55,496 nt of DNA from Legionella sp. (GTDB lineage: Bacteria > Pseudomonadota > Gammaproteobacteria > Legionellales > Legionellaceae): positions 1 through 55,496 of the forward strand of contig JAACPN010000008.1 in NCBI GenBank assembly GCA_009995425.1, in the 5' to 3' direction. Shown piece after piece: positions 1 through 55,496 of this stretch (positions are counted from its first letter, which is position 1; every line of letters starts with the position of its first letter). The position numbers were made by a program, and so were the translations under genes. Below the pieces are notes generated by a model. That model searched no databases, had not been told where the DNA came from, and saw only the letters and a list, made by a program, of their open reading frames with translations.

Positions 1-82
1 TTAATCTCCTGGTTGCTTGTAGGCTACCTTAAGATTAGCACCTTTACATGGCTCGCTCTGCCTAATGACTACCTTTTAAACA

Positions 83-244
83 GTGTTGCACTTCGTGGTT
101 GAATGGGCCTATTTATTTAGCTGCCACATCAAAGGAAAATTTTCGATGTACAGTTATGGATTCTTTTCTAATAAACCAGAATTAGTCCATGATATTGATA
201 CACTGCTTCTTGAAAAACTAAGTCAAGTTTCTGCTAAGTTATAA
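83..244 (+). pseudogene. Orphan C-terminal reading-frame remnant
   Basis: An open stretch follows a TAA at 77-79 and runs to TAA at 242-244. The only internal ATG is at 146, preceded by AAAGGA at 131-136, and would give a 32-residue peptide beginning MYSYGFFSNKPELVHDIDTL. The residues look like real protein and the stretch sits between the window edge and the frr terminator region, so it may be the tail of a decayed gene or a tiny gene. I recognise no family. Positions 1-82 hold nothing I can interpret. Confidence 0.25.
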
Positions 245-254
245 AACAGGATTT

Positions 255-290
255 TGACGTATGCTTGCTAACCTAAGCGTGCATACGTCA
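255..290. terminator. Perfect 10-bp hairpin between convergent units
   Basis: TGACGTATGC at 255-264 and GCATACGTCA at 281-290 are perfect inverted repeats with a 16-nt loop. The hairpin lies directly downstream of the frr stop on the minus strand and of the orphan frame on the plus strand. Neither side has a strong T run, so it may act as a weak bidirectional terminator or as an RNA 3'-end stabiliser. Confidence 0.4.
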
Positions 291-300
291 CCTAAATGCT

Positions 301-858
301 TTAAATTTCAAGCAAGTCTTTTTCTTTAACAACCAACAAAGCATCAATCTCAGCAATGTGCTTATCGGTTAATTTTTGGATTACATCACCCGCACGACGT
401 TCTTCATCTTCTGATATCAATTTCTCTTTAACATACTCTTTAAGTTGTTGATTACTATCACGACGAATATTACGAATAGAAACACGACCTTGCTCGGCTT
501 CTGCACGCACCACACGAATCAAGTCTTTACGACGCTCTTCGCTCAGTGGCGGCATAGGCACACGAATCATATTACCTGAAGGTGATGGGTTAAGACCCAA
601 ATCAGACGTCATGATGGCTTTTTCAACGGCTGGCATCATCGATTTTTCAAATGGAACAACCGATAGCATACGTGCATCAGCAACAGAAATATTAGCCACC
701 TGATTCAGTGGGGTCATGTTTCCATAATAATCCACACGTACATGATCAAGAATTGCCGGCGTTGCTCGCCCTGTTCTTATTTTTGACATCTCATGACGAA
801 GCGAATCAACCGCTTTGTTCATTCGCGCTTCAGCGTCTTGCTTAATATCATTGCTCAT
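301..858 (-). CDS. frr: Ribosome recycling factor
   Basis: The 185-residue product matches ribosome recycling factor over its whole length. It has the N-terminal coiled-coil helix ([20 protein letters not shown] near residues 20-40), the domain-II beta barrel (residues about 45-100) and the C-terminal helix ending in KEKDLLEI. With EF-G it splits post-termination 70S ribosomes in the cytoplasm. It is the last gene of the rpsB-tsf-pyrH-frr block, the usual gammaproteobacterial order, and its start overlaps the end of pyrH by 11 nt, which implies translational coupling. Length and sequence are normal for the family. Confidence 0.97.
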
Positions 859-1591
859 GCTTTTCTCCTACAACGGTGCCAATTTGCTCACCTTGAATAA
901 TACGTTTTAACACACCCGGTGCTGTCATATTAAATACTTGTAAAGGCATGTTATGATCCTGACACAAGCATATGGCCGTTAGATCCATCACTTCTAATCC
1001 TTGAGTCAAGACATCATGATAGGTCAAGAAATCATAGCGTTTAGCATGAGGATTTTTAACTGGATCTTCCGAGTAAATTCCATCAACTTTTGTTGCTTTT
1101 AAAACAACATCCGCTTCCATCTCGATACCACGTAAACATGCAGCAGAATCCGTTGTAAAAAACGGATTGCCCGTGCCAGCAGCAAAAATAACAATTTGCT
1201 TATCTCTCAAATGCTGTTTAGCTTTACGGTTATGATACGGATCAACCACACCCAACATGGGTATGGCTGACATGACCCGGGCACGTAAGTCTGCACGTTC
1301 GAGCGCATCACGCAAAGCAAGCGCGTTCATCACGGTGGCAAGCATGCCCATGTGATCACCGGTTACACGGCCAAGACCTGCATCAGATAGCACTTTTCCA
1401 CGAAAAAGATTCCCGCCACCAATCACAACCCCGACTTCCACCCCCATATCAATGAGCTCACGTAGCTCACTTGCCAGGCGGTCTAGTACTTTGGGGTCAA
1501 TCCCAAACGAGGCACTTCCCATCAGGGCTTCACCACTGTATTTAAGAAGAACACGTTTGTATTTTAATTTTGATTTTGGGAACCAACTCAT
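848..1591 (-). CDS. pyrH: UMP kinase
   Basis: This 247-residue amino-acid-kinase-fold enzyme phosphorylates UMP to UDP with ATP in pyrimidine nucleotide synthesis. Visible signatures are the N-terminal phosphate loop KYSGEALMG, the glycine-rich [30 protein letters not shown], the acceptor region [15 protein letters not shown] and [13 protein letters not shown]. Length agrees with bacterial UMP kinases (about 240). The start codon overlaps the tsf stop as ATGA at 1588-1591 and the 3' end overlaps frr, so the three genes are translationally coupled. In this family the enzyme is typically a hexamer under allosteric control by GTP and UTP; nothing in the sequence argues otherwise. Confidence 0.97.
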
Positions 1592-2469
1592 GATTCACGA
1601 ACCTGTGCCATCACTTCTTCTACAAAATTATCAACTTTCTTTTCAATGCCTTCACCCACCTCAAAACACGTAAATGAAATCACTTCTGCATTTTTTTCTT
1701 TCAAAAGTTGACTGATGGTTTGGCTTGGATTTTTTACAAAATCTTGGCCTAATAAGCTTTTTTCAGCTAAGAATTTTTGAATGCGGCCTTCGACCATTTT
1801 TTCAATAATCGCTTTTGGTTTGCCGCTTTCTCGCGCTTGCGCCATAAAAATGTCACGTTCACGCTCAATTGCTTCAGCTGGCACTTGGTCTGGGCGAACA
1901 ACCAATGGACGACCAGCTGCAACTTGCATCGCTAAGTCTTTTGCTAACGCCTGAGCACCCTGTTTCATATTAACCAACACACCAATACGCGTGCCATGTA
2001 AATAACCACCAATCGCTTCATCAGACTCAACGTATTCCACGCGTCGTAATTGAATGTTTTCGCCCAACTTAGCAACCAAACTTTGTCGAGCTTCTTCAAT
2101 GGTTAAATCACTACCCGCAAGTTTTTCTTGGCTAAGCGCCGCGATATCGGTTAAACCAGAGGTCAATGCAGTTTGTGCAACACTGTTTGCAAATTCTGTA
2201 AAATTAGAATCCCGTGCAACAAAATCAGTTTCACTGTTCACTTCAACAAGAACAGCACGTTTGCCATCATCAGATATATTTGTAACAACGACACCTTCAG
2301 CAGCCACGCGATCAGCTTTTTTATCGGCTTTTGCTTGACCAGACTTTCTCATTTCTACAATAGCAAGTTCAATATCCCCGTTGGTCGCAACTAAAAACTT
2401 TTTACATTCCATCATAGGCGCATCCGTTCTTTGACGCAGTTCCTTCACCATCGCAGCAGTAATATTCAT
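1588..2469 (-). CDS. tsf: Elongation factor Ts
   Basis: The 293-residue protein is the guanine-nucleotide exchange factor for EF-Tu. The N-terminal UBA-like domain (residues 1-55) contains [18 protein letters not shown], and residues about 75-95 carry the EF-Tu-contacting [14 protein letters not shown] motif. The two core subdomains follow, and the protein ends [16 protein letters not shown] good Shine-Dalgarno GGAG lies upstream of the ATG. It follows rpsB after a 127-nt gap that contains a strong terminator, so its expression relative to S2 is probably set by attenuation. A 4-nt overlap couples it to pyrH. Confidence 0.97.
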
Positions 2470-2523
2470 GATTATTCTCCAAACCGATCGTCCCTGTTAT
2501 GTATAGCAACAATCCAGGGATTG

Positions 2524-2550
2524 TAAAAAGGGCGGTATAATCCGCCCCTT
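2524..2550 (-). terminator. Intrinsic terminator/attenuator between rpsB and tsf
   Basis: Read on the minus strand, GGGCGG and CCGCCC arms (2542-2547 and 2530-2535) enclose a 6-nt loop and are followed by TTTTT. This is a textbook rho-independent terminator. It sits inside the operon and probably makes tsf-pyrH-frr a partial read-through product. Confidence 0.85.
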
Positions 2551-2596
2551 ATGTAGTTTCAATAACTTACTCAGAAGCAGCTTTTTTAGAAGCGGC

Positions 2597-3361
2597 TTAT
2601 TTAGCTTCTTCTTTTTTAGAAGCCGCTGGCTCATCAGAAACTTCAACAAACTCTGATTCAGCAACAACACCACCTGTGGTGTTACTCGCTTTTGCATCTA
2701 AAATAGCGTCAGCAATAGCACGCACATAAATTTCGACGGCACGCATGGAGTCATCGTTTGCAGGAATCACGTAATCAATATGATCGGGATCATGGTTGGT
2801 ATCAACCACAGCAATCACAGGAATTTTTAAACGACGGGCTTCTTCAACAGCGATGTGCTCAAAACCAACATCAACAACAAACAAGGCATCAGGTAAGCCA
2901 CCCATGTCTTCGATACCACCAAGACTGCGCTCTAATTTTTCAAGCTCACGTGTTAGCATTAAGGCTTCTTTCTTGATCATGTCTTCAAACTTGCCTTCAG
3001 CCTGCATTTTTTTCAATTCTTTCAAACGAAAAATAGACTGACGAACCGTTTTGTAATTGGTTAACATACCGCCTAACCAACGATGATCAACGTAGGGCAT
3101 GCCACAACGTTGAGCCTGTTCTTTAATTGCATCTTGTGCCGCACGCTTGGTACCCACAAACAAAATTTTAGCTTTGTTTGATGCCAAATAACCAACGTAA
3201 TTTATAGCGTCTTGTAGCATAGGGACGGTTTTTTCAAGATCAATAATATGAATTTTATTTCGTGAACCGAAAATATATTCAGCCATTTTTGGATTCCAGA
3301 AACGCGTTCTGTGTCCAAAATGGGCACCTGCTTGAAGCAGTTCTCGCATGTTTACAGCCAT
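2597..3361 (-). CDS. rpsB: 30S ribosomal protein S2
   Basis: The 254-residue S2 begins [21 protein letters not shown] chose the ATG at 3361 because it has a GGAG Shine-Dalgarno eight bases upstream and the family start is MxxxxMRELLxAG; the frame stays open further upstream only as leader. S2 binds late on the 30S back side with S1. Family hallmarks seen are [43 protein letters not shown] and [20 protein letters not shown]. The C-terminus is an Ala/Lys/Glu tail that continues in frame past the stop (see findings). It heads the rpsB-tsf-pyrH-frr block. Confidence 0.97.
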
Positions 3362-3457
3362 TAGATTATCTCCAGGGTTAGGCTTCCACGCCTCCCATAA
3401 AGCACCCGGTTTAGAGGGACCCCGCTTTACGTGACGAGACGTGTGTATCGTTAAAAT
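3362..3457 (-). promoter_or_regulatory. Candidate S2 autoregulatory mRNA leader
   Basis: About 95 nt of untranslated leader lies between the promoter and the rpsB ATG. It is rich in G/C tracts able to pair, for example GGGTCCC near the 5' part and GGGAGGCG then GCCTAACCC close to the Shine-Dalgarno. Gammaproteobacterial rpsB leaders are known to be repressed by S2 itself; I infer the same role here from position and structure potential only. Confidence 0.4.
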
Positions 3458-3464
3458 CGGCGTA

Positions 3465-3493
3465 TTTATACCATGATTCAGATCACCTTTCAA
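3465..3493 (-). promoter_or_regulatory. Sigma-70 promoter of rpsB
   Basis: On the minus strand TTGAAA (3493-3488) and TATAAA (3470-3465) are separated by exactly 17 bp. The match is near consensus and is placed to produce the roughly 95-nt rpsB leader. Confidence 0.7.
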
Positions 3494-3536
3494 ATTTTAT
3501 GAATGTTTTCATGTTTTAGCCATGATTTAGACCATA

Positions 3537-4391
3537 TCAATACTCCATGCTGGCTGCCTCTGTACGACTGACCTCCAAGGCTAGAGCTTCAATAATGTCT
3601 TTAATGCCCGCATCTAATGGATGAACATACGAAATATCATGATGTGGGTTGTAATCCTCTGGCATTTTGCTGCCTTCACCTTGATAGCTAAAAGTCGCGT
3701 CATTGTTGACTTCAATATCAGCATATAACTTGCTTTTAGCAATACAATTTTCAGCCGGGGGGATAACTGCGGACGCATAATGTCTTAAAGGTGCATCACC
3801 AAAAAATGCCGGTCCACCGAAATGGATTTCATGTGCTATCACTTGTTGAGGCGTCAAACCTCGTTCTCGACCATCTCGTTCAATACGTCTTTTTTTTGTC
3901 TCAATATAAGAGCTGTTTGACACAAAGACTTTTAAATTATCAAAAGATTCACATCTGGTTTGTGCAAAGTGAACTGCAAAAAGCCCTTCAATAATCAGAT
4001 ATTCAGGCGTATTGACAGTTTCATGCCGCAAACGTAAGTTCGTTGAAAAATCGAAGATAGGCTTTTCAATCGAACTTCCTAGATTTAACTTTGCAAGGTC
4101 ATGCGCGAGTAAATCGTAGTCATACATACTCGTCTGATAAAAGTTTGTATGATGACGAAAATGATTAATCACTGTTGCATTAGGGTCTTCTGGATATGGG
4201 TAACCCTCAGGAATTTCATGATGATCTTCAACGTCTACTTGTAAATGATAATCTGATGGAATTTCCTTAAAGTAATCGTCCATACTGATTTTCAAAGCAC
4301 GATGGCCTAAGTCGAGCAACTTATTTTCAAGCCGTGCTGCAAGCGCTGTTTTTCCAGAGGCAGAAGCACCGCCTATCAGTATAATTTTCAT
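3537..4391 (-). CDS. Uridine-kinase-like P-loop nucleoside kinase
   Basis: The 284-residue protein has a Walker A loop GGASASGKT at residues 7-15, the nucleoside-binding SMDDYFKE near 36-43, an IEGLFAVH strand after the core, and a LID-type RRIERDGRERG segment. These are the marks of the uridine kinase/phosphoribulokinase superfamily. It is longer than Udk (about 213), with an extended substrate lid and a C-terminal tail. Its ATG overlaps the stop of the upstream ribonucleotide reductase-like gene by 4 nt, so the two are co-translated. A nucleoside or nucleoside-derivative kinase working with that protein is a reasonable inference; the true substrate cannot be read from the sequence. Confidence 0.8.
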   Translation of the reverse strand: MKIILIGGASASGKTALAARLENKLLDLGHRALKISMDDYFKEIPSDYHLQVDVEDHHEIPEGYPYPEDPNATVINHFRHHTNFYQTSMYDYDLLAHDLAKLNLGSSIEKPIFDFSTNLRLRHETVNTPEYLIIEGLFAVHFAQTRCESFDNLKVFVSNSSYIETKKRRIERDGRERGLTPQQVIAHEIHFGGPAFFGDAPLRHYASAVIPPAENCIAKSKLYADIEVNNDATFSYQGEGSKMPEDYNPHHDISYVHPLDAGIKDIIEALALEVSRTEAASMEY

Positions 4392-6220
4392 AGATTAAAG
4401 CTCTCTCCGTGGTTATTTTCAGTCGCGTTCTTTTGAGCATCACTCGTAGCTGCGGATGCATCACGAAAGAATCGATGTTTTTTTTGTGGCTCTTGGCGTT
4501 CACTTAAGCAGCCATCTCTGAAGATAGTCACGCCTTTGAGCCCCTTTTGATAGGAATTCCAAATAATACTGGTCACATCATCAACTTGAGTTTTATTATC
4601 CATATTAATCGTTTTGGACACTGCGTCATCCAAAAAACATTGGAATCCTTGCTGAATATCAAGGTGGGCTGATGGATCAATTTGGCATGAAGTTTTAAGA
4701 AACGGTTTAGATGCACAGACACGTTCAGGAAAGCTGCCATGCTCTTGAATATGTGCTATGAGGCCCTCTTGCTCAGAAGCTAAAAAATGAGTACCAATGA
4801 TCTCTTCAATTAATGAAATGACCTGACCGTTAAAGCTTTTAAATGAAAAGTGAGGCTCTAAGCTTTTTGAGACATGTGCAATGGTACTACTTGTACCCGA
4901 TGGAGGTATCGAGGTGGTTGTCGCATTTCTAATCCCATGTTGCTCTATAGCCAGATACAAATCGTGCCAATCATTGGCCGAAACAACACCGGATGTTCTG
5001 GGTGATTTTCTGCAAACCCATGCGGGTTCTTGGTATCGACTTTCATGAAAGCATGGGAAAGCACCACTTATTTTTGCTAATGCAACAGATGCCTTTTTTG
5101 AGTGATAGTCAAGTAGCTCTGAAATTTGGTGAGCTAATGCAACAGCATAGGGTGCATCATAGGGTATGTTAAGTTTAATCAGTAAATCAGCAAATCCTGT
5201 GATACTCACACCAATACGACGCTTTTCTCGGACTAAAGGTAAATGAACGTGGGCATCCGCTTGTTGGGTTAATGTATACTCAACAGAGTTGTCTAATAAC
5301 CTCGTTAAAACATGTACAGCCTTGGCAAAGCCCGCATGATCAAATGAACCGCGATCTGCAAAATGCGAAAGATTTAAATAACTGAACTGGCAGGCATCCC
5401 CAGGTGCCATCGCGAGCTCAGCACATGGTGCGGTGCTTTGATAACGCCAATTCGGTGTTGGATTATCCTCTTCCAGACGATCTTGAAATAATATACCTGG
5501 CTCACCACAATAATGCGCGGATTTAGCTATCTCTTGTAATAACTGATCGGCTTTAATTTGACTTACAACATGTCCATGAGCATCTTTTAGATCCCATGGG
5601 GCTTGTTGTGCTGCGGCATTCATGAGTGAATCGTTAATGAAGACAGAAATATTAAAGCGCCACTGTGAAAAGTCTGCATCTTTTTTGGCTCGAACAAAAT
5701 CAATAATTTTTGGGTGATTTGCACGAAGTGTTGCCATACTTGCAACAGGTCTTTTTTTATCTGCAATAAACTGAGCATTCATTTTATTGAGAATATCATT
5801 CAATGTATTAAGTGCAGGGACTGGATCATGCACATCAGATAAGTCATATCCGGTACCAAGTGCTTGGCCTAACATTTGAAATGAGTCTAGCTCAAACCGC
5901 TTAAAATCTGCCTCACCCTTACGGACGTGAATAGGCAAAACAGTACATGCAGCCGTTACTTGAGCTGGACGGCCCGCATTGGTCAAAATGGGAGTACCCA
6001 AAATGATGGTGCCATTGTATACCATGTCAGTTAGGCTTTGCTTAAATACTAAGCTATTATTTTTCCCATATAATTTTGCATCGACTGCTGATATTGCATC
6101 AATCACACGGTTGAATGCATCAAGAATCGTTTCTTGCGCTCGTAATATACCTCTCTGCTGCATGAGCGTTTGAGAGAACTGATTATAAATAGTGCGATTG
6201 AGTTTGGGGCTTCTAAACAT
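4388..6220 (-). CDS. Divergent adenosylcobalamin-type (class II) ribonucleotide reductase-like protein
   Basis: The 610-residue protein aligns by eye to NrdJ/NrdZ class II reductases. It has TPILTNAGR (76-84), first redox Cys C92 in AACTVLPI, GTGYDLSDV (122-130), GEPGILFQDR (239-248), second Cys C277 in DACQFSYLNLS, IPPSGTSSTIAHVS (438-451) and a C-terminal GLKGVTIFRDG. The catalytic motif normally written NPCGE reads APCAE (264-268): the thiyl-radical Cys266 and Glu268 remain but the usually invariant Asn is Ala. There is no ATP cone and no C-terminal CxxC pair. It could be a reductase with altered chemistry or a relative acting on another substrate. It is followed by the coupled kinase gene. 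Confidence 0.8.
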   Translation of the reverse strand: MFRSPKLNRTIYNQFSQTLMQQRGILRAQETILDAFNRVIDAISAVDAKLYGKNNSLVFKQSLTDMVYNGTIILGTPILTNAGRPAQVTAACTVLPIHVRKGEADFKRFELDSFQMLGQALGTGYDLSDVHDPVPALNTLNDILNKMNAQFIADKKRPVASMATLRANHPKIIDFVRAKKDADFSQWRFNISVFINDSLMNAAAQQAPWDLKDAHGHVVSQIKADQLLQEIAKSAHYCGEPGILFQDRLEEDNPTPNWRYQSTAPCAELAMAPGDACQFSYLNLSHFADRGSFDHAGFAKAVHVLTRLLDNSVEYTLTQQADAHVHLPLVREKRRIGVSITGFADLLIKLNIPYDAPYAVALAHQISELLDYHSKKASVALAKISGAFPCFHESRYQEPAWVCRKSPRTSGVVSANDWHDLYLAIEQHGIRNATTTSIPPSGTSSTIAHVSKSLEPHFSFKSFNGQVISLIEEIIGTHFLASEQEGLIAHIQEHGSFPERVCASKPFLKTSCQIDPSAHLDIQQGFQCFLDDAVSKTINMDNKTQVDDVTSIIWNSYQKGLKGVTIFRDGCLSERQEPQKKHRFFRDASAATSDAQKNATENNHGESFNL

Positions 6221-6253
6221 GATGATTATGCGCCTAAATTTTGATGTTGTTGA

Positions 6254-6283
6254 ATTTTAGTTTTTCACCAAAAGCCCTGTCAA
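6254..6283 (-). promoter_or_regulatory. Promoter of the reductase/kinase operon
   Basis: On the minus strand TTGACA (6283-6278) and TAAAAT (6259-6254) are separated by 18 bp, giving a start about 30 nt ahead of the reductase ATG. I see no convincing NrdR box. A perfect 12-bp palindrome CTCTTTAAAGAG at 6380-6391 lies further upstream and could be an operator or part of the previous gene's 3' end. Confidence 0.5.
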
Positions 6284-6441
6284 TTAATTTTTTCCGCACT
6301 AAGGTCAATATAATACCAGGATAGATAGATTTTAATTTTCAAGCGTGATCTAACGAGTGTCTCGTCTTGTTAATACGATCTCTTTAAAGAGTTTATTTTG
6401 ACCTACCCAAGGACAACGATTCATACAGCAGACTCTCTTCG

Positions 6442-6993
6442 TCATGTTAAATAACAACATCTAGCAATGTTATATAAGTGTTCAGTAAGTGCCGTATTTT
6501 CCTTTGCCGTCTCGCGCTCTACATTAAATGGATATTGATTAATACAGCGCACGTATTCTTCACAAAGAGGCTGAGCTCGACCAAAAATTTCAAATTCATG
6601 CTCAGTAAAATCATGATAATTAATAGCACTCAACTCCCCAATCTCATCATAAATACATGCTTTTTTCTCAACAATGCGTTGCAGATGATATTGAATCATA
6701 TAATTGATGGCTTGTTGCTTATCATCTGGCATGGGATAACCAATCGATTCTAAAGCCTGGAGAAGCAGTTCTGATGTATTGGATGTATGATTATCAGGGT
6801 AAAGAATATCAATAAACGTATCGGAATAAATACCATGCTCCATCAACCGATCAAACAACGCTTGAATGAATGGACAATCCATCGGAAAGTCATGACAAAC
6901 CATCGCATAACAAGCCTGGTAATACAATTCTTCTTTTACATCATCAAGCGTATGAATTTCAGTTAATTTCGATGGTTTTGTTGATGGAAACAT
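6442..6993 (-). CDS. Hypothetical acidic protein
   Basis: The 183-residue product begins MFPSTKPSKLTEIHTLDDVK and ends IARCCYLT. I recognise no family. It is acidic, mainly helical in pattern, has no signal peptide or membrane segment, and carries several Cys and His (CHDFPMDCPF near residues 33-42, RCC near the end). It stands alone between miaB (divergent, 7196) and the reductase operon, separated from the latter by about 220 nt. The lack of recognisable relatives and its lone position fit a lineage-specific cytosolic or translocated protein; that is inference only. Confidence 0.6.
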   Translation of the reverse strand: MFPSTKPSKLTEIHTLDDVKEELYYQACYAMVCHDFPMDCPFIQALFDRLMEHGIYSDTFIDILYPDNHTSNTSELLLQALESIGYPMPDDKQQAINYMIQYHLQRIVEKKACIYDEIGELSAINYHDFTEHEFEIFGRAQPLCEEYVRCINQYPFNVERETAKENTALTEHLYNIARCCYLT

Positions 6994-7195
6994 GTTGAAC
7001 TCTTATGGAGACATGTAATATAACAAGCTGCTTTACTGTAATCATGGCATTCGTTACTTTTATCTGCAACTGTATTTTATTCTTACTGATGAGTTATCAT
7101 GTATCATCCGTATAACTCGCTCAGATAATAGACAAGCAGTTATCAAGCTGATAGCATTGTGCCTCCTTGTATCGCTTATGAATAAATTTGAAATT

Positions 7196-8536
7196 ATGTC
7201 TAAAAAAATATTTATCAAGACCAACGGCTGCCAGATGAATGAATATGATTCATCTAAAATGATCGATGTGCTGCATGCCTCTCATGGTCTTGCACTCACC
7301 CAAAACGTTGAAGAAGCCGATGTTATTTTACTGAATACGTGTTCCATTCGTGAAAAAGCTCAAGAAAAAGTATTCTCTCAATTAGGGCAATGGCGCGAAT
7401 ATAAGAAAAAAAATCCTCATGTGGTGATTGGTGTGGGCGGTTGCGTAGCCAGTCAAGAAGGTGGGGATATTATCAAACGTGAACCGCTTGTTGACTTGGT
7501 TTTTGGCCCACAAACCCTCCACCGTTTGCCTCAAATGCTTGAAGAGCACTGGAAAACAAAAAAACCTGTGGTGGATATTACGTTCCCTGAAATTGAAAAA
7601 TTTGATCACCTGCCTGCGCCTCGCGCGGAAGGCCCTGTTGCGTTTGTTTCCATCATGGAGGGATGCAGTAAATACTGTAGCTATTGCGTGGTACCTTATA
7701 CGCGCGGTGAAGAAATTAGCCGGCCGTTTGATGACGTGCTTGCCGAATGCTACCAACTCGCCGAACAAGGTGTGCGCGAAATTAATTTATTAGGTCAAAA
7801 CGTCAACGATTACCAAGGCGTAATGCATGACGGTGAAACCGCTGATTTAGCCTTGCTGATTCACTACATAGCCGCCATCGAAAGCATTGGTCGAATTCGC
7901 TTCACCACGTCCCACCCCATTGCATTTTCAGATAATTTAATTAATGCCTATGCCGAAGTGCCTGAGCTTGCGAATCACTTGCACCTCCCAGTGCAAAGTG
8001 GATCTGATCGTATTCTCGCGATGATGAAACGGGGCTACACCGCACTAGAATTTAAATCAAAAATCCGCAAACTTCGCAAAGTTCGTCCTGATATTCGTCT
8101 ATCGACCGATATTATCGTCGGCTTTCCGGGTGAAACCGATCAAGATTTTGAAGATACCTTAAACCTCGTTCATGAGATGGGCTTCGATATATCGTTCAGC
8201 TTTATTTACAGTGCTCGTCCTGGTACACCTGCGGCCAATCTTCCTGACGACACCCCCATGGACGTCAAAAAACAACGTCTCAAGCTTTTGCAAAATCGCT
8301 TACTGCTTCAATCTTCTCGCTACAGTGCAGCGATGGTTGGCAGCACGCAACGTGTACTTGTTATAGGCCCATCGAAGAAAAATCCTGAGCAATGGGCAGG
8401 ACGCACAGAATGCAACCGCGTGATTAATTTTGATGGCCCCCGTGGCTTGCAAGGTACGTTTGTTGATATCCACATCACCGAATCACTGCCCAACTCGTTA
8501 CGTGGACGCCTCATTGAAGAACCCGCTCATGCATGA
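7196..8536 (+). CDS. miaB: tRNA-2-methylthio-N6-dimethylallyladenosine synthase
   Basis: This radical-SAM methylthiotransferase adds a methylthio group at C2 of i6A37 in tRNAs reading U-starting codons. The 446-residue product starts [19 protein letters not shown]. It has the three N-terminal cluster Cys ([23 protein letters not shown]), the radical SAM CxxxCxxC in [17 protein letters not shown], and a C-terminal TRAM domain (about 380-446). I chose the ATG at 7196 from the family start; an in-frame ATG at 7178 and a TTG at 7157 are possible since no strong Shine-Dalgarno separates them. Its end overlaps rluD by 8 nt. Confidence 0.95.
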
Positions 8537-9491
8537 AAAAAACTTATCTGAACAATGGATGGTTCCAGTCGAGCTCGCTGGCGAGCGTGTTGACCGTATT
8601 TTGGCGCAGCTTTGCCCGATGTTTTCACGTTCACAACTTACAAATTGGCTCAAAGCTGGGTTTGTGACCGTCAACAATCAGCAACTAAAACCTAAAACCA
8701 AGCTTGAAGGCGGTGAATGCATTATTCTCACACGCCCAATTGACATTGCTGTACCGGCCACGAGCCAGTTTATACCCGAAGCGATTCCTCTTGATATTGC
8801 GTACGAAGATGACGATCTCATGGTGATTAATAAACCCGCCGGCCTCGTTGTACACCCAGGTGCTGGCAACCGCGCTCATACCCTCGTGAATGCCCTTGTG
8901 CATCATAACGCATCACTGAATCAACTCCCACGCGCTGGTATTATTCATCGACTCGACAAAGAAACCACGGGTTTATTGCTCGTAGGTAAAACACTGGAAT
9001 CCTACACCGCTTTAGTACGGCAAATGCAAGCGCGTGAAATCGACCGCCATTATGTCACCCTGGTCCAAGGCCATATTATTTCCGGCCAGACGTTAAAAAC
9101 GTTGTATGGCCGTCACCCACGTCAACGCTTAAAAATGGCCGTATGTGAAACAGGAAAAGAGGCCATCACGTCATACACCGTAAAAAAACATTATCCCAAA
9201 GCTGGCGCTACGTTTTTAGATGTTAAGCTCATGACCGGCCGAACCCACCAAATTCGGGTCCATATGGCGCATATTCATCACCCCATCATCGGCGATCCGC
9301 TTTATGGCGGACGACCACGACACCCTGTAGGTTTAAGTGATGAAGCCCGTGATGTTTTTTTGGGCTTTAAACGTCAAGCCTTGCATGCAAAAACATTAAA
9401 CTTTGCTCACCCCATGCGTGATGAACACCTAACGTTTGAAGCCCCTTTGCCTCAGGATTTTCAAAATTTACTGGATGCATTAGATGCTTAA
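8529..9491 (+). CDS. rluD: 23S rRNA pseudouridine synthase RluD
   Basis: The 320-residue enzyme converts U1911, U1915 and U1917 of 23S rRNA helix 69 to pseudouridine in the family. The N-terminal S4 domain (residues about 15-75: [20 protein letters not shown]) is followed by the RluA-type catalytic domain with [19 protein letters not shown], whose Asp is the nucleophile, and [20 protein letters not shown]. The ATG at 8529 lies inside the miaB 3' end (8-nt overlap); the longer upstream frame runs antiparallel to family expectation and was discarded. The 3' end overlaps the convergent hypothetical gene by 4 nt. Confidence 0.95.
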
Positions 9492-11119
9492 CATAAATCA
9501 TCTAATGTACGCTCTTGATAGGCTGCACTGCGCTCTGCATGCTCAAGATGATCGTTGATAGCAGACTCAAGCGCCTTAATATCAGATAAGCTTTGTTTTA
9601 ATCCATTAAATTTCTCACGAAACGTTGGCTTATCAAAAAAGGACTGCTTTTTATCAAGCACGTCGCACCAGGTATCACTGTACTCTTTTAGTTTTTTTCG
9701 TAAATGTCTTTCATCGCTGCTTAAGCGCGCCAGCACGATACCTGGAATGCGATTCGTGCCTAAATCTTGACGATCATGTAAATCATACCACTCCATGTAT
9801 AAATCAAACTTTAATTTTCGATTATTGTTACGCTTCAACATTTGTTCATCATTGAGCCCCGTTTCTGATAAACAGGTTGCATAATATTGCTCGATACGAT
9901 CACATGCTTCGAGACTGTTTGCATAATATCGAGCAACCTGTGTGCTCAGGGCTTCATCATTTAAAAAGGCAGATTCAATGCGTTGGTTGGCATGAAATTG
10001 AGGTGCCATATACAAACTACCGTACCACCATTCAAGCATCGCTGTGTAAGTACTGTTCTTGTATTGTATGTATACGCCAGCTGCTGCAATGGAAAAGTAT
10101 AACGTTGGAATAAAAAGCAAGTATTCAAGAAATGCATGCGCCGCTAAAGGCAAGAGTAAGGTATATGCAAAGGATAAAATCACCCCCATCACCAAAAAAG
10201 GAAGAAAAGCTCTTAAACAAATCACAAGCGGATTATCTTCAAAGCGTGCAATATCGGCATATTCATTAAAAAAAACTCTAAACGGTATACCCAAGGTTTG
10301 TAAAATGCCGAGCGCCTCGCCAATGGCGATTCTATTTTGATGATAATTATAAAGATCAAGTAAATTGACGTAAGGAATAGGTACCCCTTCATAACCTAAA
10401 CCCAAAACCATGTTCTCTGAGCTTAATCCCAAAAAACGGTAAACCATATGTGCATTACAAATATCATTGGCATACTTTTGTGTTATATTGGCGGGATTTT
10501 TTAACAAAAAGCCTAAACTATCTTCAACGCCAGTTAAAAATCGCTCGGTACATGAAGCAGGGTCTGGCCACTGATTGTGAATGACTTCTTGTAGGCTTTT
10601 AAACGACAACGTATGTATCATCTCTAATAATTTTTGTAAATTGCATCTATTTTTAAATAAAAAACCAAAAATGCCATCGTAATATTCAAATATCTCGCGC
10701 TGAATGGCTTGTGCTTCGGGACTTGCATCAGCACAAAATGCCTGTACCCATATCTCTTGACGATTTTGATAATCAGCAGAGCTTAATAATCCAGCCGAAT
10801 AATCACGCGAAACCAAAAAGCTCAACTCACCATCAGTCAACTCAAGTTCAGGAAAAAATTTTGCAATGATTTGAGCCTGTAAGCGCTTAAACGCCTCGCT
10901 TGTTGGTGCTTTCTCGGTGATGTATTGTTGTATTGCTTGGGCACGCTGCACGTTTATATTTGCTCTGGCAGCAAAAGTATCATTCACTCTAAAAGGTTGA
11001 TGGCGCTGGTTGCCTCGCTGCAGATAAACTAACAGTTCTTGGCCGTCATCCGTGCGCTCAAATTCCGTTTTTTCTTCACCTGTAAGCAGATCATATAATG
11101 GAATGTATTGATTAATCAT
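9488..11119 (-). CDS. Hypothetical protein with a central membrane hairpin
   Basis: The product of about 543 residues has no family I recognise. Long, mostly helical and charged soluble flanks surround two strongly hydrophobic stretches at about residues 305-360 (LPFLVMGVILSFAYTLLLPL and LLFIPTLYFSIAAAGVYIQY), which look like a transmembrane hairpin. No signal peptide is visible. A GTG nine bases upstream (11128) is possible, but the ATG at 11119 has AGGTGAG ahead of it. It follows the photolyase gene on the same strand after a terminator-like hairpin. In a host-associated bacterium this architecture is common among secreted membrane-targeting proteins, but nothing here proves that. Confidence 0.6.
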   Translation of the reverse strand: MINQYIPLYDLLTGEEKTEFERTDDGQELLVYLQRGNQRHQPFRVNDTFAARANINVQRAQAIQQYITEKAPTSEAFKRLQAQIIAKFFPELELTDGELSFLVSRDYSAGLLSSADYQNRQEIWVQAFCADASPEAQAIQREIFEYYDGIFGFLFKNRCNLQKLLEMIHTLSFKSLQEVIHNQWPDPASCTERFLTGVEDSLGFLLKNPANITQKYANDICNAHMVYRFLGLSSENMVLGLGYEGVPIPYVNLLDLYNYHQNRIAIGEALGILQTLGIPFRVFFNEYADIARFEDNPLVICLRAFLPFLVMGVILSFAYTLLLPLAAHAFLEYLLFIPTLYFSIAAAGVYIQYKNSTYTAMLEWWYGSLYMAPQFHANQRIESAFLNDEALSTQVARYYANSLEACDRIEQYYATCLSETGLNDEQMLKRNNNRKLKFDLYMEWYDLHDRQDLGTNRIPGIVLARLSSDERHLRKKLKEYSDTWCDVLDKKQSFFDKPTFREKFNGLKQSLSDIKALESAINDHLEHAERSAAYQERTLDDLC

Positions 11120-11155
11120 GGCGCTCACCTAAAATTATTTCAGCACTTAAATCCT

Positions 11156-11184
11156 TTTAAAAATAGCATGTGATGAGCATGCTA
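11156..11184 (-). terminator. Intrinsic terminator after the photolyase gene
   Basis: On the minus strand TAGCATG, a 7-nt loop and CATGCTA are followed by TTTTTAAAA. The position 30 nt past the photolyase stop fits a rho-independent terminator. Confidence 0.6.
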
Positions 11185-11213
11185 TAATTTTAGCCTTCAA
11201 GTGTCAAGTAAAA

Positions 11214-12743
11214 TTAGTTTGAGCTTATTTCGACCAAAAATTCCGCACTATCCTGTTGGATCGCTTTCTTTCTATCCTCTGTCATTTTATCATACGTTTT
11301 GTATAGCATACCGAGACGATGATTTGATTTGAGTCTGTCTCGATGACGCACTAAAAAATCCCAGTATAAATAATTAAACGGACACGCATCAGGTCCCTGC
11401 TTTTTAGATACCTTGTATACGCAGTTTTTACAATAATCTGACATTTTATGAATATAATTTCCGCCCGAAGCGTAAGGCTTGCTTGCCAGCAAGCCGCCAT
11501 CCGCAAATAATGCCATGCCGGTTACATTCGGTAATTCGACCCATTCATAAGCATCGGCGTAAACCACAAGAAACCACGTGTTCACTTCATCGGGATGGAT
11601 ACCGGCTAATAACGCAAAATTCCCTAAAACCATCAGTCGCTGAATATGATGTGCATAGGCATGTTGCTTGGTTTCATTCACGCACTGCTTGATGCAATTC
11701 ATCTTGGTTTGACCGGTCCAATAAAATTCAGGCAGTTTTCGCTCGGCATGAAAATAATTATATTGCTTATACTCCGGCATTTTAAGCCAATAAATCCCTC
11801 GCACATATTCCCGCCATCCCAGAATTTGTCGAATAAAGCCTTCGACCGCATTCAACGGAGATGCACCTTGATGATAAGCATTTTCGGCTGCATGTATACA
11901 CTCTTCTGGCATTAACAACCCGCAGTTCAAATAAAAACTGATATGCGCGTGATACATCCAGGCCTCGCCTTCCATCATGGCATCTTGAAAATCACCAAAT
12001 GTTGGCAGTCGCTCTTCAATAAATAGCTTTAAAGCGTCAAGCGCCTGTTCGCGCGTCACCGCAAAATAAAACGGCTCCAGATCGCCAAAATGTGAAGCAA
12101 ACCGACGCCCAACAAGCTCCATAACGTCTTGGGTTATTTTATCCTTCGGCTGAGTATACGGTTTGGGTGCATTTAAGCCTGACTTGGGTGGCTTACGGTT
12201 CTGTGCGTCATAATTCCAAGCACCTCCTATGGGATCCTCTCCATCCATCAGAATTTGATGTTTTTTTCGCATCTCCCGATAAAAATATTCCATACGCAAC
12301 TGCTTACGCTGCTTGGCCCACGCTGAAAAATCTTCCATCGTCGATAAAAAACGGTTATCTTCTTCGATTCGAACAGGCACGCCAAACATCTCTTGCCATT
12401 GCTGAATGTCACACAACACACGGTATTCGCCTGGATGCGTTAAGGCTATGCCTGTGTAGCGCTTGCGCGCGAGTGCACGGCGTACTTCACCTGTAAACGA
12501 CCCGGTATTTTTATCATCATCAAGTTTAATATATTCAACCGTAAATTTTTGGGCCTCAAGCAATAAAGCAAAATGACGCATCGCCGAAAAAATAAACGCA
12601 ATTTTTTTCTTATGATGTTGAACGTACGTGGCTTCGTCCCACACTTCGCACATCAAAATCGTATCGTTAGCTGCATCACATGTTTTTAAGCTCGAAATAT
12701 CCAGCGAGAGCTGATCGCCTAAAATAACCCTTAATATACTCAC
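11214..12743 (-). CDS. Photolyase-related protein with iron-sulphur cluster (PhrB/FeS-BCP type)
   Basis: The 509-residue protein begins SILRVILGDQLSLDISSL, the typical start of deoxyribodipyrimidine photolyase-related proteins. Members are prokaryotic (6-4) photolyases or cryptochromes with FAD, a lumazine-type antenna and a [4Fe-4S] cluster. Candidate cluster ligands are the late Cys group DYCKNCVYKVSKKQGPDACP plus an earlier Cys in the MNCIKQC region. FAD-domain sequence such as QILGWREYVRGIYW and YADAYEWVELPNVTGM is well conserved. Light-driven DNA repair is the likely role. It lies just downstream of an MFS gene (27-nt gap) on the same strand. Confidence 0.9.
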   Translation of the reverse strand: MSILRVILGDQLSLDISSLKTCDAANDTILMCEVWDEATYVQHHKKKIAFIFSAMRHFALLLEAQKFTVEYIKLDDDKNTGSFTGEVRRALARKRYTGIALTHPGEYRVLCDIQQWQEMFGVPVRIEEDNRFLSTMEDFSAWAKQRKQLRMEYFYREMRKKHQILMDGEDPIGGAWNYDAQNRKPPKSGLNAPKPYTQPKDKITQDVMELVGRRFASHFGDLEPFYFAVTREQALDALKLFIEERLPTFGDFQDAMMEGEAWMYHAHISFYLNCGLLMPEECIHAAENAYHQGASPLNAVEGFIRQILGWREYVRGIYWLKMPEYKQYNYFHAERKLPEFYWTGQTKMNCIKQCVNETKQHAYAHHIQRLMVLGNFALLAGIHPDEVNTWFLVVYADAYEWVELPNVTGMALFADGGLLASKPYASGGNYIHKMSDYCKNCVYKVSKKQGPDACPFNYLYWDFLVRHRDRLKSNHRLGMLYKTYDKMTEDRKKAIQQDSAEFLVEISSN

Positions 12744-12770
12744 AGAAATCCTTTTTTAATCCAATCTTAC

Positions 12771-14081
12771 TTAATCAGAAGCTGAATCAACCGGTACGCA
12801 CCACGTTTCTTGAATAAAAAACAATAACACAAACGCAACCAGCAACGAGAGTGGCAGTAGTAATAAAGATGTATGGTAATTATCAATCGAAAACTGATGA
12901 ATGCCATGAGCTATTTGACCATCCCAGGTTAAATCTAGAACAGCACCCACCGCAGGTTCAAACAACGCTTCACACACCGCATCAAACGTATTCATAATAC
13001 CCAACACTGTACCCGCAAGCCCTAACGGAAAAAGCTCGCGTATCATCGCAAAACTGGTAAAAAAACCACTGGTGCCAAAACCAAAGAAAAACAAAAGCAC
13101 ACTGAGCACACTCACCTGACTTGTTGGGCTGTAAATCACCATAAAAATAGACATCAAGGCAAGGCAGGTGCCTGCAAATAAAATAGGTTTTCGCTGACCA
13201 AGATAATCCGATAACCAACCAAAAAATGGCGCACCCACGGCAAAACCAATAAAAATCCACGACACCGAAAAAGCGGCATTGTTTCGAGACAAGTGATACG
13301 AGGTTTCTAAAAACGGCACACCCCATAAACCACCAAACACTGAAACAGGCGCAAAAGCGAGCCCACTGTAAAACGACAGTAACCAGGCTTGCTTATTACG
13401 TAACACAACCCAAGCATTACCCCAAAAGGACACGTGATGATCATGTATTTTTTGGGGAGTAGGTGTAGGTGTAGTCTTGTCTCGTATAATTAAAGCATAA
13501 ACAGCGCCTAAAATAAGACCGAGCACGCCCACCAGCTGCAAGGCCATTCGCCAGCCAACCGCTTCGGTTAAATACGATAAGGGCATTTGCCCACCTACCC
13601 CGCCCAGCATGGCCGCAGTCATGCATAACCCCGAAACCAAGGCAAAGCGCTTAGGTTTAAACCACAAGGTCACCAGCTTAAAGCATGACACGGCGGCAAA
13701 AGCGGCCCCGGTGCCTATTAAAGCGCGCGCGATACAGGCAAGCCAAAGCGTGTGAGTGTGTGCAAAGATAAGCGTGCTCAAACCACACAGCAATATAGCG
13801 CCCGTCGTTAATAATCTCGGGCTATATTTATCCAGTAAAATACCGACCGGCACTTGCATGATTAAATAAGCATAAAAATAAAACGCCGATAAATTACCAA
13901 GCCCTGCCGCATTAATGTGAAACGTGCTCATCAAATCATTCGTCATCACGCTTGGGGAGACTTGCACCAAGTACTTATAAAAAAAGAAACCAGCCCCTAA
14001 AAGCCATACAATCCATGGATATAGTTTCTGCTGCCATCCACTCTGTCGTTTTATTAAACTTGTTTTTATTACCTCAAACAT
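12771..14081 (-). CDS. Major facilitator superfamily transporter
   Basis: The 436-residue inner-membrane protein has twelve hydrophobic segments and the MFS loop 2-3 signature GILLDKYSPRLLTTGA, repeated in the second half as GWLSDYLGQRKPILFAG. The N-terminus YPWIVWLLGAGFFFYKYLVQ with VSPSVMTNDLM resembles the family-2 (phthalate/sugar-acid type) carriers that are abundant in Legionella and Coxiella, where several serve nutrient uptake. The substrate cannot be inferred. It precedes the photolyase gene with a 27-nt gap and may be co-transcribed. The divergent promoter at 14157 starts just upstream on the other strand. Confidence 0.9.
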   Translation of the reverse strand: MFEVIKTSLIKRQSGWQQKLYPWIVWLLGAGFFFYKYLVQVSPSVMTNDLMSTFHINAAGLGNLSAFYFYAYLIMQVPVGILLDKYSPRLLTTGAILLCGLSTLIFAHTHTLWLACIARALIGTGAAFAAVSCFKLVTLWFKPKRFALVSGLCMTAAMLGGVGGQMPLSYLTEAVGWRMALQLVGVLGLILGAVYALIIRDKTTPTPTPQKIHDHHVSFWGNAWVVLRNKQAWLLSFYSGLAFAPVSVFGGLWGVPFLETSYHLSRNNAAFSVSWIFIGFAVGAPFFGWLSDYLGQRKPILFAGTCLALMSIFMVIYSPTSQVSVLSVLLFFFGFGTSGFFTSFAMIRELFPLGLAGTVLGIMNTFDAVCEALFEPAVGAVLDLTWDGQIAHGIHQFSIDNYHTSLLLLPLSLLVAFVLLFFIQETWCVPVDSASD

Positions 14082-14156
14082 AACGTGCAGCCCTTGTCAC
14101 TTGATTCAACTCAAAAGAATGAATTATACACATGGTGAGCGAATTACGATAATAAA

Positions 14157-14184
14157 TTGACATGCAATACATATCATGTATAAT
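14157..14184 (+). promoter_or_regulatory. Strong sigma-70 promoter for a short unit
   Basis: A perfect TTGACA (14157-14162) is separated by 16 bp from a perfect TATAAT (14179-14184). It would start transcription near 14191, about 180 nt ahead of a terminator-like hairpin and 205 nt ahead of the next gene. Confidence 0.75.
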
Positions 14185-14214
14185 ATTTACCCATAAAGAT
14201 TAATAGAGATATAC

Positions 14215-14342
14215 ATGCGTTTTAGGGTTATACCCCAGAAACACCCGAGGTCTTAAACGTGTCTGAGCTAGGACAAGCTTACTCCCTCACGCCCGAACAA
14301 AAAGATGTTGCCCTACACAGACAAGCATTGAATTTTATCTAA
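14215..14342 (+). pseudogene. Frameshifted mini-ORF or small RNA body
   Basis: An ATG at 14215 begins MRF and then runs out of the frame of a protein-like stretch at 14226-14339 (about 38 codons, beginning GYTPETPEVLNVSELGQAYS), which ends at TAA 14340-14342. A TAG stands directly before that stretch, and one extra base near 14221 would join it to the ATG. It is therefore either a small gene broken by a one-base deletion or a non-coding transcript with a chance frame. It is not homologous to the gene that follows. Confidence 0.35.
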
Positions 14343-14372
14343 AAATTACATAAATAATACAATGCTTTTTTT
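14323..14372 (+). terminator. Terminator-like hairpin closing the short unit
   Basis: AAGCATTG (14323-14330) pairs with CAATGCTT (14360-14367), and the second arm runs into a seven-T tract. The 29-nt loop is long for an intrinsic terminator, hence moderate confidence. Confidence 0.5.
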
Positions 14373-14395
14373 AATTTGCTAAGCAGGAGATATAA

Positions 14396-14839
14396 ATGAG
14401 TTTTTTTGAAGACATTCGAGGCGATGAATCAAGTCGATTACGAAATAATGCAAAAGAAAGTCTTGATAGAGCGCTCAATACGCTAGAAAAGACGGTTGAC
14501 AATGGATTCGAACCCTACTACAACTTTGATTTACATCTCAAATCATTGGCTCATCCAGTCTATTCTATTTTTCAACTCGCACGCAATGCACTTCGCTTAA
14601 CCTATAGTGCCGTCGTTTTAACCGGTGCGTTAGTAAGTTTCAATGGTCGCGGTGCTGCCTCTGCACTCGGTAATATGGTTAATATTGTGCTTGCTTCGGT
14701 TGTTGAAATTATAAACATTGCATGCTCCATGATCTCGTTTGCGACCCGTACGCTTGCCTCGATGGGCGGCTATAATAGCGACACGACGTCACTAGCAAAC
14801 GAGAGAGCAATACATAAAACAGCCTTTACGCTTGTTTAA
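14396..14839 (+). CDS. Hypothetical small membrane-associated protein
   Basis: The 147-residue product starts MSFFEDIRGDESSRLRNNAK, with AGGAG eight bases upstream. An amphipathic charged N-terminal third is followed by a hydrophobic, Ala/Val/Ile-rich segment at about residues 75-125, which can form one or two membrane helices. No signal peptide or known domain is visible. The layout (soluble N-terminus then membrane helices) resembles the larger hypothetical at 35816-36781, but I see no convincing sequence homology. It may be read through from the promoter at 14157. Confidence 0.6.
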   Translation: MSFFEDIRGDESSRLRNNAKESLDRALNTLEKTVDNGFEPYYNFDLHLKSLAHPVYSIFQLARNALRLTYSAVVLTGALVSFNGRGAASALGNMVNIVLASVVEIINIACSMISFATRTLASMGGYNSDTTSLANERAIHKTAFTLV

Positions 14840-14886
14840 TCTATTTTTATACTGGATTATTTTTAGGATAAGTAACACAGCATTGG

Positions 14887-15639
14887 ATGCAAACCATGAG
14901 ATACCTACATGCCAACTGGCCTGCCCCAAAACATATTCGTGCACTCACAACCACGCGTGATGCCGGGGCAAGCCTTGGGCCTTATGCCCGTAATAATCTC
15001 GCCTTGCACGTAGATGACTTAGAACAACATGTACAAGCAAACCGCGCAGATTTACGCACACATCTAAACCTTCCAGCCGAACCCCAGTGGCTTAACCAAA
15101 CGCATACGAACACATGTGTCCGGGTTGAAGAAGAAATATCACGCGATGCCGATGCCGCCGTAACAAGCAGCGCTATCCACCCGCTTGCCATCATGACGGC
15201 TGACTGCTTGCCAATTGTGTTATGTAATCAAGCCGGCACCGAGATTGCAGCCATTCATGCTGGATGGCGTGGATTATTAAACGGTATTATTGAACATACA
15301 TTAGATAAAATGCATTCACCTCCAAGCACCCTCATGGCGTGGACGGGCCCGGCTATTTGCAAAGATTGCTTTGAAGTCGGCCAAGAAGTACCTGATATGT
15401 TTATCAAGCGCTATGCTTTTTCAGCACCAGCTTTTCGCCCCCATAACAAAAAAAGCCTCGGTAATCTTCCAAAAATTGCCGAACTGATTTTAAATCAACA
15501 TGGGGTTGATGCTGTGTATCATGCGAACGCATGCACATTCGAACAAGAAAATCGCTTTTATTCCTATCGGAGAGCGCCACAAACCGGTAGAATGGCTACT
15601 CTCATTTGGTTCAATCAGACAATGGATGACTTAAGATGA
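14887..15639 (+). CDS. pgeF: Peptidoglycan editing factor / purine nucleoside phosphorylase of the laccase-domain family
   Basis: The 250-residue protein belongs to the YfiH/DUF152 family. Signature elements are LNQTHTNTCVRVEE, MTADCLPIVLCNQAGTEIA and IHAGWRGLLNGI, containing the conserved His and Cys that bind metal, and the C-terminal HANACTFEQENRFYSYRR. Members prevent misincorporation of the wrong amino acid into peptidoglycan precursors in E. coli, and several act as adenosine deaminases/phosphorylases. An alternative ATG lies nine bases downstream at 14896. The stop overlaps the htrA start as ATGA, so the two are coupled; in other gammaproteobacteria it usually sits by rluD rather than a protease. 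Confidence 0.92.
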   Translation: MQTMRYLHANWPAPKHIRALTTTRDAGASLGPYARNNLALHVDDLEQHVQANRADLRTHLNLPAEPQWLNQTHTNTCVRVEEEISRDADAAVTSSAIHPLAIMTADCLPIVLCNQAGTEIAAIHAGWRGLLNGIIEHTLDKMHSPPSTLMAWTGPAICKDCFEVGQEVPDMFIKRYAFSAPAFRPHNKKSLGNLPKIAELILNQHGVDAVYHANACTFEQENRFYSYRRAPQTGRMATLIWFNQTMDDLR

Positions 15640-17024
15640 TTCACATGAAACGTAAACATGCTTTATCTTGCTTGGCCGTAGTATCACTTTTCTTTTCGTC
15701 GATGACGCTCGCTGAAACCACGCCCACCGCCCCGGCGACACTGGCTCCTGTACTTAAAAAAGTTATGCCTGCGATTGTGAACGTTTCTGTTCAAGGCTAT
15801 ATTCCTAACGAAATGCCACCTCAACCCGGTGAAGACAGGCCCAACTCTCCCGAGCAACAACGTGAAGACCAAGATACCGGTCCGCGAAAGTTCCAAAGCA
15901 TTGGATCAGGTGTAATTGTTGACCCCGAGCACGGTGTGATTTTAACCAACGATCATGTCATTCGAAATGCCACCATGGTCACCGTCACACTCAACGACGG
16001 TCGACGCCTTAAGGCTAAAATCATTGGCAGCGATAGCGCAACCGACGTTGCTGTGATTAAAATCGACGCAAAAAATTTAAAAAGCTTACCCATCGGTGAT
16101 TCCGACAAAACCGAAGTCGGTGATTTTGTGATGGCGATTGGTAACCCGTTTGGCTTAAATAGTTTTGGAAATAGCCAAACCGCGACGTTCGGAATTGTAA
16201 GCGCTAAGCAGCGCAGTGATTTAAATATCGAAGGAATTGAAAACTTTATTCAAACCGATGCGGCCATTAACCCCGGTAGTTCCGGCGGTGCTTTGGTCAA
16301 TACCCGCGGTGAATTAATCGGTATTAATACGGCTATTATTTCGCTTCATGGCGGCAACGTCGGCATTGGTTTTGCCATTCCGATTAATATGGCGCGTGAT
16401 GTCGCACAACAAATTACAAAATACGGCTCAATTCAACGTGGATTGATGGGGATTTTTGTTCAGCACTTGACCCCTGAGCTAGCTCAGGCCATGGGCTATT
16501 CAGAAACCTTACAAGGCGCCTTAATTGCACAAGTGAACAACGGCTCACCTGCCGAAAAAGCCGGTTTAAAATCAGGTGATATTATTTTATCGATTAACGA
16601 AACGGACATTACACAAGCAACCCAAGTTAAAACGACCATTAGCTTATTGCGTGCAGGCAGTAATGCCAAAATTAAAATTAAACGCAACGGCGAAACGATG
16701 ACGGTCACGGCAACGGTCACCGACATGAAAAAACAAGAGCAACAAATGCAAACGGCTAATCCGTTCTTGTATGGCTTGTCGTTACGTGATTTTGAGCAAG
16801 ATTCACCACTGCACGGCCACATTGTGGGTGTTCAAATCGTAGGAGCTTCGGAGAACAGTGCGGGATGGCGTGCAGGCCTTCGCCCCGGTGATGTCATCAT
16901 CAGCGCGAACCATAAACCAACGCAACAAAGCAAAACCCTGCAAGCCATTGCTGCTGAAAAGCAAAAGCAACTGCTGGTTCAAGTCTTACGTGGCTCTGGT
17001 GCGTTATATATATTGATTATTTAA
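15636..17024 (+). CDS. Periplasmic HtrA/DegP-family serine protease with two PDZ domains
   Basis: The 462-residue product has an N-terminal signal peptide (KRKHALSCLAVVSLFFSS, cleaved near LAE). The trypsin-like triad is His107 in LTNDHVI, Asp137 in SATDVAVI and Ser216 in NPGSSGGAL. Two PDZ domains follow (about 265-360 and 375-460). It degrades or refolds damaged envelope proteins. Start may instead be Met4 (15645), which directly begins the signal peptide. A Pro/Gln/Glu/Asp-rich insert at about residues 58-82, ahead of the core, is the flexible LA-type loop. A second, one-PDZ paralogue lies at 52452-53513. Confidence 0.93.
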   Translation: MIHMKRKHALSCLAVVSLFFSSMTLAETTPTAPATLAPVLKKVMPAIVNVSVQGYIPNEMPPQPGEDRPNSPEQQREDQDTGPRKFQSIGSGVIVDPEHGVILTNDHVIRNATMVTVTLNDGRRLKAKIIGSDSATDVAVIKIDAKNLKSLPIGDSDKTEVGDFVMAIGNPFGLNSFGNSQTATFGIVSAKQRSDLNIEGIENFIQTDAAINPGSSGGALVNTRGELIGINTAIISLHGGNVGIGFAIPINMARDVAQQITKYGSIQRGLMGIFVQHLTPELAQAMGYSETLQGALIAQVNNGSPAEKAGLKSGDIILSINETDITQATQVKTTISLLRAGSNAKIKIKRNGETMTVTATVTDMKKQEQQMQTANPFLYGLSLRDFEQDSPLHGHIVGVQIVGASENSAGWRAGLRPGDVIISANHKPTQQSKTLQAIAAEKQKQLLVQVLRGSGALYILII

Positions 17025-17051
17025 TAATGATATAGCCTGCTATTTATCTGG

Positions 17052-17089
17052 GCCGCAACTTGCGGCTCCACCTAAGTTCGGGTGCTTTT
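17052..17089 (+). terminator. Tandem hairpins downstream of htrA
   Basis: GCCGCAACTTGCGGC at 17052-17066 is a near-complete palindrome. It is followed by CACC/GGTG arms (17069-17072 and 17081-17084) and CTTTT. The second hairpin with its T run could terminate the pgeF-htrA transcript. Confidence 0.45.
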
Positions 17090-17177
17090 GAATCATTCAT
17101 TTCATCCTCTCATGTATTTTTATAACATAATGTCTTATAATTCTAGACTTTGTTTTTCACTTGTACATTTAAGCGAT

Positions 17178-17486
17178 CTATTTACTCTTATTTAGAACTA
17201 AACCACGTTCCTTTGCCAAAACATGAATCGGCAACAAAGCTTCATTCGTCCGCCTGACTATCAAGTCTATTTTTTGCTCACCCAAGAGATCTTTTAGTTG
17301 AAGTAGCAAGTTAATTTTTTTTTCAAACAAATTATCAACACAAGGTGTCTCAATATAAAGATCAATGTCTCCGCCTCGAGCTTTATCATCACAACGTGAA
17401 CCAAATAACCATACTTCCGCCTGGCTCGAAATGTTTTTTTTCACGAGCTTCACGATTTCATGCTGATGGTGTTTGCTGAGTCTCAT
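17178..17486 (-). CDS. MNT-type nucleotidyltransferase antitoxin
   Basis: The 102-residue minimal nucleotidyltransferase carries the metal- and nucleotide-binding motif GSRCDDKARGGDIDLY (Gly29, Ser30, Asp40, Asp42) after WLF. In HEPN/MNT modules this protein neutralises the HEPN RNase, in characterised cases by adenylylating a Tyr near its active site. It starts three bases after the stop of the HEPN gene, so the pair forms one operon with the toxin first. Codon use and size are ordinary. The neighbouring queF-repeat and insertion sequence mark this as an accessory stretch. Confidence 0.85.
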   Translation of the reverse strand: MRLSKHHQHEIVKLVKKNISSQAEVWLFGSRCDDKARGGDIDLYIETPCVDNLFEKKINLLLQLKDLLGEQKIDLIVRRTNEALLPIHVLAKERGLVLNKSK

Positions 17487-17489
17487 AAT

Positions 17490-17978
17490 TTATAAAGCCC
17501 CAAGTTCAAGTATCAGATGAGGCTTGAAATATTTTACGATGCTCTTGAGCAAAGCTATCATTGCAGGCGCTGTTTCCCACGCTGCATTCAAAGCTTCTGC
17601 TTTATCTGATTCTTTGTTTGGATAATCATGTGCAAATGCATTACGAATTTCTCGTTGTTTTCTCCAGGCATCAACGGTATGAATAATCTTTCTCTTTTCC
17701 ATTTTATTCAAAACATCCAATGTACTCGCTGGCGTTTCTTCTTCAAGTAATAAAATACCTCTAAATATTTTGTTACCAATACAGTCTTGTAAATCTGAAT
17801 ATCTTACACGAAACGCATCCAAACCATCGATTAAATCATCACTCGGATCTTTCAGTTCTTTCCCATCTAAAGGAAAGTTAGCTTTAAGTCGCCGTAATGA
17901 AATCTGTAATCGTTCTGCGGTTCTAATTGCTTCAGACCAATTATTTAAGAAAATAGCTAAAATAGCTTGATCATACAT
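17490..17978 (-). CDS. HEPN-domain RNase toxin partner
   Basis: The product (162 residues from Met at 17978) is helical and ends in a HEPN RNase motif: Arg, four residues, His within RNAFAHDY, with the Tyr that MNT partners modify. I prefer the ATG at 17978, which has GAGGGGG five bases upstream; an in-frame ATG at 18002 has no Shine-Dalgarno. HEPN toxins cut RNA or tRNA when released. The next gene, three bases downstream, is the MNT antitoxin. This family is sometimes annotated as nucleotidyltransferase substrate-binding protein. The upstream region carries repeats that may serve in autoregulation. Confidence 0.82.
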   Translation of the reverse strand: MYDQAILAIFLNNWSEAIRTAERLQISLRRLKANFPLDGKELKDPSDDLIDGLDAFRVRYSDLQDCIGNKIFRGILLLEEETPASTLDVLNKMEKRKIIHTVDAWRKQREIRNAFAHDYPNKESDKAEALNAAWETAPAMIALLKSIVKYFKPHLILELGAL

Positions 17979-18000
17979 AGCAGCCCCCTCTTCAATCTTC

Positions 18001-18020
18001 ATAGCATAGCATAGCGCTAT
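18001..18020. promoter_or_regulatory. Tandem and palindromic repeat upstream of the HEPN gene
   Basis: Three direct ATAGC units (18001-18015) run into the palindrome ATAGCGCTAT (18011-18020). Read on the minus strand they supply TATGCT hexamers suitable as a -10 for the HEPN start at 17978, so repressor binding here would overlap the promoter. Role inferred from position. Confidence 0.4.
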
Positions 18021-18029
18021 CTTTTCATT

Positions 18030-18100
18030 ACTGCCGCATTAAACTCACATTCAAATCCAAAGCATGTTCAACCCAAGGCCCCGAGGTACGATACGGATTA
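18030..18100. repeat. Left copy of the queF 3'-end direct repeat
   Basis: These 71 bp match 26114-26184 at 68 positions in the same orientation; the only differences are at 18044, 18046 and 18048. On the minus strand it encodes a QueF C-terminus, EHALDLNVSLMRQ then TAA, against EHALDLNFNLMRQ then TGA in the intact gene. The match stops at the TA where the insertion sequence begins. It is the left boundary of the 8-kb accessory block. Confidence 0.9.
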
Positions 18101-19488
18101 TAGTCCCGGTCAAATGACTTGAGATTACATGTAAAAACGTGTAATATAATCAAGCCTGCGTCTTTATTTGTCTAATTCCAAGTCAGATGTCCAGAAATCA
18201 TCCTCTACCTGTCTTATTTTCTTAATTAATCCTGTGCACGTTTGTTCTGTTACACTGGAAAATGCCGTATCAAGTTGTAGTAATAAGTTAGCCATGGTGA
18301 AATCACAATTTTGTGCCACTTGATTTTTCACAATGCCCCAGCATGTTTCTATCGGCTGTAGTTCAGGGTGATACGGCGGGGTACGCAACACTTCATGTCC
18401 CGCCTGCTCTGCAATTAAGTCGATTGCATAGGTAGGCGAAGGTGCTATTTTTCTCAAAATTTCAATCATCTCCGGCTTTAGGCAGTCATCTGAGACCGGT
18501 ACATTATTGTTTGCCAACCAAAGCCGCATATATTCTTTTTTGCTGCTAGAGATCGGCGCAGAACAGGGGCTTAACACATTATGATAGGGCGCATTGTCCA
18601 TAATAATTAAAGAATTCTTCGGAATATTCGGCAGAAGTTTCTCCTGAAACCATTTACTGAATAATTCATAATTCACCTGTCCGTGATAGTCACCCGTTTT
18701 TTTTGTGCTCTTATAAGTTAGTTTCGCGTTGGGTACCCAGCCATCTTTTGTGATGGCATTAATAATAATCAGTCGCTCACCTTGCCCAGTTGGCTTTTGT
18801 ACGAGAGGTCCATCTTCCTCAAAATACCATGTAAAATCATTGCTGTGATTCTTATTTATGTAGGACTCATCAAAGTAAACCTCTGGACGAATAGTACCTG
18901 ATCCTTTTCGGTTTTCACGTTTTCGCCTTATGTATCGTTGCCTTGCTGCAATAACATGATCTTTTTCTTTGAGATGCTGCGAACGGATACCTTTCCCAAA
19001 CGCAAAGCCCCAGCGATCTAATGCCCGTCCGAGCGTTCTAATATTAAGATCATCTAATGGGATAGACTCTATAAGCTGTTGGCGCAGCAGATCCAATGTA
19101 ATAAACTCACCTTCTTTGTTGGCAGACCGAATATATTCCCTGATGATGCTTTGCAACGAATCTGGCATTACGTGATTTGGTCGTCCCTTAATTTTCGGTG
19201 GTTGCTCAAGTAATTTCGGATCTTTATTAAAATCAGCCATCACACGCCTGACTGTCACTAGCCCTATTCCTAGCGCATGTGCCGTTCTCTCCATGCTTGG
19301 GCGTCCTTGCTCTACAAGATTTGTTTTGGTATGATCAAAATAGTCCTTGATGCGTACAATTGCTTTTTTGATATCCGCTGAAATGGCACGTCCTTGTTGA
19401 TTCAAGCTTAGGTACTCCTATTGATAAATGCAGGCTTGATTATAATATACGTTTTGACATGTAATCTCAAGTCATTTGACCGGGACTA
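18101..19488. mobile_element. Complete IS630-family insertion sequence
   Basis: The element is 1388 bp with perfect 32-bp terminal inverted repeats (18101-18132 and 19457-19488, starting TAGTCCCGGTCAAATGACTT). It is flanked by TA on both sides (18099-18100 and 19489-19490), the target duplication of the IS630/Tc1 group. It carries one intact transposase gene. Perfect ends and an open gene suggest recent insertion. Confidence 0.93.
18164..19405 (-). CDS. IS630-family transposase
   Basis: The 413-residue transposase has an N-terminal helix-turn-helix region (RTAHALGIGLVTVRRVMADF) and a DDE catalytic domain. The acidic residues appear in VYFDESYIN, LIIMDNAPYHN and PPYHPELQPIETCWGIVKNQ. It is uninterrupted and lies wholly within the inverted repeats, so it is probably active. 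It cuts and pastes the element at TA dinucleotides. No second copy of the element is present in the window. Confidence 0.93.
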   Translation of the reverse strand: MNQQGRAISADIKKAIVRIKDYFDHTKTNLVEQGRPSMERTAHALGIGLVTVRRVMADFNKDPKLLEQPPKIKGRPNHVMPDSLQSIIREYIRSANKEGEFITLDLLRQQLIESIPLDDLNIRTLGRALDRWGFAFGKGIRSQHLKEKDHVIAARQRYIRRKRENRKGSGTIRPEVYFDESYINKNHSNDFTWYFEEDGPLVQKPTGQGERLIIINAITKDGWVPNAKLTYKSTKKTGDYHGQVNYELFSKWFQEKLLPNIPKNSLIIMDNAPYHNVLSPCSAPISSSKKEYMRLWLANNNVPVSDDCLKPEMIEILRKIAPSPTYAIDLIAEQAGHEVLRTPPYHPELQPIETCWGIVKNQVAQNCDFTMANLLLQLDTAFSSVTEQTCTGLIKKIRQVEDDFWTSDLELDK

Positions 19489-19490
19489 TA

Positions 19491-19652
19491 GGAAATGTAT
19501 CGATTATGGATACTAGTATTTGGCCAACACAAGGCGCTGCCAGTCCTTACCTTACGATTACAGCTCTTGCGTTAAGGCTTGCAGATTACTTATTGAAGCG
19601 AAGCCGTTGCTCGTGACGAACACTAGTTTGACACATTATTTAATCTATATAA
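19491..19652. other. Unassigned sequence right of the insertion element
   Basis: These 162 bp separate the insertion sequence from the exporter gene. No open frame, RNA gene or terminator is clear. A TTGACA on the plus strand near 19630 lacks a well-spaced -10. The segment does not continue the queF homology seen on the left, so the repeat ended at or within a few bases of the insertion point. Confidence 0.3.
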
Positions 19653-21416
19653 TTAAAATGCATAGTGTACATGGCTATTTCGCTGTTTTTCCCATAAATG
19701 CAAATATAAGCCTTGTTTATCAAGTAATGCTTGATGAGTTCCCATTTCTTGAATTGCTCCGTTATTCATAACAACGATTAAATCTGCATTCATAATTGAT
19801 TGTAACCGATGCGTAATAACAATAAGCGTGTGCTGTTCTCTCATACTCTCCAACGTTTCTTCAATCATCCCAGCACTCAATGAATCAAGTGCTGATGTCG
19901 CTTCATCCAAACACACGATGGCAGGATTACTAATCAAGGCACGTGCGATACAAACTCGCTGACACTGCCCACCAGAAAGTCCTGATTTATGCCCAAAAAT
20001 CGTTTCATATTGCTTTGGAAATAACATAATATCATCATGAATACCTACTTTTTTTGCTACCGCAATAACTTCTTCATCTGTTGCATCCAGTTTCCCCATT
20101 CTTATATTGTCCTGAATACTGCATTCAAACAATTTAGGTTCCTGCATGACAACGCCAATATTCGATAGCAATGACTGTTCTGAAACATGCTTATAATTAA
20201 TCCCATCAAATAAAATTTGACCAGAATGAGGGGTTATTTCTTTCAATAACAGTTTTAAAAAGGTGCTTTTTCCAGAACCATTTGGACCCACAATTGCAAC
20301 CATTTTCCCCGCATCTATGGTCAAATTAATTTCATTAAATTGACTTCTATTACTATAGCCAAAGATGACCTGATCAAAACAAATTTTATTTTTTAACCCA
20401 GACAGAGGCTGTGTTTTTTTTATTCTTGGTTGCTTCTTTTTGAATAGGCTTTCAATGTTCGAAAGACTTCTAGCACTTTGCATAAGCAAAGGAATGCGTG
20501 TGCTCAGCCCATTAACAGCCGTAACAAAATTTTGAAGCAACACCACAAACCCAACAAATCCCCCTGAATTTAAATTACCATAAAAAATCAGCACGCTACC
20601 GACAATCATGACAATCATCAAGATAAATTGAGCCCCTATCACAAAGGAACCACCTGTGAAACCTGAGCTAATATTGTGTCGATAGGTCGCTGTTCTAGCA
20701 TGTATTAATTTTATTTTAAATAAATTCCGTTTGTATTTTTTTAGTAAATTCAAACGAATTTCATCATGCATCATGACACTTTCGTGAAGATCATGACGTA
20801 ATTTTTTTTCAATACCCTCTTTTGAGATGGCTAGACTCGTTGTTTTTTTTGCTAAAAAATGAGGTAAAAACATGAGGGCCATCATAGAAAATAAACTAAT
20901 TAAGGCCATAACCCAATTAAAATAAAACATTAAAACAGCGCTCAAAAATACCGTCAAAATATTACCCAGAACATACCATATAATAAACAATGATGTACTT
21001 TCGACGCTGGCAAGATGCTCACCAAAATGAGTCATGACATCACTAGGATCGATACCGTCGGAATGGTTTAGATTTTGTGCTAAAGAAAATAGTTTATACT
21101 TTATTTTAGAAAATACTTTTACATTCAACTTTGAACCTATGACAATCGTCATGGCCTGAGAAATAAATATAAGAAAAAAATTAAGCGCAATAATACCTAT
21201 TGCCATGATCAATAACGATGTATTTTTTTTGTATATAACATCATTAAATAACCATTCAAAAATGATAGGTTGTGTCCCCTGATATACAACCCATAATACA
21301 ATCGATACAATTACACCGATCAAAAGCATAGGATAGTGTTTTTGATAATGAAAGAGTGTGCTGATATAGGTAAAAACACCTGAAGTATTTAATGATCCAT
21401 CTGTAGAGTCTTCCAA
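19653..21416 (-). CDS. ABC exporter, fused permease and ATPase
   Basis: The 587-residue half-transporter has an N-terminal six-helix export domain (residues about 25-310) and a C-terminal ATPase. The ATPase shows Walker A GPNGSGKST, Q-loop MQEPKLFE, signature LSGGQCQR, Walker B IVCLDEATSALD and the H-loop His in VITHRLQS. It would act as a homodimer exporting a lipid, peptide or small molecule from the cytoplasm. The start is probably a TTG preceded by AGGGGGG six bases upstream. It diverges from the outer-membrane protein gene at 21619. Being inside the repeat-bounded block, it may export the product of the neighbouring pterin/glycosyltransferase genes; that link is inference. Confidence 0.9.
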   Translation of the reverse strand: MEDSTDGSLNTSGVFTYISTLFHYQKHYPMLLIGVIVSIVLWVVYQGTQPIIFEWLFNDVIYKKNTSLLIMAIGIIALNFFLIFISQAMTIVIGSKLNVKVFSKIKYKLFSLAQNLNHSDGIDPSDVMTHFGEHLASVESTSLFIIWYVLGNILTVFLSAVLMFYFNWVMALISLFSMMALMFLPHFLAKKTTSLAISKEGIEKKLRHDLHESVMMHDEIRLNLLKKYKRNLFKIKLIHARTATYRHNISSGFTGGSFVIGAQFILMIVMIVGSVLIFYGNLNSGGFVGFVVLLQNFVTAVNGLSTRIPLLMQSARSLSNIESLFKKKQPRIKKTQPLSGLKNKICFDQVIFGYSNRSQFNEINLTIDAGKMVAIVGPNGSGKSTFLKLLLKEITPHSGQILFDGINYKHVSEQSLLSNIGVVMQEPKLFECSIQDNIRMGKLDATDEEVIAVAKKVGIHDDIMLFPKQYETIFGHKSGLSGGQCQRVCIARALISNPAIVCLDEATSALDSLSAGMIEETLESMREQHTLIVITHRLQSIMNADLIVVMNNGAIQEMGTHQALLDKQGLYLHLWEKQRNSHVHYAF

Positions 21417-21526
21417 AGAAATCCCCCCTATTTTATAAGGTCTTATCTATCTTATGAAGATCACACAGGTTTTTCAATCAAATGGTACCTCTAGAGTTGA
21501 CTACAAGCTGCAAACAACTTTGTTAA

Positions 21527-21555
21527 TTGACGCTTTCAAAAAAAAAATCTATATG
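21527..21555 (+). promoter_or_regulatory. Promoter of the outer-membrane protein gene
   Basis: TTGACG (21527-21532) is separated by 17 bp, largely an A tract, from TATATG (21550-21555). A second possible -10, GATAAT, begins at 21555. The intergenic region is shared with the divergent exporter gene. Confidence 0.45.
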
Positions 21556-21618
21556 ATAATGTTTTACTGCTCTTCTATCTGTAAAAAAAAAATAAAAAAT
21601 AAATTAAGGATAATTTAA

Positions 21619-22374
21619 ATGAATATAGTAAAAAGTACGGGCTTCGGTATTTCAACTGCAGCATTGCTTTCTCTATCTCTTGCCCATGCAGGCACGATGG
21701 GCCCTGGCTCAACACGTAGTTTTATTCCCTTCGTTGGTGGAGAAGCAGCATATACTTGGAATCAAATACAGCAACTATCGTTTAATCAATTTGTTACGGA
21801 TAATTCAACGAAGGGCTGGGGTGGTCGTTTGTCTTTAGGTATGCGTCTTTCGTACTCTGAGCGGCTGAGCTTTACCAGTGAGGTTGGTGGTGGGTATTAT
21901 GGTAACGTGGCGGGCAATTTAGATGCCTCACCTACCGTTCAACCTGAAGGCGTAGATGCGGGTGTCCTTGGCCACACCAACTTCAATATTGATGGGTATG
22001 ATGTATTGATGGGCGCCATGTACCAATACAACAAAATTGATATATTTGGGAAGTTTGGATTTATGGCGCAAAACCTACGTGCACATACAACAGCCACACT
22101 CAGTGCTGTTATTCCTGGTGGAACATTAAGTAAACTGACGGATGTAAAACAAAGTGTCACGCAAATTTTGCCTGAAATCAAAGTAGGTGGAATTTACAAC
22201 GTCAATGAAAATTGGGGGATGTCTCTTGCTTACATGCATGTATTTGGTTCGTCGATGAAAACAAATAAAACCATGATAGGTACAAATACGACGTTGACCA
22301 TGTCTAACACACAGAACAATCAAAACCCAACACTTGATTCTATTATGTTTGGTCTAATGTACAGCATTGCGTAA
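21619..22374 (+). CDS. Outer-membrane beta-barrel protein
   Basis: The 251-residue protein has a signal peptide cleaved after AHA (about residue 24), then alternating amphipathic strands rich in Gly, Tyr and Trp. Examples are RLSLGMRLSYSERLSFTSEV, IFGKFGFMAQNL, EIKVGGIYNVNENWGMSLAY and the last strand LDSIMFGLMYSIA. This fits an eight-stranded OmpA-like/OMP_b-brl barrel common in Legionellales. AAGGA stands eight bases before the ATG. Function unknown: surface structure, adhesion or a small pore are all possible. It converges on the DHPS-like gene with a 12-nt gap. Confidence 0.8.
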   Translation: MNIVKSTGFGISTAALLSLSLAHAGTMGPGSTRSFIPFVGGEAAYTWNQIQQLSFNQFVTDNSTKGWGGRLSLGMRLSYSERLSFTSEVGGGYYGNVAGNLDASPTVQPEGVDAGVLGHTNFNIDGYDVLMGAMYQYNKIDIFGKFGFMAQNLRAHTTATLSAVIPGGTLSKLTDVKQSVTQILPEIKVGGIYNVNENWGMSLAYMHVFGSSMKTNKTMIGTNTTLTMSNTQNNQNPTLDSIMFGLMYSIA

Positions 22375-22386
22375 ATTTACGATAAC

Positions 22387-23154
22387 TTAGACGGAGGCTG
22401 TAGTTTTTAACCTGCTCTGAGTTACCATTTTTTTTACCTCGATGACATCATGTGTTCTGATATAATCGACACCCTGTGAAATAATTTGTTTTGTTAATTC
22501 GGTGTTTAATACACCGGCGGTACGTGGCGCCACAATGAACACGGGAGCCATTGTTTGAAACAGAGGGATATGCGCAATAATTTCTTCTTGGATGCGCGGC
22601 TTCTCCTGTTCTGGTGTATTCGGATGCCACATACCTAAATTTGGATCAATAGCTAAAACTTCAACATTTCGTTTGTACAGAAGCGACAACGTTTCTTCGA
22701 AAAAAGTCAACGCGTCATGGATATTGAATTTTGAGTATGGTTTATTTCTTAAATCATAAGGATTTTTTGCTGGCAAGTAGTTCACAACCACTTTTCTACG
22801 CGCATTTGCAAGCTCACTTAAAAAAGAATCAGGGAAGTATGTTGAAGTATAATTAATAACCTGAACATGTTCCAAATACATTAATGCTGTTTCGATCGAC
22901 CACGTATCAAGAGATAAAGATGAAATATTTTGCTGCTGCGATAATATTAGAGGTAATTTCAGTCTATTCTGTTCATCTATATCAGAAAGGATACTTGTTT
23001 TAGAACCAGACGAACGCCCGCCGATGTCAATATAATCCGCCCCATTGTTCAGTAATTGCTTTATTTTTAATAAAGCCAATTGCGGTGAACGAACAACTGC
23101 GTCCACTTGCGGTGATTCTTTTGACAAGTTAACAACAGAAAATAGTTTAATCAT
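22387..23154 (-). CDS. Divergent dihydropteroate synthase-like pterin-binding protein
   Basis: The 255-residue protein follows the DHPS TIM-barrel motif order: VVNLSKES (Asn9), GADYIDIGGRSSG (Asp43), LSLDTWS (Asp83), VINYTS (Asn101), VLAIDPNLG (Asp170) and IRTHDVIEV (Arg233, His235). The pterin-pocket Asp, Asn and Arg/His are kept. The STRPG pyrophosphate/pABA loop is replaced by SSGSK, and the late SRKS reads APRT. It may therefore bind a pterin without making folate, as proposed for mycobacterial FolP2. It is coupled (ATGA overlap) to the DHFR-like gene. An acquired sulphonamide-insensitive DHPS is the alternative, less likely given the lost loop. Confidence 0.78.
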   Translation of the reverse strand: MIKLFSVVNLSKESPQVDAVVRSPQLALLKIKQLLNNGADYIDIGGRSSGSKTSILSDIDEQNRLKLPLILSQQQNISSLSLDTWSIETALMYLEHVQVINYTSTYFPDSFLSELANARRKVVVNYLPAKNPYDLRNKPYSKFNIHDALTFFEETLSLLYKRNVEVLAIDPNLGMWHPNTPEQEKPRIQEEIIAHIPLFQTMAPVFIVAPRTAGVLNTELTKQIISQGVDYIRTHDVIEVKKMVTQSRLKTTASV

Positions 23155-23666
23155 ACGTACTGACTTAATGGATTTTTGTAATGATACGTGGAAAAATCAG
23201 CTGTTTTTTTGAGCTGTGTTCGTGGCCAATGCTCAATAAGGTCTAAGGGAAAAACAGTATCGCCACTATAGCTTTTAGTCATAATAGATAATAGGAAATC
23301 ATCGATTAAGTGGTAAACAAGAAATAATTTGGCTATTTCAGCACCACCAATCATGTAACACGACTTATTTTCCGGTAAATTTTTCAGGTTTAAAAACTCA
23401 TTGAGGCTGGAAACAAAAATAACTGTGCGAGGATGGTCTTGGCTTGACTTATACAAAGATTTTGAAAAAACAACACAATAGCGCTCATGAAAAAATGACC
23501 TCGGCATTTCTTCATACGTTGTAGCGCCGGTGATCATAATTTGCTGTGCTGTTGTTTGACGAAAAAAGGCTACCTCCTCTGGGAAGGTCCAAGGAAGACG
23601 ACGCTTTTCTCCAATGATGCCGGTTGGATCACAAGCGATAAGGCCCGTTATTTTTCTATTCCACAT
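23151..23666 (-). CDS. Dihydrofolate reductase-like protein
   Basis: The 171-residue product starts MWNRKITGLIAC. It has DHFR landmarks: GIIGEKRRLPWTFPEE, where Glu31 takes the place of the substrate-binding Asp27 of E. coli; ITGATTYEEMP, where the NADPH-contacting Arg44 is Ala; IGGAEIAKLF for the cofactor diphosphate; and SGDTVFP. The fold and acid are intact, but cofactor contacts differ. A reductase for a pterin or related heterocycle is plausible. The first frame codon (TTG, 23678) lacks a good ribosome site. It is first gene of the two-gene operon with the DHPS-like gene and diverges from the Nudix gene across about 100 nt. Confidence 0.78.
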   Translation of the reverse strand: MWNRKITGLIACDPTGIIGEKRRLPWTFPEEVAFFRQTTAQQIMITGATTYEEMPRSFFHERYCVVFSKSLYKSSQDHPRTVIFVSSLNEFLNLKNLPENKSCYMIGGAEIAKLFLVYHLIDDFLLSIMTKSYSGDTVFPLDLIEHWPRTQLKKTADFSTYHYKNPLSQYV

Positions 23667-23774
23667 CACGTATCCCAAACAAAGGGGTGAAACGTTGCAT
23701 ATTCTAGTAAATAACCATTAAACTGTATTATATTTTTTTTTTCAAGTCTAAATTTTTTTAACAACAGGATGTTG

Positions 23775-24314
23775 ATGAAAGACAATGATTCGAACTACGA
23801 TTTTGCAGTAAGCGCATTTATTACCCATAAAGAGCGATTGCTTTTACTTTCTCACAAAAAACTGAACACATGGATTAATGTAGGTGGTCATATAGAGGCT
23901 AATGAAGACCTAGAGATGGCACTTTGGCGTGAAGTTTTAGAAGAAACAGGTCTAAAACAAAGTGAATTGCAATTAATCGAACCCACGCAAAAACATGAAA
24001 GACCTCAGCAAAAAAATACATATGCAAAAATATTACCTATGCCATTTGATATAACGGTTTATTTTGTAGGTAACAATCCCCATCATCGACACGTTGATTT
24101 TGCTTACTTAATGAAATCATGCACCGACAACGTCACTTACAATAAAAATGAGTCCAATCAGTTCGGATGGTTTAACCTTCAAGAATTAGAGAGCATGCAA
24201 GACGAACTTTTTCCAAATGTATATGCTCAATCTGTTTTTGCCCTCAATCAATTATCTCATACCAAGATTGATGCTCCGGAGAAAATTTATACGGCTCAAG
24301 AGGACGTTATCTAA
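23775..24314 (+). CDS. Nudix hydrolase
   Basis: The 179-residue product contains a complete Nudix box at about residues 38-60: GHIEANE, then seven residues, then REVLEETGL. It should therefore hydrolyse a nucleoside-diphosphate-linked compound. AGGA sits five bases before the ATG at 23775; an ATG six bases upstream is too close to it. A pterin-triphosphate pyrophosphatase role (as NudB in folate synthesis) or hydrolysis of a nucleotide sugar are both attractive given neighbours; the sequence does not decide. Its TAA overlaps the next ATG by one base (TAATG), coupling it to the glycosyltransferase. Confidence 0.88.
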   Translation: MKDNDSNYDFAVSAFITHKERLLLLSHKKLNTWINVGGHIEANEDLEMALWREVLEETGLKQSELQLIEPTQKHERPQQKNTYAKILPMPFDITVYFVGNNPHHRHVDFAYLMKSCTDNVTYNKNESNQFGWFNLQELESMQDELFPNVYAQSVFALNQLSHTKIDAPEKIYTAQEDVI

Positions 24315-25318
24315 TGGCTGATTTTTATCAAACACCCACATTATTTACATTAAGTAATATTTGCTTTGATGAAAATAAAGTATTTTCACACTTTTTTACA
24401 CAACCTGTTGTTATTGTTATACCTTGTCATTTTAGACATCTTGAAAATAAGGCTGTTTTTAATTTATTAAACGAATTAAAACCTATTAATTATATTACAG
24501 AAATCATTGTTGTCGTTAATGGTCAGGTACATCCGAGCGACGACGTCACGTACGTCTTGAAGTCACTCGATAAAAAATGCACTATTTTGTATGAATCTTC
24601 TGGGAATAAACCCGGAAAAGGATTAGCTCTTTGCCTTGGCTTTTCTTATCTTTATAAAAAATATAAAAATAAAGCTATTGTGGCTACCCTAGATGCTGAT
24701 TTAAAAAATTTTACGCCAACACTTTTACTGAAATTAATTTATCCAATGCAAACACTAAAAGCGGATTTCAATAAAGGTTACTATACGCGCTACTCCGATA
24801 AAAAATTAGACGGAAGATTGACTCGACTGCTGATTTTCCCCTTACTACAAGCGCTTTTATTACAGAAAAAAAATGATGAATTATTGTTATTTTTAACAGA
24901 GTTTAGATACCCTCTATCTGGCGATGTGGCTTTTAAAAGTCATCTTATTCCACAACTCGACTTGGCTAGTAATTGGTCGTACGATCTATCCTTACTGGTT
25001 TCGGTCCATAAAAACAAATCCTGTCTTAATTTATTTCAAACAGAGATCACACAAAACTATCAGCATCCTCACCGCGATTTAAATCACGCTTCGGACTTTG
25101 GTTTAATGGAAGTCGCACGTGACATTATTGCCTACTTGCTGAATACATTCCCGGTAGATACCGAGCTCTTAGCAAAAAATTACGAGCTTTCTGGGCAATG
25201 TTTTGTGAATAAATATGAAAAACTGGCTCTATTTAATAACTTGTTTTTTTCAAAAAAAAATGAAGAGCAATTGATAGCACTGATAATATCTGAAATTTTA
25301 AGCCATTCGATAGCATAA
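24314..25318 (+). CDS. GT81-like glycosyltransferase (glucosyl-3-phosphoglycerate synthase family)
   Basis: The 334-residue GT-A fold protein has VVIVIPCHFR (32-41), NKPGKGLAL (98-106), the metal-binding DAD in ATLDADLKNF (127-129), KGYYTR (154-159), DGRLTRLLIFPLL (166-178) and YPLSGDVAF (199-207), then WSYDLSLLV. This motif order is that of GpgS, which joins glucose from a nucleotide sugar to 3-phosphoglycerate. It also shares features with mannosylglycerate synthases. The next gene, one base downstream, is a matching phosphatase, supporting a two-step route to a glycosylglycerate-type product. A different acceptor, such as a phosphorylated pterin, is possible given the divergent operon. Confidence 0.78.
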   Translation: MADFYQTPTLFTLSNICFDENKVFSHFFTQPVVIVIPCHFRHLENKAVFNLLNELKPINYITEIIVVVNGQVHPSDDVTYVLKSLDKKCTILYESSGNKPGKGLALCLGFSYLYKKYKNKAIVATLDADLKNFTPTLLLKLIYPMQTLKADFNKGYYTRYSDKKLDGRLTRLLIFPLLQALLLQKKNDELLLFLTEFRYPLSGDVAFKSHLIPQLDLASNWSYDLSLLVSVHKNKSCLNLFQTEITQNYQHPHRDLNHASDFGLMEVARDIIAYLLNTFPVDTELLAKNYELSGQCFVNKYEKLALFNNLFFSKKNEEQLIALIISEILSHSIA

Positions 25319-25319
25319 T

Positions 25320-26126
25320 ATGATGCAGAGAATATTATTTTCCGACGTTGATGGATGCATTATAAATGAACTGAATCCTAATTTTTCGCTCATTCAATCC
25401 ATTATCAATCAATTAGATGATGCCGGCATTGTGCTTATTTTAGCAACCGCTAAAACGGCACATGAAATCATCTCGCTCAATCATCACTTAAATTTACCCG
25501 GACCATTTATCATCGAAAATGGCGGAGGCATACTTTTTCGACATCCTTTGGCGACGCTTTATCCATCTCACGACGTGATATGCATGGATGATTATTATTT
25601 ACTAAAGTCAGGCAACATAAAGCCCGATCTTGCCTTATTAAAAACGTTTAGCCCTATTAGTTCAATATTGACCCAAATGATTCAACTGCCTCATGATATT
25701 AATTTATCTGCAGAAAATGAAAAATTATCTAAAATTAGATTTTTTACGGAACCTATTTATATCAAAAATTTATCAAAATTCGAACTAAAACGCTTGAAGA
25801 AACAACTCCACAAACATAATATTTATTATGACTCCAGTGATTCTTTTCTTCAAACATATACCTCTCGAAACAACAACAAAGGGGCCGCCCTGAAGTTTAT
25901 ACTCTCCACAATATATGCAGATATAAAATTCACGACGTTTGCAATTGGCGACTCTTTTAATGATTTTTCCATGTTAAATCGTTGCGATCATGCTTATTAT
26001 ATTTTAAATAAAACGTTAAAATCCCCCTCCCCACAATGGAATTTAATCAGCGAAAAAGGATTTTCAGGTTGGAAAAAATCGATTGAGGCCATTACCTCCT
26101 ACGATTATTTATCACTGCCGCATTAA
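25320..26126 (+). CDS. HAD phosphatase of the mannosyl/glucosyl-3-phosphoglycerate phosphatase type
   Basis: The 268-residue protein is a Cof-type (IIB-cap) HAD hydrolase. It has the nucleophile motif FSDVDGC (Asp9, Asp11), LATAKT, IIENGGGILF, a helical/sheet cap (about 85-200) carrying SRNNNKGAALKFIL, and the late acid motif AIGDSFNDFSML. This layout matches MPGP/GpgP enzymes that dephosphorylate the product of the adjacent synthase. The stop lies inside the right-hand queF repeat and the gene overlaps the convergent queF 3' end by 15 bp. Its last codons therefore belong to the repeat, which ties the cluster to the queF junction. Confidence 0.8.
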   Translation: MMQRILFSDVDGCIINELNPNFSLIQSIINQLDDAGIVLILATAKTAHEIISLNHHLNLPGPFIIENGGGILFRHPLATLYPSHDVICMDDYYLLKSGNIKPDLALLKTFSPISSILTQMIQLPHDINLSAENEKLSKIRFFTEPIYIKNLSKFELKRLKKQLHKHNIYYDSSDSFLQTYTSRNNNKGAALKFILSTIYADIKFTTFAIGDSFNDFSMLNRCDHAYYILNKTLKSPSPQWNLISEKGFSGWKKSIEAITSYDYLSLPH

Positions 26127-26954
26127 ATTAAAATTCAAATCCAAAGCATGTTCAACCCAAGGCCCCGAGGTACGATACGGATTAATATCAAGTCCACCAC
26201 GCCTGGTATAACGCCCATATACCGTTAAATAATCAGGTTTGCATTGTGCCATAATATCAACAAAAATCCGTTCAATGCACTGCTCATGAAAACCTTGATG
26301 ATTTCTGAACGAAACAATATATTTTAAAAAACTTTCAGGAGAAATACGCGGCCCGCGATAAGATATCTGTACGCTCCCCCAATCAGGCTGATTGGTAACA
26401 GGGCAGTTAGAACGGAGTAAATCAGAACATAAACGCTCTTCGATGATCTCATGACTGACTTGCAATAACGTTGGTTCCACTTCATAAACCGAACAAGCAA
26501 TATCTAAATCATCCACACACGTACCATCAAATCGCGGTTGGATCTCATAAACATGCCAGCCCTGTGATAGCAGAATTTTCACAACCACTTGGCTTTGTAA
26601 GCATGCCGCTAAATCTTCTGTAATCAGCGCCTCTACAGCAGCAACGGATGCAAATACGGTTTGATTCAGTGAATTAAAATACAGCTTAAGCGATTTAGAT
26701 TCGATCAAATTTGGAGAACAGCAATCATAGGTGATGCTTGCCGTTGCAACGCACGGTTTACCTTTGGGATTAAGCCACGACACTTCATAATGATTCCAGG
26801 TATCAAACCCAACAAAAGGCAACGCATCAGGATCTAAGCCAAGCTCCTGCCATTTAGGGCCACGTGCAATCGGAAACAAGCGTCCGGGATTATACTCAGC
26901 GTCATAAGATGTTGCTTGCCCTAATTCACCATAACCCCCATTTTGATTATTCAT
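26112..26954 (-). CDS. queF: NADPH-dependent 7-cyano-7-deazaguanine reductase
   Basis: The 280-residue enzyme reduces preQ0 to preQ1 in queuosine synthesis, the E. coli-type long (two-domain) form. It has ESKSLKLYFNSLNQT, the catalytic Cys in LLRSNCPVTNQPDWG followed by the Asp, and FLKYIVSFRNHQGFHEQCIE. The C-terminus ends LDLNFNLMRQ. Its last 71 bp are duplicated 8 kb away at 18030-18100. The gene is intact; the duplicated copy codes a slightly different C-terminus, so one of the two ends may have been brought in with the accessory block. Confidence 0.95.
   Translation of the reverse strand: MNNQNGGYGELGQATSYDAEYNPGRLFPIARGPKWQELGLDPDALPFVGFDTWNHYEVSWLNPKGKPCVATASITYDCCSPNLIESKSLKLYFNSLNQTVFASVAAVEALITEDLAACLQSQVVVKILLSQGWHVYEIQPRFDGTCVDDLDIACSVYEVEPTLLQVSHEIIEERLCSDLLRSNCPVTNQPDWGSVQISYRGPRISPESFLKYIVSFRNHQGFHEQCIERIFVDIMAQCKPDYLTVYGRYTRRGGLDINPYRTSGPWVEHALDLNFNLMRQ
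26114..26184. repeat. Right copy of the queF 3'-end direct repeat
   Basis: These are the last 71 bp of intact queF, repeated at 18030-18100 with three substitutions. Same-strand orientation and location at a gene 3' end are typical of attachment-site duplications of integrative elements, though no recombinase gene is present between the copies. Confidence 0.9.
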
Positions 26955-27068
26955 GGATGGATCCTTTTGAAAAAATAAGGCATTCTAACATATGAAGCAA
27001 ACATAATTTAATACGCTATACTAACATTATAGTACTCAGTAATTACGGACCACTAACTGGAGCACACG

Positions 27069-27260
27069 ATGAGCGACTTAAAATCAAAGATTCCTGATCT
27101 AAGCGAAATTGGCAACATGGCAGGCAAACTTTTTAAAGATGTTAAAAAAAGTGTTTGTGAAATTGCCGAAGATTATAAAGCTAAACACAAAAAATCTGCA
27201 GCACCTAAGGCTAAAGCGGAAGCCCCTAAAACTGCAGCCAAAAAGAAAGAAGACAAATAA
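27069..27260 (+). CDS. Small Lys/Ala-tailed protein
   Basis: The 63-residue protein begins MSDLKSKIPDLSEIGNMAG and ends in a basic tail of alternating Lys, Ala and Pro. A GGAG Shine-Dalgarno precedes the ATG by seven bases. The tail resembles histone H1-like nucleoid or RNA-binding proteins, but the acidic and hydrophobic N-terminal half argues for an amphipathic helix instead. No family recognised. A possible -10 TATACT lies at 27017-27022. Transcription probably ends in the hairpin at 27274. Confidence 0.6.
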   Translation: MSDLKSKIPDLSEIGNMAGKLFKDVKKSVCEIAEDYKAKHKKSAAPKAKAEAPKTAAKKKEDK

Positions 27261-27265
27261 GTACG

Positions 27266-27862
27266 TTATCGGAAACATGTGATGTGGCTAAACCCATCGC
27301 ATGTTTTTCCAAAACATAGCTCCTGATCACCTAAAGTTTGAGTTGCCGGAAGATTTGCTTGTTTGTCGTAAGACGTCGCACGTCGGTAACCGTGCTGGCG
27401 ACAAAATGCATCGGCCGCTCCCTTTCCACAACCGCTATGATTTTTGTAACACCAATCCACACGATAATTTTTAAATCGAGGCAACACAAAATCATGTGAA
27501 CGGTACGCATAAACCGGTGGCTCTGCTTTTTTTACACTTTCCTCACATGAAATAAACATAAAACCATCACAACGCCAGCCTTTGCACTGGTTTGTTGAAG
27601 CGGGATAGCGTGTCAACCCCACATTATGCTCAATACGCGCTTTCGAAGCCTTCTCATACCCCATTGAGCGACAATATTGAGATGCCAATTCTAATCCGCA
27701 AACTTTATGATCTTCTGAACAATAGTTGAGGCGCATACCATGCTCGAGCGGGTACCAAAAATCCCGATAAACATCATTCTGAGATGACGCCGCATAAGAA
27801 GACAGGCTTGAACACAGCAGTGGTAGTAACACAGCCGTAAATAAACGATAACGTTGCAACAT
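27266..27862 (-). CDS. Secreted protein with two six-cysteine repeats
   Basis: The 198-residue protein has a signal peptide (LFTAVLLPLLCSSLSSYAAS, cleaved near residue 24). Two modules of 59 residues follow (48-106 and 138-196) in which six Cys have identical spacing: C48, 55, 64, 93, 98, 106 and C138, 145, 154, 183, 188, 196. Each module carries a CG..(A/L)A..(Y/F)CR..GY pattern and ends CDGF..I.C. Three disulphides per module in the periplasm or outside the cell are expected. I do not recognise the family; a binding or carbohydrate-recognition role would suit the fold style but is not shown. Confidence 0.75.
   Translation of the reverse strand: MLQRYRLFTAVLLPLLCSSLSSYAASSQNDVYRDFWYPLEHGMRLNYCSEDHKVCGLELASQYCRSMGYEKASKARIEHNVGLTRYPASTNQCKGWRCDGFMFISCEESVKKAEPPVYAYRSHDFVLPRFKNYRVDWCYKNHSGCGKGAADAFCRQHGYRRATSYDKQANLPATQTLGDQELCFGKTCDGFSHITCFR
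27274..27309 (+). terminator. Intrinsic terminator for the small Lys-rich gene
   Basis: AACATGTGATG pairs with CATCGCATGTT (one U-G pair and a bulge) and is followed by TTTT. It lies entirely inside the antisense coding region of the next gene, encoding that gene's last residues (CDGFSHITCFR), so the sequence serves both. Confidence 0.55.
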
Positions 27863-27938
27863 GATTTATAATCCGTAATTTATTTTAAATCTATCTTAGC
27901 TTATTATTTTTATTGCTTCCATCATCCTGGCCATGCTG

Positions 27939-30161
27939 TTACGACACCTGACGCCTTGCCTCAAGTACATTGGGTATTAGCTCCAACTTGCCCAATAGAC
28001 GAGATAAATCACTCAAACTCGCGACTTCAACGGTTAGGGTCAGATGCGTCATGTTTTCTTTTTTATGCAATTGCGTTTGCAATGCAAAAAGGTAAGCTTT
28101 TTCGTTCGCTAAGAGCGCCGTAATATCCCGATGAAGCCCTTGTCTATCAAACGCACGAATCAACAAATCGACGGCGTAACGTTCTGAGGTTGTGCTACCC
28201 CAAGTCACGTCTAAAAAGCGCTGTTTTTGTTTTTCACCTGCATTTAATACATTAACGCAATCTTGTCGATGCACTGAAACGCCGCGGCCAAGCGTTACAT
28301 AGCCTAACACCGGATCGCCGGGCACCGGCTGGCAACAGCGCGCCATATGCGTCAGTAAATTATCCACCCCTTCAACCTGTAAATCATCACTCGCTAAGTC
28401 GCTACGCTTCGGTGGCAGCTTAATCATACGCTCCATGGATGGTTCTGGTAGCATCTCTGTAGATGGTTTTAAACGAGATATGATTTGAGAAATTTTTAAA
28501 TCACCACGACCCAATGCCGCACGTAAATCATCAAGATGCTTTAAGTTAAACGCTGGCAACACTTCACTTAAACGCTCTGAACGTATGCCCAGGGCTTTCA
28601 GCTCTTTAGCAAGCATCTCTTGCCCTGCAAGTCGATGCTCTTCATAATCCTGCATTTTAAACCAATGCAGCACCTTGGCTTTTGCTCTCGGTGTTTTTAA
28701 ATAGCCTAAATGCGGATTAATCCAGTCTCGTGAAGGCCGCAATGCTTTGCCGGTTAATATTTCAACTTTATCCCCGGTTTTTAATAAGTACGTGAGCGGT
28801 ACAATATGCCCGTTGACTTTGGCACCTCGGCATCGGTGCCCAATATCACTGTGCACTTGATAAGCAAAATCGAGCGGTGTGACGCCTTGAGGTAAATCTA
28901 AAATATCTCCGTCGGGCGTAAACACGTACACACGCTCATCTAAAAACTCGGCATCAATCGATTCTGATATACCCTGACTTACGGCCATTTCACGGTGCCA
29001 TGCCAAAACTTCGCGAAGCCATTCTATTTTACGTTCATGTGATTCTTGCACCAATTGACCTGGCGCTTCTTTATATTTCCAATGCGCAGCAACCCCCATT
29101 TCGGCTTGTTCGTGCATGTGAAACGTACGAATTTGAACTTCAAAAACTTGCCCTTCGGGTCCTTCCACAGCCGTATGCAAGGATTGATAACCGTTAGGTT
29201 TTGTATTCGCAATATAATCATCAAACTCACCAGGAATTTGCTTCCATAACGCATGAACACAAGCTAAAACTTCATAGCATTGTTCCGTCGTTTCAACCAA
29301 CACACGGATAGCTGTCGCATCATAAATCTCTTGAAGCGATACATTTTTTCGCATCATTTTACGATAAATACTATGAATATGCTTCGAGCGACCATACACC
29401 GCTGAGTGCTCAATGTTCATGCTAGCAAGTTGAATGTTTAATTCTTTAACCAACCAATCCACATAACGATCACGCTCAAGTCGTTTGGTTTTTAAACCCC
29501 CTGCAATGGCCTTATACTCTTTCGGATGTAAGTAACGAAATGCTAAGTCTTCCATTTCCCATTTGATAGCACCAATACCTAAACGATTCGCCAAAGGCGC
29601 ATAAACTTCCATGATTTCCATGGCCAAGTGCGTGCGTTGTTTTTCTGGCATATGGTTTGCAGCACGTATGACGCATAAACGTTCTGCGAGCTTAATAAGC
29701 ACCACACGCACATCATCCACCATGGCGAGCAGCATTTTTCTGATGTTATCTAATTGTTGTTTATTTTGAGACGATTTTTCCGTTAACGCCTGAAAGCTTG
29801 ACAGGGCATTCATTCGATCCACACCTCGCACGAGGCGCGCAACATCCTTCCCTAACTGCTCTTCGATGTCCTCCACAGACAATTCGGCGTAATGCACGCT
29901 TTCAAACAAAATGGCTGCCGCAAGTGTATCTTGACCGACCTCTAAGTCAGCCAAAACATCAGCCATGGCCAAGCCTTGTTGCAAGCAGGAAATGCCGGCC
30001 TCAGTCACATGATCCTGCCCCGCAAGCTGCGCTAAACCACACGCGCTACGAACCTTCTCCATGTTTTGAAGATAACCGCGATGACCAAGATGTTGAAGCC
30101 ATTTTTGAACATCAATGCTTCCATCTGATAATAAAGCAATGCCTTCCCTGACTTTAACCAT
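27939..30161 (-). CDS. relA: (p)ppGpp synthetase RelA
   Basis: The 740-residue ribosome-associated enzyme makes (p)ppGpp when uncharged tRNA enters the A site. The N-terminal HD hydrolase domain is degenerate (ILFESVHYAELS where SpoT has the HD pair), so it should be synthesis-only. The synthetase domain has IYDATAIRVLV, FDDYIANTKPNGYQSLHTAV and RTFHMHEQAEMGVAAHWKYK. TGS (VYVFTPDGDILDLPQGVTPL), a zinc-finger-like HMARCCQPVPGD region and a C-terminal ACT domain follow. It lies 8 nt after rlmD, the same neighbour order as E. coli. In intracellular relatives ppGpp controls the transmissive phase together with LetAS-type systems. Confidence 0.96.
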   Translation of the reverse strand: MVKVREGIALLSDGSIDVQKWLQHLGHRGYLQNMEKVRSACGLAQLAGQDHVTEAGISCLQQGLAMADVLADLEVGQDTLAAAILFESVHYAELSVEDIEEQLGKDVARLVRGVDRMNALSSFQALTEKSSQNKQQLDNIRKMLLAMVDDVRVVLIKLAERLCVIRAANHMPEKQRTHLAMEIMEVYAPLANRLGIGAIKWEMEDLAFRYLHPKEYKAIAGGLKTKRLERDRYVDWLVKELNIQLASMNIEHSAVYGRSKHIHSIYRKMMRKNVSLQEIYDATAIRVLVETTEQCYEVLACVHALWKQIPGEFDDYIANTKPNGYQSLHTAVEGPEGQVFEVQIRTFHMHEQAEMGVAAHWKYKEAPGQLVQESHERKIEWLREVLAWHREMAVSQGISESIDAEFLDERVYVFTPDGDILDLPQGVTPLDFAYQVHSDIGHRCRGAKVNGHIVPLTYLLKTGDKVEILTGKALRPSRDWINPHLGYLKTPRAKAKVLHWFKMQDYEEHRLAGQEMLAKELKALGIRSERLSEVLPAFNLKHLDDLRAALGRGDLKISQIISRLKPSTEMLPEPSMERMIKLPPKRSDLASDDLQVEGVDNLLTHMARCCQPVPGDPVLGYVTLGRGVSVHRQDCVNVLNAGEKQKQRFLDVTWGSTTSERYAVDLLIRAFDRQGLHRDITALLANEKAYLFALQTQLHKKENMTHLTLTVEVASLSDLSRLLGKLELIPNVLEARRQVS

Positions 30162-30169
30162 ATCGCTCC

Positions 30170-31504
30170 CTATCTTTTTTTAAATAACCCCATCACTTCG
30201 ACGTGCGTTGTATGAGGAAACATATCCATGACCCCAAGTTTTTCTAAGCGATAGCCTTGCTCATGAAGCATTTCAGCATCGCGTGCAAATGTTGCTGGAT
30301 TACATGAAACATAAAGTATGTTTGCTGGATTAATATGCTGAATTTTTTTAACAATAGCAAATGCACCCGTACGTGGTGGATCCACTAAAAGCTTGTTACA
30401 GCCGTGTTGCTTTAGGGGCAACAACGCTTCTTCATCGTCCAGATTAGCGCATGAAAACTGTGTGTTGGTTAAGTTATTTTTTAAAGCATTCGTACGTGCA
30501 CGTTCAACCATCGTATCACTGCCTTCCACTCCAACAACACGTGCACAACGTGTCGCCAGCGGCAAAGAAAAGTTACCTAAACCACAAAATAGATCTAAAA
30601 CCACATCATCTGAGGAGAGTTCTAACCAATCAAGCGCTTGCGTCACCATACGACGATTAAGCGCAGGATTCACTTGCGTAAAATCGGTGGGATAAAACGA
30701 AAATTTAATCTTTTGGTCGGGCAGCTCATAACTCAACATATCATTCCCTTCAGGATAAAATAAGCTTACGCTGTTTACCCCTGCAGGTTGAAAATAAATA
30801 CGAAAACCGGTCGCATCAGAAAACGCGCGAAACTTCGCTTGATCAGCTTTACTCAAGTCCGCCAGATGTCGAAACACGAGTGCAACAACATCATCGCCAG
30901 CAGCTACTTCGATTTGTGGAAAACTATGAGGATCGTCCATAGCCCCTAAAAGCTTGCTTAAGGCTTCCAGCGACGTCCCAACTTTTTCATGTAAAATTGA
31001 GCAATGCTGAACATCAGCCACATAACGCCCCTGATGTTTTTCACGAAAACCAATCAGAACACGGCCTTTTTTTTCAACATAACTCACGCTCAACCGCGCG
31101 CGACTACGATAATGCCAAATACTGGATCCCGATAATGCAGGTGCAATACACTGAGGCTCGAGATGGCCAATACGCATCAACAGCTCTAAGACTAATTTTT
31201 CTTTCTCATGAAGTTGAATTGCTGGATTCAGGTGCTGTAACGAACATCCACCACACACGCCATGATGGGGGCATTGCGGCTCGACGCGATCAGGCGAAGG
31301 TTCTTCAATCGACAACACACGCCCTTCATCAAAATCACGTTTTGTACGTAACCGTTCGAACGTCACCAACTCTCCGGCAAGTGCTCCATCAATAAACGTG
31401 GCTTTACCATCGATGCGTGCTAATCCACGCCCATCATGACTTAATTTTTCTACGCGTGCTGTCACCGGGACTTTTGAAACACGGGGCTTACGTCGAGAAC
31501 TCAT
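30170..31504 (-). CDS. rlmD: 23S rRNA (uracil1939-C5)-methyltransferase
   Basis: The 444-residue RumA-type enzyme has an N-terminal TRAM domain (residues 10-65), iron-sulphur ligands in QCPHHGVCGGC plus a later Cys in VQHCSILHEK, the SAM site LDLFCGLGNFSLPLA and the catalytic Cys in ILYVSCNPATFARD. It methylates U1939 of 23S rRNA. Length is normal. Its stop is 8 nt from relA and its start 25 nt from rluB, so it belongs to a continuous minus-strand block yciO-like, trpS, rluB, rlmD, relA. Confidence 0.95.
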   Translation of the reverse strand: MSSRRKPRVSKVPVTARVEKLSHDGRGLARIDGKATFIDGALAGELVTFERLRTKRDFDEGRVLSIEEPSPDRVEPQCPHHGVCGGCSLQHLNPAIQLHEKEKLVLELLMRIGHLEPQCIAPALSGSSIWHYRSRARLSVSYVEKKGRVLIGFREKHQGRYVADVQHCSILHEKVGTSLEALSKLLGAMDDPHSFPQIEVAAGDDVVALVFRHLADLSKADQAKFRAFSDATGFRIYFQPAGVNSVSLFYPEGNDMLSYELPDQKIKFSFYPTDFTQVNPALNRRMVTQALDWLELSSDDVVLDLFCGLGNFSLPLATRCARVVGVEGSDTMVERARTNALKNNLTNTQFSCANLDDEEALLPLKQHGCNKLLVDPPRTGAFAIVKKIQHINPANILYVSCNPATFARDAEMLHEQGYRLEKLGVMDMFPHTTHVEVMGLFKKR

Positions 31505-31529
31505 AAATATCTACACCTATCCTAACCAT

Positions 31530-32315
31530 TTACTTTTTATCTTTTTTATCTTGCTTATCTAAAACAATTGCATTTGGATCCACCGATAACGAACGCACAA
31601 ACGTACGAACTTCATCCGAAGATAACTCCATATGCTTACCTCGGCTTAAAAAGCGTGGCATGGTCAGTGAGCCATACCGAATGCGAGTCAAACGACTTAC
31701 TTCAAGACCTTGTGATTCCCACAATCGTCGAACTTCTCGATTACGTCCTTCAGTCAACACCACATGATACCAAGTATTCGCTGCTTCACCGCCCTGAAAT
31801 ACCAAGCTTTTAAACGATGCCATGCCATCTTCTAACTGAACCCCGTTTTTAAGCGCTATCTCTACTTCAGGCTTAACCCGGCCATGAACACGTACGGCAT
31901 ATTCTCGCTCAATCGCATAGCGTGGATGCATCAGCTCATTCGCCAATGCCCCATCATTGGTAAAAATTAATAATCCCGACGTATTAATATCCAAACGGCC
32001 CACTTGAATCCAGCGTCCGCGTTTGAGCATCGGTAAATTATCAAACACCGTTTTTTTGTGCTTCGGATCATCTCGACTGCTAATTTCACCCACAGGCTTA
32101 TGATAAATCAAGATCCGCGTTCTTAACGGTAAATTCAAAGGGTTTTTAATTAACTTACCTTTGACTTTAATTTTATCGTGAGGCGCCACAACATCTCCAA
32201 GCTGCGCTTGTTTTCCGTTGAGTTGCACCACACCGTTTTTAATCCATACTTCCATTTCACGTCGCGACCCAAGTCCTGCCTGACTGAGTACTTTTTGTAA
32301 TCGTTCACCACTCAT
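31530..32315 (-). CDS. rluB: 23S rRNA pseudouridine2605 synthase
   Basis: The 261-residue product starts MSGERLQKVLSQAGLGSRRE. It has an S4 RNA-binding domain (residues 1-60) and an RsuA-type catalytic domain with VGRLDINTSGLLIFTNDGAL, whose Asp is the nucleophile, and TEGRNREVRRLWES. I chose the ATG at 32315, which overlaps the trpS stop by one base (TAATG), over the longer frame that runs into trpS. The Lys/Asp repeat at the C-terminus (DKQDKKDKK) is a common disordered tail in this family. Confidence 0.95.
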   Translation of the reverse strand: MSGERLQKVLSQAGLGSRREMEVWIKNGVVQLNGKQAQLGDVVAPHDKIKVKGKLIKNPLNLPLRTRILIYHKPVGEISSRDDPKHKKTVFDNLPMLKRGRWIQVGRLDINTSGLLIFTNDGALANELMHPRYAIEREYAVRVHGRVKPEVEIALKNGVQLEDGMASFKSLVFQGGEAANTWYHVVLTEGRNREVRRLWESQGLEVSRLTRIRYGSLTMPRFLSRGKHMELSSDEVRTFVRSLSVDPNAIVLDKQDKKDKK

Positions 32316-33529
32316 TAATAATCCAACCCCATAGCTTCGCGTACATCGCAAAGTGTTTTTTGTGCATCAGCACGTGCTCGCTCACTGCCTTCTGCGGCAA
32401 TGCGCTTAACCGAGCCCATGTCCGCTTCATAATCACGTATATTATCTTGTATTGGTTTAAGTTCTTTATGGATGGCGTCAATCACGGGGCGTTTGCATTC
32501 CACACACCCTATGCCCGCTGAACGACACCCGGTTTGTACCCAATCTTTGACGGTATCATCAGAATAAATTGCATGAAATTTCCACACAGGGCACAGTTCA
32601 GGATTACCTGGATCGGTACGCCTAACACGAGCAGGATCGGTCGGCATGGTCAACACTTTTTTCTCAACCATCGCAGGCTCTTCACGTAAACTAATCGTAT
32701 TGCCGTAAGATTTTGACATTTTTTGGCCATCAAGCCCTGGAATTTTTGCATGTTGCGTTAACAAAGCCTGTGGCTCAGATAATATTAATTTACCAATACC
32801 CTCTAAATAACCCAACAAACGTTCTTTATCGCCTAAAGCCAAATTACCTTGATCTTCGATTAATGCACGCGCGGTGTTTAATGCCTCATGACATCCGTCT
32901 TGTTGAAACGAGGTCAAAAGCTTTTTATAAAGCTTGGCATTTTTCTTACCCATTTTTTGAATGGACTGTGATGCCAAAGCCTCAAAATTAGCCCCTCGTC
33001 CATACAAATAATTAAACCGCCGAGCAAGTTCGCGCGTTAGTTCAATATGTGCAACTTGATCCTCACCCACAGGCACCCAATCGCCTTTATAAATAAGCAC
33101 ATCGGCACTTTGTAATACAGGATAACCTAAAAATCCGTGTGTCGACAGCTCTTTTTCATGCAGCTTTTCTTGTTGGTCTTTATACGTAGGAACGCGCTCT
33201 AACCAACCCAAGGGCGAAATCATCGATAATAATAAATATAACTCGGCATGCTCAGGCACCCATGACTGAATAAACACACGTGAAAGACTTGGGTTTACAC
33301 CACAGGCTAACCAATCAACCAATAAGTTCCACACATGCTGCTTAATGGCACCCGGTTCTTCATAGTGCGTGGTTAAACCATGCCAATCGGCGACAAAAAA
33401 ATAACAATCATATTGATGCTGCAACTGCACCCAATTACTCAAAACACCATGATAATGCCCTAAGTGCAAATGACCTGTGGCACGCATACCCGACACCACA
33501 CGCTTATTATTACCCAGTAATACAGACAT
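32315..33529 (-). CDS. trpS: Tryptophanyl-tRNA synthetase
   Basis: The 404-residue class I synthetase shows GHLHLGHYHG (HIGH motif) near the N-terminus and GQKMSKSYGN (KMSKS). It is about 70 residues longer than the E. coli enzyme because of an insert between the two motifs (KLYKKLLTSF region) and a Cys-containing stretch CRSAGIGCVECK near the end. This longer form occurs in other gammaproteobacteria. It charges tRNA-Trp in the cytoplasm. Translation is coupled to rluB. Confidence 0.94.
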   Translation of the reverse strand: MSVLLGNNKRVVSGMRATGHLHLGHYHGVLSNWVQLQHQYDCYFFVADWHGLTTHYEEPGAIKQHVWNLLVDWLACGVNPSLSRVFIQSWVPEHAELYLLLSMISPLGWLERVPTYKDQQEKLHEKELSTHGFLGYPVLQSADVLIYKGDWVPVGEDQVAHIELTRELARRFNYLYGRGANFEALASQSIQKMGKKNAKLYKKLLTSFQQDGCHEALNTARALIEDQGNLALGDKERLLGYLEGIGKLILSEPQALLTQHAKIPGLDGQKMSKSYGNTISLREEPAMVEKKVLTMPTDPARVRRTDPGNPELCPVWKFHAIYSDDTVKDWVQTGCRSAGIGCVECKRPVIDAIHKELKPIQDNIRDYEADMGSVKRIAAEGSERARADAQKTLCDVREAMGLDY

Positions 33530-33550
33530 CTATTTCCTCACTGCTTGCTC

Positions 33551-34171
33551 TTATTGAAAAGGCGTTGGATCGCCTTGTCCTTCTCGTATAATCACAGGAT
33601 AATCTCCTGTTAAATCGACCACAGTCGTAGGTTCAGCACCACAAAAGCCACCATCAATAATTAAATCCGTCTGATGACCGAGCACATCACGAATCGCTTC
33701 AGGTTCACTGAGCGGTGTGTCAGAACCAGGCAAAATTAACGAACTACTGACCAGCGGCGCATCTAAGCACTCCAGTAAAGCCAAAGCAATCACATGCTCT
33801 GGCACACGCAAACCTAAGGTTTTACGTTTGGGATGCAGCATTAAGCGCGGCACCTCACGCGTTGAATTCAAAATAAACGTATACGGCCCGGGTGTAAACG
33901 CTTTCAGCAACCTAAAAATAGGACGACTTACCTGTGCATACGTACCAAGTTCAGATAAATCTCGACACACCAACGTCATGTTGTGATCTTTATTCAGCTC
34001 ACGAAGCTTTCGTATGCGTTCTAATCCCGATTTATTACCTAAACTACACCCCAAGGCATAGCCCGAATCCGTCGGATACACAATTAAACCGCCTCTCGAA
34101 AGAACATTTGCAGCCTCTCGCAGTAAGCGTGCCTGGGGATTATCCGGATGAATCGCAAAAAATTGACTCAT
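33551..34171 (-). CDS. YciO/Sua5/TsaC-family protein
   Basis: The 206-residue protein belongs to the Sua5/YrdC/YciO family, which makes threonylcarbamoyl-AMP for tRNA t6A37. Motifs are GGLIVYPTDSGYALGCSLGN, KTLGLRVPEHVIALALLE and PLVSSSLILPGSDTP. The details (YPTDSGYALGC) fit the YciO branch, whose exact role is less certain than TsaC. It starts the minus-strand block and precedes trpS by 21 nt. Confidence 0.88.
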   Translation of the reverse strand: MSQFFAIHPDNPQARLLREAANVLSRGGLIVYPTDSGYALGCSLGNKSGLERIRKLRELNKDHNMTLVCRDLSELGTYAQVSRPIFRLLKAFTPGPYTFILNSTREVPRLMLHPKRKTLGLRVPEHVIALALLECLDAPLVSSSLILPGSDTPLSEPEAIRDVLGHQTDLIIDGGFCGAEPTTVVDLTGDYPVIIREGQGDPTPFQ

Positions 34172-34236
34172 GGTTAGCAGATCCTCTTGCCTTAATTAAG
34201 TAGGTAGTATACCTGACTCTACTGACAGTTTGTATT

Positions 34237-34989
34237 TTAAGTTGATTTAGATAATTTAACAGCAACAACAGCATCTTCATGAGGCTTAGCATCAGCCTCT
34301 GCAACATGAGCTTGGCGAGGAAACATCGAAATCAAAGTCGAGTTCACATGCAAACATGCGTGAGGTTCGAACGGCGTATAGGCCAGCATATTTTCAAAAT
34401 AACATAATTGAGCCGGCTTTAATTGCCGTGATTCTGGAGCTGCATGAGCTACATAATCGCGAATACATGGTGCTAGCGCCGCTTTAAGCTCTATTAAATG
34501 CTTAGGCTCTAATGCTTGATACTGATACCCCAGCGTCACATGAAAATGACTCGGGATATGATGCTCATAATGGTATTTTTTAGCTAAAGCTTCAATTTGA
34601 CCACAGCTATCTGCATCAAGCCTAACATCGATTTGAAGCGCACCGTTTGTGTATAAATCAGCGTAAGTCAGCGTAGGTGAAATTGGGTTTTGTTGAAGTA
34701 TTTGATTTAACTCATTAAAAAAACTTTGTTGGGCTGCAACATAATCATTCCAAGATAAAGATAAGTAACGATTTTCGATTTCATCTTTTGTAAATAAATT
34801 AATCGCCGTGACATGCCAACTGGATAAAGGCAAGATAGAATAATAATCCGTCACGTTTTTATCTCGAACTAATGTATTAATAATATTACACCAGACATCA
34901 AAGTCTTCGTTTAAATTCAGCTTACAAATCACCGTGTATCCAGGAAAAGGTAAATAATGGCCTTGGAAATCTAATTTATATTTTGGCAT
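34237..34989 (-). CDS. 2H phosphoesterase (DUF1868-like)
   Basis: The 250-residue protein has the two His-x-Thr motifs of the 2H phosphoesterase superfamily: SSWHVTAINLF (His59, Thr61) and PSHFHVTLGYQYQ (His150, Thr152). The spacing, and the FPGYTVICKLN start, resemble the DUF1868 branch, which is common in eukaryotes and scattered in bacteria. Members cut 2'-5' or cyclic phosphodiester bonds. No signal peptide is present. In a host-associated bacterium such an enzyme could act on RNA ends, on 2'-5' oligoadenylates or on cyclic dinucleotides; none of these is shown. It stands alone, diverging from the mini-gene at 35103. Confidence 0.75.
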   Translation of the reverse strand: MPKYKLDFQGHYLPFPGYTVICKLNLNEDFDVWCNIINTLVRDKNVTDYYSILPLSSWHVTAINLFTKDEIENRYLSLSWNDYVAAQQSFFNELNQILQQNPISPTLTYADLYTNGALQIDVRLDADSCGQIEALAKKYHYEHHIPSHFHVTLGYQYQALEPKHLIELKAALAPCIRDYVAHAAPESRQLKPAQLCYFENMLAYTPFEPHACLHVNSTLISMFPRQAHVAEADAKPHEDAVVAVKLSKST

Positions 34990-35102
34990 GCATGCGCTCC
35001 TACGCTCGTCATCTGTCCTGTGCGTACTGATAATACGCGTAGATTATAGCTTCAAATCTGCTAATATAAAAATAAACCCTAAAATAAATCAGGAGATTGT
35101 GT

Positions 35103-35273
35103 ATGAAAAGAACATTATTGACCGTAGTAGCCCTCGTCGCGACCTTATCATTTGCGTTTGTTGCACCAACAAGTTACGCCGAATCCAAGCCTGAGGCCAA
35201 AGCCTCGTGCCAGCATCATGGCCATGGTTGCAAACACTGCGATTGTGCAAAAAAACAAACCATTAAAAAATAA
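35103..35273 (+). CDS. Small secreted Cys/His-rich protein
   Basis: This 56-residue ORF begins MKRTLLTVVALVATLSFAFV, a classic signal peptide cleaved after SYA. The mature peptide of about 30 residues contains the cluster CQHHGHGCKHCDC, with four Cys and four His in 13 residues. AGGAG lies six bases before the ATG. An extended -10 (TGCTAATAT) lies just upstream. Binding of copper, zinc or nickel in the periplasm is likely. A hairpin at 35295 closes the transcript. Confidence 0.7.
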   Translation: MKRTLLTVVALVATLSFAFVAPTSYAESKPEAKASCQHHGHGCKHCDCAKKQTIKK

Positions 35274-35294
35274 TTTAGATTAGATTTGATTAAT

Positions 35295-35326
35295 TCTCGA
35301 GCTGCAATATAGCCAAGAGCTCGAGA
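35295..35326. terminator. Bidirectional hairpin between convergent genes
   Basis: TCTCGAGCT (35295-35303) and AGCTCGAGA (35318-35326) form a perfect 9-bp stem with a 14-nt loop between the mini-gene at 35103 and the coiled-coil gene at 35346. The nearest T tract on the plus strand starts about ten bases later, so termination strength is uncertain. Confidence 0.5.
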
Positions 35327-35345
35327 GTGATAACCATATTTTTAT

Positions 35346-35678
35346 TTATTGGATTTTTTGCGTTGTTTTATACACCTGCTTGATTTGCTCTTGAAGTTGC
35401 TTTTGCATGAGCTCCATGCGCTTGTTCATGTCTTTATTCATCTCTTGCATTTGAGTTTGAAATCCAGTTTGCATGTCTTTCATCTGCTTTTGAAGTTGTT
35501 TATTGAGCATTTGCATTTGTTTTTGTTGTGTTTCTTGTATCGTTTTCATTTGTGACTGAAGTTGCTTATTCAACGCTTGAATTTGTTCAGACGCACCCAT
35601 TACTGCTTGAGCATAAACAGGTGAAAGACTGGCACATAGCATCACACTTCCCGCGATGCAGCTTGTGATTATTCGCAT
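35346..35678 (-). CDS. Secreted coiled-coil protein with 22-residue repeats
   Basis: The 110-residue protein has a signal peptide (cleaved near VYAQA, residue 24). Three head-to-tail 22-residue repeats follow at 36-57, 58-79 and 80-101, starting LNKQLQSQMK, LNKQLQKQMK and MNKDMNKRME. Leu/Met positions follow an 11-residue (hendecad) period, so a long right-handed or straight coiled coil is expected. It is rich in Gln, Lys and Met with no Cys after the signal. Periplasmic or surface filament or oligomerisation role is inference. AGGAGG precedes the start. Confidence 0.7.
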   Translation of the reverse strand: MRIITSCIAGSVMLCASLSPVYAQAVMGASEQIQALNKQLQSQMKTIQETQQKQMQMLNKQLQKQMKDMQTGFQTQMQEMNKDMNKRMELMQKQLQEQIKQVYKTTQKIQ

Positions 35679-35815
35679 GAAAAACCTCCTGTTATTTTAT
35701 CAACTATAATTTTAGAGTTATTATTTATCACTCCCTACTCAACTATAGCTTAAAACAAGACGAGATAGTAAAACAACGGGAAAACTTGCAAGCCTCCATG
35801 CTTGCACTAAATTAA

Positions 35816-36781
35816 TCAAACGCGCCAGTTGCTAGGACCTGAGCCTTTTTTATTATCAAAAGGATTTTCTTGAGGATTGTCATCATCGGTAGAATGTTCA
35901 AAAAACCCCTGACGTTTGAATTGATTTCTGCTTGAGTCGTTAACCGGCGAATTCTTATGCAATGCTGCCTTATGATTAGATGTACTACGGGGTGAATGAC
36001 CTAGGTGTTCATCCAGGGTCGTCGCATCATCTAGATCAACCTCATGCCTTGTGGGCAAAAAGACTCTATTCTTAACATATTTCACAGGTTGTATCACAAG
36101 ATTATTCACCACCACTGGTAAAATATCACTGAAGGGTTGAAGTATTGTAAGAGGAACTCGTATAATAGTAGCCGCTACGCCAACCACGCCTTTCAGAAAA
36201 GTTTGGATTGGAGGAGTTGCTGATCCTCGGGTTAAACCCACTTCTAATATTCGATACGCTGCTCTCTCGACAAAGGTTAATAATGAATGAAGCATTTTTA
36301 TGGGATTTAATAAAGTTAAAATAAGGTTAGAAAAAATATTTTGTTTAAGCTGTGGTCTCCTCCCGCCCGAATTTACTTGATAAATATCATTAAGTAATGG
36401 CAAAATAGCCAAAAGTTCTAATACCGACTGCTTTTGTGTACGCAAAGATGCATTCCTCACAGAATAAGTCTGTATTAAAAAATCCTGTGCAGCCTTCCAA
36501 AAAGGAGAAAAAACACTGCCTGTGACTTGAGCACGAAGAGCGCCTTTTAGGTATGGTGTTCTAAGTGATGTACTCTCTATTTTCTTTAATAAACCTTGCG
36601 CTATCTCATCCAGTTCGTCATCCAGTTTATGTAGCTTGTTAGGGTCATAAAGCATCGCCTGTAAGCAATGAAATTCGCAATCATCGAACAACCAAAAAAC
36701 AGTACCTTCACTACGCGCCAATAGGGAACGATGCGCTCCATTAAGAGCTTCCAACCGCTCAGCACGATATAAATATGGCAT
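35816..36781 (-). CDS. Hypothetical protein with membrane-active middle and polar tail
   Basis: The 321-residue product from the ATG at 36781 begins MPYLYRAERLEALNGAHRSL; that ATG has GGGGAG six bases upstream, whereas the longer start at 36817 has none. The central third (about 145-235) is hydrophobic or amphipathic (NLILTLLNPIKMLHSLLTF and VVGVAATIIRVPLTILQPF). The last 85 residues are Ser/Asn/Asp-rich and probably disordered. No family recognised. A soluble N-terminus, membrane helices and a polar C-terminal tail are features frequently met in type IV-secreted proteins of Legionellales; only a guess here. Confidence 0.6.
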   Translation of the reverse strand: MPYLYRAERLEALNGAHRSLLARSEGTVFWLFDDCEFHCLQAMLYDPNKLHKLDDELDEIAQGLLKKIESTSLRTPYLKGALRAQVTGSVFSPFWKAAQDFLIQTYSVRNASLRTQKQSVLELLAILPLLNDIYQVNSGGRRPQLKQNIFSNLILTLLNPIKMLHSLLTFVERAAYRILEVGLTRGSATPPIQTFLKGVVGVAATIIRVPLTILQPFSDILPVVVNNLVIQPVKYVKNRVFLPTRHEVDLDDATTLDEHLGHSPRSTSNHKAALHKNSPVNDSSRNQFKRQGFFEHSTDDDNPQENPFDNKKGSGPSNWRV

Positions 36782-36937
36782 ACATTTCTCCCCAAAAATA
36801 TTACGTATCAAAACCAATACTGTATAAATATATTACACCAATATACCTCAAAACGCAAAAACGGTGAATATTTTTTTCATATTGATGTACCATCGTGTTT
36901 TTTTATAAACGCCGATAACAAAATAACGCGGAGCCTT

Positions 36938-38536
36938 ATGACTCAAACGTGCATGCCAGAAAACATACATAGGCTTGAAGATACCGTCGCTTCACATCCA
37001 TCAAGCATCTGGAGAAGCACGCTACGTGCCTTTTGCTCTGGCCTTTTGCTCCCGATCGGTTTTGCTCCGTTTCACCTGCCTGGCCTCGCTATTTTAGGCT
37101 TAGCATTATTTTTTATACAATTACATGCGCGCACAGCAACAGCCAAACATGCAGGCATCATCGGCTTTGCTTTTGCCATGGGGTTTTTTGGCTTAGGTGT
37201 TTCTTGGATATACGCAAGCATTCATAACTATGGCCATCTTAATTTATTTATATCTGCACTACTTACCTTGCTGTTTGTGGCTTATTTGGCGCTCTACACA
37301 GGGCTTATGGCCATGCTGTATCAGCGACTGGCGAAAAACATGCCTGATTACGCCCGTGTTTTATTGTTTAGCTCACTATGGTTGCTCTCCGAGTATTTAC
37401 GCTCAACATGCTTAGGTGGCTTTCCTTGGCTTGCACTCGGTTTTGGACAAATGGATTCGCCTTTGCAGCACCTGCTTCCCCTGGTGGGCGTTTTAGGTGT
37501 GGGTTGGCTTACCGCACTTGCTGGCGGTGTTTTAGGCTTGGTGTTTCTTACCTCAGGCACTAAAAAACGCCTGGGTTTGCTTGCTTTCGTACTGCTTATC
37601 CTAAGCCCTGAAGCAATCAAACACGTGCACTGGACCCAAGTCAATCAAAAGCCTTTATCCGTGGGCGTGATTCAAGCGAATTTATCGATGCGCGACAAAT
37701 GGGATGAATCCCTGTTTTGGAATATCTTGGATTATTATCAAGGGGCTGCCTCAAAACTAATTAAAACAAAGCAATTACAATTCATTGTCATGCCTGAGTC
37801 TGCGATCCCACTCCCTAGCAGCTATGTCCGTGACTTTTTAGACACGCTCAATCAAGAAGCTCAAGCAAACAACAGCGCTGTTTTACTGGGCATCTCGCAC
37901 GCAGAAGCCAATACCGTTAACGAGCCCCGTTACCATAATGCTTTGCTTGGCTTGGGTCATGCAGAGGGTGTATATTTAAAACAACGCCTGGTGCCGTTTG
38001 GTGAATTTATCCCGCATGCGTTTGCAACTATCAATCAATGGCTCGGCCTTCCTGCGCCTAATATGGTCACAGGACAAACGCACCAAAAGCTTATCAACAT
38101 TCACCAACACCCTATCGCAACATTGATTTGTTATGAACTGGCCTACCCTGAACTTTTGCGTACTCAGCTTCCCCAAGCTGAATGGATTGTATCGATCAGT
38201 GATGATGGATGGTTTGGTCACTCCTTTGCGATTTATCAACATCTGCAAATGGCTCAAGTGCTATCCAAGCAAACGGGACGTTTTCAAGTTGTCTCCAATA
38301 ATAGCGGGCTTTCTTCAATCATTAATGCCCAAGGCGCTATTTTAAATAAGCTTTCGGCTTTTGATACAGGCATTCTAGAAGGTGTGATTCATTCCGCCAC
38401 AGGAAGCACGCCCTGGGTACGTATAGGCGACACGCCGGTTATGCTATTCAGCAGTTTTATACTATTAATTTCACTTGGATTTCGACTTAAGCTTGCCGCG
38501 AGCAAGAAGAGGCGTTATCCTAACCAACTCCGTTAA
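36938..38536 (+). CDS. lnt: Apolipoprotein N-acyltransferase
   Basis: The 532-residue inner-membrane enzyme transfers the third acyl chain to lipoproteins. Six or more N-terminal helices (about 35-215) lead to the periplasmic nitrilase-like domain. That domain contains the catalytic Glu in [10 protein letters not shown], Lys in [14 protein letters not shown] and Cys in [14 protein letters not shown]. One C-terminal helix follows. It precedes leuS by 16 nt in the order lnt-leuS-lptE-holA, fitting an envelope biogenesis/housekeeping block. Confidence 0.95.
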
Positions 38537-38552
38537 TTTTTGTCAGTCAATC

Positions 38553-41030
38553 ATGGATAATCGCTACAGCCCGCAAGACGTTGAACAAGAAGCCCAAGCG
38601 TATTGGGAGAAAAAAAAATGCTTTCAGGTTTCTGAAGATCTGAATAAAGAAAAATTTTATTGTCTTGCCATGTTTCCCTACCCGAGTGGCTCGCTGCATA
38701 TGGGGCATGTACGTAACTATACACTTGCCGATGCGATTGCGAGGTATCAGCGTGCGCTAGGTAAAAATGTTTTACAACCGCTAGGATGGGATGCTTTTGG
38801 ACTTCCAGCTGAAAATGCAGCGATAAAACACGGCGTTCATCCAGCCGACTGGACCAAAAAGAATATTGCAGCTATGAAAGAGCAGTTTTTATCGCTGGGT
38901 AACGCGTATGATTGGCGGCGTGAAATCACCACCTGTGATCCCGTTTATTATCAATGGGAGCAATGGTTTTTTATTAAATTATTCGAAAAAGGCCTCGCCT
39001 ACAAAAAAAATGCGATGGTCAATTGGGACCCGGTCGATCAAACCGTGCTTGCCAACGAACAAGTGGTGAATGGCCGTGGTTGGCGCTCCGGCGCGTTGGT
39101 TGAACGCAAAGCCATATCCCAGTGGTTTATTAAAATAACAGCCTATGCCGATGAGCTCTTGCTTGGACTCGATACTTTGGATGAATGGCCCACCAAAGTT
39201 AAACAAATGCAACGCAATTGGATTGGACGTTCTGAAGGTCTTGATGTTTACTTTCCTATCGAAGACCGTGTAAAACCATTAAAAATTTATACCACACGCG
39301 CCGATACGTTGATGGGTGTCACGTATGTCGCAATCTCTCCTGAACATACCTTAGCGAAAGAAGCGGCTGAAAATAATCCTGAAATTCAAGCTTTTCTCGA
39401 CAGCTGCGCCGGCATGGGAACTGCCGAGGCCGATATCGCAACACTCGAAAAGCGTGGTATAGATACAGGATTATTCGCAACCCATCCCCTAACCCAAGAA
39501 AAACTACCGATTTGGATTGCTAATTTTGTGCTCATGCAATACGGTACCGGTGCGGTGATGTCGGTTCCGGCACATGATCAACGTGATTTTGAATTTGCAA
39601 AAAAATACAATTTACCCATACGCGACGTGATTGCACCCAACGACGGCTCAACGCATGACTTTACGCAATCTGCATTCACACGTGATGATGGCATACTCGT
39701 CAATTCTCAAGAATTTGACCATCAAACCTGTGATGCAGCTAAAAAAGCCATCAGCGAGCATATTGAGTCATTAGATTTGGGACGAACATCGGTGCATTAT
39801 CGTTTACGTGACTGGGGCGTTTCACGCCAACGTTACTGGGGCACCCCCATTCCGATGATTTTGTGTGAGCACTGCGGCACCGTCCCCGTTCCCGAGGATG
39901 AATTACCGGTTAAACTTCCTGAAGATGTCAAATTTTCGGGGCAAGGTTCTCCGCTAGCTCACTGCGACGAATTCACACATGTTGCCTGCCCTAAATGTGG
40001 CGAAGACGCACGTCGTGAAACCGATACGTTTGATACTTTTTTTGAATCATCTTGGTACTACGCGCGCTTTGCCTGCAAAGGCCAAGAAGATGTCATGCTA
40101 GACGACCGCGCCAAATATTGGACCCCTGTCGATCAATACATCGGAGGTGTTGAACACGCCGTGATGCATCTGCTCTACGCACGATTTTTCCATAAACTCA
40201 TGCGTGATGAAGGACTGCTTAATTCCGACGAACCGTTTAAAGCATTACTTACCCAAGGCATGGTGCTCAAAGACGGACAAAAAATGTCCAAGTCAGTTGG
40301 CAATACCGTTGATCCAACATCGTTGATTGAAACCTATGGTGTGGATACCGCTCGACTTTTTATCATGTTTGCAGCCCCTCCTGAACAAGATTTAGAATGG
40401 TCTGACTCAGGGGTTGAAGGTGCACATCGTTTTCTTAAACGTTTATGGGCTTTTGTACACCAACATCAACCACTGTTCCATGAGCTTAATATTCTTTATG
40501 TAGAAAATAGACCACGTATTGATTGGTCAAATGCCGAAAATCGCTTGAAAAAAGCGCGTTCTATCGTTCATCAATGCATTGCACAAGCCTCAGCAGATTA
40601 TGAGCGTCAGCAATATAACACCGTGGTTTCTGCATGCATGAAATTACTCAATACTATCTCAGCTTATACACCTGAGAACGGTGAAGACCACTACTTTTTA
40701 TATAAAAGCACCACAGCTTTGTTGCGATTACTTGCTCCTATTACGCCACATATCACGCATGTGCTTTGGAAAATCATCGGTTTTTCTAAACCGATTATTG
40801 ATGCTTCTTGGCCCAAGTATGACAAAAACGCACTCAAAATGGATGAAGTCGATTTTGTGGTTCAAATCAACGGAAAGCTACGTGGACAATTTACTTTAGC
40901 CAGTGATACTCCAGAAGATGTTTTACTTGAACATGCAACAACCGCTGTTGCATCGTTTCTTGAAGGCAAATCAATCAAAAAATCGATTGTTGTCGCCCAT
41001 CGTCAACTCATCAATCTGGTCGTAGCCTAA
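38553..41030 (+). CDS. leuS: Leucyl-tRNA synthetase
   Basis: The 825-residue enzyme starts [20 protein letters not shown], the family start, although no Shine-Dalgarno is visible before the ATG at 38553; translation may depend on coupling to lnt. Motifs are [15 protein letters not shown] (HIGH), an editing domain (about 220-410, including [13 protein letters not shown]), a zinc-type [10 protein letters not shown] with [11 protein letters not shown], and [10 protein letters not shown] (KMSKS). Length is close to the E. coli protein (860). lptE follows after a single base. Confidence 0.96.
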
Positions 41031-41031
41031 C

Positions 41032-41529
41032 GTGAAAAGAGCCCAACGTTGTCTTATGATGTTGGGCATGCTTGCCCTCCTGAGTGCCTGCGGCTTTCAT
41101 CTTCGAGGCTTCAGGGATTTTCCTACGTGGCTCAGGCCAAGCGTCGCTATCGTACAAGAAAATGATGTGCGGGATTGGCCAGCGTACCTTAAACCGCTGT
41201 TATCGGCCGGTGATATTCAAGTCACCTCCGATACAAAACAAGCTCGTTTTTGGCTTATTATCGAAGATGAAAATCTTGTTCAAAATATCTCAAGTGTCAG
41301 TTCAAGCAGCACACCCAGGCAATATCAATTACGCTACACCGTTACGTTTCGATTGGAAAATAATCAAGGAAAAACGCTTATTCCATCACGTTCAGTTGTT
41401 GTCAATCGCCCACTCACGATCAATAATGAACGTATCTTAGGCTCGCGTAATGAAAGTGAAAAATTAAAACTCGCCATGAAGCATGATGCCGCAATTCAAA
41501 TTATTTATGGCCTTAATCGCTACAATTAA
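41032..41529 (+). CDS. lptE: LPS-assembly lipoprotein LptE
   Basis: The 165-residue product begins at a GTG one base after the leuS stop. A lipoprotein signal MMLGMLALLSACGFHLRGF gives a lipobox LSAC with the acylated Cys, followed by the GFHLRG start typical of LptE. LptE plugs the LptD barrel and helps deliver LPS to the outer leaflet. Position between leuS and holA matches the E. coli order, which raises confidence beyond the weak sequence conservation of this family. Confidence 0.9.
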   Translation: MKRAQRCLMMLGMLALLSACGFHLRGFRDFPTWLRPSVAIVQENDVRDWPAYLKPLLSAGDIQVTSDTKQARFWLIIEDENLVQNISSVSSSSTPRQYQLRYTVTFRLENNQGKTLIPSRSVVVNRPLTINNERILGSRNESEKLKLAMKHDAAIQIIYGLNRYN

Positions 41530-41562
41530 ATGATATATAATTATATAATAGGAAAAAACACG

Positions 41563-41988
41563 ATGAGACCTCTTTTTTTACGATTACTCCCTTTACTGTT
41601 GTGCTTTCCCATGGCGTCTTGGGCCATTGCCATCGATATTCCACCCGGCCAATGGCAATGTATGGCCATGGATAATTTAGATAGCAATTTTGGCGGTTAC
41701 GGTAAAAGCATTCAACAAGCGCGCCACGCTGCACTTGTTGAATGCCGTAAGCGCTCAAAAAATCGCCGCAGCTGTAAAACCGCTCAATCACTGTGTGAAC
41801 AAGGTCCTGTTTCTATCATCGAACAACGCTGCCTGGTGAGTGATGAGTTTGGTCGAACATGGAATACCACAGGCCAAGATGCATGTCGAACAGCCATGTA
41901 CTTGTGTCAACAATGGCAATACCTCCATGGTAGCACGCGAAGCCAGTGTAGCGTGAAGCATCGCATGCGCAACTACGATGATAATTAA
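41563..41988 (+). CDS. Secreted cysteine-rich DUF4189-like protein
   Basis: The 141-residue protein has a signal peptide (MRPLFLRLLPLLLCFPMASW then A). It is followed by WQCMAMDNLDSNFGGYGKSI, ARHAALVECRKRSKNRRSC and further Cys, giving two similar Cys-paired halves. This resembles DUF4189 proteins. The start at 41563 has AGGA eight bases upstream; the longer frame from 41530 would spoil the signal peptide. It interrupts the usual lptE-holA pair, and its stop overlaps the holA start by 11 nt. Function unknown. Confidence 0.75.
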   Translation: MRPLFLRLLPLLLCFPMASWAIAIDIPPGQWQCMAMDNLDSNFGGYGKSIQQARHAALVECRKRSKNRRSCKTAQSLCEQGPVSIIEQRCLVSDEFGRTWNTTGQDACRTAMYLCQQWQYLHGSTRSQCSVKHRMRNYDDN

Positions 41989-42985
41989 GTATCCCGAAGC
42001 GCTGGAGTCCCACCTTAAGAGCAACCTGCTGCCCGTTTATCTCATCACCGGCACCGATCCGTTTTTATTGAATAGCTGTGTTGATACACTCAAACAAGCC
42101 TGGCATCAAGCGCATGAAGGTGAAGGTGAAGGTGAAGGTGAAGGTGAAGAAAAACGCATGCACTTAGGTCATGCCAACGATTGGGCTGACCTGATTGCGG
42201 AAGCAAACACGTATTCCCTTTTTTCAGAGCAACGCTTAATCAATGCCTCGTGGGATAAAAAAACGCTGGACGCCAAAGGCAAAGCGGCGCTTAAATCCTA
42301 TGCTGAGAATATTAATTCAAATTGCATGCTCATATTACAAGCCCCGCTTGTGCCCATTCGACAATGGCCTGATTTTAGTAAACATCAAGACATTGCCCTC
42401 ATCACGATCACGTCACCCAATGCAGGTACCCTGCTCCACTGGATTGAAAAGCAACTTAAACAAGAAAAATTCACCTACGCTCATGGCGTACCGAATTTAA
42501 TCCAAGAATACACACAAGGTAACATGCGTGCAGCAGCTCAAACCATCGAGCGCTTAACACTCATTCACGAACCGGGTACCTGCCTTAAACTTGATGATGT
42601 ACGTGAGCAGCTTTTAGATGAACGCGATTATAAGCTCTATGAACTATCGGGTGCCTGCCTTGAAGGCAATGCGAACAAAGCACTCGATCTTGTGCATCGC
42701 GCACAACAAGACCAGACCGAGCCTACGTTGATTTTATGGTTTATTACACAAGAACTCAGGCTACTTGAACAAATCGCCTCGGGTGTATCGCACCAGGCTC
42801 TCAACATTCGTTCGTTTCGAACTCGGCAATATCAACAAGCAAGCAAACGCTTATCACGTGCAGATATTTACCAACTTTTGCGCCAAAGCCAGGCGCTCGA
42901 TGTACACATCAAATCAGGATCCCATGCCCAACTTTGGCGCCTGCTTGAGCAACTCATCATGACCATGAGCATGGGTGTGGTTTAG
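41978..42985 (+). CDS. holA: DNA polymerase III delta subunit
   Basis: The 335-residue clamp-loader subunit opens the beta clamp. It starts MIIKYPEALESHLKSNLLPV and has the P-loop-like YLITGTDPFLLNS with the clamp-binding residues, then the lid and collar domains. Residues 48-57 are five Gly-Glu pairs encoded by five exact GGTGAA units (42119-42148), an insert not usual for the family. Position after lptE agrees with E. coli. The 3' end overlaps the convergent small gene by 4 nt. Confidence 0.93.
   Translation: MIIKYPEALESHLKSNLLPVYLITGTDPFLLNSCVDTLKQAWHQAHEGEGEGEGEGEEKRMHLGHANDWADLIAEANTYSLFSEQRLINASWDKKTLDAKGKAALKSYAENINSNCMLILQAPLVPIRQWPDFSKHQDIALITITSPNAGTLLHWIEKQLKQEKFTYAHGVPNLIQEYTQGNMRAAAQTIERLTLIHEPGTCLKLDDVREQLLDERDYKLYELSGACLEGNANKALDLVHRAQQDQTEPTLILWFITQELRLLEQIASGVSHQALNIRSFRTRQYQQASKRLSRADIYQLLRQSQALDVHIKSGSHAQLWRLLEQLIMTMSMGVV
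42119..42148. repeat. Hexanucleotide microsatellite in holA
   Basis: Five perfect tandem GGTGAA units lie in frame. Copy-number change would alter the number of Gly-Glu pairs without breaking the frame. Confidence 0.95.
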
Positions 42986-43290
42986 GGAAGTTTTGCTTCA
43001 AATGTGGAGCTTAGTGAATCATCAGATGTTGTTCGCGCTCTACGCTTTATAAATAGCGTACTATCCACTTGGCTTGGCTTGGGTTCAGGTGGCGTGTACG
43101 GTCGACCTACGCTCAGCTCATACTCAGCCTTCTCTTGCTTTAACTCTTTATCTGTATTTGTATATTTATCTGACAACACTCTTTCTCCCGCACGCACAAT
43201 ACGCACACTTTCCTGCCTTAATGTTTGCTCAAGGTTGTATATTGTTTCTTTTCTTTGCGCAATACTTCGATTACCGGCTGATGTCATCAT
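42982..43290 (-). CDS. Hypothetical charged protein
   Basis: The 102-residue product begins MMTSAGNRSIAQRKETIYNL. It is highly charged, with a predicted N-terminal helix (about 10-60) and a Pro/Ser/Thr-rich C-terminus (RPYTPPEPKPSQ). AAGGA stands upstream of the double ATG, which supports this strand over the opposite frame at 43004-43372, whose composition is poor. No family recognised. It converges on holA with a 4-nt overlap and diverges from the HIT gene. Confidence 0.5.
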   Translation of the reverse strand: MMTSAGNRSIAQRKETIYNLEQTLRQESVRIVRAGERVLSDKYTNTDKELKQEKAEYELSVGRPYTPPEPKPSQVDSTLFIKRRARTTSDDSLSSTFEAKLP

Positions 43291-43368
43291 AAGATCGTCC
43301 TTATTTGTACATGCTATGTATACGTTGTATTATAATATATTGAACGAAAAAAATTATGAAGTACAGGT

Positions 43369-43785
43369 ATGAATAACTTTAAATTAGATGAACGATTGGC
43401 ATCCAGTAGCTTCGAGGTGATTGACTGGCCTCTGTCAAAAGTGTTATTTAAGAATCATGCGCATTATCCCTGGCTTATTTTGGTTCCTCGGCAAGATCAT
43501 TTAACTGAAATAACACAGCTATCTCAAAAAAACAGCCATCAACTCATGAATGAAATGCATCGAGCAAGCGCTGTTATGCAAGATATATTTCAACCTGATA
43601 AAATCAACATCGGGGCCTTAGGTAATTTGGTGCCACAATTTCATATGCATATAATTGCACGTTTTAAAACCGATCCTCTATGGCCACAAAGCGTTTGGCA
43701 AGCATCGCTCGATGAACAGCCTTATATTGCACCTAATGCTTTAATTTTGCATTTGAAAGCATGTTTATCCTCCGAAGCATTTTAA
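43369..43785 (+). CDS. HIT-family nucleotide hydrolase/transferase
   Basis: The 138-residue histidine-triad protein has VPQFHMHIIARF, in which the first His of the usual triad is Gln and the central catalytic His is kept. This is a pattern familiar from the gammaproteobacterial branch annotated as diadenosine tetraphosphate hydrolase. The N-terminal YPWLILVPRQDHLTEI is also typical. It probably hydrolyses dinucleoside polyphosphates or AMP adducts. It is 12 nt before rluE and likely co-transcribed. Confidence 0.88.
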   Translation: MNNFKLDERLASSSFEVIDWPLSKVLFKNHAHYPWLILVPRQDHLTEITQLSQKNSHQLMNEMHRASAVMQDIFQPDKINIGALGNLVPQFHMHIIARFKTDPLWPQSVWQASLDEQPYIAPNALILHLKACLSSEAF

Positions 43786-43797
43786 TGATTTGAATTT

Positions 43798-44340
43798 ATG
43801 ATGCAAAAAAAAATTATTTTATTTAATAAGCCTTTTCAAGTACTCAGCCAGTTTGAAGATTCAGAAAATCGTCAGACGTTAAAAAACTATATTCCAATCA
43901 AACACATCTACCCTGCCGGCCGATTAGATTATGACAGTGAAGGCCTCATGATCTTCACCAATTGTGGTAAAACACAGCATAAGATCAGCGATCCTAAAAA
44001 TAAAATGCACAAAACCTACTGGGTTCAAGTTGAAAATATTCCAACGGAAAACGATTTGAATAAAATAAGACAAGGCATTCAAATCAACGATCATCTTTGT
44101 CTGCCTGCTGATGTTAAAATCATTGAAGAGCCGAAAATATGGCAACGCGTACCACCGATTCGAGAACGTAAAAGCATTCCAACCTGTTGGTTAGAACTGA
44201 GTATATGTGAAGGTAAGAATCGTCAAGTAAGGCGCATGACCGCAGCCATGGGCTTTCCGACCTTAAGGCTTATACGCGCTAAAATTGGCCCTTGGCAACT
44301 TAATCAACTCAAACCGGGAGAATATACTCAAGTACCTTAA
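43798..44340 (+). CDS. rluE: 23S rRNA pseudouridine2457 synthase
   Basis: The 180-residue RsuA-family enzyme lacks the S4 domain, as RluE does. It contains IILFNKPFQVLSQF, AGRLDYDSEGLMIFTNCGK with the catalytic Asp, and LSICEGKNRQVRRMTAAMGF. Its expected target is U2457 of 23S rRNA. It ends 10 nt before the convergent msrB gene. Confidence 0.92.
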   Translation: MMQKKIILFNKPFQVLSQFEDSENRQTLKNYIPIKHIYPAGRLDYDSEGLMIFTNCGKTQHKISDPKNKMHKTYWVQVENIPTENDLNKIRQGIQINDHLCLPADVKIIEEPKIWQRVPPIRERKSIPTCWLELSICEGKNRQVRRMTAAMGFPTLRLIRAKIGPWQLNQLKPGEYTQVP

Positions 44341-44350
44341 TAAACTATCG

Positions 44351-45031
44351 TTACGGAAATAACTCCAAGTATTTTGCATACCCTTCTTTTTCTAAATCTT
44401 CTTTAGGAATAAAGCGTAGCGCAGCTGAATTCATGCAATAGCGTAATCCTGTGGGTTCAGGACCATCACTGAACACATGTCCCAAATGCGAGTCCGCTTC
44501 TTTTGATCGAACTTCGGTTCGCACAATCACAAAGTAACTGCGATCTTTTTTGAGAACAATGGCTTGCTCATCCAGCGGCTTGGTAAAACTTGGCCAACCT
44601 GTGCCTGAAGTATATTTATCGGTTGAACTAAACAACGGCTCACCAGAGACCACATCCACATAAATACCTTCTCGCTTATTGTCCCAATATTCGTTATCAA
44701 ACGGTCGCTCTGTGCCGTCTTCTTGCGTTACTTTATATTGCAACGGCGTGAGCTTATCTAACTGTTTTTGTTTATCAGACTTTCCCATCATATGATTTAC
44801 CTCTTTTAGCCGCTGATCACGTCCACAGGTATAACGATAGTACTTATACCGCCAGGGATTTTTTTTAGCATCCTCTGTTTTACCCGTAGAGACAGAAAGC
44901 ACGCCAGGTAGCTTTTCAAAATCAGCTTCAAGACACCTAAAAGATGCCTCAGCAAAAATTGCTTCCTCGCGTTGGCTAAAAGCAGGATTCATCTGCACCA
45001 GTAATGCTATCACAACTATCCATGCTTGCAT
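44351..45031 (-). CDS. msrB: Periplasmic MsrB with a collapsed MsrA domain
   Basis: The 226-residue protein has a signal peptide (residues 1-20) and an intact MsrB domain (about 88-224): [40 protein letters not shown] and catalytic Cys199 in [11 protein letters not shown]. It reduces methionine-R-sulfoxide. Residues 23-49 match the start of MsrA ([10 protein letters not shown]), but the GCFWC motif reads ASFRC, so the catalytic Cys is lost. Residues about 55-75 match the MsrA C-terminus ([20 protein letters not shown]). The MsrA middle is deleted in frame. It is therefore a former MsrA-MsrB fusion reduced to MsrB. Confidence 0.9.
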
Positions 45032-45107
45032 GATGTAACCTCAAGTCATAACGTCGTCATGTAGTTTATTATAGCATCACCGTAGCAGCATAACGTTTAA
45101 ATAAGAA

Positions 45108-45872
45108 TTAATTCATGAGTGCAGCTAAGCGCAGACCTTCGAGGACTAAATCAGGAAGCACATGATCAAAGACATTTTCTTGCTCAAATAAACCCGCAAA
45201 ACCACCGGTTGCGAGCACTAAAAGCGTTTGATCTGAAAAGTGTTGAATTTTAACTTGACGAACCAATTCACGAACCGTACCGACCGCCCCAAAATACACA
45301 CCCGACTGAATGCTTTCAACGGTTGAACGTCCAACCACCTCATGCACACGGACAATATCAACCGAAGGAAGTTTTGCCGTATTATTGGAGAGTGCATCCA
45401 TCGACAAGCGAAGGCCGGGAAGAATTGCCCCCCCTAAATAACCTTTATGAGCATCCACCACACACATCGTCGTAGCTGTTCCAAAATCAAATATGACAAG
45501 CGGTGTTTGAGGATAATGATGCGTTGCCGCAATCGCGTCAGCAATACGATCAGCCCCGACATCAACAGGATTACGATATTTAATATTAAGCCCTGTCTTT
45601 ACGCCCGCTTGAAGAAAAAAGGGCTCAATCGAAAAATACTTAATACACGCTGAACGCAACGAATAATCAAGCTGAGGAACCACAGAGCCTATAGCAATAT
45701 GTGTGATGGTTTCTGGATCGCAGGCATTTTCACGTAACACTTGCTTTAAAAAAAGGCCAATTTCATCTGACGTGCTTTCTTTTGAGGCATGCCGGAAACG
45801 AAGTTTAATCTCTTCGTCTTGAAACACTCCCCCATAGATATGTGAATTTCCTACGTCTAAACAAAGCATCAT
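45108..45872 (-). CDS. coaX: Type III pantothenate kinase
   Basis: The 254-residue ASKHA-fold enzyme phosphorylates pantothenate, the first step of coenzyme A synthesis. It has LCLDVGNSHIYGGVF (phosphate-1 loop), NPVDVGADRIADAIAA and IFDFGTATTMCVVDAHKGYL, and is of the CoaX rather than CoaA type, as in Legionella and Coxiella relatives. It starts 23 nt after gltX on the same strand. Length is normal. Confidence 0.95.
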   Translation of the reverse strand: MMLCLDVGNSHIYGGVFQDEEIKLRFRHASKESTSDEIGLFLKQVLRENACDPETITHIAIGSVVPQLDYSLRSACIKYFSIEPFFLQAGVKTGLNIKYRNPVDVGADRIADAIAATHHYPQTPLVIFDFGTATTMCVVDAHKGYLGGAILPGLRLSMDALSNNTAKLPSVDIVRVHEVVGRSTVESIQSGVYFGAVGTVRELVRQVKIQHFSDQTLLVLATGGFAGLFEQENVFDHVLPDLVLEGLRLAALMN

Positions 45873-45895
45873 ATCAAATAAGCCTTTTTAAAAAA

Positions 45896-47308
45896 TTAAC
45901 CTGCAGCGCGCACACGAATACGCTCCAAACCATCGGCCAACCGGTTTAAAACACGGCGCTTTCCAATCATGGTTAACGTTGTATCAATCGCCGGTGAATG
46001 ACTGCCGCCGGTAATCGCGACACGAAGGGGTTGCGCAATTTTCGCCATATTCATATCAAATTCAGCCGATACATCATTAATGCATGCTTGCACAACATCC
46101 GCTTCCCACGAAGTCACCGCTTCAAAACGCTTAAACAAAGCTTCCAGAGGCTCCAATACAACGGGACGAAGATGCTTTTTCACCGCAGCGTCATCATAAT
46201 CAATCACATCCTGGTAAAAATAAATACTTTTATCACACATTTCAGCCAGTGTCTTGCAACGCTCAGCCTGAACACGTACCAGATCAGAGAGTGCCGGTCC
46301 ATCTGTAATATCTAAGCCTTGTTCATCAAAATGGAATTTCAACGCTTTGGCAACATCAGCTGGATCATCACTTTTTTGATAATGCTGATTTAACCAGAAT
46401 AATTTTTCGTAACTAAAGCTCGAAGCACCTCGGCCAACATGCTCTAAATCAAACAATTGCTGCATTTCGGTTAGGCTAAAAATTTCTTGGTCGCCATGCG
46501 ACCAACCCAAACGTACCAAATAATTTAAAAGTGCATGCGGTAAAATCCCCATGTTTTTAAATTCAAGCACACTCACCGCGCCATGACGCTTTGACAAACG
46601 TTTTCCATCCTCACCCAAAATCATCGGCAAATGGGCAAACACGGGAACATCCACCCCTAAAGCTTGGTACATATTAATTTGGCGAGGCGTATTATTAATA
46701 TGATCATCACCACGAATGACATGCGTAATACCCATATCCGAATCATCAACCACCACGGCAAAATTGTAGGTTGGGTTCCCGTCTGAACGCACAATAATAA
46801 CATCATCTAATTCTTGATTGGCCACATGAATGGGACCATACACACGGTCCTCAAACGAGACCACGCCTTCTTGGGGGTTTTTAAAACGTATCACATACGA
46901 CTCACCTGCCGCAGGTGATACATCACGATCACGGCAATGCCCGTCATAACGTGGCTTTTCTTTATTTTCCATTTGCGTTGTGCGCAATGTTTCAAGACGT
47001 TCTTTACTGCACGTACAACAATACGCCTGATCTGATGCAAGCCACGCATCGCTGATTTCTTTGTAACGCGCATAACGTGAGGTTTGGTACACCGGTTCTT
47101 CATCTGATTCTAATCCGAGCCAAGCCATGCCGTCTAAAATAGCTTGCACAGATTCAGGCGTTGAACGCGCTTCATCCGTATCTTCGATACGTAAAACAAA
47201 CTGCCCTTGATGTGCTTTAGCATACAGCCAAGAAAATAAAGCGGTACGTACCCCACCCACATGTAAAAATCCCGTTGGGCTTGGGGCGAAACGTGTTTTA
47301 ACCATCAT
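45896..47308 (-). CDS. gltX: Glutamyl-tRNA synthetase
   Basis: The 470-residue class I synthetase has RFAPSPTGFLHVGGVRTAL (HIGH-type), a zinc-type CCTCSKERLETLR with CRDRDV, and GKRLSKRHGA (KMSKS-type). I take the ATG at 47308, nine bases after a GGAG; the frame extends to a TTG at 47314 that is too close to it. The Shine-Dalgarno region is the part duplicated at 48627. It charges tRNA-Glu. It diverges from the sensor kinase, with the inserted ATPase cassette now in between. Confidence 0.95.
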   Translation of the reverse strand: MMVKTRFAPSPTGFLHVGGVRTALFSWLYAKAHQGQFVLRIEDTDEARSTPESVQAILDGMAWLGLESDEEPVYQTSRYARYKEISDAWLASDQAYCCTCSKERLETLRTTQMENKEKPRYDGHCRDRDVSPAAGESYVIRFKNPQEGVVSFEDRVYGPIHVANQELDDVIIVRSDGNPTYNFAVVVDDSDMGITHVIRGDDHINNTPRQINMYQALGVDVPVFAHLPMILGEDGKRLSKRHGAVSVLEFKNMGILPHALLNYLVRLGWSHGDQEIFSLTEMQQLFDLEHVGRGASSFSYEKLFWLNQHYQKSDDPADVAKALKFHFDEQGLDITDGPALSDLVRVQAERCKTLAEMCDKSIYFYQDVIDYDDAAVKKHLRPVVLEPLEALFKRFEAVTSWEADVVQACINDVSAEFDMNMAKIAQPLRVAITGGSHSPAIDTTLTMIGKRRVLNRLADGLERIRVRAAG

Positions 47309-47309
47309 G

Positions 47310-47385
47310 AACAATTACTCCATTTTGCGCTACTTAAAGTTACAGGTATAATAGCTGAAATTTATGGGACCGAACAGTCGTAGAG
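47310..47385. repeat. Left 76-bp direct repeat of the gltX-barA promoter region
   Basis: It matches 48627-48702 at 69 of 76 positions; the first 46 are identical. It contains a plus-strand promoter, TTGCGC (47325-47330), 16 bp, TATAAT (47347-47352), which now points into the 3' end of the ATPase gene. Confidence 0.9.
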
Positions 47386-47417
47386 GCGTATGATGCAGGG
47401 CGATCCCATTTCATGAT

Positions 47418-48560
47418 TTATCTGCCCTTAGGCCAGATGGGAATATGAGCTAACCAAGGCACCAATGCGCGAATTTCAAGCCCATCAGGATATGTTTTTT
47501 CACGTGCTATATTTTTTACTAATTGAATTTTTTTAATCTCTGGCAAAAAGCGGCTAAAATGATGAAACGCTGCTGCAGGGGCATCATCGGAACATTTAAC
47601 TTCAATCATAAAAGTAGGCTTTTGATCAACACACACGAGAAAATCGATTTCCTTACCTTCTTTTGTCCGTAAAAAATGAAGATTCGCGGTTATACCTTGT
47701 GTATCTTCCATATAATCCAACTCTTTTAACAAGGCAGATGCAACAATATTTTCCATATGCGCACCTTCATGCGTATCAAGAACGGCATGATCATAAAAAT
47801 AAAATTTAGGTTCTTTCAATAAAGATCGGGCAATATTTTTATGGTAAGGCTTGACACGAAAAATAAGGTAAAGATTTTCCAGTAACAATAACCAGCGTTT
47901 GATTGTGTTAGGATCCCTGTCTAAATCACGTGCAAGATTCGCATATGAAACTGTAGAGCCGACGCGATCTTTCAATAATAAAATCAACGCTTCAATCGCT
48001 TGGATATCGCGCCCTGTATAGAGGTTAATTAAATCTTCCCGAAGAATAATATCCGAATGCGTCTTACGCCAACGTTTATAATACCTCGCATCATTTTTTA
48101 AAAATGGCTCAGGAAATCCCCCACAACGCCATAACTGTTCAAATAATGTGTCTGCATCATCACCATAGCATGCCATGGCTTCTTTTAGATCCAACGGATG
48201 TAACCGAAATTGAAAATAACGTCCGGCTAAAGAGTCACCCACTTTTTTATGGGTATTCAGGCGAGCACTACCTGTCACCAAGATTTCAGGGGGTATACCT
48301 TCGGTATCATAAATTCCTTTCAGCCATTGCTTCCAATGTTTCATCTTGTGAATTTCGTCAAAAATGACCAAACGTTTTGTTCTATCCCAACTTTGTTCAC
48401 TTAGTGCGAGGCGACTGGCCGCTGCATCGTAATTAAAATAATCGTATGAATCATACAATTGTTTGGATAGCGTGGTTTTTCCACACTGACGAGGCCCCGT
48501 GAGCAAAACAATTTTACTCAACAGATCGTGCTTAATAAAGGTTTGTATTGTTCGTTTCAT
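47418..48560 (-). CDS. AAA_14/DUF4143 ATPase
   Basis: The protein (386 residues from 48578, 380 from the second Met at 48560) has Walker A TGPRQCGKTTLS, Walker B LVIFDEIHKMKHW, LVTGSARL and a C-terminal DUF4143 region with GKEIDFLVCV followed by FMIEVKCSD, a nuclease-like arrangement. This widespread, patchily distributed family has no settled role; it spreads as a solitary gene and may be a selfish or defence-related unit. The first start codon lies inside a 23-bp inverted repeat. The gene is bounded by direct repeats of resident promoter sequence, so it is an acquired cassette. Confidence 0.85.
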   Translation of the reverse strand: MKRTIQTFIKHDLLSKIVLLTGPRQCGKTTLSKQLYDSYDYFNYDAAASRLALSEQSWDRTKRLVIFDEIHKMKHWKQWLKGIYDTEGIPPEILVTGSARLNTHKKVGDSLAGRYFQFRLHPLDLKEAMACYGDDADTLFEQLWRCGGFPEPFLKNDARYYKRWRKTHSDIILREDLINLYTGRDIQAIEALILLLKDRVGSTVSYANLARDLDRDPNTIKRWLLLLENLYLIFRVKPYHKNIARSLLKEPKFYFYDHAVLDTHEGAHMENIVASALLKELDYMEDTQGITANLHFLRTKEGKEIDFLVCVDQKPTFMIEVKCSDDAPAAAFHHFSRFLPEIKKIQLVKNIAREKTYPDGLEIRALVPWLAHIPIWPKGR

Positions 48561-48561
48561 C

Positions 48562-48625
48562 TGACTATTATGACACATATTCCGCTTTAGTCAAGACCAC
48601 AACGGAATATGTGTCATAATAGTCA
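48562..48625. repeat. 23-bp perfect inverted repeat at the ATPase gene start
   Basis: TGACTATTATGACACATATT plus CCG (48562-48584) is repeated inverted at 48603-48625 around an 18-bp centre. It covers the possible start codon at 48578 and ends next to the right direct repeat. It could be an operator, a cruciform or a relic of a mobile end. Confidence 0.9.
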
Positions 48626-48626
48626 T

Positions 48627-48702
48627 AACAATTACTCCATTTTGCGCTACTTAAAGTTACAGGTATAATAGCCGAAATTCATCGGGACGAATAGCCGTAG
48701 AG
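48627..48702. repeat. Right 76-bp direct repeat with the sensor-kinase promoter
   Basis: This copy matches 47310-47385 and carries TTGCGC (48642-48647), 16 bp, TATAAT (48664-48669), placed about 40 nt before the kinase ATG. It also retains the gltX Shine-Dalgarno region on the other strand, now without its gene. Confidence 0.88.
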
Positions 48703-48707
48703 ATCTA

Positions 48708-51149
48708 ATGAAAGTATTTGGAATCAAGCAACAACTTCGTATGGCAACCTTAACGCCCGTATTATTTATCATGATTTTATTTATTGGTTTGTATAATACA
48801 AAGCTTCATCTTGTGCTGGAAGCCTATATTTTTCATTGCTGTGAAACCTACCTTTATCAATTTGTACCCACAGCCCCTTCTTTGATGCTGCATGAACATT
48901 ACCAAACACTGCAAAGCTTGGTCGATGCTTCGATGCTGGTGATAAGTTTACTGATAGCGCTTGCAGGCGTGTTTTTAAGCTCGTTCTTTCATCTTTTTCT
49001 CATCAATAAAATCTATCATCCTATTTCACGTTTACGGCACACCATGACACAAATATCCCATGGTGCTTTTGAAACCCCTATCAAACATAACAGCCCCGGC
49101 GCGCTCGGTATGATTGAACAGGGCTGTTTTGACTTGCAGCAACACTATCTCGAAGCGTTAAACGATTTTAATCAACATGTCGATACCGCAACCCATGACT
49201 TGCAGCAAGGCTTAGAGCATCTCGAAGAAAAAAATGTTCAGTTATTACTCGATAAACGTAAAGCAGAAGAAAAACTCAAACATAAATCAGAACTCATCAC
49301 AAGCCTAAGTCACGAAATTCGAACACCGATGAACGGCATTATTGGTTTTGCTAATTTATTATTAGAAACGCCACTTAATCCTCTTGCGCGTGATCACGTA
49401 AAAACCATCAAAAGCTCGGCGAGAGATTTGCTATCAATTCTTAATAATATTCTTGATTATTCTAAAATTGATGCTGGAAAATTACATCTTGATGCCATTC
49501 CGTTGGACATTCGAAATTGTATCGACGATGTTTTAGCCCTGGCAGCACCCAATGCCCATAAAAAAGGCTTAGATCTGATTCCGTCAACCGCGCTTGACGT
49601 TCCTAAAATTATGGTGGGGGATCCACTTCGCGTCAAACAAATTATTAGCAATTTAATTAATAACGCGATTAAATTTACTGAACAAGGCCATGTGCTTATT
49701 CGAACGCAAATACATAAAATCACGGAAAAAAATTACACGATTTGTCTTTCTGTGACCGATACCGGGATTGGCATATCACTTGATGATCAATCAAACCTGT
49801 TTCATGCGTTTCATCAAGCAGGCGATAGCCTATCACGCCGCTCAGGAGGTTCAGGCTTAGGTCTTGTGATTTGCAAGCAACTTGCAGAGCATATGCAAGG
49901 TCATATTACGTTAGAAAGCGACACCAACCAAGGCACAAAGTTCTCGGTCTATTTAACGTTTGCAAAATTACCTGCTTACGAAGTTGAAAAATCTAAACCC
50001 GAACGTTTTGCTCATATCAAAGCTTTATGTTTTGATGATAATCTTTTACATCTTGAAGCACTTTGTCATGGCCTCGGGCATTTTGGTATCACCTGCATTC
50101 GTGTAGAAAATTTTGACCAGCTTGAGACAGCTTTTCATACCCATGCTGATTGCCAGCTGGCTTTTGTTAACGTCAATCCAAATCATGAAGACAAAATCAG
50201 CGCACTATTAAATCAGCAAAGCATTCCTACCGTACTGACATCGACCTGGTTTATTCAAGATTATCAAACACTGGGTGCAACCAGCTTTTTGGTCAAACCA
50301 CCGAACATTCAAAAATTACAAGATACAGTCGAATCGCTTCTACTTCAAACCGCCTCGCCTGCAACAAACCAACCTGAGCTGAATCATTTAAGAGCGAATT
50401 TACGTGAGCTACGTCCAAGCATTCTCATCGCCGAAGATAATGCCGTGAACCGCATGCTGTTAAACGCTTGGCTTGGCACCAGCGGTTCCATCGACATCGT
50501 CGATGATGGTGAACAAGCCTTGGCTATTTGTCATCAAAAGCCATTTGATGCTATTCTAATCGACTTGCATATGCCAAACTTAAACGGCCTCGACGCAACA
50601 CGGCTCATTCGAAAACATACTGCATTAAATAAACAAACGCCGGTTATTCTGATCAGTGCCGATAGCCATGATTTAGACCGTGCTTATTTAGATGCCCAAG
50701 GCATCGATCGTAAACTTCCAAAACCTATCGACGAAAAACTGCTGCTGCATCATTTACTTGCCGTGCTGCAAGACGCTAAAATCAAACCCATCAACTGGTC
50801 AGTATGCGTTCAAAAAATGTCTGGAAACAGTGCACTTGCCAAAGAGTTTCTCGATCAATTTATTCATGAGCTGCCCAAACACCGTGAAGTCATGCTCCAT
50901 GCGATGAAAACAAGTTGTTATGAATCGCTCGAGCAAACCGCGCATAGCTTGCGAGGGGCTTGCGGATTTTGCGGTGTGCCTAAATTAGAACGATCACTTG
51001 CCAAACTTGAGTATCTGGCTCAACATATCGATGCAGATGATGCGTATCAAAACCTCAATCAGGCGCTTAATGATAGTATTCGACATATTGATGCCGTGAT
51101 TCAGGCACACACACAACTGGAACAAGAATTAGAGCTTATAACCGATTAA
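48708..51149 (+). CDS. Tripartite hybrid sensor histidine kinase (BarA/LetS-like)
   Basis: The 813-residue inner-membrane kinase has two transmembrane helices (about 12-30 and 72-98) around a short periplasmic loop. A HAMP linker follows, then HisKA with His202 in SHEIRTPMNGIIGFA, HATPase with NNAIKFTEQGH and GSGLGLVICKQL, a degenerate receiver (about 440-545), and a true receiver with Asp619 in DAILIDLHMPNLNG. An Hpt domain has His746 in AHSLRGACGF. This order is that of BarA/GacS/LetS, which through UvrY/LetA and small RNAs controls metabolism and, in Legionella, the transmissive phase. Its promoter region was duplicated by the neighbouring insertion. Confidence 0.9.
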   Translation: MKVFGIKQQLRMATLTPVLFIMILFIGLYNTKLHLVLEAYIFHCCETYLYQFVPTAPSLMLHEHYQTLQSLVDASMLVISLLIALAGVFLSSFFHLFLINKIYHPISRLRHTMTQISHGAFETPIKHNSPGALGMIEQGCFDLQQHYLEALNDFNQHVDTATHDLQQGLEHLEEKNVQLLLDKRKAEEKLKHKSELITSLSHEIRTPMNGIIGFANLLLETPLNPLARDHVKTIKSSARDLLSILNNILDYSKIDAGKLHLDAIPLDIRNCIDDVLALAAPNAHKKGLDLIPSTALDVPKIMVGDPLRVKQIISNLINNAIKFTEQGHVLIRTQIHKITEKNYTICLSVTDTGIGISLDDQSNLFHAFHQAGDSLSRRSGGSGLGLVICKQLAEHMQGHITLESDTNQGTKFSVYLTFAKLPAYEVEKSKPERFAHIKALCFDDNLLHLEALCHGLGHFGITCIRVENFDQLETAFHTHADCQLAFVNVNPNHEDKISALLNQQSIPTVLTSTWFIQDYQTLGATSFLVKPPNIQKLQDTVESLLLQTASPATNQPELNHLRANLRELRPSILIAEDNAVNRMLLNAWLGTSGSIDIVDDGEQALAICHQKPFDAILIDLHMPNLNGLDATRLIRKHTALNKQTPVILISADSHDLDRAYLDAQGIDRKLPKPIDEKLLLHHLLAVLQDAKIKPINWSVCVQKMSGNSALAKEFLDQFIHELPKHREVMLHAMKTSCYESLEQTAHSLRGACGFCGVPKLERSLAKLEYLAQHIDADDAYQNLNQALNDSIRHIDAVIQAHTQLEQELELITD

Positions 51150-51170
51150 TTACACGATAAGGGAACATCG

Positions 51171-52415
51171 ATGTCTATAAAAAATGCAATTTATGCACAA
51201 TCCGGCGGTGTCACCGCCGTGATTAATGCTTCCGCATGTGGCGTGATTCAAACGGCACGTGCTCATCCCGATAAAATCGGCAAAGTCTTTGCTGCAGAAT
51301 CCGGCATTGTTGGAGCCCTGAACGAAAGACTCATCGATACTTCATGCGAAACCGATGAAGATATTGCTAAACTCATGCATACCCCTTCAGGTGCTTTTGG
51401 CTCATGCCGCCATAAGCTTAAAGACCAAGGCGAAGAGTTTGAACGTCTTATCGACGTATTTAAAGCCCACAATATTGGCTACTTTTTTTATAACGGTGGC
51501 GGTGATTCACAAGATACCGCACACAAAGTAGCCACCATGAGTCAGGCGGCAGGCTACCCTGTAACGTGCATCGGCATTCCTAAAACGGTGGATAACGATC
51601 TGCCTTTCACCGATACCTGTCCAGGTTTTGGCTCGGTTGCTAAGTACGTGGCTGTTTCCACACTTGAAGCAGGATTTGATGTTGCCTCCATGTCAAAAAC
51701 CTCGACCAAGGTGTTTATTTTAGAAGTCATGGGACGCCATGCGGGTTGGATTGCTGCTGCAAGTGGTTTAGCCAGCGAATCGGCTGAGCAACCACCCCAT
51801 CTTATTTTATTTCCAGAAATAACGTTTGATCCCGATGTCTTTATAGAGCGCGTGGACGCCTGCGTTAAACAACACGGTTATTGTGTCGTCGTCGCATCCG
51901 AAGGTATTCAAAATCAAGAAGGTAAGTTCTTAAGTGACGCCGGCCTTCGTGATGCATTTGGTCACGCGCAACTCGGTGGTGTGGCTCCTGTTCTTGCAAA
52001 CTTAGTCAAACAAAAACTTGGTTTAAAATATCATTGGGCTTTGGCGGATTATTTGCAACGTGCCGCACGACATATTGCCTCGAGCGTGGATGTTGAGCAA
52101 GCCTATGCCCTCGGTAAAGCCGCAGTTGAACTCGCTTTAGATGGACATAATGCCATCATGCCCATCATTGTTCGTGAGAACGACGCACCCTACCAATGGT
52201 CGATTAGCCATGTACCGCTTGCTGATGTTGCCAACCAGGAGCGGGCCATGCCAGCAAACTATATTCGAGAGGACGGCATGGGTATTACCGATGCGTGCCG
52301 ACGGTATCTAGCACCGTTAATTCAAGGCGAGGCTTACCCGCCGTATCATGCTTCAGGTCTGCCGGACTATGTTCGCCTTAAAAACGAATTGGTGGCACCT
52401 AAGCTTTCCAAATAA
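51171..52415 (+). CDS. Pyrophosphate-dependent 6-phosphofructokinase
   Basis: The 414-residue enzyme starts SIKNAIYAQSGGVTAVINAS. It has YNGGGDSQDTA (108-117) and GIPKTVDNDLPFTDTCPGFG (135-154); PKTVDND in place of PGTIDND marks the PPi-using branch. It interconverts fructose 6-phosphate and fructose 1,6-bisphosphate reversibly, saving ATP in glycolysis and allowing gluconeogenesis, which suits an amino-acid-fed intracellular lifestyle. AAGGGA precedes the start. It lies 21 nt after the sensor kinase. Confidence 0.9.
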   Translation: MSIKNAIYAQSGGVTAVINASACGVIQTARAHPDKIGKVFAAESGIVGALNERLIDTSCETDEDIAKLMHTPSGAFGSCRHKLKDQGEEFERLIDVFKAHNIGYFFYNGGGDSQDTAHKVATMSQAAGYPVTCIGIPKTVDNDLPFTDTCPGFGSVAKYVAVSTLEAGFDVASMSKTSTKVFILEVMGRHAGWIAAASGLASESAEQPPHLILFPEITFDPDVFIERVDACVKQHGYCVVVASEGIQNQEGKFLSDAGLRDAFGHAQLGGVAPVLANLVKQKLGLKYHWALADYLQRAARHIASSVDVEQAYALGKAAVELALDGHNAIMPIIVRENDAPYQWSISHVPLADVANQERAMPANYIREDGMGITDACRRYLAPLIQGEAYPPYHASGLPDYVRLKNELVAPKLSK

Positions 52416-52451
52416 TTTATATTTATTTACCTTAAAAATGGAGGCTTTTTC

Positions 52452-53513
52452 ATGAAAAAGAAAATTATTTTGCTTGCAATGTTCTTAGCTTTCAACGCAG
52501 AAGCTGGCTCAAGTCCTACGCATTTATCCAAAGACGAACAAGATACCGTATCGGTTTTTAAACAAGCCTCCCCTAAGGTTGTTTATGTGCACCGTATCAA
52601 CCGTTTTCAAACACCGTTCGCTGAACAATTTGAAGCCTCATCTGGTGCAGGATCAGGTGTTATTTGGGACAAACAAGGCCACGTGGTGACCAATTATCAC
52701 GTGATCCATGGCGCCGATAATCTCATGGTAAGCTTTGGCAACCAAACAACGCCCGCCAAAGTCATCGGCGTTGAGCCTCGAAAAGATTTGGCTGTTCTCG
52801 CCCTGGTTAAACCCAAAAATTTTTCGGCCATGCAGCATATCACGCCTTTTGAAATAGCTGACACACAATCGTTGGTGGTTGGACAAAAAACCATTGCGAT
52901 TGGTAACCCGTTTGGTCTCGATCACAGCTTAACGACGGGCGTCATCTCGGCATTAGGTCGTGAGGTACCGGGTGTATCAGGCGTGAATATTCGCGATATG
53001 ATTCAAACCGATGCCTCGATTAATCCGGGTAACTCAGGTGGGCCTTTACTCGACAGCCAAGGCCGTTTAATTGGCTTAAATACCATGATTTACTCGAACT
53101 CAGGTGCTTCATCAGGGGTTGGCTTTGCTGTTCCTGCCGAAGCCTTGGCACGTATCGTGCCTCAGCTTATCAAGTACGGTCGTGTAAAAATGGCTGGGAT
53201 AGGCATTATTCCTCTGCAAGATCGTATTGCCAATCGCTTTGGTGATGGGCAAGGTGTTTTTATATCCGAAATTCTGCCCAACACCCCTGCTTCAGAGCTT
53301 GGCTTAACCGGGGTTCGGCTCGATGGATTTGGCCGATTGATTCTTGGGGATGCAATTGTTGCTATCAATCATCACCCTATTAAAAACTACAATGATTTGT
53401 ACAATACACTCGCTGATATCCCTATCGGTGAAAAAATTGCATTAAAAATTAACCGTTTTGGTAAAACTCGTGATGTATTGATTAAAACCATTGATATTTC
53501 GGAGGAGCGTTAA
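52452..53513 (+). CDS. HtrA/DegS-like serine protease with one PDZ domain
   Basis: The 353-residue protein has an N-terminal hydrophobic segment (KKKIILLAMFLAFNAEAGSS) that is either a cleaved signal (after AEA) or a short anchor. The protease triad is His83 in VVTNYHVIHG, Asp112 in RKDLAVLAL and Ser195 in NPGNSGGPLL. One PDZ domain spans about 245-345. The one-PDZ layout fits DegS/HhoB-like proteases; a cleavable signal would instead make it a soluble DegQ-like enzyme. GGAGG precedes the ATG. It is the second HtrA-type gene in the window and ends just before a strong hairpin. Confidence 0.92.
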   Translation: MKKKIILLAMFLAFNAEAGSSPTHLSKDEQDTVSVFKQASPKVVYVHRINRFQTPFAEQFEASSGAGSGVIWDKQGHVVTNYHVIHGADNLMVSFGNQTTPAKVIGVEPRKDLAVLALVKPKNFSAMQHITPFEIADTQSLVVGQKTIAIGNPFGLDHSLTTGVISALGREVPGVSGVNIRDMIQTDASINPGNSGGPLLDSQGRLIGLNTMIYSNSGASSGVGFAVPAEALARIVPQLIKYGRVKMAGIGIIPLQDRIANRFGDGQGVFISEILPNTPASELGLTGVRLDGFGRLILGDAIVAINHHPIKNYNDLYNTLADIPIGEKIALKINRFGKTRDVLIKTIDISEER

Positions 53514-53532
53514 ACCATGAAGGTGACATACC

Positions 53533-53570
53533 CCCCCACCAAACGGCTAAGCCGCTCTGGTGGGGGCTTC
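53533..53570 (+). terminator. Strong GC hairpin after the second htrA gene
   Basis: CCCCCACCA (53533-53541) and TGGTGGGGG (53558-53566) form a perfect 9-bp stem whose loop holds a second small hairpin (CGGC-TAA-GCCG). It is followed by CTTCTT rather than a clean T run. Terminator is the simplest reading; similar hairpins with GGGGGCTTC occur at ends of IS200/IS605-type elements. Confidence 0.55.
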
Positions 53571-53591
53571 TTGCGAACGTCGAAATCGCGT

Positions 53592-55013
53592 TTAAATCAT
53601 CACAGGACTTCTAGTTTGAGCTGTAATCGGTGTAGTCGTTGCATTATGGCAACTGTTAATTTTTCGTGTTTTTCGGTCAAACGTACACGTAAGCAACGTA
53701 CTTGTATAAGTACCCACGGTATCCAAGGTAACATACATTTGCCTAGGGTTTCCTAGAAGGAATGTAACGCCATTCACGTTTGCGCCAAAATCAATGCCTG
53801 CGTCAATGCAGTACATCGTCGAGGTATCTGAAAATGTACACATCGCAAGTGCGTGATGATTAGGAACGGCCATCAAGCTGGCTCCTGCCTGGTCAAGACT
53901 TGGTTTTCCTGGGTTATGAAGTGAAGCGGTTCCTGTGTTAATTAAATTAACACAAGACAAGTCAGGTGAATTAGGTGTAATAAAACAACGTGCAATCGTA
54001 CCGGTTGAAGGCATTACGGCATATAAAATTTTATTTGTCATGTTTGTTGTAATAAATTCAACCGATTTTAATGGAAATCCTGTGATTGGCGTCACCGCAC
54101 AACCTGAAAACAGAGCCTTTTCATTAATCAAACAACTCTTTAATTCCCCCTGATCCGCAACATAAGCCGTATTAAATAAAGTTGGAATCGCAATATCTGT
54201 TGGATTTGTAAAAACAGCACCTGTATCTTGGCAATTTTGAGGTAAGCCTGTTTCAGGATCCGAAGCACAGCCCAAAATATTATTTGAAGAAGCATCAATC
54301 ACAAAAGAGCGTGTGTCAGTGAGGTTATAAGCAAGGGCAAAAGGTGTTGTCATCATCGCTGTCGTTTTTCGCTCTGTTAGCGCTCCATCCAGCTGTTGAT
54401 GATAACTTACAGTACTCGATTGCATCGGTTCTGTCGTTATTAATCGTGGAGCCACATCAGTACAATGCCTTTCACACGTTGAGCGTCGTCCTAGACAAAG
54501 CGTTGCACAAACATGAGCAGGGCCTCCAGACCATTTGAAAATAACAGGGCTATAATTTGATGTGCTTACTTCAGGCCTATTCAGATGGCAAAAAAACGGG
54601 GGGTCCAACACATGACATAATGGAAATGGCATCGATACACCTGAAGTTCGATCCACATTAAAATTACAAACAATGCCGCTCGATTTAAATGCACAGTTAT
54701 GCGCGTTGATTAAAAAATCTGGCGGAAAGTATATTAACCCCGCAGCTATTAATACTGCCATGATTGGCATACCTATGGGCGTCTGATCAGGATTCTCTTT
54801 ATGTTCCTTAAAATCGATCACCAATCTAATAATATTGGCTGCGCTATAAGACGTTGCGTTGAGAGGCTTGGCTAAAGCATATGAAATGGTTCCAAATAGA
54901 CCATTCACATCATAAATTGGCTGTGTTAAACTATTGGCATATTCGCCATAACCACAAAGAGGTTTGAAAACACAGAGTAATATTAATAACGCTTTCAAGA
55001 TATCATTCATCAA
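53592..55013 (-). CDS. Secreted hypothetical protein with propeller-like repeats
   Basis: The 473-residue protein has a signal peptide (LKALLILLCVFKPLCGYGEY region), one internal hydrophobic stretch (MPIMAVLIAAGLIYFP, about 83-98), a Cys-rich middle (HVCATLCLGRRSTCERHC) and a C-terminal half with repeated units of the type PTDIAIP..NTAYVADQGELKSC...FSGC. The last part suggests a six- or seven-bladed beta-propeller with one Cys pair per blade. No family confirmed. It converges on the htrA gene with the GC hairpin between them and diverges from the outer-membrane gene at 55131. Confidence 0.65.
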   Translation of the reverse strand: MMNDILKALLILLCVFKPLCGYGEYANSLTQPIYDVNGLFGTISYALAKPLNATSYSAANIIRLVIDFKEHKENPDQTPIGMPIMAVLIAAGLIYFPPDFLINAHNCAFKSSGIVCNFNVDRTSGVSMPFPLCHVLDPPFFCHLNRPEVSTSNYSPVIFKWSGGPAHVCATLCLGRRSTCERHCTDVAPRLITTEPMQSSTVSYHQQLDGALTERKTTAMMTTPFALAYNLTDTRSFVIDASSNNILGCASDPETGLPQNCQDTGAVFTNPTDIAIPTLFNTAYVADQGELKSCLINEKALFSGCAVTPITGFPLKSVEFITTNMTNKILYAVMPSTGTIARCFITPNSPDLSCVNLINTGTASLHNPGKPSLDQAGASLMAVPNHHALAMCTFSDTSTMYCIDAGIDFGANVNGVTFLLGNPRQMYVTLDTVGTYTSTLLTCTFDRKTRKINSCHNATTTPITAQTRSPVMI

Positions 55014-55130
55014 AAAATAATCTACCTTGTTAAAAATAAAATAAATTGTACGCTAACAAAATATGCCTTTGATGACAACTAGAAGTTTACGATGTTAGAA
55101 TGCATCATCTTTCAAGTTATTAGATTTAAC

Positions 55131-55439
55131 ATGAAAAAACATACTGCGTTAATCAGTACTTTATTATACTCAACCTTGCTTCATGCAACAAAACCTATTG
55201 AACATCATGCTTGTGAACATCAAACCACATGGCTTTTATACAGTGGTTTTTATGGTACACGTGTCGGTATGCAACAACATATCAATATTGATACTGTACT
55301 CGGTAATGAATACGTACCTACAAAAAAAAATGATTCTAATATACTGGTAGGTGCTGGTGTTTTTAGACCTCTTACAACACCTTTTTCAAGTCATACTCAA
55401 TATGGCATTCAGCTCTTTTACCATGAAAATACTCCTTAA
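55131..55439 (+). pseudogene. Truncated outer-membrane protein
   Basis: The frame begins MKKHTALISTLLYSTLLHAT, a signal peptide, and continues for about 80 residues with beta-strand character (TTWLLYSGFYGTRVGMQQH, NILVGAGVF, SHTQYGIQLFYHEN). It stops at TAA 55437-55439. Barrel proteins of this kind are normally 200 residues or longer, so a premature stop or frameshift is likely; another frame stays open for only a few codons after it. It may however be a short secreted protein. The window ends 57 bases later. Confidence 0.5.
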
Positions 55440-55496
55440 TTTATGGTTTTTTAGCAATAGAAATCCCTTGACCTAACGCTCATTTTTTTAGAGCAG

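What the first reader, a model, noticed from the sequence alone, without database searches (positions are those of the whole stretch)
22387..26126. Divergent pterin-enzyme and glycosylglycerate-enzyme operons forming a possible new pathway
Seen: a DHFR-like/DHPS-like pair (coupled by ATGA) faces a Nudix/GT81-like/HAD-phosphatase trio (coupled by TAATG and a one-base gap), with about 100 bp between them. Known: DHFR, DHPS and one Nudix enzyme belong to folate/pterin synthesis, and GpgS plus GpgP make glucosylglycerate. In mycobacteria a non-canonical DHPS paralogue (folP2) lies next to gpgS. Inference: the five genes make a modified pterin, for example a glycosylated or glyceryl-linked one, or the DHPS-like and DHFR-like proteins process an acceptor for the glycosyltransferase. 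The neighbouring ABC exporter and outer-membrane protein could move the product.
Basis: partly seen in the sequence, partly recalled or inferred. Interest (0 to 1): 0.87.

Follow-up and report, generated by a model that had tools for sequence, protein, structure and literature searches.

The report
Non-folate pterin-enzyme island in Legionellaceae
A small block of genes that has moved between relatives of Legionella carries altered copies of two folate-making enzymes beside genes for a sugar-acid, and one altered enzyme seems to keep its pterin pocket but not the pocket for the usual folate building block, so it may make an unknown pterin compound.

Summary
The five genes are present as described. 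The DHPS-like protein is not FolP, Sul or mycobacterial FolP2: an ordinary folP is in the same genome, and its three copies (two near-identical) keep N22, D56, D96, N115, D185, R255, H257 (pterin, Mg/pyrophosphate) but lose F28, P64, F190, S219 and K221. In a 39-row tree it sits on a very long branch away from FolP and Sul3. GT81-like and HAD proteins keep motifs of glucosylglycerate synthesis. The block is a low-GC lateral island in 2 of 8 genomes of the genus, 94.0% identical in DNA against 86.6-88.0% in flanks. A third genome, of another genus, has DHFR-like, DHPS-like and Nudix in one row and no GT81 match. So Nudix belongs with the pterin pair, and GT81/HAD is separable. I favour a non-folate pterin-modifying trio joined on one island to a glucosylglycerate pair. 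That the five make one glycosylated pterin is open. No fold was predicted; substrates are unknown.

The parts
22387..23154 (-). DHPS-like protein, 255 aa: pterin and Mg/pyrophosphate residues kept, pABA-site residues lost
   Evidence: PF00809 8e-13; TIGR01496 67.1 bits against cut-off 162.6; residue table; tree
23151..23678 (-). DHFR-like protein (start TTG as listed; GTG 23669 or ATG 23666 also possible), overlaps the DHPS-like gene by ATGA
   Evidence: PF00186 1.2e-21; acid at the position of the catalytic Asp is E in the window and D in G018
23667..23768 (.). 102-base AT-rich divergent spacer (from ATG 23666) between the two gene rows; presumed promoters
   Evidence: sequence; promoter scan of 19400-27300 no better than shuffles, 26 found, mean 29.8
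23769..24314 (+). Nudix hydrolase with intact Nudix box (read by eye)
   Evidence: PF00293 1.3e-14; recurs with the DHFR/DHPS-like pair in G018, 54%
24314..25318 (+). GT81-like glycosyltransferase of the glucosyl-3-phosphoglycerate synthase type, 334 aa
   Evidence: NF040724 9.6e-38, 130 bits, below cut-off 700; motifs PGKG, DxD, KGYY, GRxT, PLSG in the alignments with GT81 relatives and GpgS
25320..26126 (+). HAD-IIB phosphatase of the mannosyl/glucosyl-3-phosphoglycerate phosphatase type
   Evidence: NF001218 1e-25, 90.9 bits, below cut-off 362; alignment A5
21619..22374 (+). possible outer-membrane protein, 251 aa, part of the shared island
   Evidence: no family hit; 94% identical in G005, same place
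19653..21416 (-). ABC exporter with fused membrane and ATPase domains
   Evidence: PF00664 3.7e-14 and PF00005 3.1e-34; in the island also in G005
19488..19625 (+). remnant of the 3' end of a GMC oxidoreductase gene of which G005 keeps more, itself apparently broken near its start
   Evidence: tblastn 89% over 46 aa; frames
18099..19490 (-). insertion sequence with 61-nt terminal inverted repeats at the island's left edge; DDE_3 transposase 18164-19405
18024..18100 (+). left copy of a 77-nt direct repeat of the queF 3' end
   Evidence: 94% to 26108-26184, spacing 8084
26108..26184 (+). right copy of the 77-nt direct repeat, the 3' end of queF itself (queF is on the - strand)
   Evidence: QueF domains

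Best explanation
A laterally acquired island joins a non-folate pterin module to a glucosylglycerate module and an exporter. Shown by sequence: the DHPS-like enzyme keeps residues that hold 6-hydroxymethyl-7,8-dihydropterin pyrophosphate and Mg/pyrophosphate and has lost those that build the pABA site; it stays with the DHFR-like and Nudix genes in two genera in two different layouts; the GT81/HAD pair keeps motifs of glucosyl-3-phosphoglycerate synthase and phosphatase. Inferred: the DHPS-like enzyme still splits off pyrophosphate to give the dihydropterin cation and passes it to a nucleophile other than pABA (or to water); the DHFR-like enzyme reduces the dihydropterin product; the Nudix enzyme cleaves a diphosphate of the same route or clears a by-product. 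Whether the glucosylglycerate part feeds the same product or only travels on the same island is left open; I lean slightly to shared use within this genus because seven genes of the 6.6-kb block are intact and under selection in both genomes.
For: Ordinary folP in 14 of 14 genomes looked at, G000 included, so the paralogue is free to change. Residues in 3 DHPS-like rows (two of them 96% identical) against 99 other DHPS rows: N22, D56, D96, N115, D185, R255, H257 kept in 3 of 3; F28 to P/L, P64 to S/Y, F190 to M/V, S219 to P, K221 to T/R in 3 of 3. In the 99 others K221 is K in 98 (one gap), F28 is F in 97, P64 P in 97, F190 F in 98, S219 S in 97. R63 is also lost (G/C), but it is R in only 63 of the 99. 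Published Sul complexes: Asn101, Asp173 and Lys212 of Sul1 bind the pterin, Asn12, Ser17, Phe18 and Ser52 of Sul2 sit in loops 1 and 2, and Ser214 and Lys213 of Sul2 touch pABA (PMC10328974, section 8 read); I equate them with N115, D185, K221, N22, S27, F28, T62, S222 and K221 by motif, not by a structure of this protein. The Nudix is in 3 of 144 genomes of the family, the same three as the DHPS-like gene. Layout in G018: transporter-like protein, DHFR, DHPS, Nudix, the first two junctions overlapping by 4 bases. GT81 motifs align with solved GpgS (roles of D136, H258, T187 in passages of PMC2581804). Island: GC 0.33-0.39 in the five genes, 0.34-0.37 in three 2-kb bins against 0.39-0.46 in the other 24; dS 0.07-0.21 in seven island genes against 0.56 in queF, the one flanking gene measured.
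Against: K221 also touches the pterin, so its loss could mean weak pterin binding or no catalysis. GT81 has no match in G018, so the glucosylglycerate part is not needed by the trio there. The best solved match is Sul3 (E 2.1e-18), an active DHPS. Only three genomes carry the family in these searches, and two of them share 94% identical island DNA, so co-conservation rests on one independent comparison. No fold, substrate or product is known.
Confidence: 0.45

Rival explanations
1. Two unrelated functions sit on one island: GT81 and HAD make glucosylglycerate as a compatible solute, and the DHFR/DHPS-like pair with Nudix does a separate pterin job. They were packed together by lateral transfer only.
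For: In the stretches fetched, GT81-HAD-IIB pairs with a sugar phosphorylase and no pterin genes stand on plasmids of Leisingera and Pseudoalteromonas, and GT81 near HAD-IIB without the phosphorylase in Psychrobacter; GT81 in 2 of 144 against Nudix and DHPS-like in 3 of 144; G018 has the trio without a GT81 match.
Against: Nudix and GT81 overlap by one base in both genomes, which couples a trio gene to the sugar gene; seven genes of the block are intact with dN/dS 0.13-0.41, though its GMC oxidoreductase is lost or broken.
Confidence: 0.35
2. A foreign, drug-insensitive DHPS/DHFR pair that bypasses antifolates, as sul and dfr genes do.
For: Best solved-structure match is Sul3, best plasmid match is sul3 at 27%; DHFR and DHPS together are the two antifolate targets; the block is mobile.
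Against: Far below every listed Sul and Dfr cut-off; residues of the pABA side and the lysine that Sul enzymes use are lost; Sul3 lies in the 35-row group, not with the DHPS-like rows; a Nudix gene and GT81 have no place in such a pair.
Confidence: 0.1
3. The DHPS-like protein is no longer an enzyme but a pterin-binding or regulatory protein, or the block is decaying.
For: Loss of K221 and R63; the GMC oxidoreductase of the island looks broken in G005 and is a remnant in the window.
Against: dN/dS 0.126 for DHPS-like and 0.178 for DHFR-like; seven active-site residues unchanged across two genera.
Confidence: 0.1

Closest known systems
Dihydropteroate synthase FolP (EC 2.5.1.15)
   Same: Family PF00809, pterin and Mg/pyrophosphate residues, RxHD end motif
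   Different: Below the equivalog cut-off (67.1 against 162.6 bits); pABA-site residues and K221 lost; a second, ordinary folP is in the genome
Sul1/Sul2/Sul3 sulfonamide-insensitive DHPS
   Same: Acquired, divergent DHPS on mobile DNA; Sul3 is the best solved match
   Different: Sul enzymes keep a pterin/pABA lysine, pABA contacts and the DHPS reaction (PMC10328974, abstract passages and section 8); this one lacks the lysine and most pABA-side residues
Actinobacterial FolP2 beside gpgS
   Same: A second DHPS that does not replace folP, and a DHPS gene in the neighbourhood of a GpgS gene (PMC1971073 and PMC5379747, passages)
   Different: No sequence kinship beyond the family (2vp8 E 0.63); no DHFR-like or Nudix partner is named in the passages seen
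GpgS/GpgP glucosylglycerate synthesis (GT81 and HAD)
   Same: Gene pair, GT81 motifs, HAD-IIB phosphatase
   Different: 334 aa against 403-406 in the three marine relatives aligned, 28-29% identity; joined by overlap to a Nudix gene; no sugar phosphorylase among the neighbouring genes named here
Bacterial pterin glycosides such as cyanopterin
   Same: Would be the nearest known product class if the five genes act together
   Different: No homologue of a pteridine glycosyltransferase was tested for; resemblance of idea only

Membership tests
FolP dihydropteroate synthase | NCBIfam equivalog cut-off TIGR01496 | tested here: not met
   67.1 against 162.6 bits; G018 copy 84.7
FolP dihydropteroate synthase | pterin and Mg/pyrophosphate residues (N22, D96, N115, D185, R255, H257) | tested here: met
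   3 of 3 DHPS-like rows; roles partly recalled, partly by motif
FolP dihydropteroate synthase | pABA-site residues (F28, P64, F190, S219, K221) | tested here: not met
   lost in 3 of 3 rows
FolP dihydropteroate synthase | makes dihydropteroate | not testable with these tools
   no assay
Sul sulfonamide-insensitive DHPS | Sul1-4 model cut-offs | tested here: not met
   best is Sul3: 43.2 bits (window) and 52.1 (G018) against 475
Sul sulfonamide-insensitive DHPS | groups with Sul in a tree | tested here: not met
   DHPS-like rows plus L041 split from the 35 rows that hold Sul3, support 98/93; only Sul3 was in the tree, long branches warned of
Sul sulfonamide-insensitive DHPS | Phe-Gly in the alpha-6 region | not tested
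   that region does not align cleanly; no structure could be made
Mycobacterial FolP2 | sequence kinship to FolP2 | tested here: not met
   2vp8 E 0.63
DHFR | PF00186 and acid at the catalytic position | tested here: met
   77.5 bits against 25; E in the window, D in G018
Folate-pathway NudB | NCBIfam NF006961 cut-off | tested here: not met
   24.2 against 103 bits
GpgS (GT81) | NCBIfam equivalog cut-offs | tested here: not met
   NF040724 130 against 700; NF010496 46.8 against 262
GpgS (GT81) | DxD, GRxT acceptor motif, PLSG | tested here: met
   roles of D136 and T187 from passages, equated by motif
GpgP/MPGP phosphatase | TIGR01486 subfamily cut-off | tested here: not met
   88.6 against 164.75 bits
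GpgP/MPGP phosphatase | HAD family with DxD and GDxxND motifs | tested here: met
   PF08282 65.7 against 20.9 bits; alignment, motifs named from recall

The most novel reading that the evidence does not exclude
The island makes and exports a new conjugate: the DHPS-like enzyme joins the dihydropterin cation to a glycerate, phosphoglycerate or glucosylglycerate acceptor in place of pABA, the DHFR-like enzyme reduces it to the tetrahydro form, and GT81 and HAD build or trim the sugar-acid part. In G018 a simpler acceptor would be used.
Probability: 0.15. Interest if true: 0.8.

Novelty: new variant of a known kind. Interest (0 to 1): 0.5.

Why it matters
A second folP gene thought to serve a pathway other than folate was reported by 2007 (PMC1971073, passages), and none of the passages I saw names its reaction. 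This block offers such a gene with a clear residue-level change, partners that recur in another genus and a neighbouring exporter, so the question of what such enzymes attach to the pterin becomes one that can be tested.

Tried and rejected
Viral contigs: no relative of the DHPS-like protein (52 pattern matches, none confirmed) or of the Nudix (59, none confirmed). Phages: 4 records match the DHPS-like protein, at 25-27%, named sul or dihydropteroate synthase. Plasmids: 923 records match the DHPS-like protein, all under 60% identity, the 15 listed being sul3 at 27%; Nudix 13 records, best about 30%; GT81 11 records, 26-28%. Genome contigs: 72 loci by two peptide patterns, of which 2 are true relatives (96 and 49%); the other 70 match at 34% or less, and all 70 score higher against the G000 FolP than against the DHPS-like query. 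A pattern scan can miss relatives at 30-40%, so rarity is not proven. Draws from the class (369) and phylum (398) gave no further relative with A1: the one extra hit, G496, has ordinary FolP motifs; A2 in the class draw matched only G000. These draws are samples, overlap, and did not list G005 or G018 as matches.

Gene neighbours in the 72 loci: Nudix hits in 3, DHFR in 3, GT81 in 1, HAD in 1, the island loci L037 and L038 included. The profiles came from 3-5 rows, so plain members of these families may be missed, and many loci are cut short by contig ends; I draw no strong conclusion from it.

Is the DHFR-like gene the only DHFR of G000? Cannot be told: PF00186 finds only this one there, but the resident folA place (next to surA-pdxA) runs into a withheld stretch. 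G005 and G018 do have an ordinary folA.

Residue table: from BLAST matches to the G000 FolP at E 1e-5 or better, I left out the loci that hold the island, identical rows and ORFs under 200 aa; 99 other rows stayed, among them unusual ones such as L041 and L059. E. coli numbers come from the alignment to 1aj0. Roles of residues other than those are recalled. Tree: 39 rows, 28 of them hand-picked from the others, plus Sul3; the join of the DHPS-like rows with L041 is flagged as a meeting of long branches and I do not use it.

The DHFR-like and HAD proteins were not searched in the 144 genomes. Anti-phage defence models: Nudix PDC-S07 4.7e-7; the ABC protein hits ATPase models, best mad3 5.4e-30, as a general ABC ATPase would; the 102-aa protein at 17178 hits PDC-S09 3.1e-6; DHPS-like, DHFR-like, GT81 and HAD none. 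Rejected as an explanation. Promoter scan: no excess over shuffles.
Full report
Observation.

The DHPS-like protein is a paralogue. PF00809 finds an ordinary folP in 14 of 14 genomes searched and a second, weak match only in G000, G005 and G018. Among the 144 genomes of the family, profile A1 at E 1e-12 matches 6; three are the DHPS-like genes (E 1e-147 or better) and three are ordinary FolP by their motifs. In a tree of 39 rows the three DHPS-like rows form one group on a branch of 3.1 changes per column. Together with the odd actinobacterial row L041, a join that the program flags as doubtful, they are split from the 35 rows that hold the resident FolP, archaeal DHPS and Sul3. So it is neither a recent copy of folP nor a Sul3-type enzyme. 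Its nearest kin are unknown.

Active site. Numbered on E. coli DHPS through, the three DHPS-like rows keep N22, D56, D96, N115, D185, R255 and H257. They all lose F28, P64, F190, S219 and K221, and carry Y at 116, W at 191 and H at 192. K221 is K in 98 of the 99 other rows, the remaining one a gap. R63 is lost as well, but only 63 of the 99 others have R there. In Sul crystal structures an Asn, an Asp and a Lys bind the pterin, loop 1 and loop 2 residues including a Phe serve the pyrophosphate side, and the same Lys with the next Ser touches pABA (PMC10328974, section 8 read); I match these to N115, D185, K221, F28 and S222 by motif. The simplest reading is an enzyme that still holds dihydropterin pyrophosphate but accepts something other than pABA. 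The loss of K221 is a caution, since that lysine also touches the pterin.

Partners. DHFR-like keeps an acid where DHFR has its catalytic Asp (E in the window and G005, D in G018); the position of the folate-tail Arg57 is R in the window and G005 and H in G018 (roles recalled). The Nudix profile matches 3 of 144 genomes, the same three. In G018 the order is a large protein with HEAT repeats (membrane-type by eye), DHFR-like, DHPS-like, then 180 bases and Nudix, all on one strand. In G000 and G005 Nudix stands across the divergent spacer and overlaps GT81. So the trio has held together through a rearrangement, while GT81 is in 2 of 144.

Sugar part. The GT81 profile of five rows matches solved GpgS proteins (7pdo E 5.6e-10), with PGKG, DxD, KGYY, GRxT and PLSG in common; by motif these include the threonine that holds the acceptor's carboxylate and the aspartate that holds the metal in GpgS (PMC2581804, passages). 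The window protein alone finds no GpgS in the solved set at E 0.01, so this rests on the profile and on NCBIfam. The HAD protein is of the MPGP/GpgP type below the curated cut-offs. On three plasmids fetched, GT81 lies beside HAD-IIB, two with a sugar phosphorylase next to them and none with pterin genes in the stretch. Glucosylglycerate, or a close glycosylglycerate, is the likely product of this pair.

Island. Between G000 and G005 the stretch 19488-26093 is 94.0% identical, the four larger flanking matches 86.6-88.0%. dS is 0.07-0.21 for seven island genes and 0.56 for queF, the one flanking gene measured. Three 2-kb bins inside have GC 0.34-0.37; the other 24 have 0.39-0.46. In G004, the relative with the next most similar QueF after G005, queF is followed by two other genes and then degP, without the island; in G003 the queF and degP matches lie about 48 bases apart, in G007 about 0.4 kb and in G001 about 1.1 kb; in G002 and G006 the stretch held shows no degP, so nothing can be said. 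In the window a 77-nt repeat of the queF 3' end brackets an 8.1-kb segment, and an insertion sequence fills the left edge next to a remnant of a GMC oxidoreductase. G005 keeps more of that gene, but it looks broken near its start, or the assembly has an error there. The intact shared part is ABC exporter, possible outer-membrane protein, DHPS-like, DHFR-like, Nudix, GT81, HAD, with dN/dS from 0.13 to 0.41. In G018 the trio has the GC of its surroundings (0.35-0.38 against 0.36 for the 20-kb stretch), so no sign of recent arrival there.

The mycobacterial parallel. Passages of PMC1971073 state that folP2 of high-GC Gram-positives clusters with cell-wall genes and that the M. leprae copy does not replace E. 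coli folP. A passage of PMC5379747 lists a DHPS and a GpgS gene near LOG genes. Two unrelated non-canonical DHPS genes near GpgS would be a hint of common chemistry; it is no more than that.

Verdict. Ordinary antifolate resistance is unlikely. A non-folate pterin trio is the best reading (0.45), with a two-function island close behind (0.35). The joint glycosylated or glyceryl-linked pterin remains open (0.15). My searches for print on Legionella with glucosylglycerate, pterin glycosides and DHPS in gene clusters listed nothing on this arrangement; there I saw listings only, plus passages of PMC13259868. The other paper searches likewise listed nothing on it.

Noticed in passing
window 18099-19490: Insertion sequence with 61-nt terminal inverted repeats (95% complementary) and a DDE_3 transposase; it borders the island and a GMC oxidoreductase remnant.
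   Followed up: partly
window 18024-18100 and 26108-26184: 77-nt direct repeat of the queF 3' end, 94% identical, 8084 bases apart, bracketing island plus insertion sequence; no integrase seen among the ORFs in between.
   Followed up: partly
window 17178-18002: Small gene pair: a nucleotidyltransferase-domain protein (PF18765/PF01909) and a 170-aa partner without Pfam hit; looks like a toxin-antitoxin pair of the MNT/HEPN kind (label by eye).
   Followed up: no
L041 2221-3045: Odd DHPS-like protein in an Actinomycetota MAG, beside genes that look like a DNA polymerase subunit and a DNA-uptake protein (by eye), with a changed loop 2 and N-A in place of N-D at 115-116; another candidate non-folate DHPS, though it keeps the lysine.
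   Followed up: partly
L120 1705-2193 and L031-L034: The ordinary FolA of five genomes of the family reads LLCHLP where G005 and G003 read LPWHLP, so the tryptophan of that motif is replaced by cysteine.
   Followed up: no
L035 10958-13717: 919-aa membrane-type protein (by eye) with HEAT repeats overlapping the DHFR-like gene of G018 by 4 bases, with a cNMP-binding protein upstream; possible transporter for the trio's substrate or product.
   Followed up: partly
L036 5559-8081: Ankyrin-like and kinase-like genes (names by eye) between queF and the island in G005, and between queF and degP in G004; in the window the island's HAD gene adjoins queF instead.
   Followed up: no

What the first reader, a model, noticed from the sequence alone, without database searches (positions are those of the whole stretch)
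22387..26126. Divergent pterin-enzyme and glycosylglycerate-enzyme operons forming a possible new pathway
Seen: a DHFR-like/DHPS-like pair (coupled by ATGA) faces a Nudix/GT81-like/HAD-phosphatase trio (coupled by TAATG and a one-base gap), with about 100 bp between them. Known: DHFR, DHPS and one Nudix enzyme belong to folate/pterin synthesis, and GpgS plus GpgP make glucosylglycerate. In mycobacteria a non-canonical DHPS paralogue (folP2) lies next to gpgS. Inference: the five genes make a modified pterin, for example a glycosylated or glyceryl-linked one, or the DHPS-like and DHFR-like proteins process an acceptor for the glycosyltransferase. The neighbouring ABC exporter and outer-membrane protein could move the product.
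Basis: partly seen in the sequence, partly recalled or inferred. Interest (0 to 1): 0.87.

Follow-up and report, generated by a model that had tools for sequence, protein, structure and literature searches.

The report
Mobile pterin and sugar-glycerate gene block
A small mobile gene block in a Legionella-family bacterium pairs an altered relative of the enzyme that sulfa drugs inhibit with an altered sugar-glycerate enzyme, and it probably makes and exports a vitamin-like compound whose identity is unknown.

Summary
In detail: five intact genes with the stated couplings. The DHPS-like protein belongs to a sharply bounded clade (53 of 55 database hits, 48-95% identity; one branch 99/98). It keeps the DHPS fold and the residues that hold dihydropterin pyrophosphate (49 of 49), but the Ser of the SRK motif is Pro in 49 of 49, its Lys is gone in 48 of 49, and the acceptor half is rebuilt. 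Canonical FolP and FolK lie elsewhere in the genome. GT and HAD are a diverged GpgS/GpgP-type pair. The two operons co-occur elsewhere: 8 of 12 GT-clade clusters on contigs of 5 kb or more share an exact contig length with a DHPS-clade cluster (simulated mean 0.12; contigs not read). In G018, DHFR-DHPS-Nudix stand together without a GT. With an ABC exporter and a probable outer-membrane protein the genes form one block with lower dS than its flanks, in the variable queF-degP gap, bracketed by a 77-nt repeat of the queF end. Best reading: a mobile pathway for an exported, reduced pterin conjugate; the product is inferred, not shown.

The parts
22387..23154 (-). DHPS-like protein (255 aa), own clade of the Pterin_bind superfamily
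23151..23678 (-). DHFR-like protein (175 aa), ATGA-coupled to the DHPS-like gene
23679..23768 (.). divergent intergenic region between the two operons
   Evidence: sequence of G000 and G005 printed, alike by eye
23769..24314 (+). Nudix hydrolase (181 aa); conserved next to DHFR-DHPS in G018 (57% identity)
24314..25318 (+). GpgS-like glycosyltransferase (334 aa), own clade
25320..26126 (+). HAD-IIB phosphatase of the MPGP/GpgP type; its last residues run into the queF 3' repeat
21619..22374 (+). protein with signal-like N-terminus, probable outer-membrane barrel (by eye), part of the low-dS block
   Evidence: no Pfam or NCBIfam match
19653..21416 (-). ABC exporter (permease-ATPase), part of the low-dS block
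18024..18100 (-). 77-nt copy of the queF 3' end (left flank of the block)
26108..26184 (-). queF 3' end, right copy of the 77-nt direct repeat (94%)
18099..19490 (-). IS630-family element with 61-nt terminal inverted repeats (transposase 18164-19405)

Best explanation
The block is a horizontally spread biosynthetic unit for a reduced pterin conjugate. SHOWN: the DHPS-like protein has the DHPS fold and keeps the residues that hold the pterin and its pyrophosphate, but not the Ser and (48 of 49) the Lys of the SRK motif or the usual acceptor loops. The GT keeps the metal, donor-lysine and (28 of 29) 3-phosphoglycerate-carboxylate residues of GpgS, with clade-wide changes at two donor contacts. 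The HAD is nearest the MPGP/GpgP family. DHPS-like and GT genes recur on contigs of identical length in public assemblies. INFERRED: the host's FolK supplies 6-hydroxymethyl-dihydropterin pyrophosphate; the DHPS-like enzyme displaces pyrophosphate with an acceptor other than pABA; the DHFR-like enzyme reduces the product to the tetrahydro form; GT and HAD make a glycosylglycerate (via its 3-phosphate) that is the acceptor or a later decoration; the Nudix enzyme clears or trims a pterin or nucleotide pyrophosphate; the ABC exporter and outer-membrane protein export the product. Invariant extra arginines in the acceptor half (R47 in place of the canonical Glu, and R136) would suit an anionic acceptor such as a glycerate or phosphoglycerate.
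Against: No substrate or product is known. Co-occurrence rests on contig lengths, not on reading the neighbours; 4 of 12 GT clusters and 20 of 28 DHPS clusters on contigs of 5 kb or more gave no match, which the clustering may or may not explain. One clade member keeps the Lys and nine have a Lys one position later. G018 has the pterin trio without any GT-clade match, and G013 has a DHFR-like gene alone, so the sugar module is not needed in every host. GT relatives in other bacteria, 4 of 11 plasmid records examined, stand beside a HAD and, in 3 of 4, a sugar phosphorylase, with no annotated DHPS or DHFR in the stretch. The clade GT keeps the 3PGA residues, so the sugar genes could simply make glucosylglycerate next to an unrelated pterin operon.
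Confidence: 0.5

Rival explanations
1. Antifolate self-protection: a drug-insensitive DHPS and DHFR pair carried with an exporter, as sul and dfr genes are; the GT/HAD genes are separate cargo.
For: Closest solved sequences and folds are Sul3 and Sul2; Sul3 too has lost the Arg of loop 2; the pair lies near an ABC exporter.
Against: Sul3 keeps Ser and Lys of SRK, the clade has lost the Ser in 49 of 49 and the Lys in 48 of 49; scores are 21-43 bits against cut-offs of 475-600 for the four Sul models and similarly low for the Dfr models listed; co-occurrence with a GT is not explained.
Confidence: 0.12
2. Two unrelated cargo operons in one mobile block: GT and HAD make glucosylglycerate as a compatible solute, and the pterin genes do something else.
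For: GT and HAD are related to GpgS/GpgP-type pairs (GT 27-28%, HAD 25-27%); G018 has the pterin trio without a GT; G013 has a lone DHFR-like gene.
Against: The GT and DHPS clades share contig lengths far above chance and their distances agree; the Nudix gene heads the sugar operon here but stands with DHFR-DHPS in G018; no block gene matches a sugar phosphorylase, the partner in 3 of 4 plasmid regions seen.
Confidence: 0.25
3. The DHPS-like protein is a pterin-dependent methyl or one-carbon transferase (the superfamily includes corrinoid methyltransferase domains), the DHFR-like enzyme regenerates its reduced pterin and the sugar-glycerate is the substrate.
For: PF00809 covers both activities and the methyltransferases lack the DHPS lysine (recalled, not tested).
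Against: The pyrophosphate-side residues N22, R255 and H257 are kept 49/49; the 50 entries shown by the fold comparison are all DHPS, HPPK-DHPS or Sul (which does not exclude others).
Confidence: 0.08

Closest known systems
Dihydropteroate synthase FolP and the Sul1/2/3 enzymes
   Different: Ser of the SRK motif lost in 49 of 49 and Lys in 48 of 49, loops 1 and 2 and the segment after SRK rebuilt, 17-24% identity in the structural alignments, far below all curated cut-offs listed
GpgS (GT81) and GpgP of glucosylglycerate synthesis
   Same: fold, DxD, Lys114, Thr187 (28 of 29), PLSG motif; an adjacent HAD-IIB phosphatase
   Different: 334 aa (other clade members up to 377) against 403-406 in four proteobacterial relatives; E54 to His and E232 to Asp in 29 of 29; no sugar phosphorylase beside it; linked to pterin genes
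Actinobacterial folP2
   Same: [quoted passage not shown] leprae copy does not complement an E. coli folP mutant; adjacency to gpgS is recalled
   Different: weak sequence match (23 bits); lineage and gene set differ
Tetrahydromethanopterin synthesis
   Same: idea of a pterin joined to a sugar-bearing acceptor by a DHPS-type enzyme (recalled; search listing only)
   Different: matching genes were not sought here

Membership tests
Dihydropteroate synthase (FolP) | DHPS fold | tested here: met
   [not shown]
Dihydropteroate synthase (FolP) | curated model TIGR01496 cut-off 162.6 bits | tested here: not met
   67.1 bits
Dihydropteroate synthase (FolP) | pterin/pyrophosphate residues (N22, D96, N115, D185, R255, H257) | tested here: met
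   49 of 49 (E. coli numbers and roles recalled)
Dihydropteroate synthase (FolP) | SRK motif with Ser219 and Lys221 | tested here: not met
   Ser 0 of 49, Lys 1 of 49 (P0045); the window has Pro-Arg-Thr; 11 of 11 canonical FolPs and Sul3 keep both
Dihydropteroate synthase (FolP) | makes dihydropteroate from pABA | not testable with these tools
   needs an enzyme assay
Sul sulfonamide-resistance enzymes | NCBIfam Sul1-Sul4 cut-offs (475-600 bits) | tested here: not met
   best 43.2 bits
Actinobacterial FolP2 | membership by sequence | tested here: inconclusive
   2vp8 at 23.3 bits, E 3.2e-4, profile positions 4-91 only
Dihydrofolate reductase | Pfam DHFR_1 cut-off | tested here: met
   77.5 bits against 25
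Dihydrofolate reductase | active-site acid (D27) and glutamate-binding Arg (R57) | tested here: inconclusive
   acid kept as Asp or Glu in 7 of 7 DHFR-like rows; R57 position is Arg in 4 of 7, not Arg in the G018, P0093 and G013 rows (read by eye; numbers recalled)
GpgS (glucosyl-3-phosphoglycerate synthase) | fold of GpgS | tested here: met
   [not shown]
GpgS (glucosyl-3-phosphoglycerate synthase) | curated model NF040724 cut-off 700 bits | tested here: not met
   130 bits; two outgroup GpgS-like proteins also miss it at 242 and 260 bits
GpgS (glucosyl-3-phosphoglycerate synthase) | DxD, Lys114, Thr187; Glu54 and Glu232 at the donor | tested here: inconclusive
   first three kept (29, 29 and 28 of 29); the two Glu are His and Asp in 29 of 29
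GpgP / mannosyl-3-phosphoglycerate phosphatase | TIGR01486 cut-off 164.75 bits | tested here: not met
   88.6 bits

The most novel reading that the evidence does not exclude
The block makes a new class of natural product or cofactor: a tetrahydropterin joined to a glycosylglycerate by a DHPS-fold synthase that uses an anionic sugar acid instead of pABA. It is passed between bacteria of the Legionellaceae and perhaps other protist associates, and exported. Because folate-type pterins attract amoebae (Dictyostelium chemotaxis to folate, passages of PMC5476428), the exported compound could act on the protist host, for instance as a lure or a decoy.
Probability: 0.22. Interest if true: 0.88.

Novelty: new variant of a known kind. 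Interest (0 to 1): 0.66.

Why it matters
DHPS is one of the oldest drug targets, and its paralogues outside folate synthesis (such as folP2, which a 2007 survey already placed in another pathway; PMC1971073, passages) have, as far as I know, no assigned reaction. Here is a compact cluster that ties such a paralogue to a GpgS-like enzyme, so the question of what non-folate DHPS relatives do can be tested with five small proteins. If the product is a pterin-sugar-acid conjugate, it would be a new branch of pterin biochemistry beside folate and methanopterin.

Tried and rejected
Rejected: folP or folA replacement. A canonical FolP is in the genome; a canonical folA is in 7 of 7 other genus members, G005 having both kinds. 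It is missing from the G000 assembly, perhaps by a gap. Rejected: phage or plasmid gene set. No relative in IMG/VR with A1 (18 pattern stretches, 0 confirmed); one distant GT at 26% in IMG/VR; 923 plasmid records, all under 60% identity, the 20 listed being sul3 at 27%; one phage record at 27%. Rejected: anti-phage system. PADLOC gave nothing for the DHPS, DHFR, GT and HAD, and one weak match for the Nudix.

Led nowhere: other carriers in genomes. DHPS-like in 3 of 144 Legionellaceae, only the own genome of 369 Gammaproteobacteria and of 398 of the phylum, 0 of 385 of another class of the phylum (class of G552, unnamed). So the hosts of most of the 53 proteins are unknown; one DHFR-like hit is named Candidatus Paracaedibacter sp.. 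The GT in 141 Legionellaceae: G000, G005 and a weak partial match in G001 to another glycosyltransferase. The DHFR protein search returned 4 hits of 20 candidates, the own one included, so it says little. The search for related loci in genome contigs gave one locus. Papers: the listings showed no report of such a cluster (glucosylglycerate with dihydropteroate: 0 papers). Plasmid search with P0055: at least 5,000 records; of the 25 listed, 23 were sul1, one an archaeal folP and one unannotated. PHROGs gave one unknown family for the DHPS-like protein. Promoter scan: 13 sites against 8.0 (sd 3.2) in shuffles, not telling.

Alignment rows: A1 holds 47 of the 53 clade proteins (P0016, P0022, P0028, P0034, P0048 and P0049 left out) plus the window and G018. 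A2 holds 29 clade rows (window, G005 and 27 of the 29 hits P0057-P0085; P0080 and P0085, partial, left out) plus P0086 and P0087.
Full report
OBSERVATION. The five genes are present and intact at the stated places with the stated couplings. Pfam gives Pterin_bind, DHFR_1, NUDIX, Glycos_transf_2 and Hydrolase_3, all above cut-off. NCBIfam gives DHPS, DHFR, Nudix, GpgS and MPGP-type names, all far below the curated cut-offs listed.

HOST. The window is contig 47 of an 83-contig, 1.86-Mb genome, 97% complete. A genus mate (G005) has the match at the same contig coordinates as JARGOS010000004.1, 'MAG: Legionellaceae bacterium'. The genome has a canonical FolP (269 bits) and FolK (134 bits). The only DHFR_1 match in this assembly is the window's, but 7 of 7 other genus members have a strong canonical DHFR (G005 has both kinds), so a gap in the assembly is likely.

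THE DHFR-LIKE PROTEIN. It is 92% identical to the G005 copy, 34-48% to five other DHFR-like rows and 23% to the canonical DHFR of G005. The active-site acid is kept as Asp or Glu; the position of R57 is not constant. With a profile of the DHFR-like rows, four of 144 Legionellaceae score 246-284 bits (G000, G005, G013, G018). These four are rows of the profile, so what the search adds is that no other genome comes near: four more score 81-90 bits, at least two of them at loci already found as canonical DHFRs (G003, G004). In three of the four the DHPS-like gene is adjacent; in G013 it is absent.

CO-OCCURRENCE. The protein search lists each cluster's longest contig. Among GT clusters with a contig of at least 5 kb this is 8 of 12; among DHPS clusters it is 8 of 28. 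Simulated lengths gave a mean of 0.12 matches and at most 3 in 20,000. A DHFR-like cluster and a GT cluster share 7,611. Distances in the two families correlate at 0.77 over 9 pairs, and none of 20,000 permutations reached that. Seven of the eight DHPS partners lie in the 15-row group of the window, one (P0046) in the 33-row group; these two groups have only modest support (87/76 and 81/21). I did not read these contigs.

TWO ARRANGEMENTS. In G018 a cNMP-binding protein, a 919-aa protein with HEAT repeats (membrane protein by eye), DHFR and DHPS-like genes form one co-directed run (DHFR and DHPS-like overlap by ATGA), followed by the Nudix gene on the same strand. No GT-clade match exists in G018 at E 0.001, and G018 is the deepest row of the clade tree (98/93 for the rest). 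So DHFR-DHPS-Nudix may be the older unit, with the sugar pair joined to it later or lost in G018.

THE MOBILE BLOCK. Between G000 and G005, dS is 0.07-0.21 for ABC, OMP, DHPS, DHFR, Nudix, GT and HAD, against 0.56 for QueF, 0.77 for DegP and 0.32 for the laccase-type gene. GC is 33-39% in the five core genes, 34% in the ABC gene, 42% in the OMP gene, and 42-47% in the three flanking genes. In G000 the block lies between two 77-nt copies of the queF 3' end (94% alike, 8,084 bases apart), the left one touching an IS630 element with 61-nt inverted ends. G005 has no such direct repeat. The HAD stop codon lies inside the right copy and its last residues differ from G005. Of the eight genomes of the genus, two hold the block (G000, G005). 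In G003 queF and degP matches end 48 bases apart, in G007 0.4 kb and in G001 1.1 kb apart; G004 has other cargo there; in G002 and G006 the stretch fetched has no degP, so it tells nothing. This fits insertion at a variable site; the mechanism is not shown.

MECHANISM. See Best explanation. Shown: folds (predicted models), residues, shared contig lengths, signs of mobility. Inferred: substrate of the DHPS-like enzyme, order of steps, export, product.

KNOWN WORK. PMC1971073 (passages) reports that second FolPs often cluster outside folate genes and that M. leprae folP2 does not complement folP. PMC10328974 (passages) describes how Sul enzymes exclude sulfonamides. PMC2674218 and PMC4555173 (passages) describe GpgS/GpgP in mycobacteria; the term folP2 does not occur in their main text. 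The searches named under Tried and rejected showed no description of this cluster; the library lacks most subscription journals.

Noticed in passing
window 18024-18100 and 26108-26184: 77-nt direct repeat of the queF 3' end, 94% alike, bracketing the block; suggests integration or recombination at queF.
   Followed up: yes
window 18099-19490: IS630-family element with 61-nt inverted ends (95%), placed exactly at the left repeat.
   Followed up: partly
window 17178-18002: Small nucleotidyltransferase-like gene (weak PADLOC PDC-S09 match) plus a gene with a sub-threshold HepT-like match: likely a HEPN/MNT toxin-antitoxin module.
   Followed up: no
L042:10452-14167: In G018 the DHFR-DHPS pair follows a cyclic-nucleotide-binding protein and a 919-aa protein with HEAT repeats, in one run.
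   Followed up: partly
L024:2483-5005 and L060:8995-12471: Other cargo at the queF-degP site in genus mates: by eye an ankyrin-repeat protein and a kinase-like protein, and in G004 a further gene.
   Followed up: partly
L043:7780-8316: Lone DHFR-like gene of the same group in G013; the gene upstream looks like a response regulator by eye.
   Followed up: partly
P0055: A 274-aa protein at 29% shares the clade's Arg, NYT, DTWS and DPNLG motifs but keeps the Arg-Lys; it may be a link to a wider family.
   Followed up: partly
P0054: Fragment of the DHPS-like clade fused to a DUF5872 stretch (27.0 bits, just under cut-off); may be an assembly chimera.
   Followed up: no
P0045: The only one of 49 clade rows that keeps a Lys at the K221 position.
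   Followed up: no
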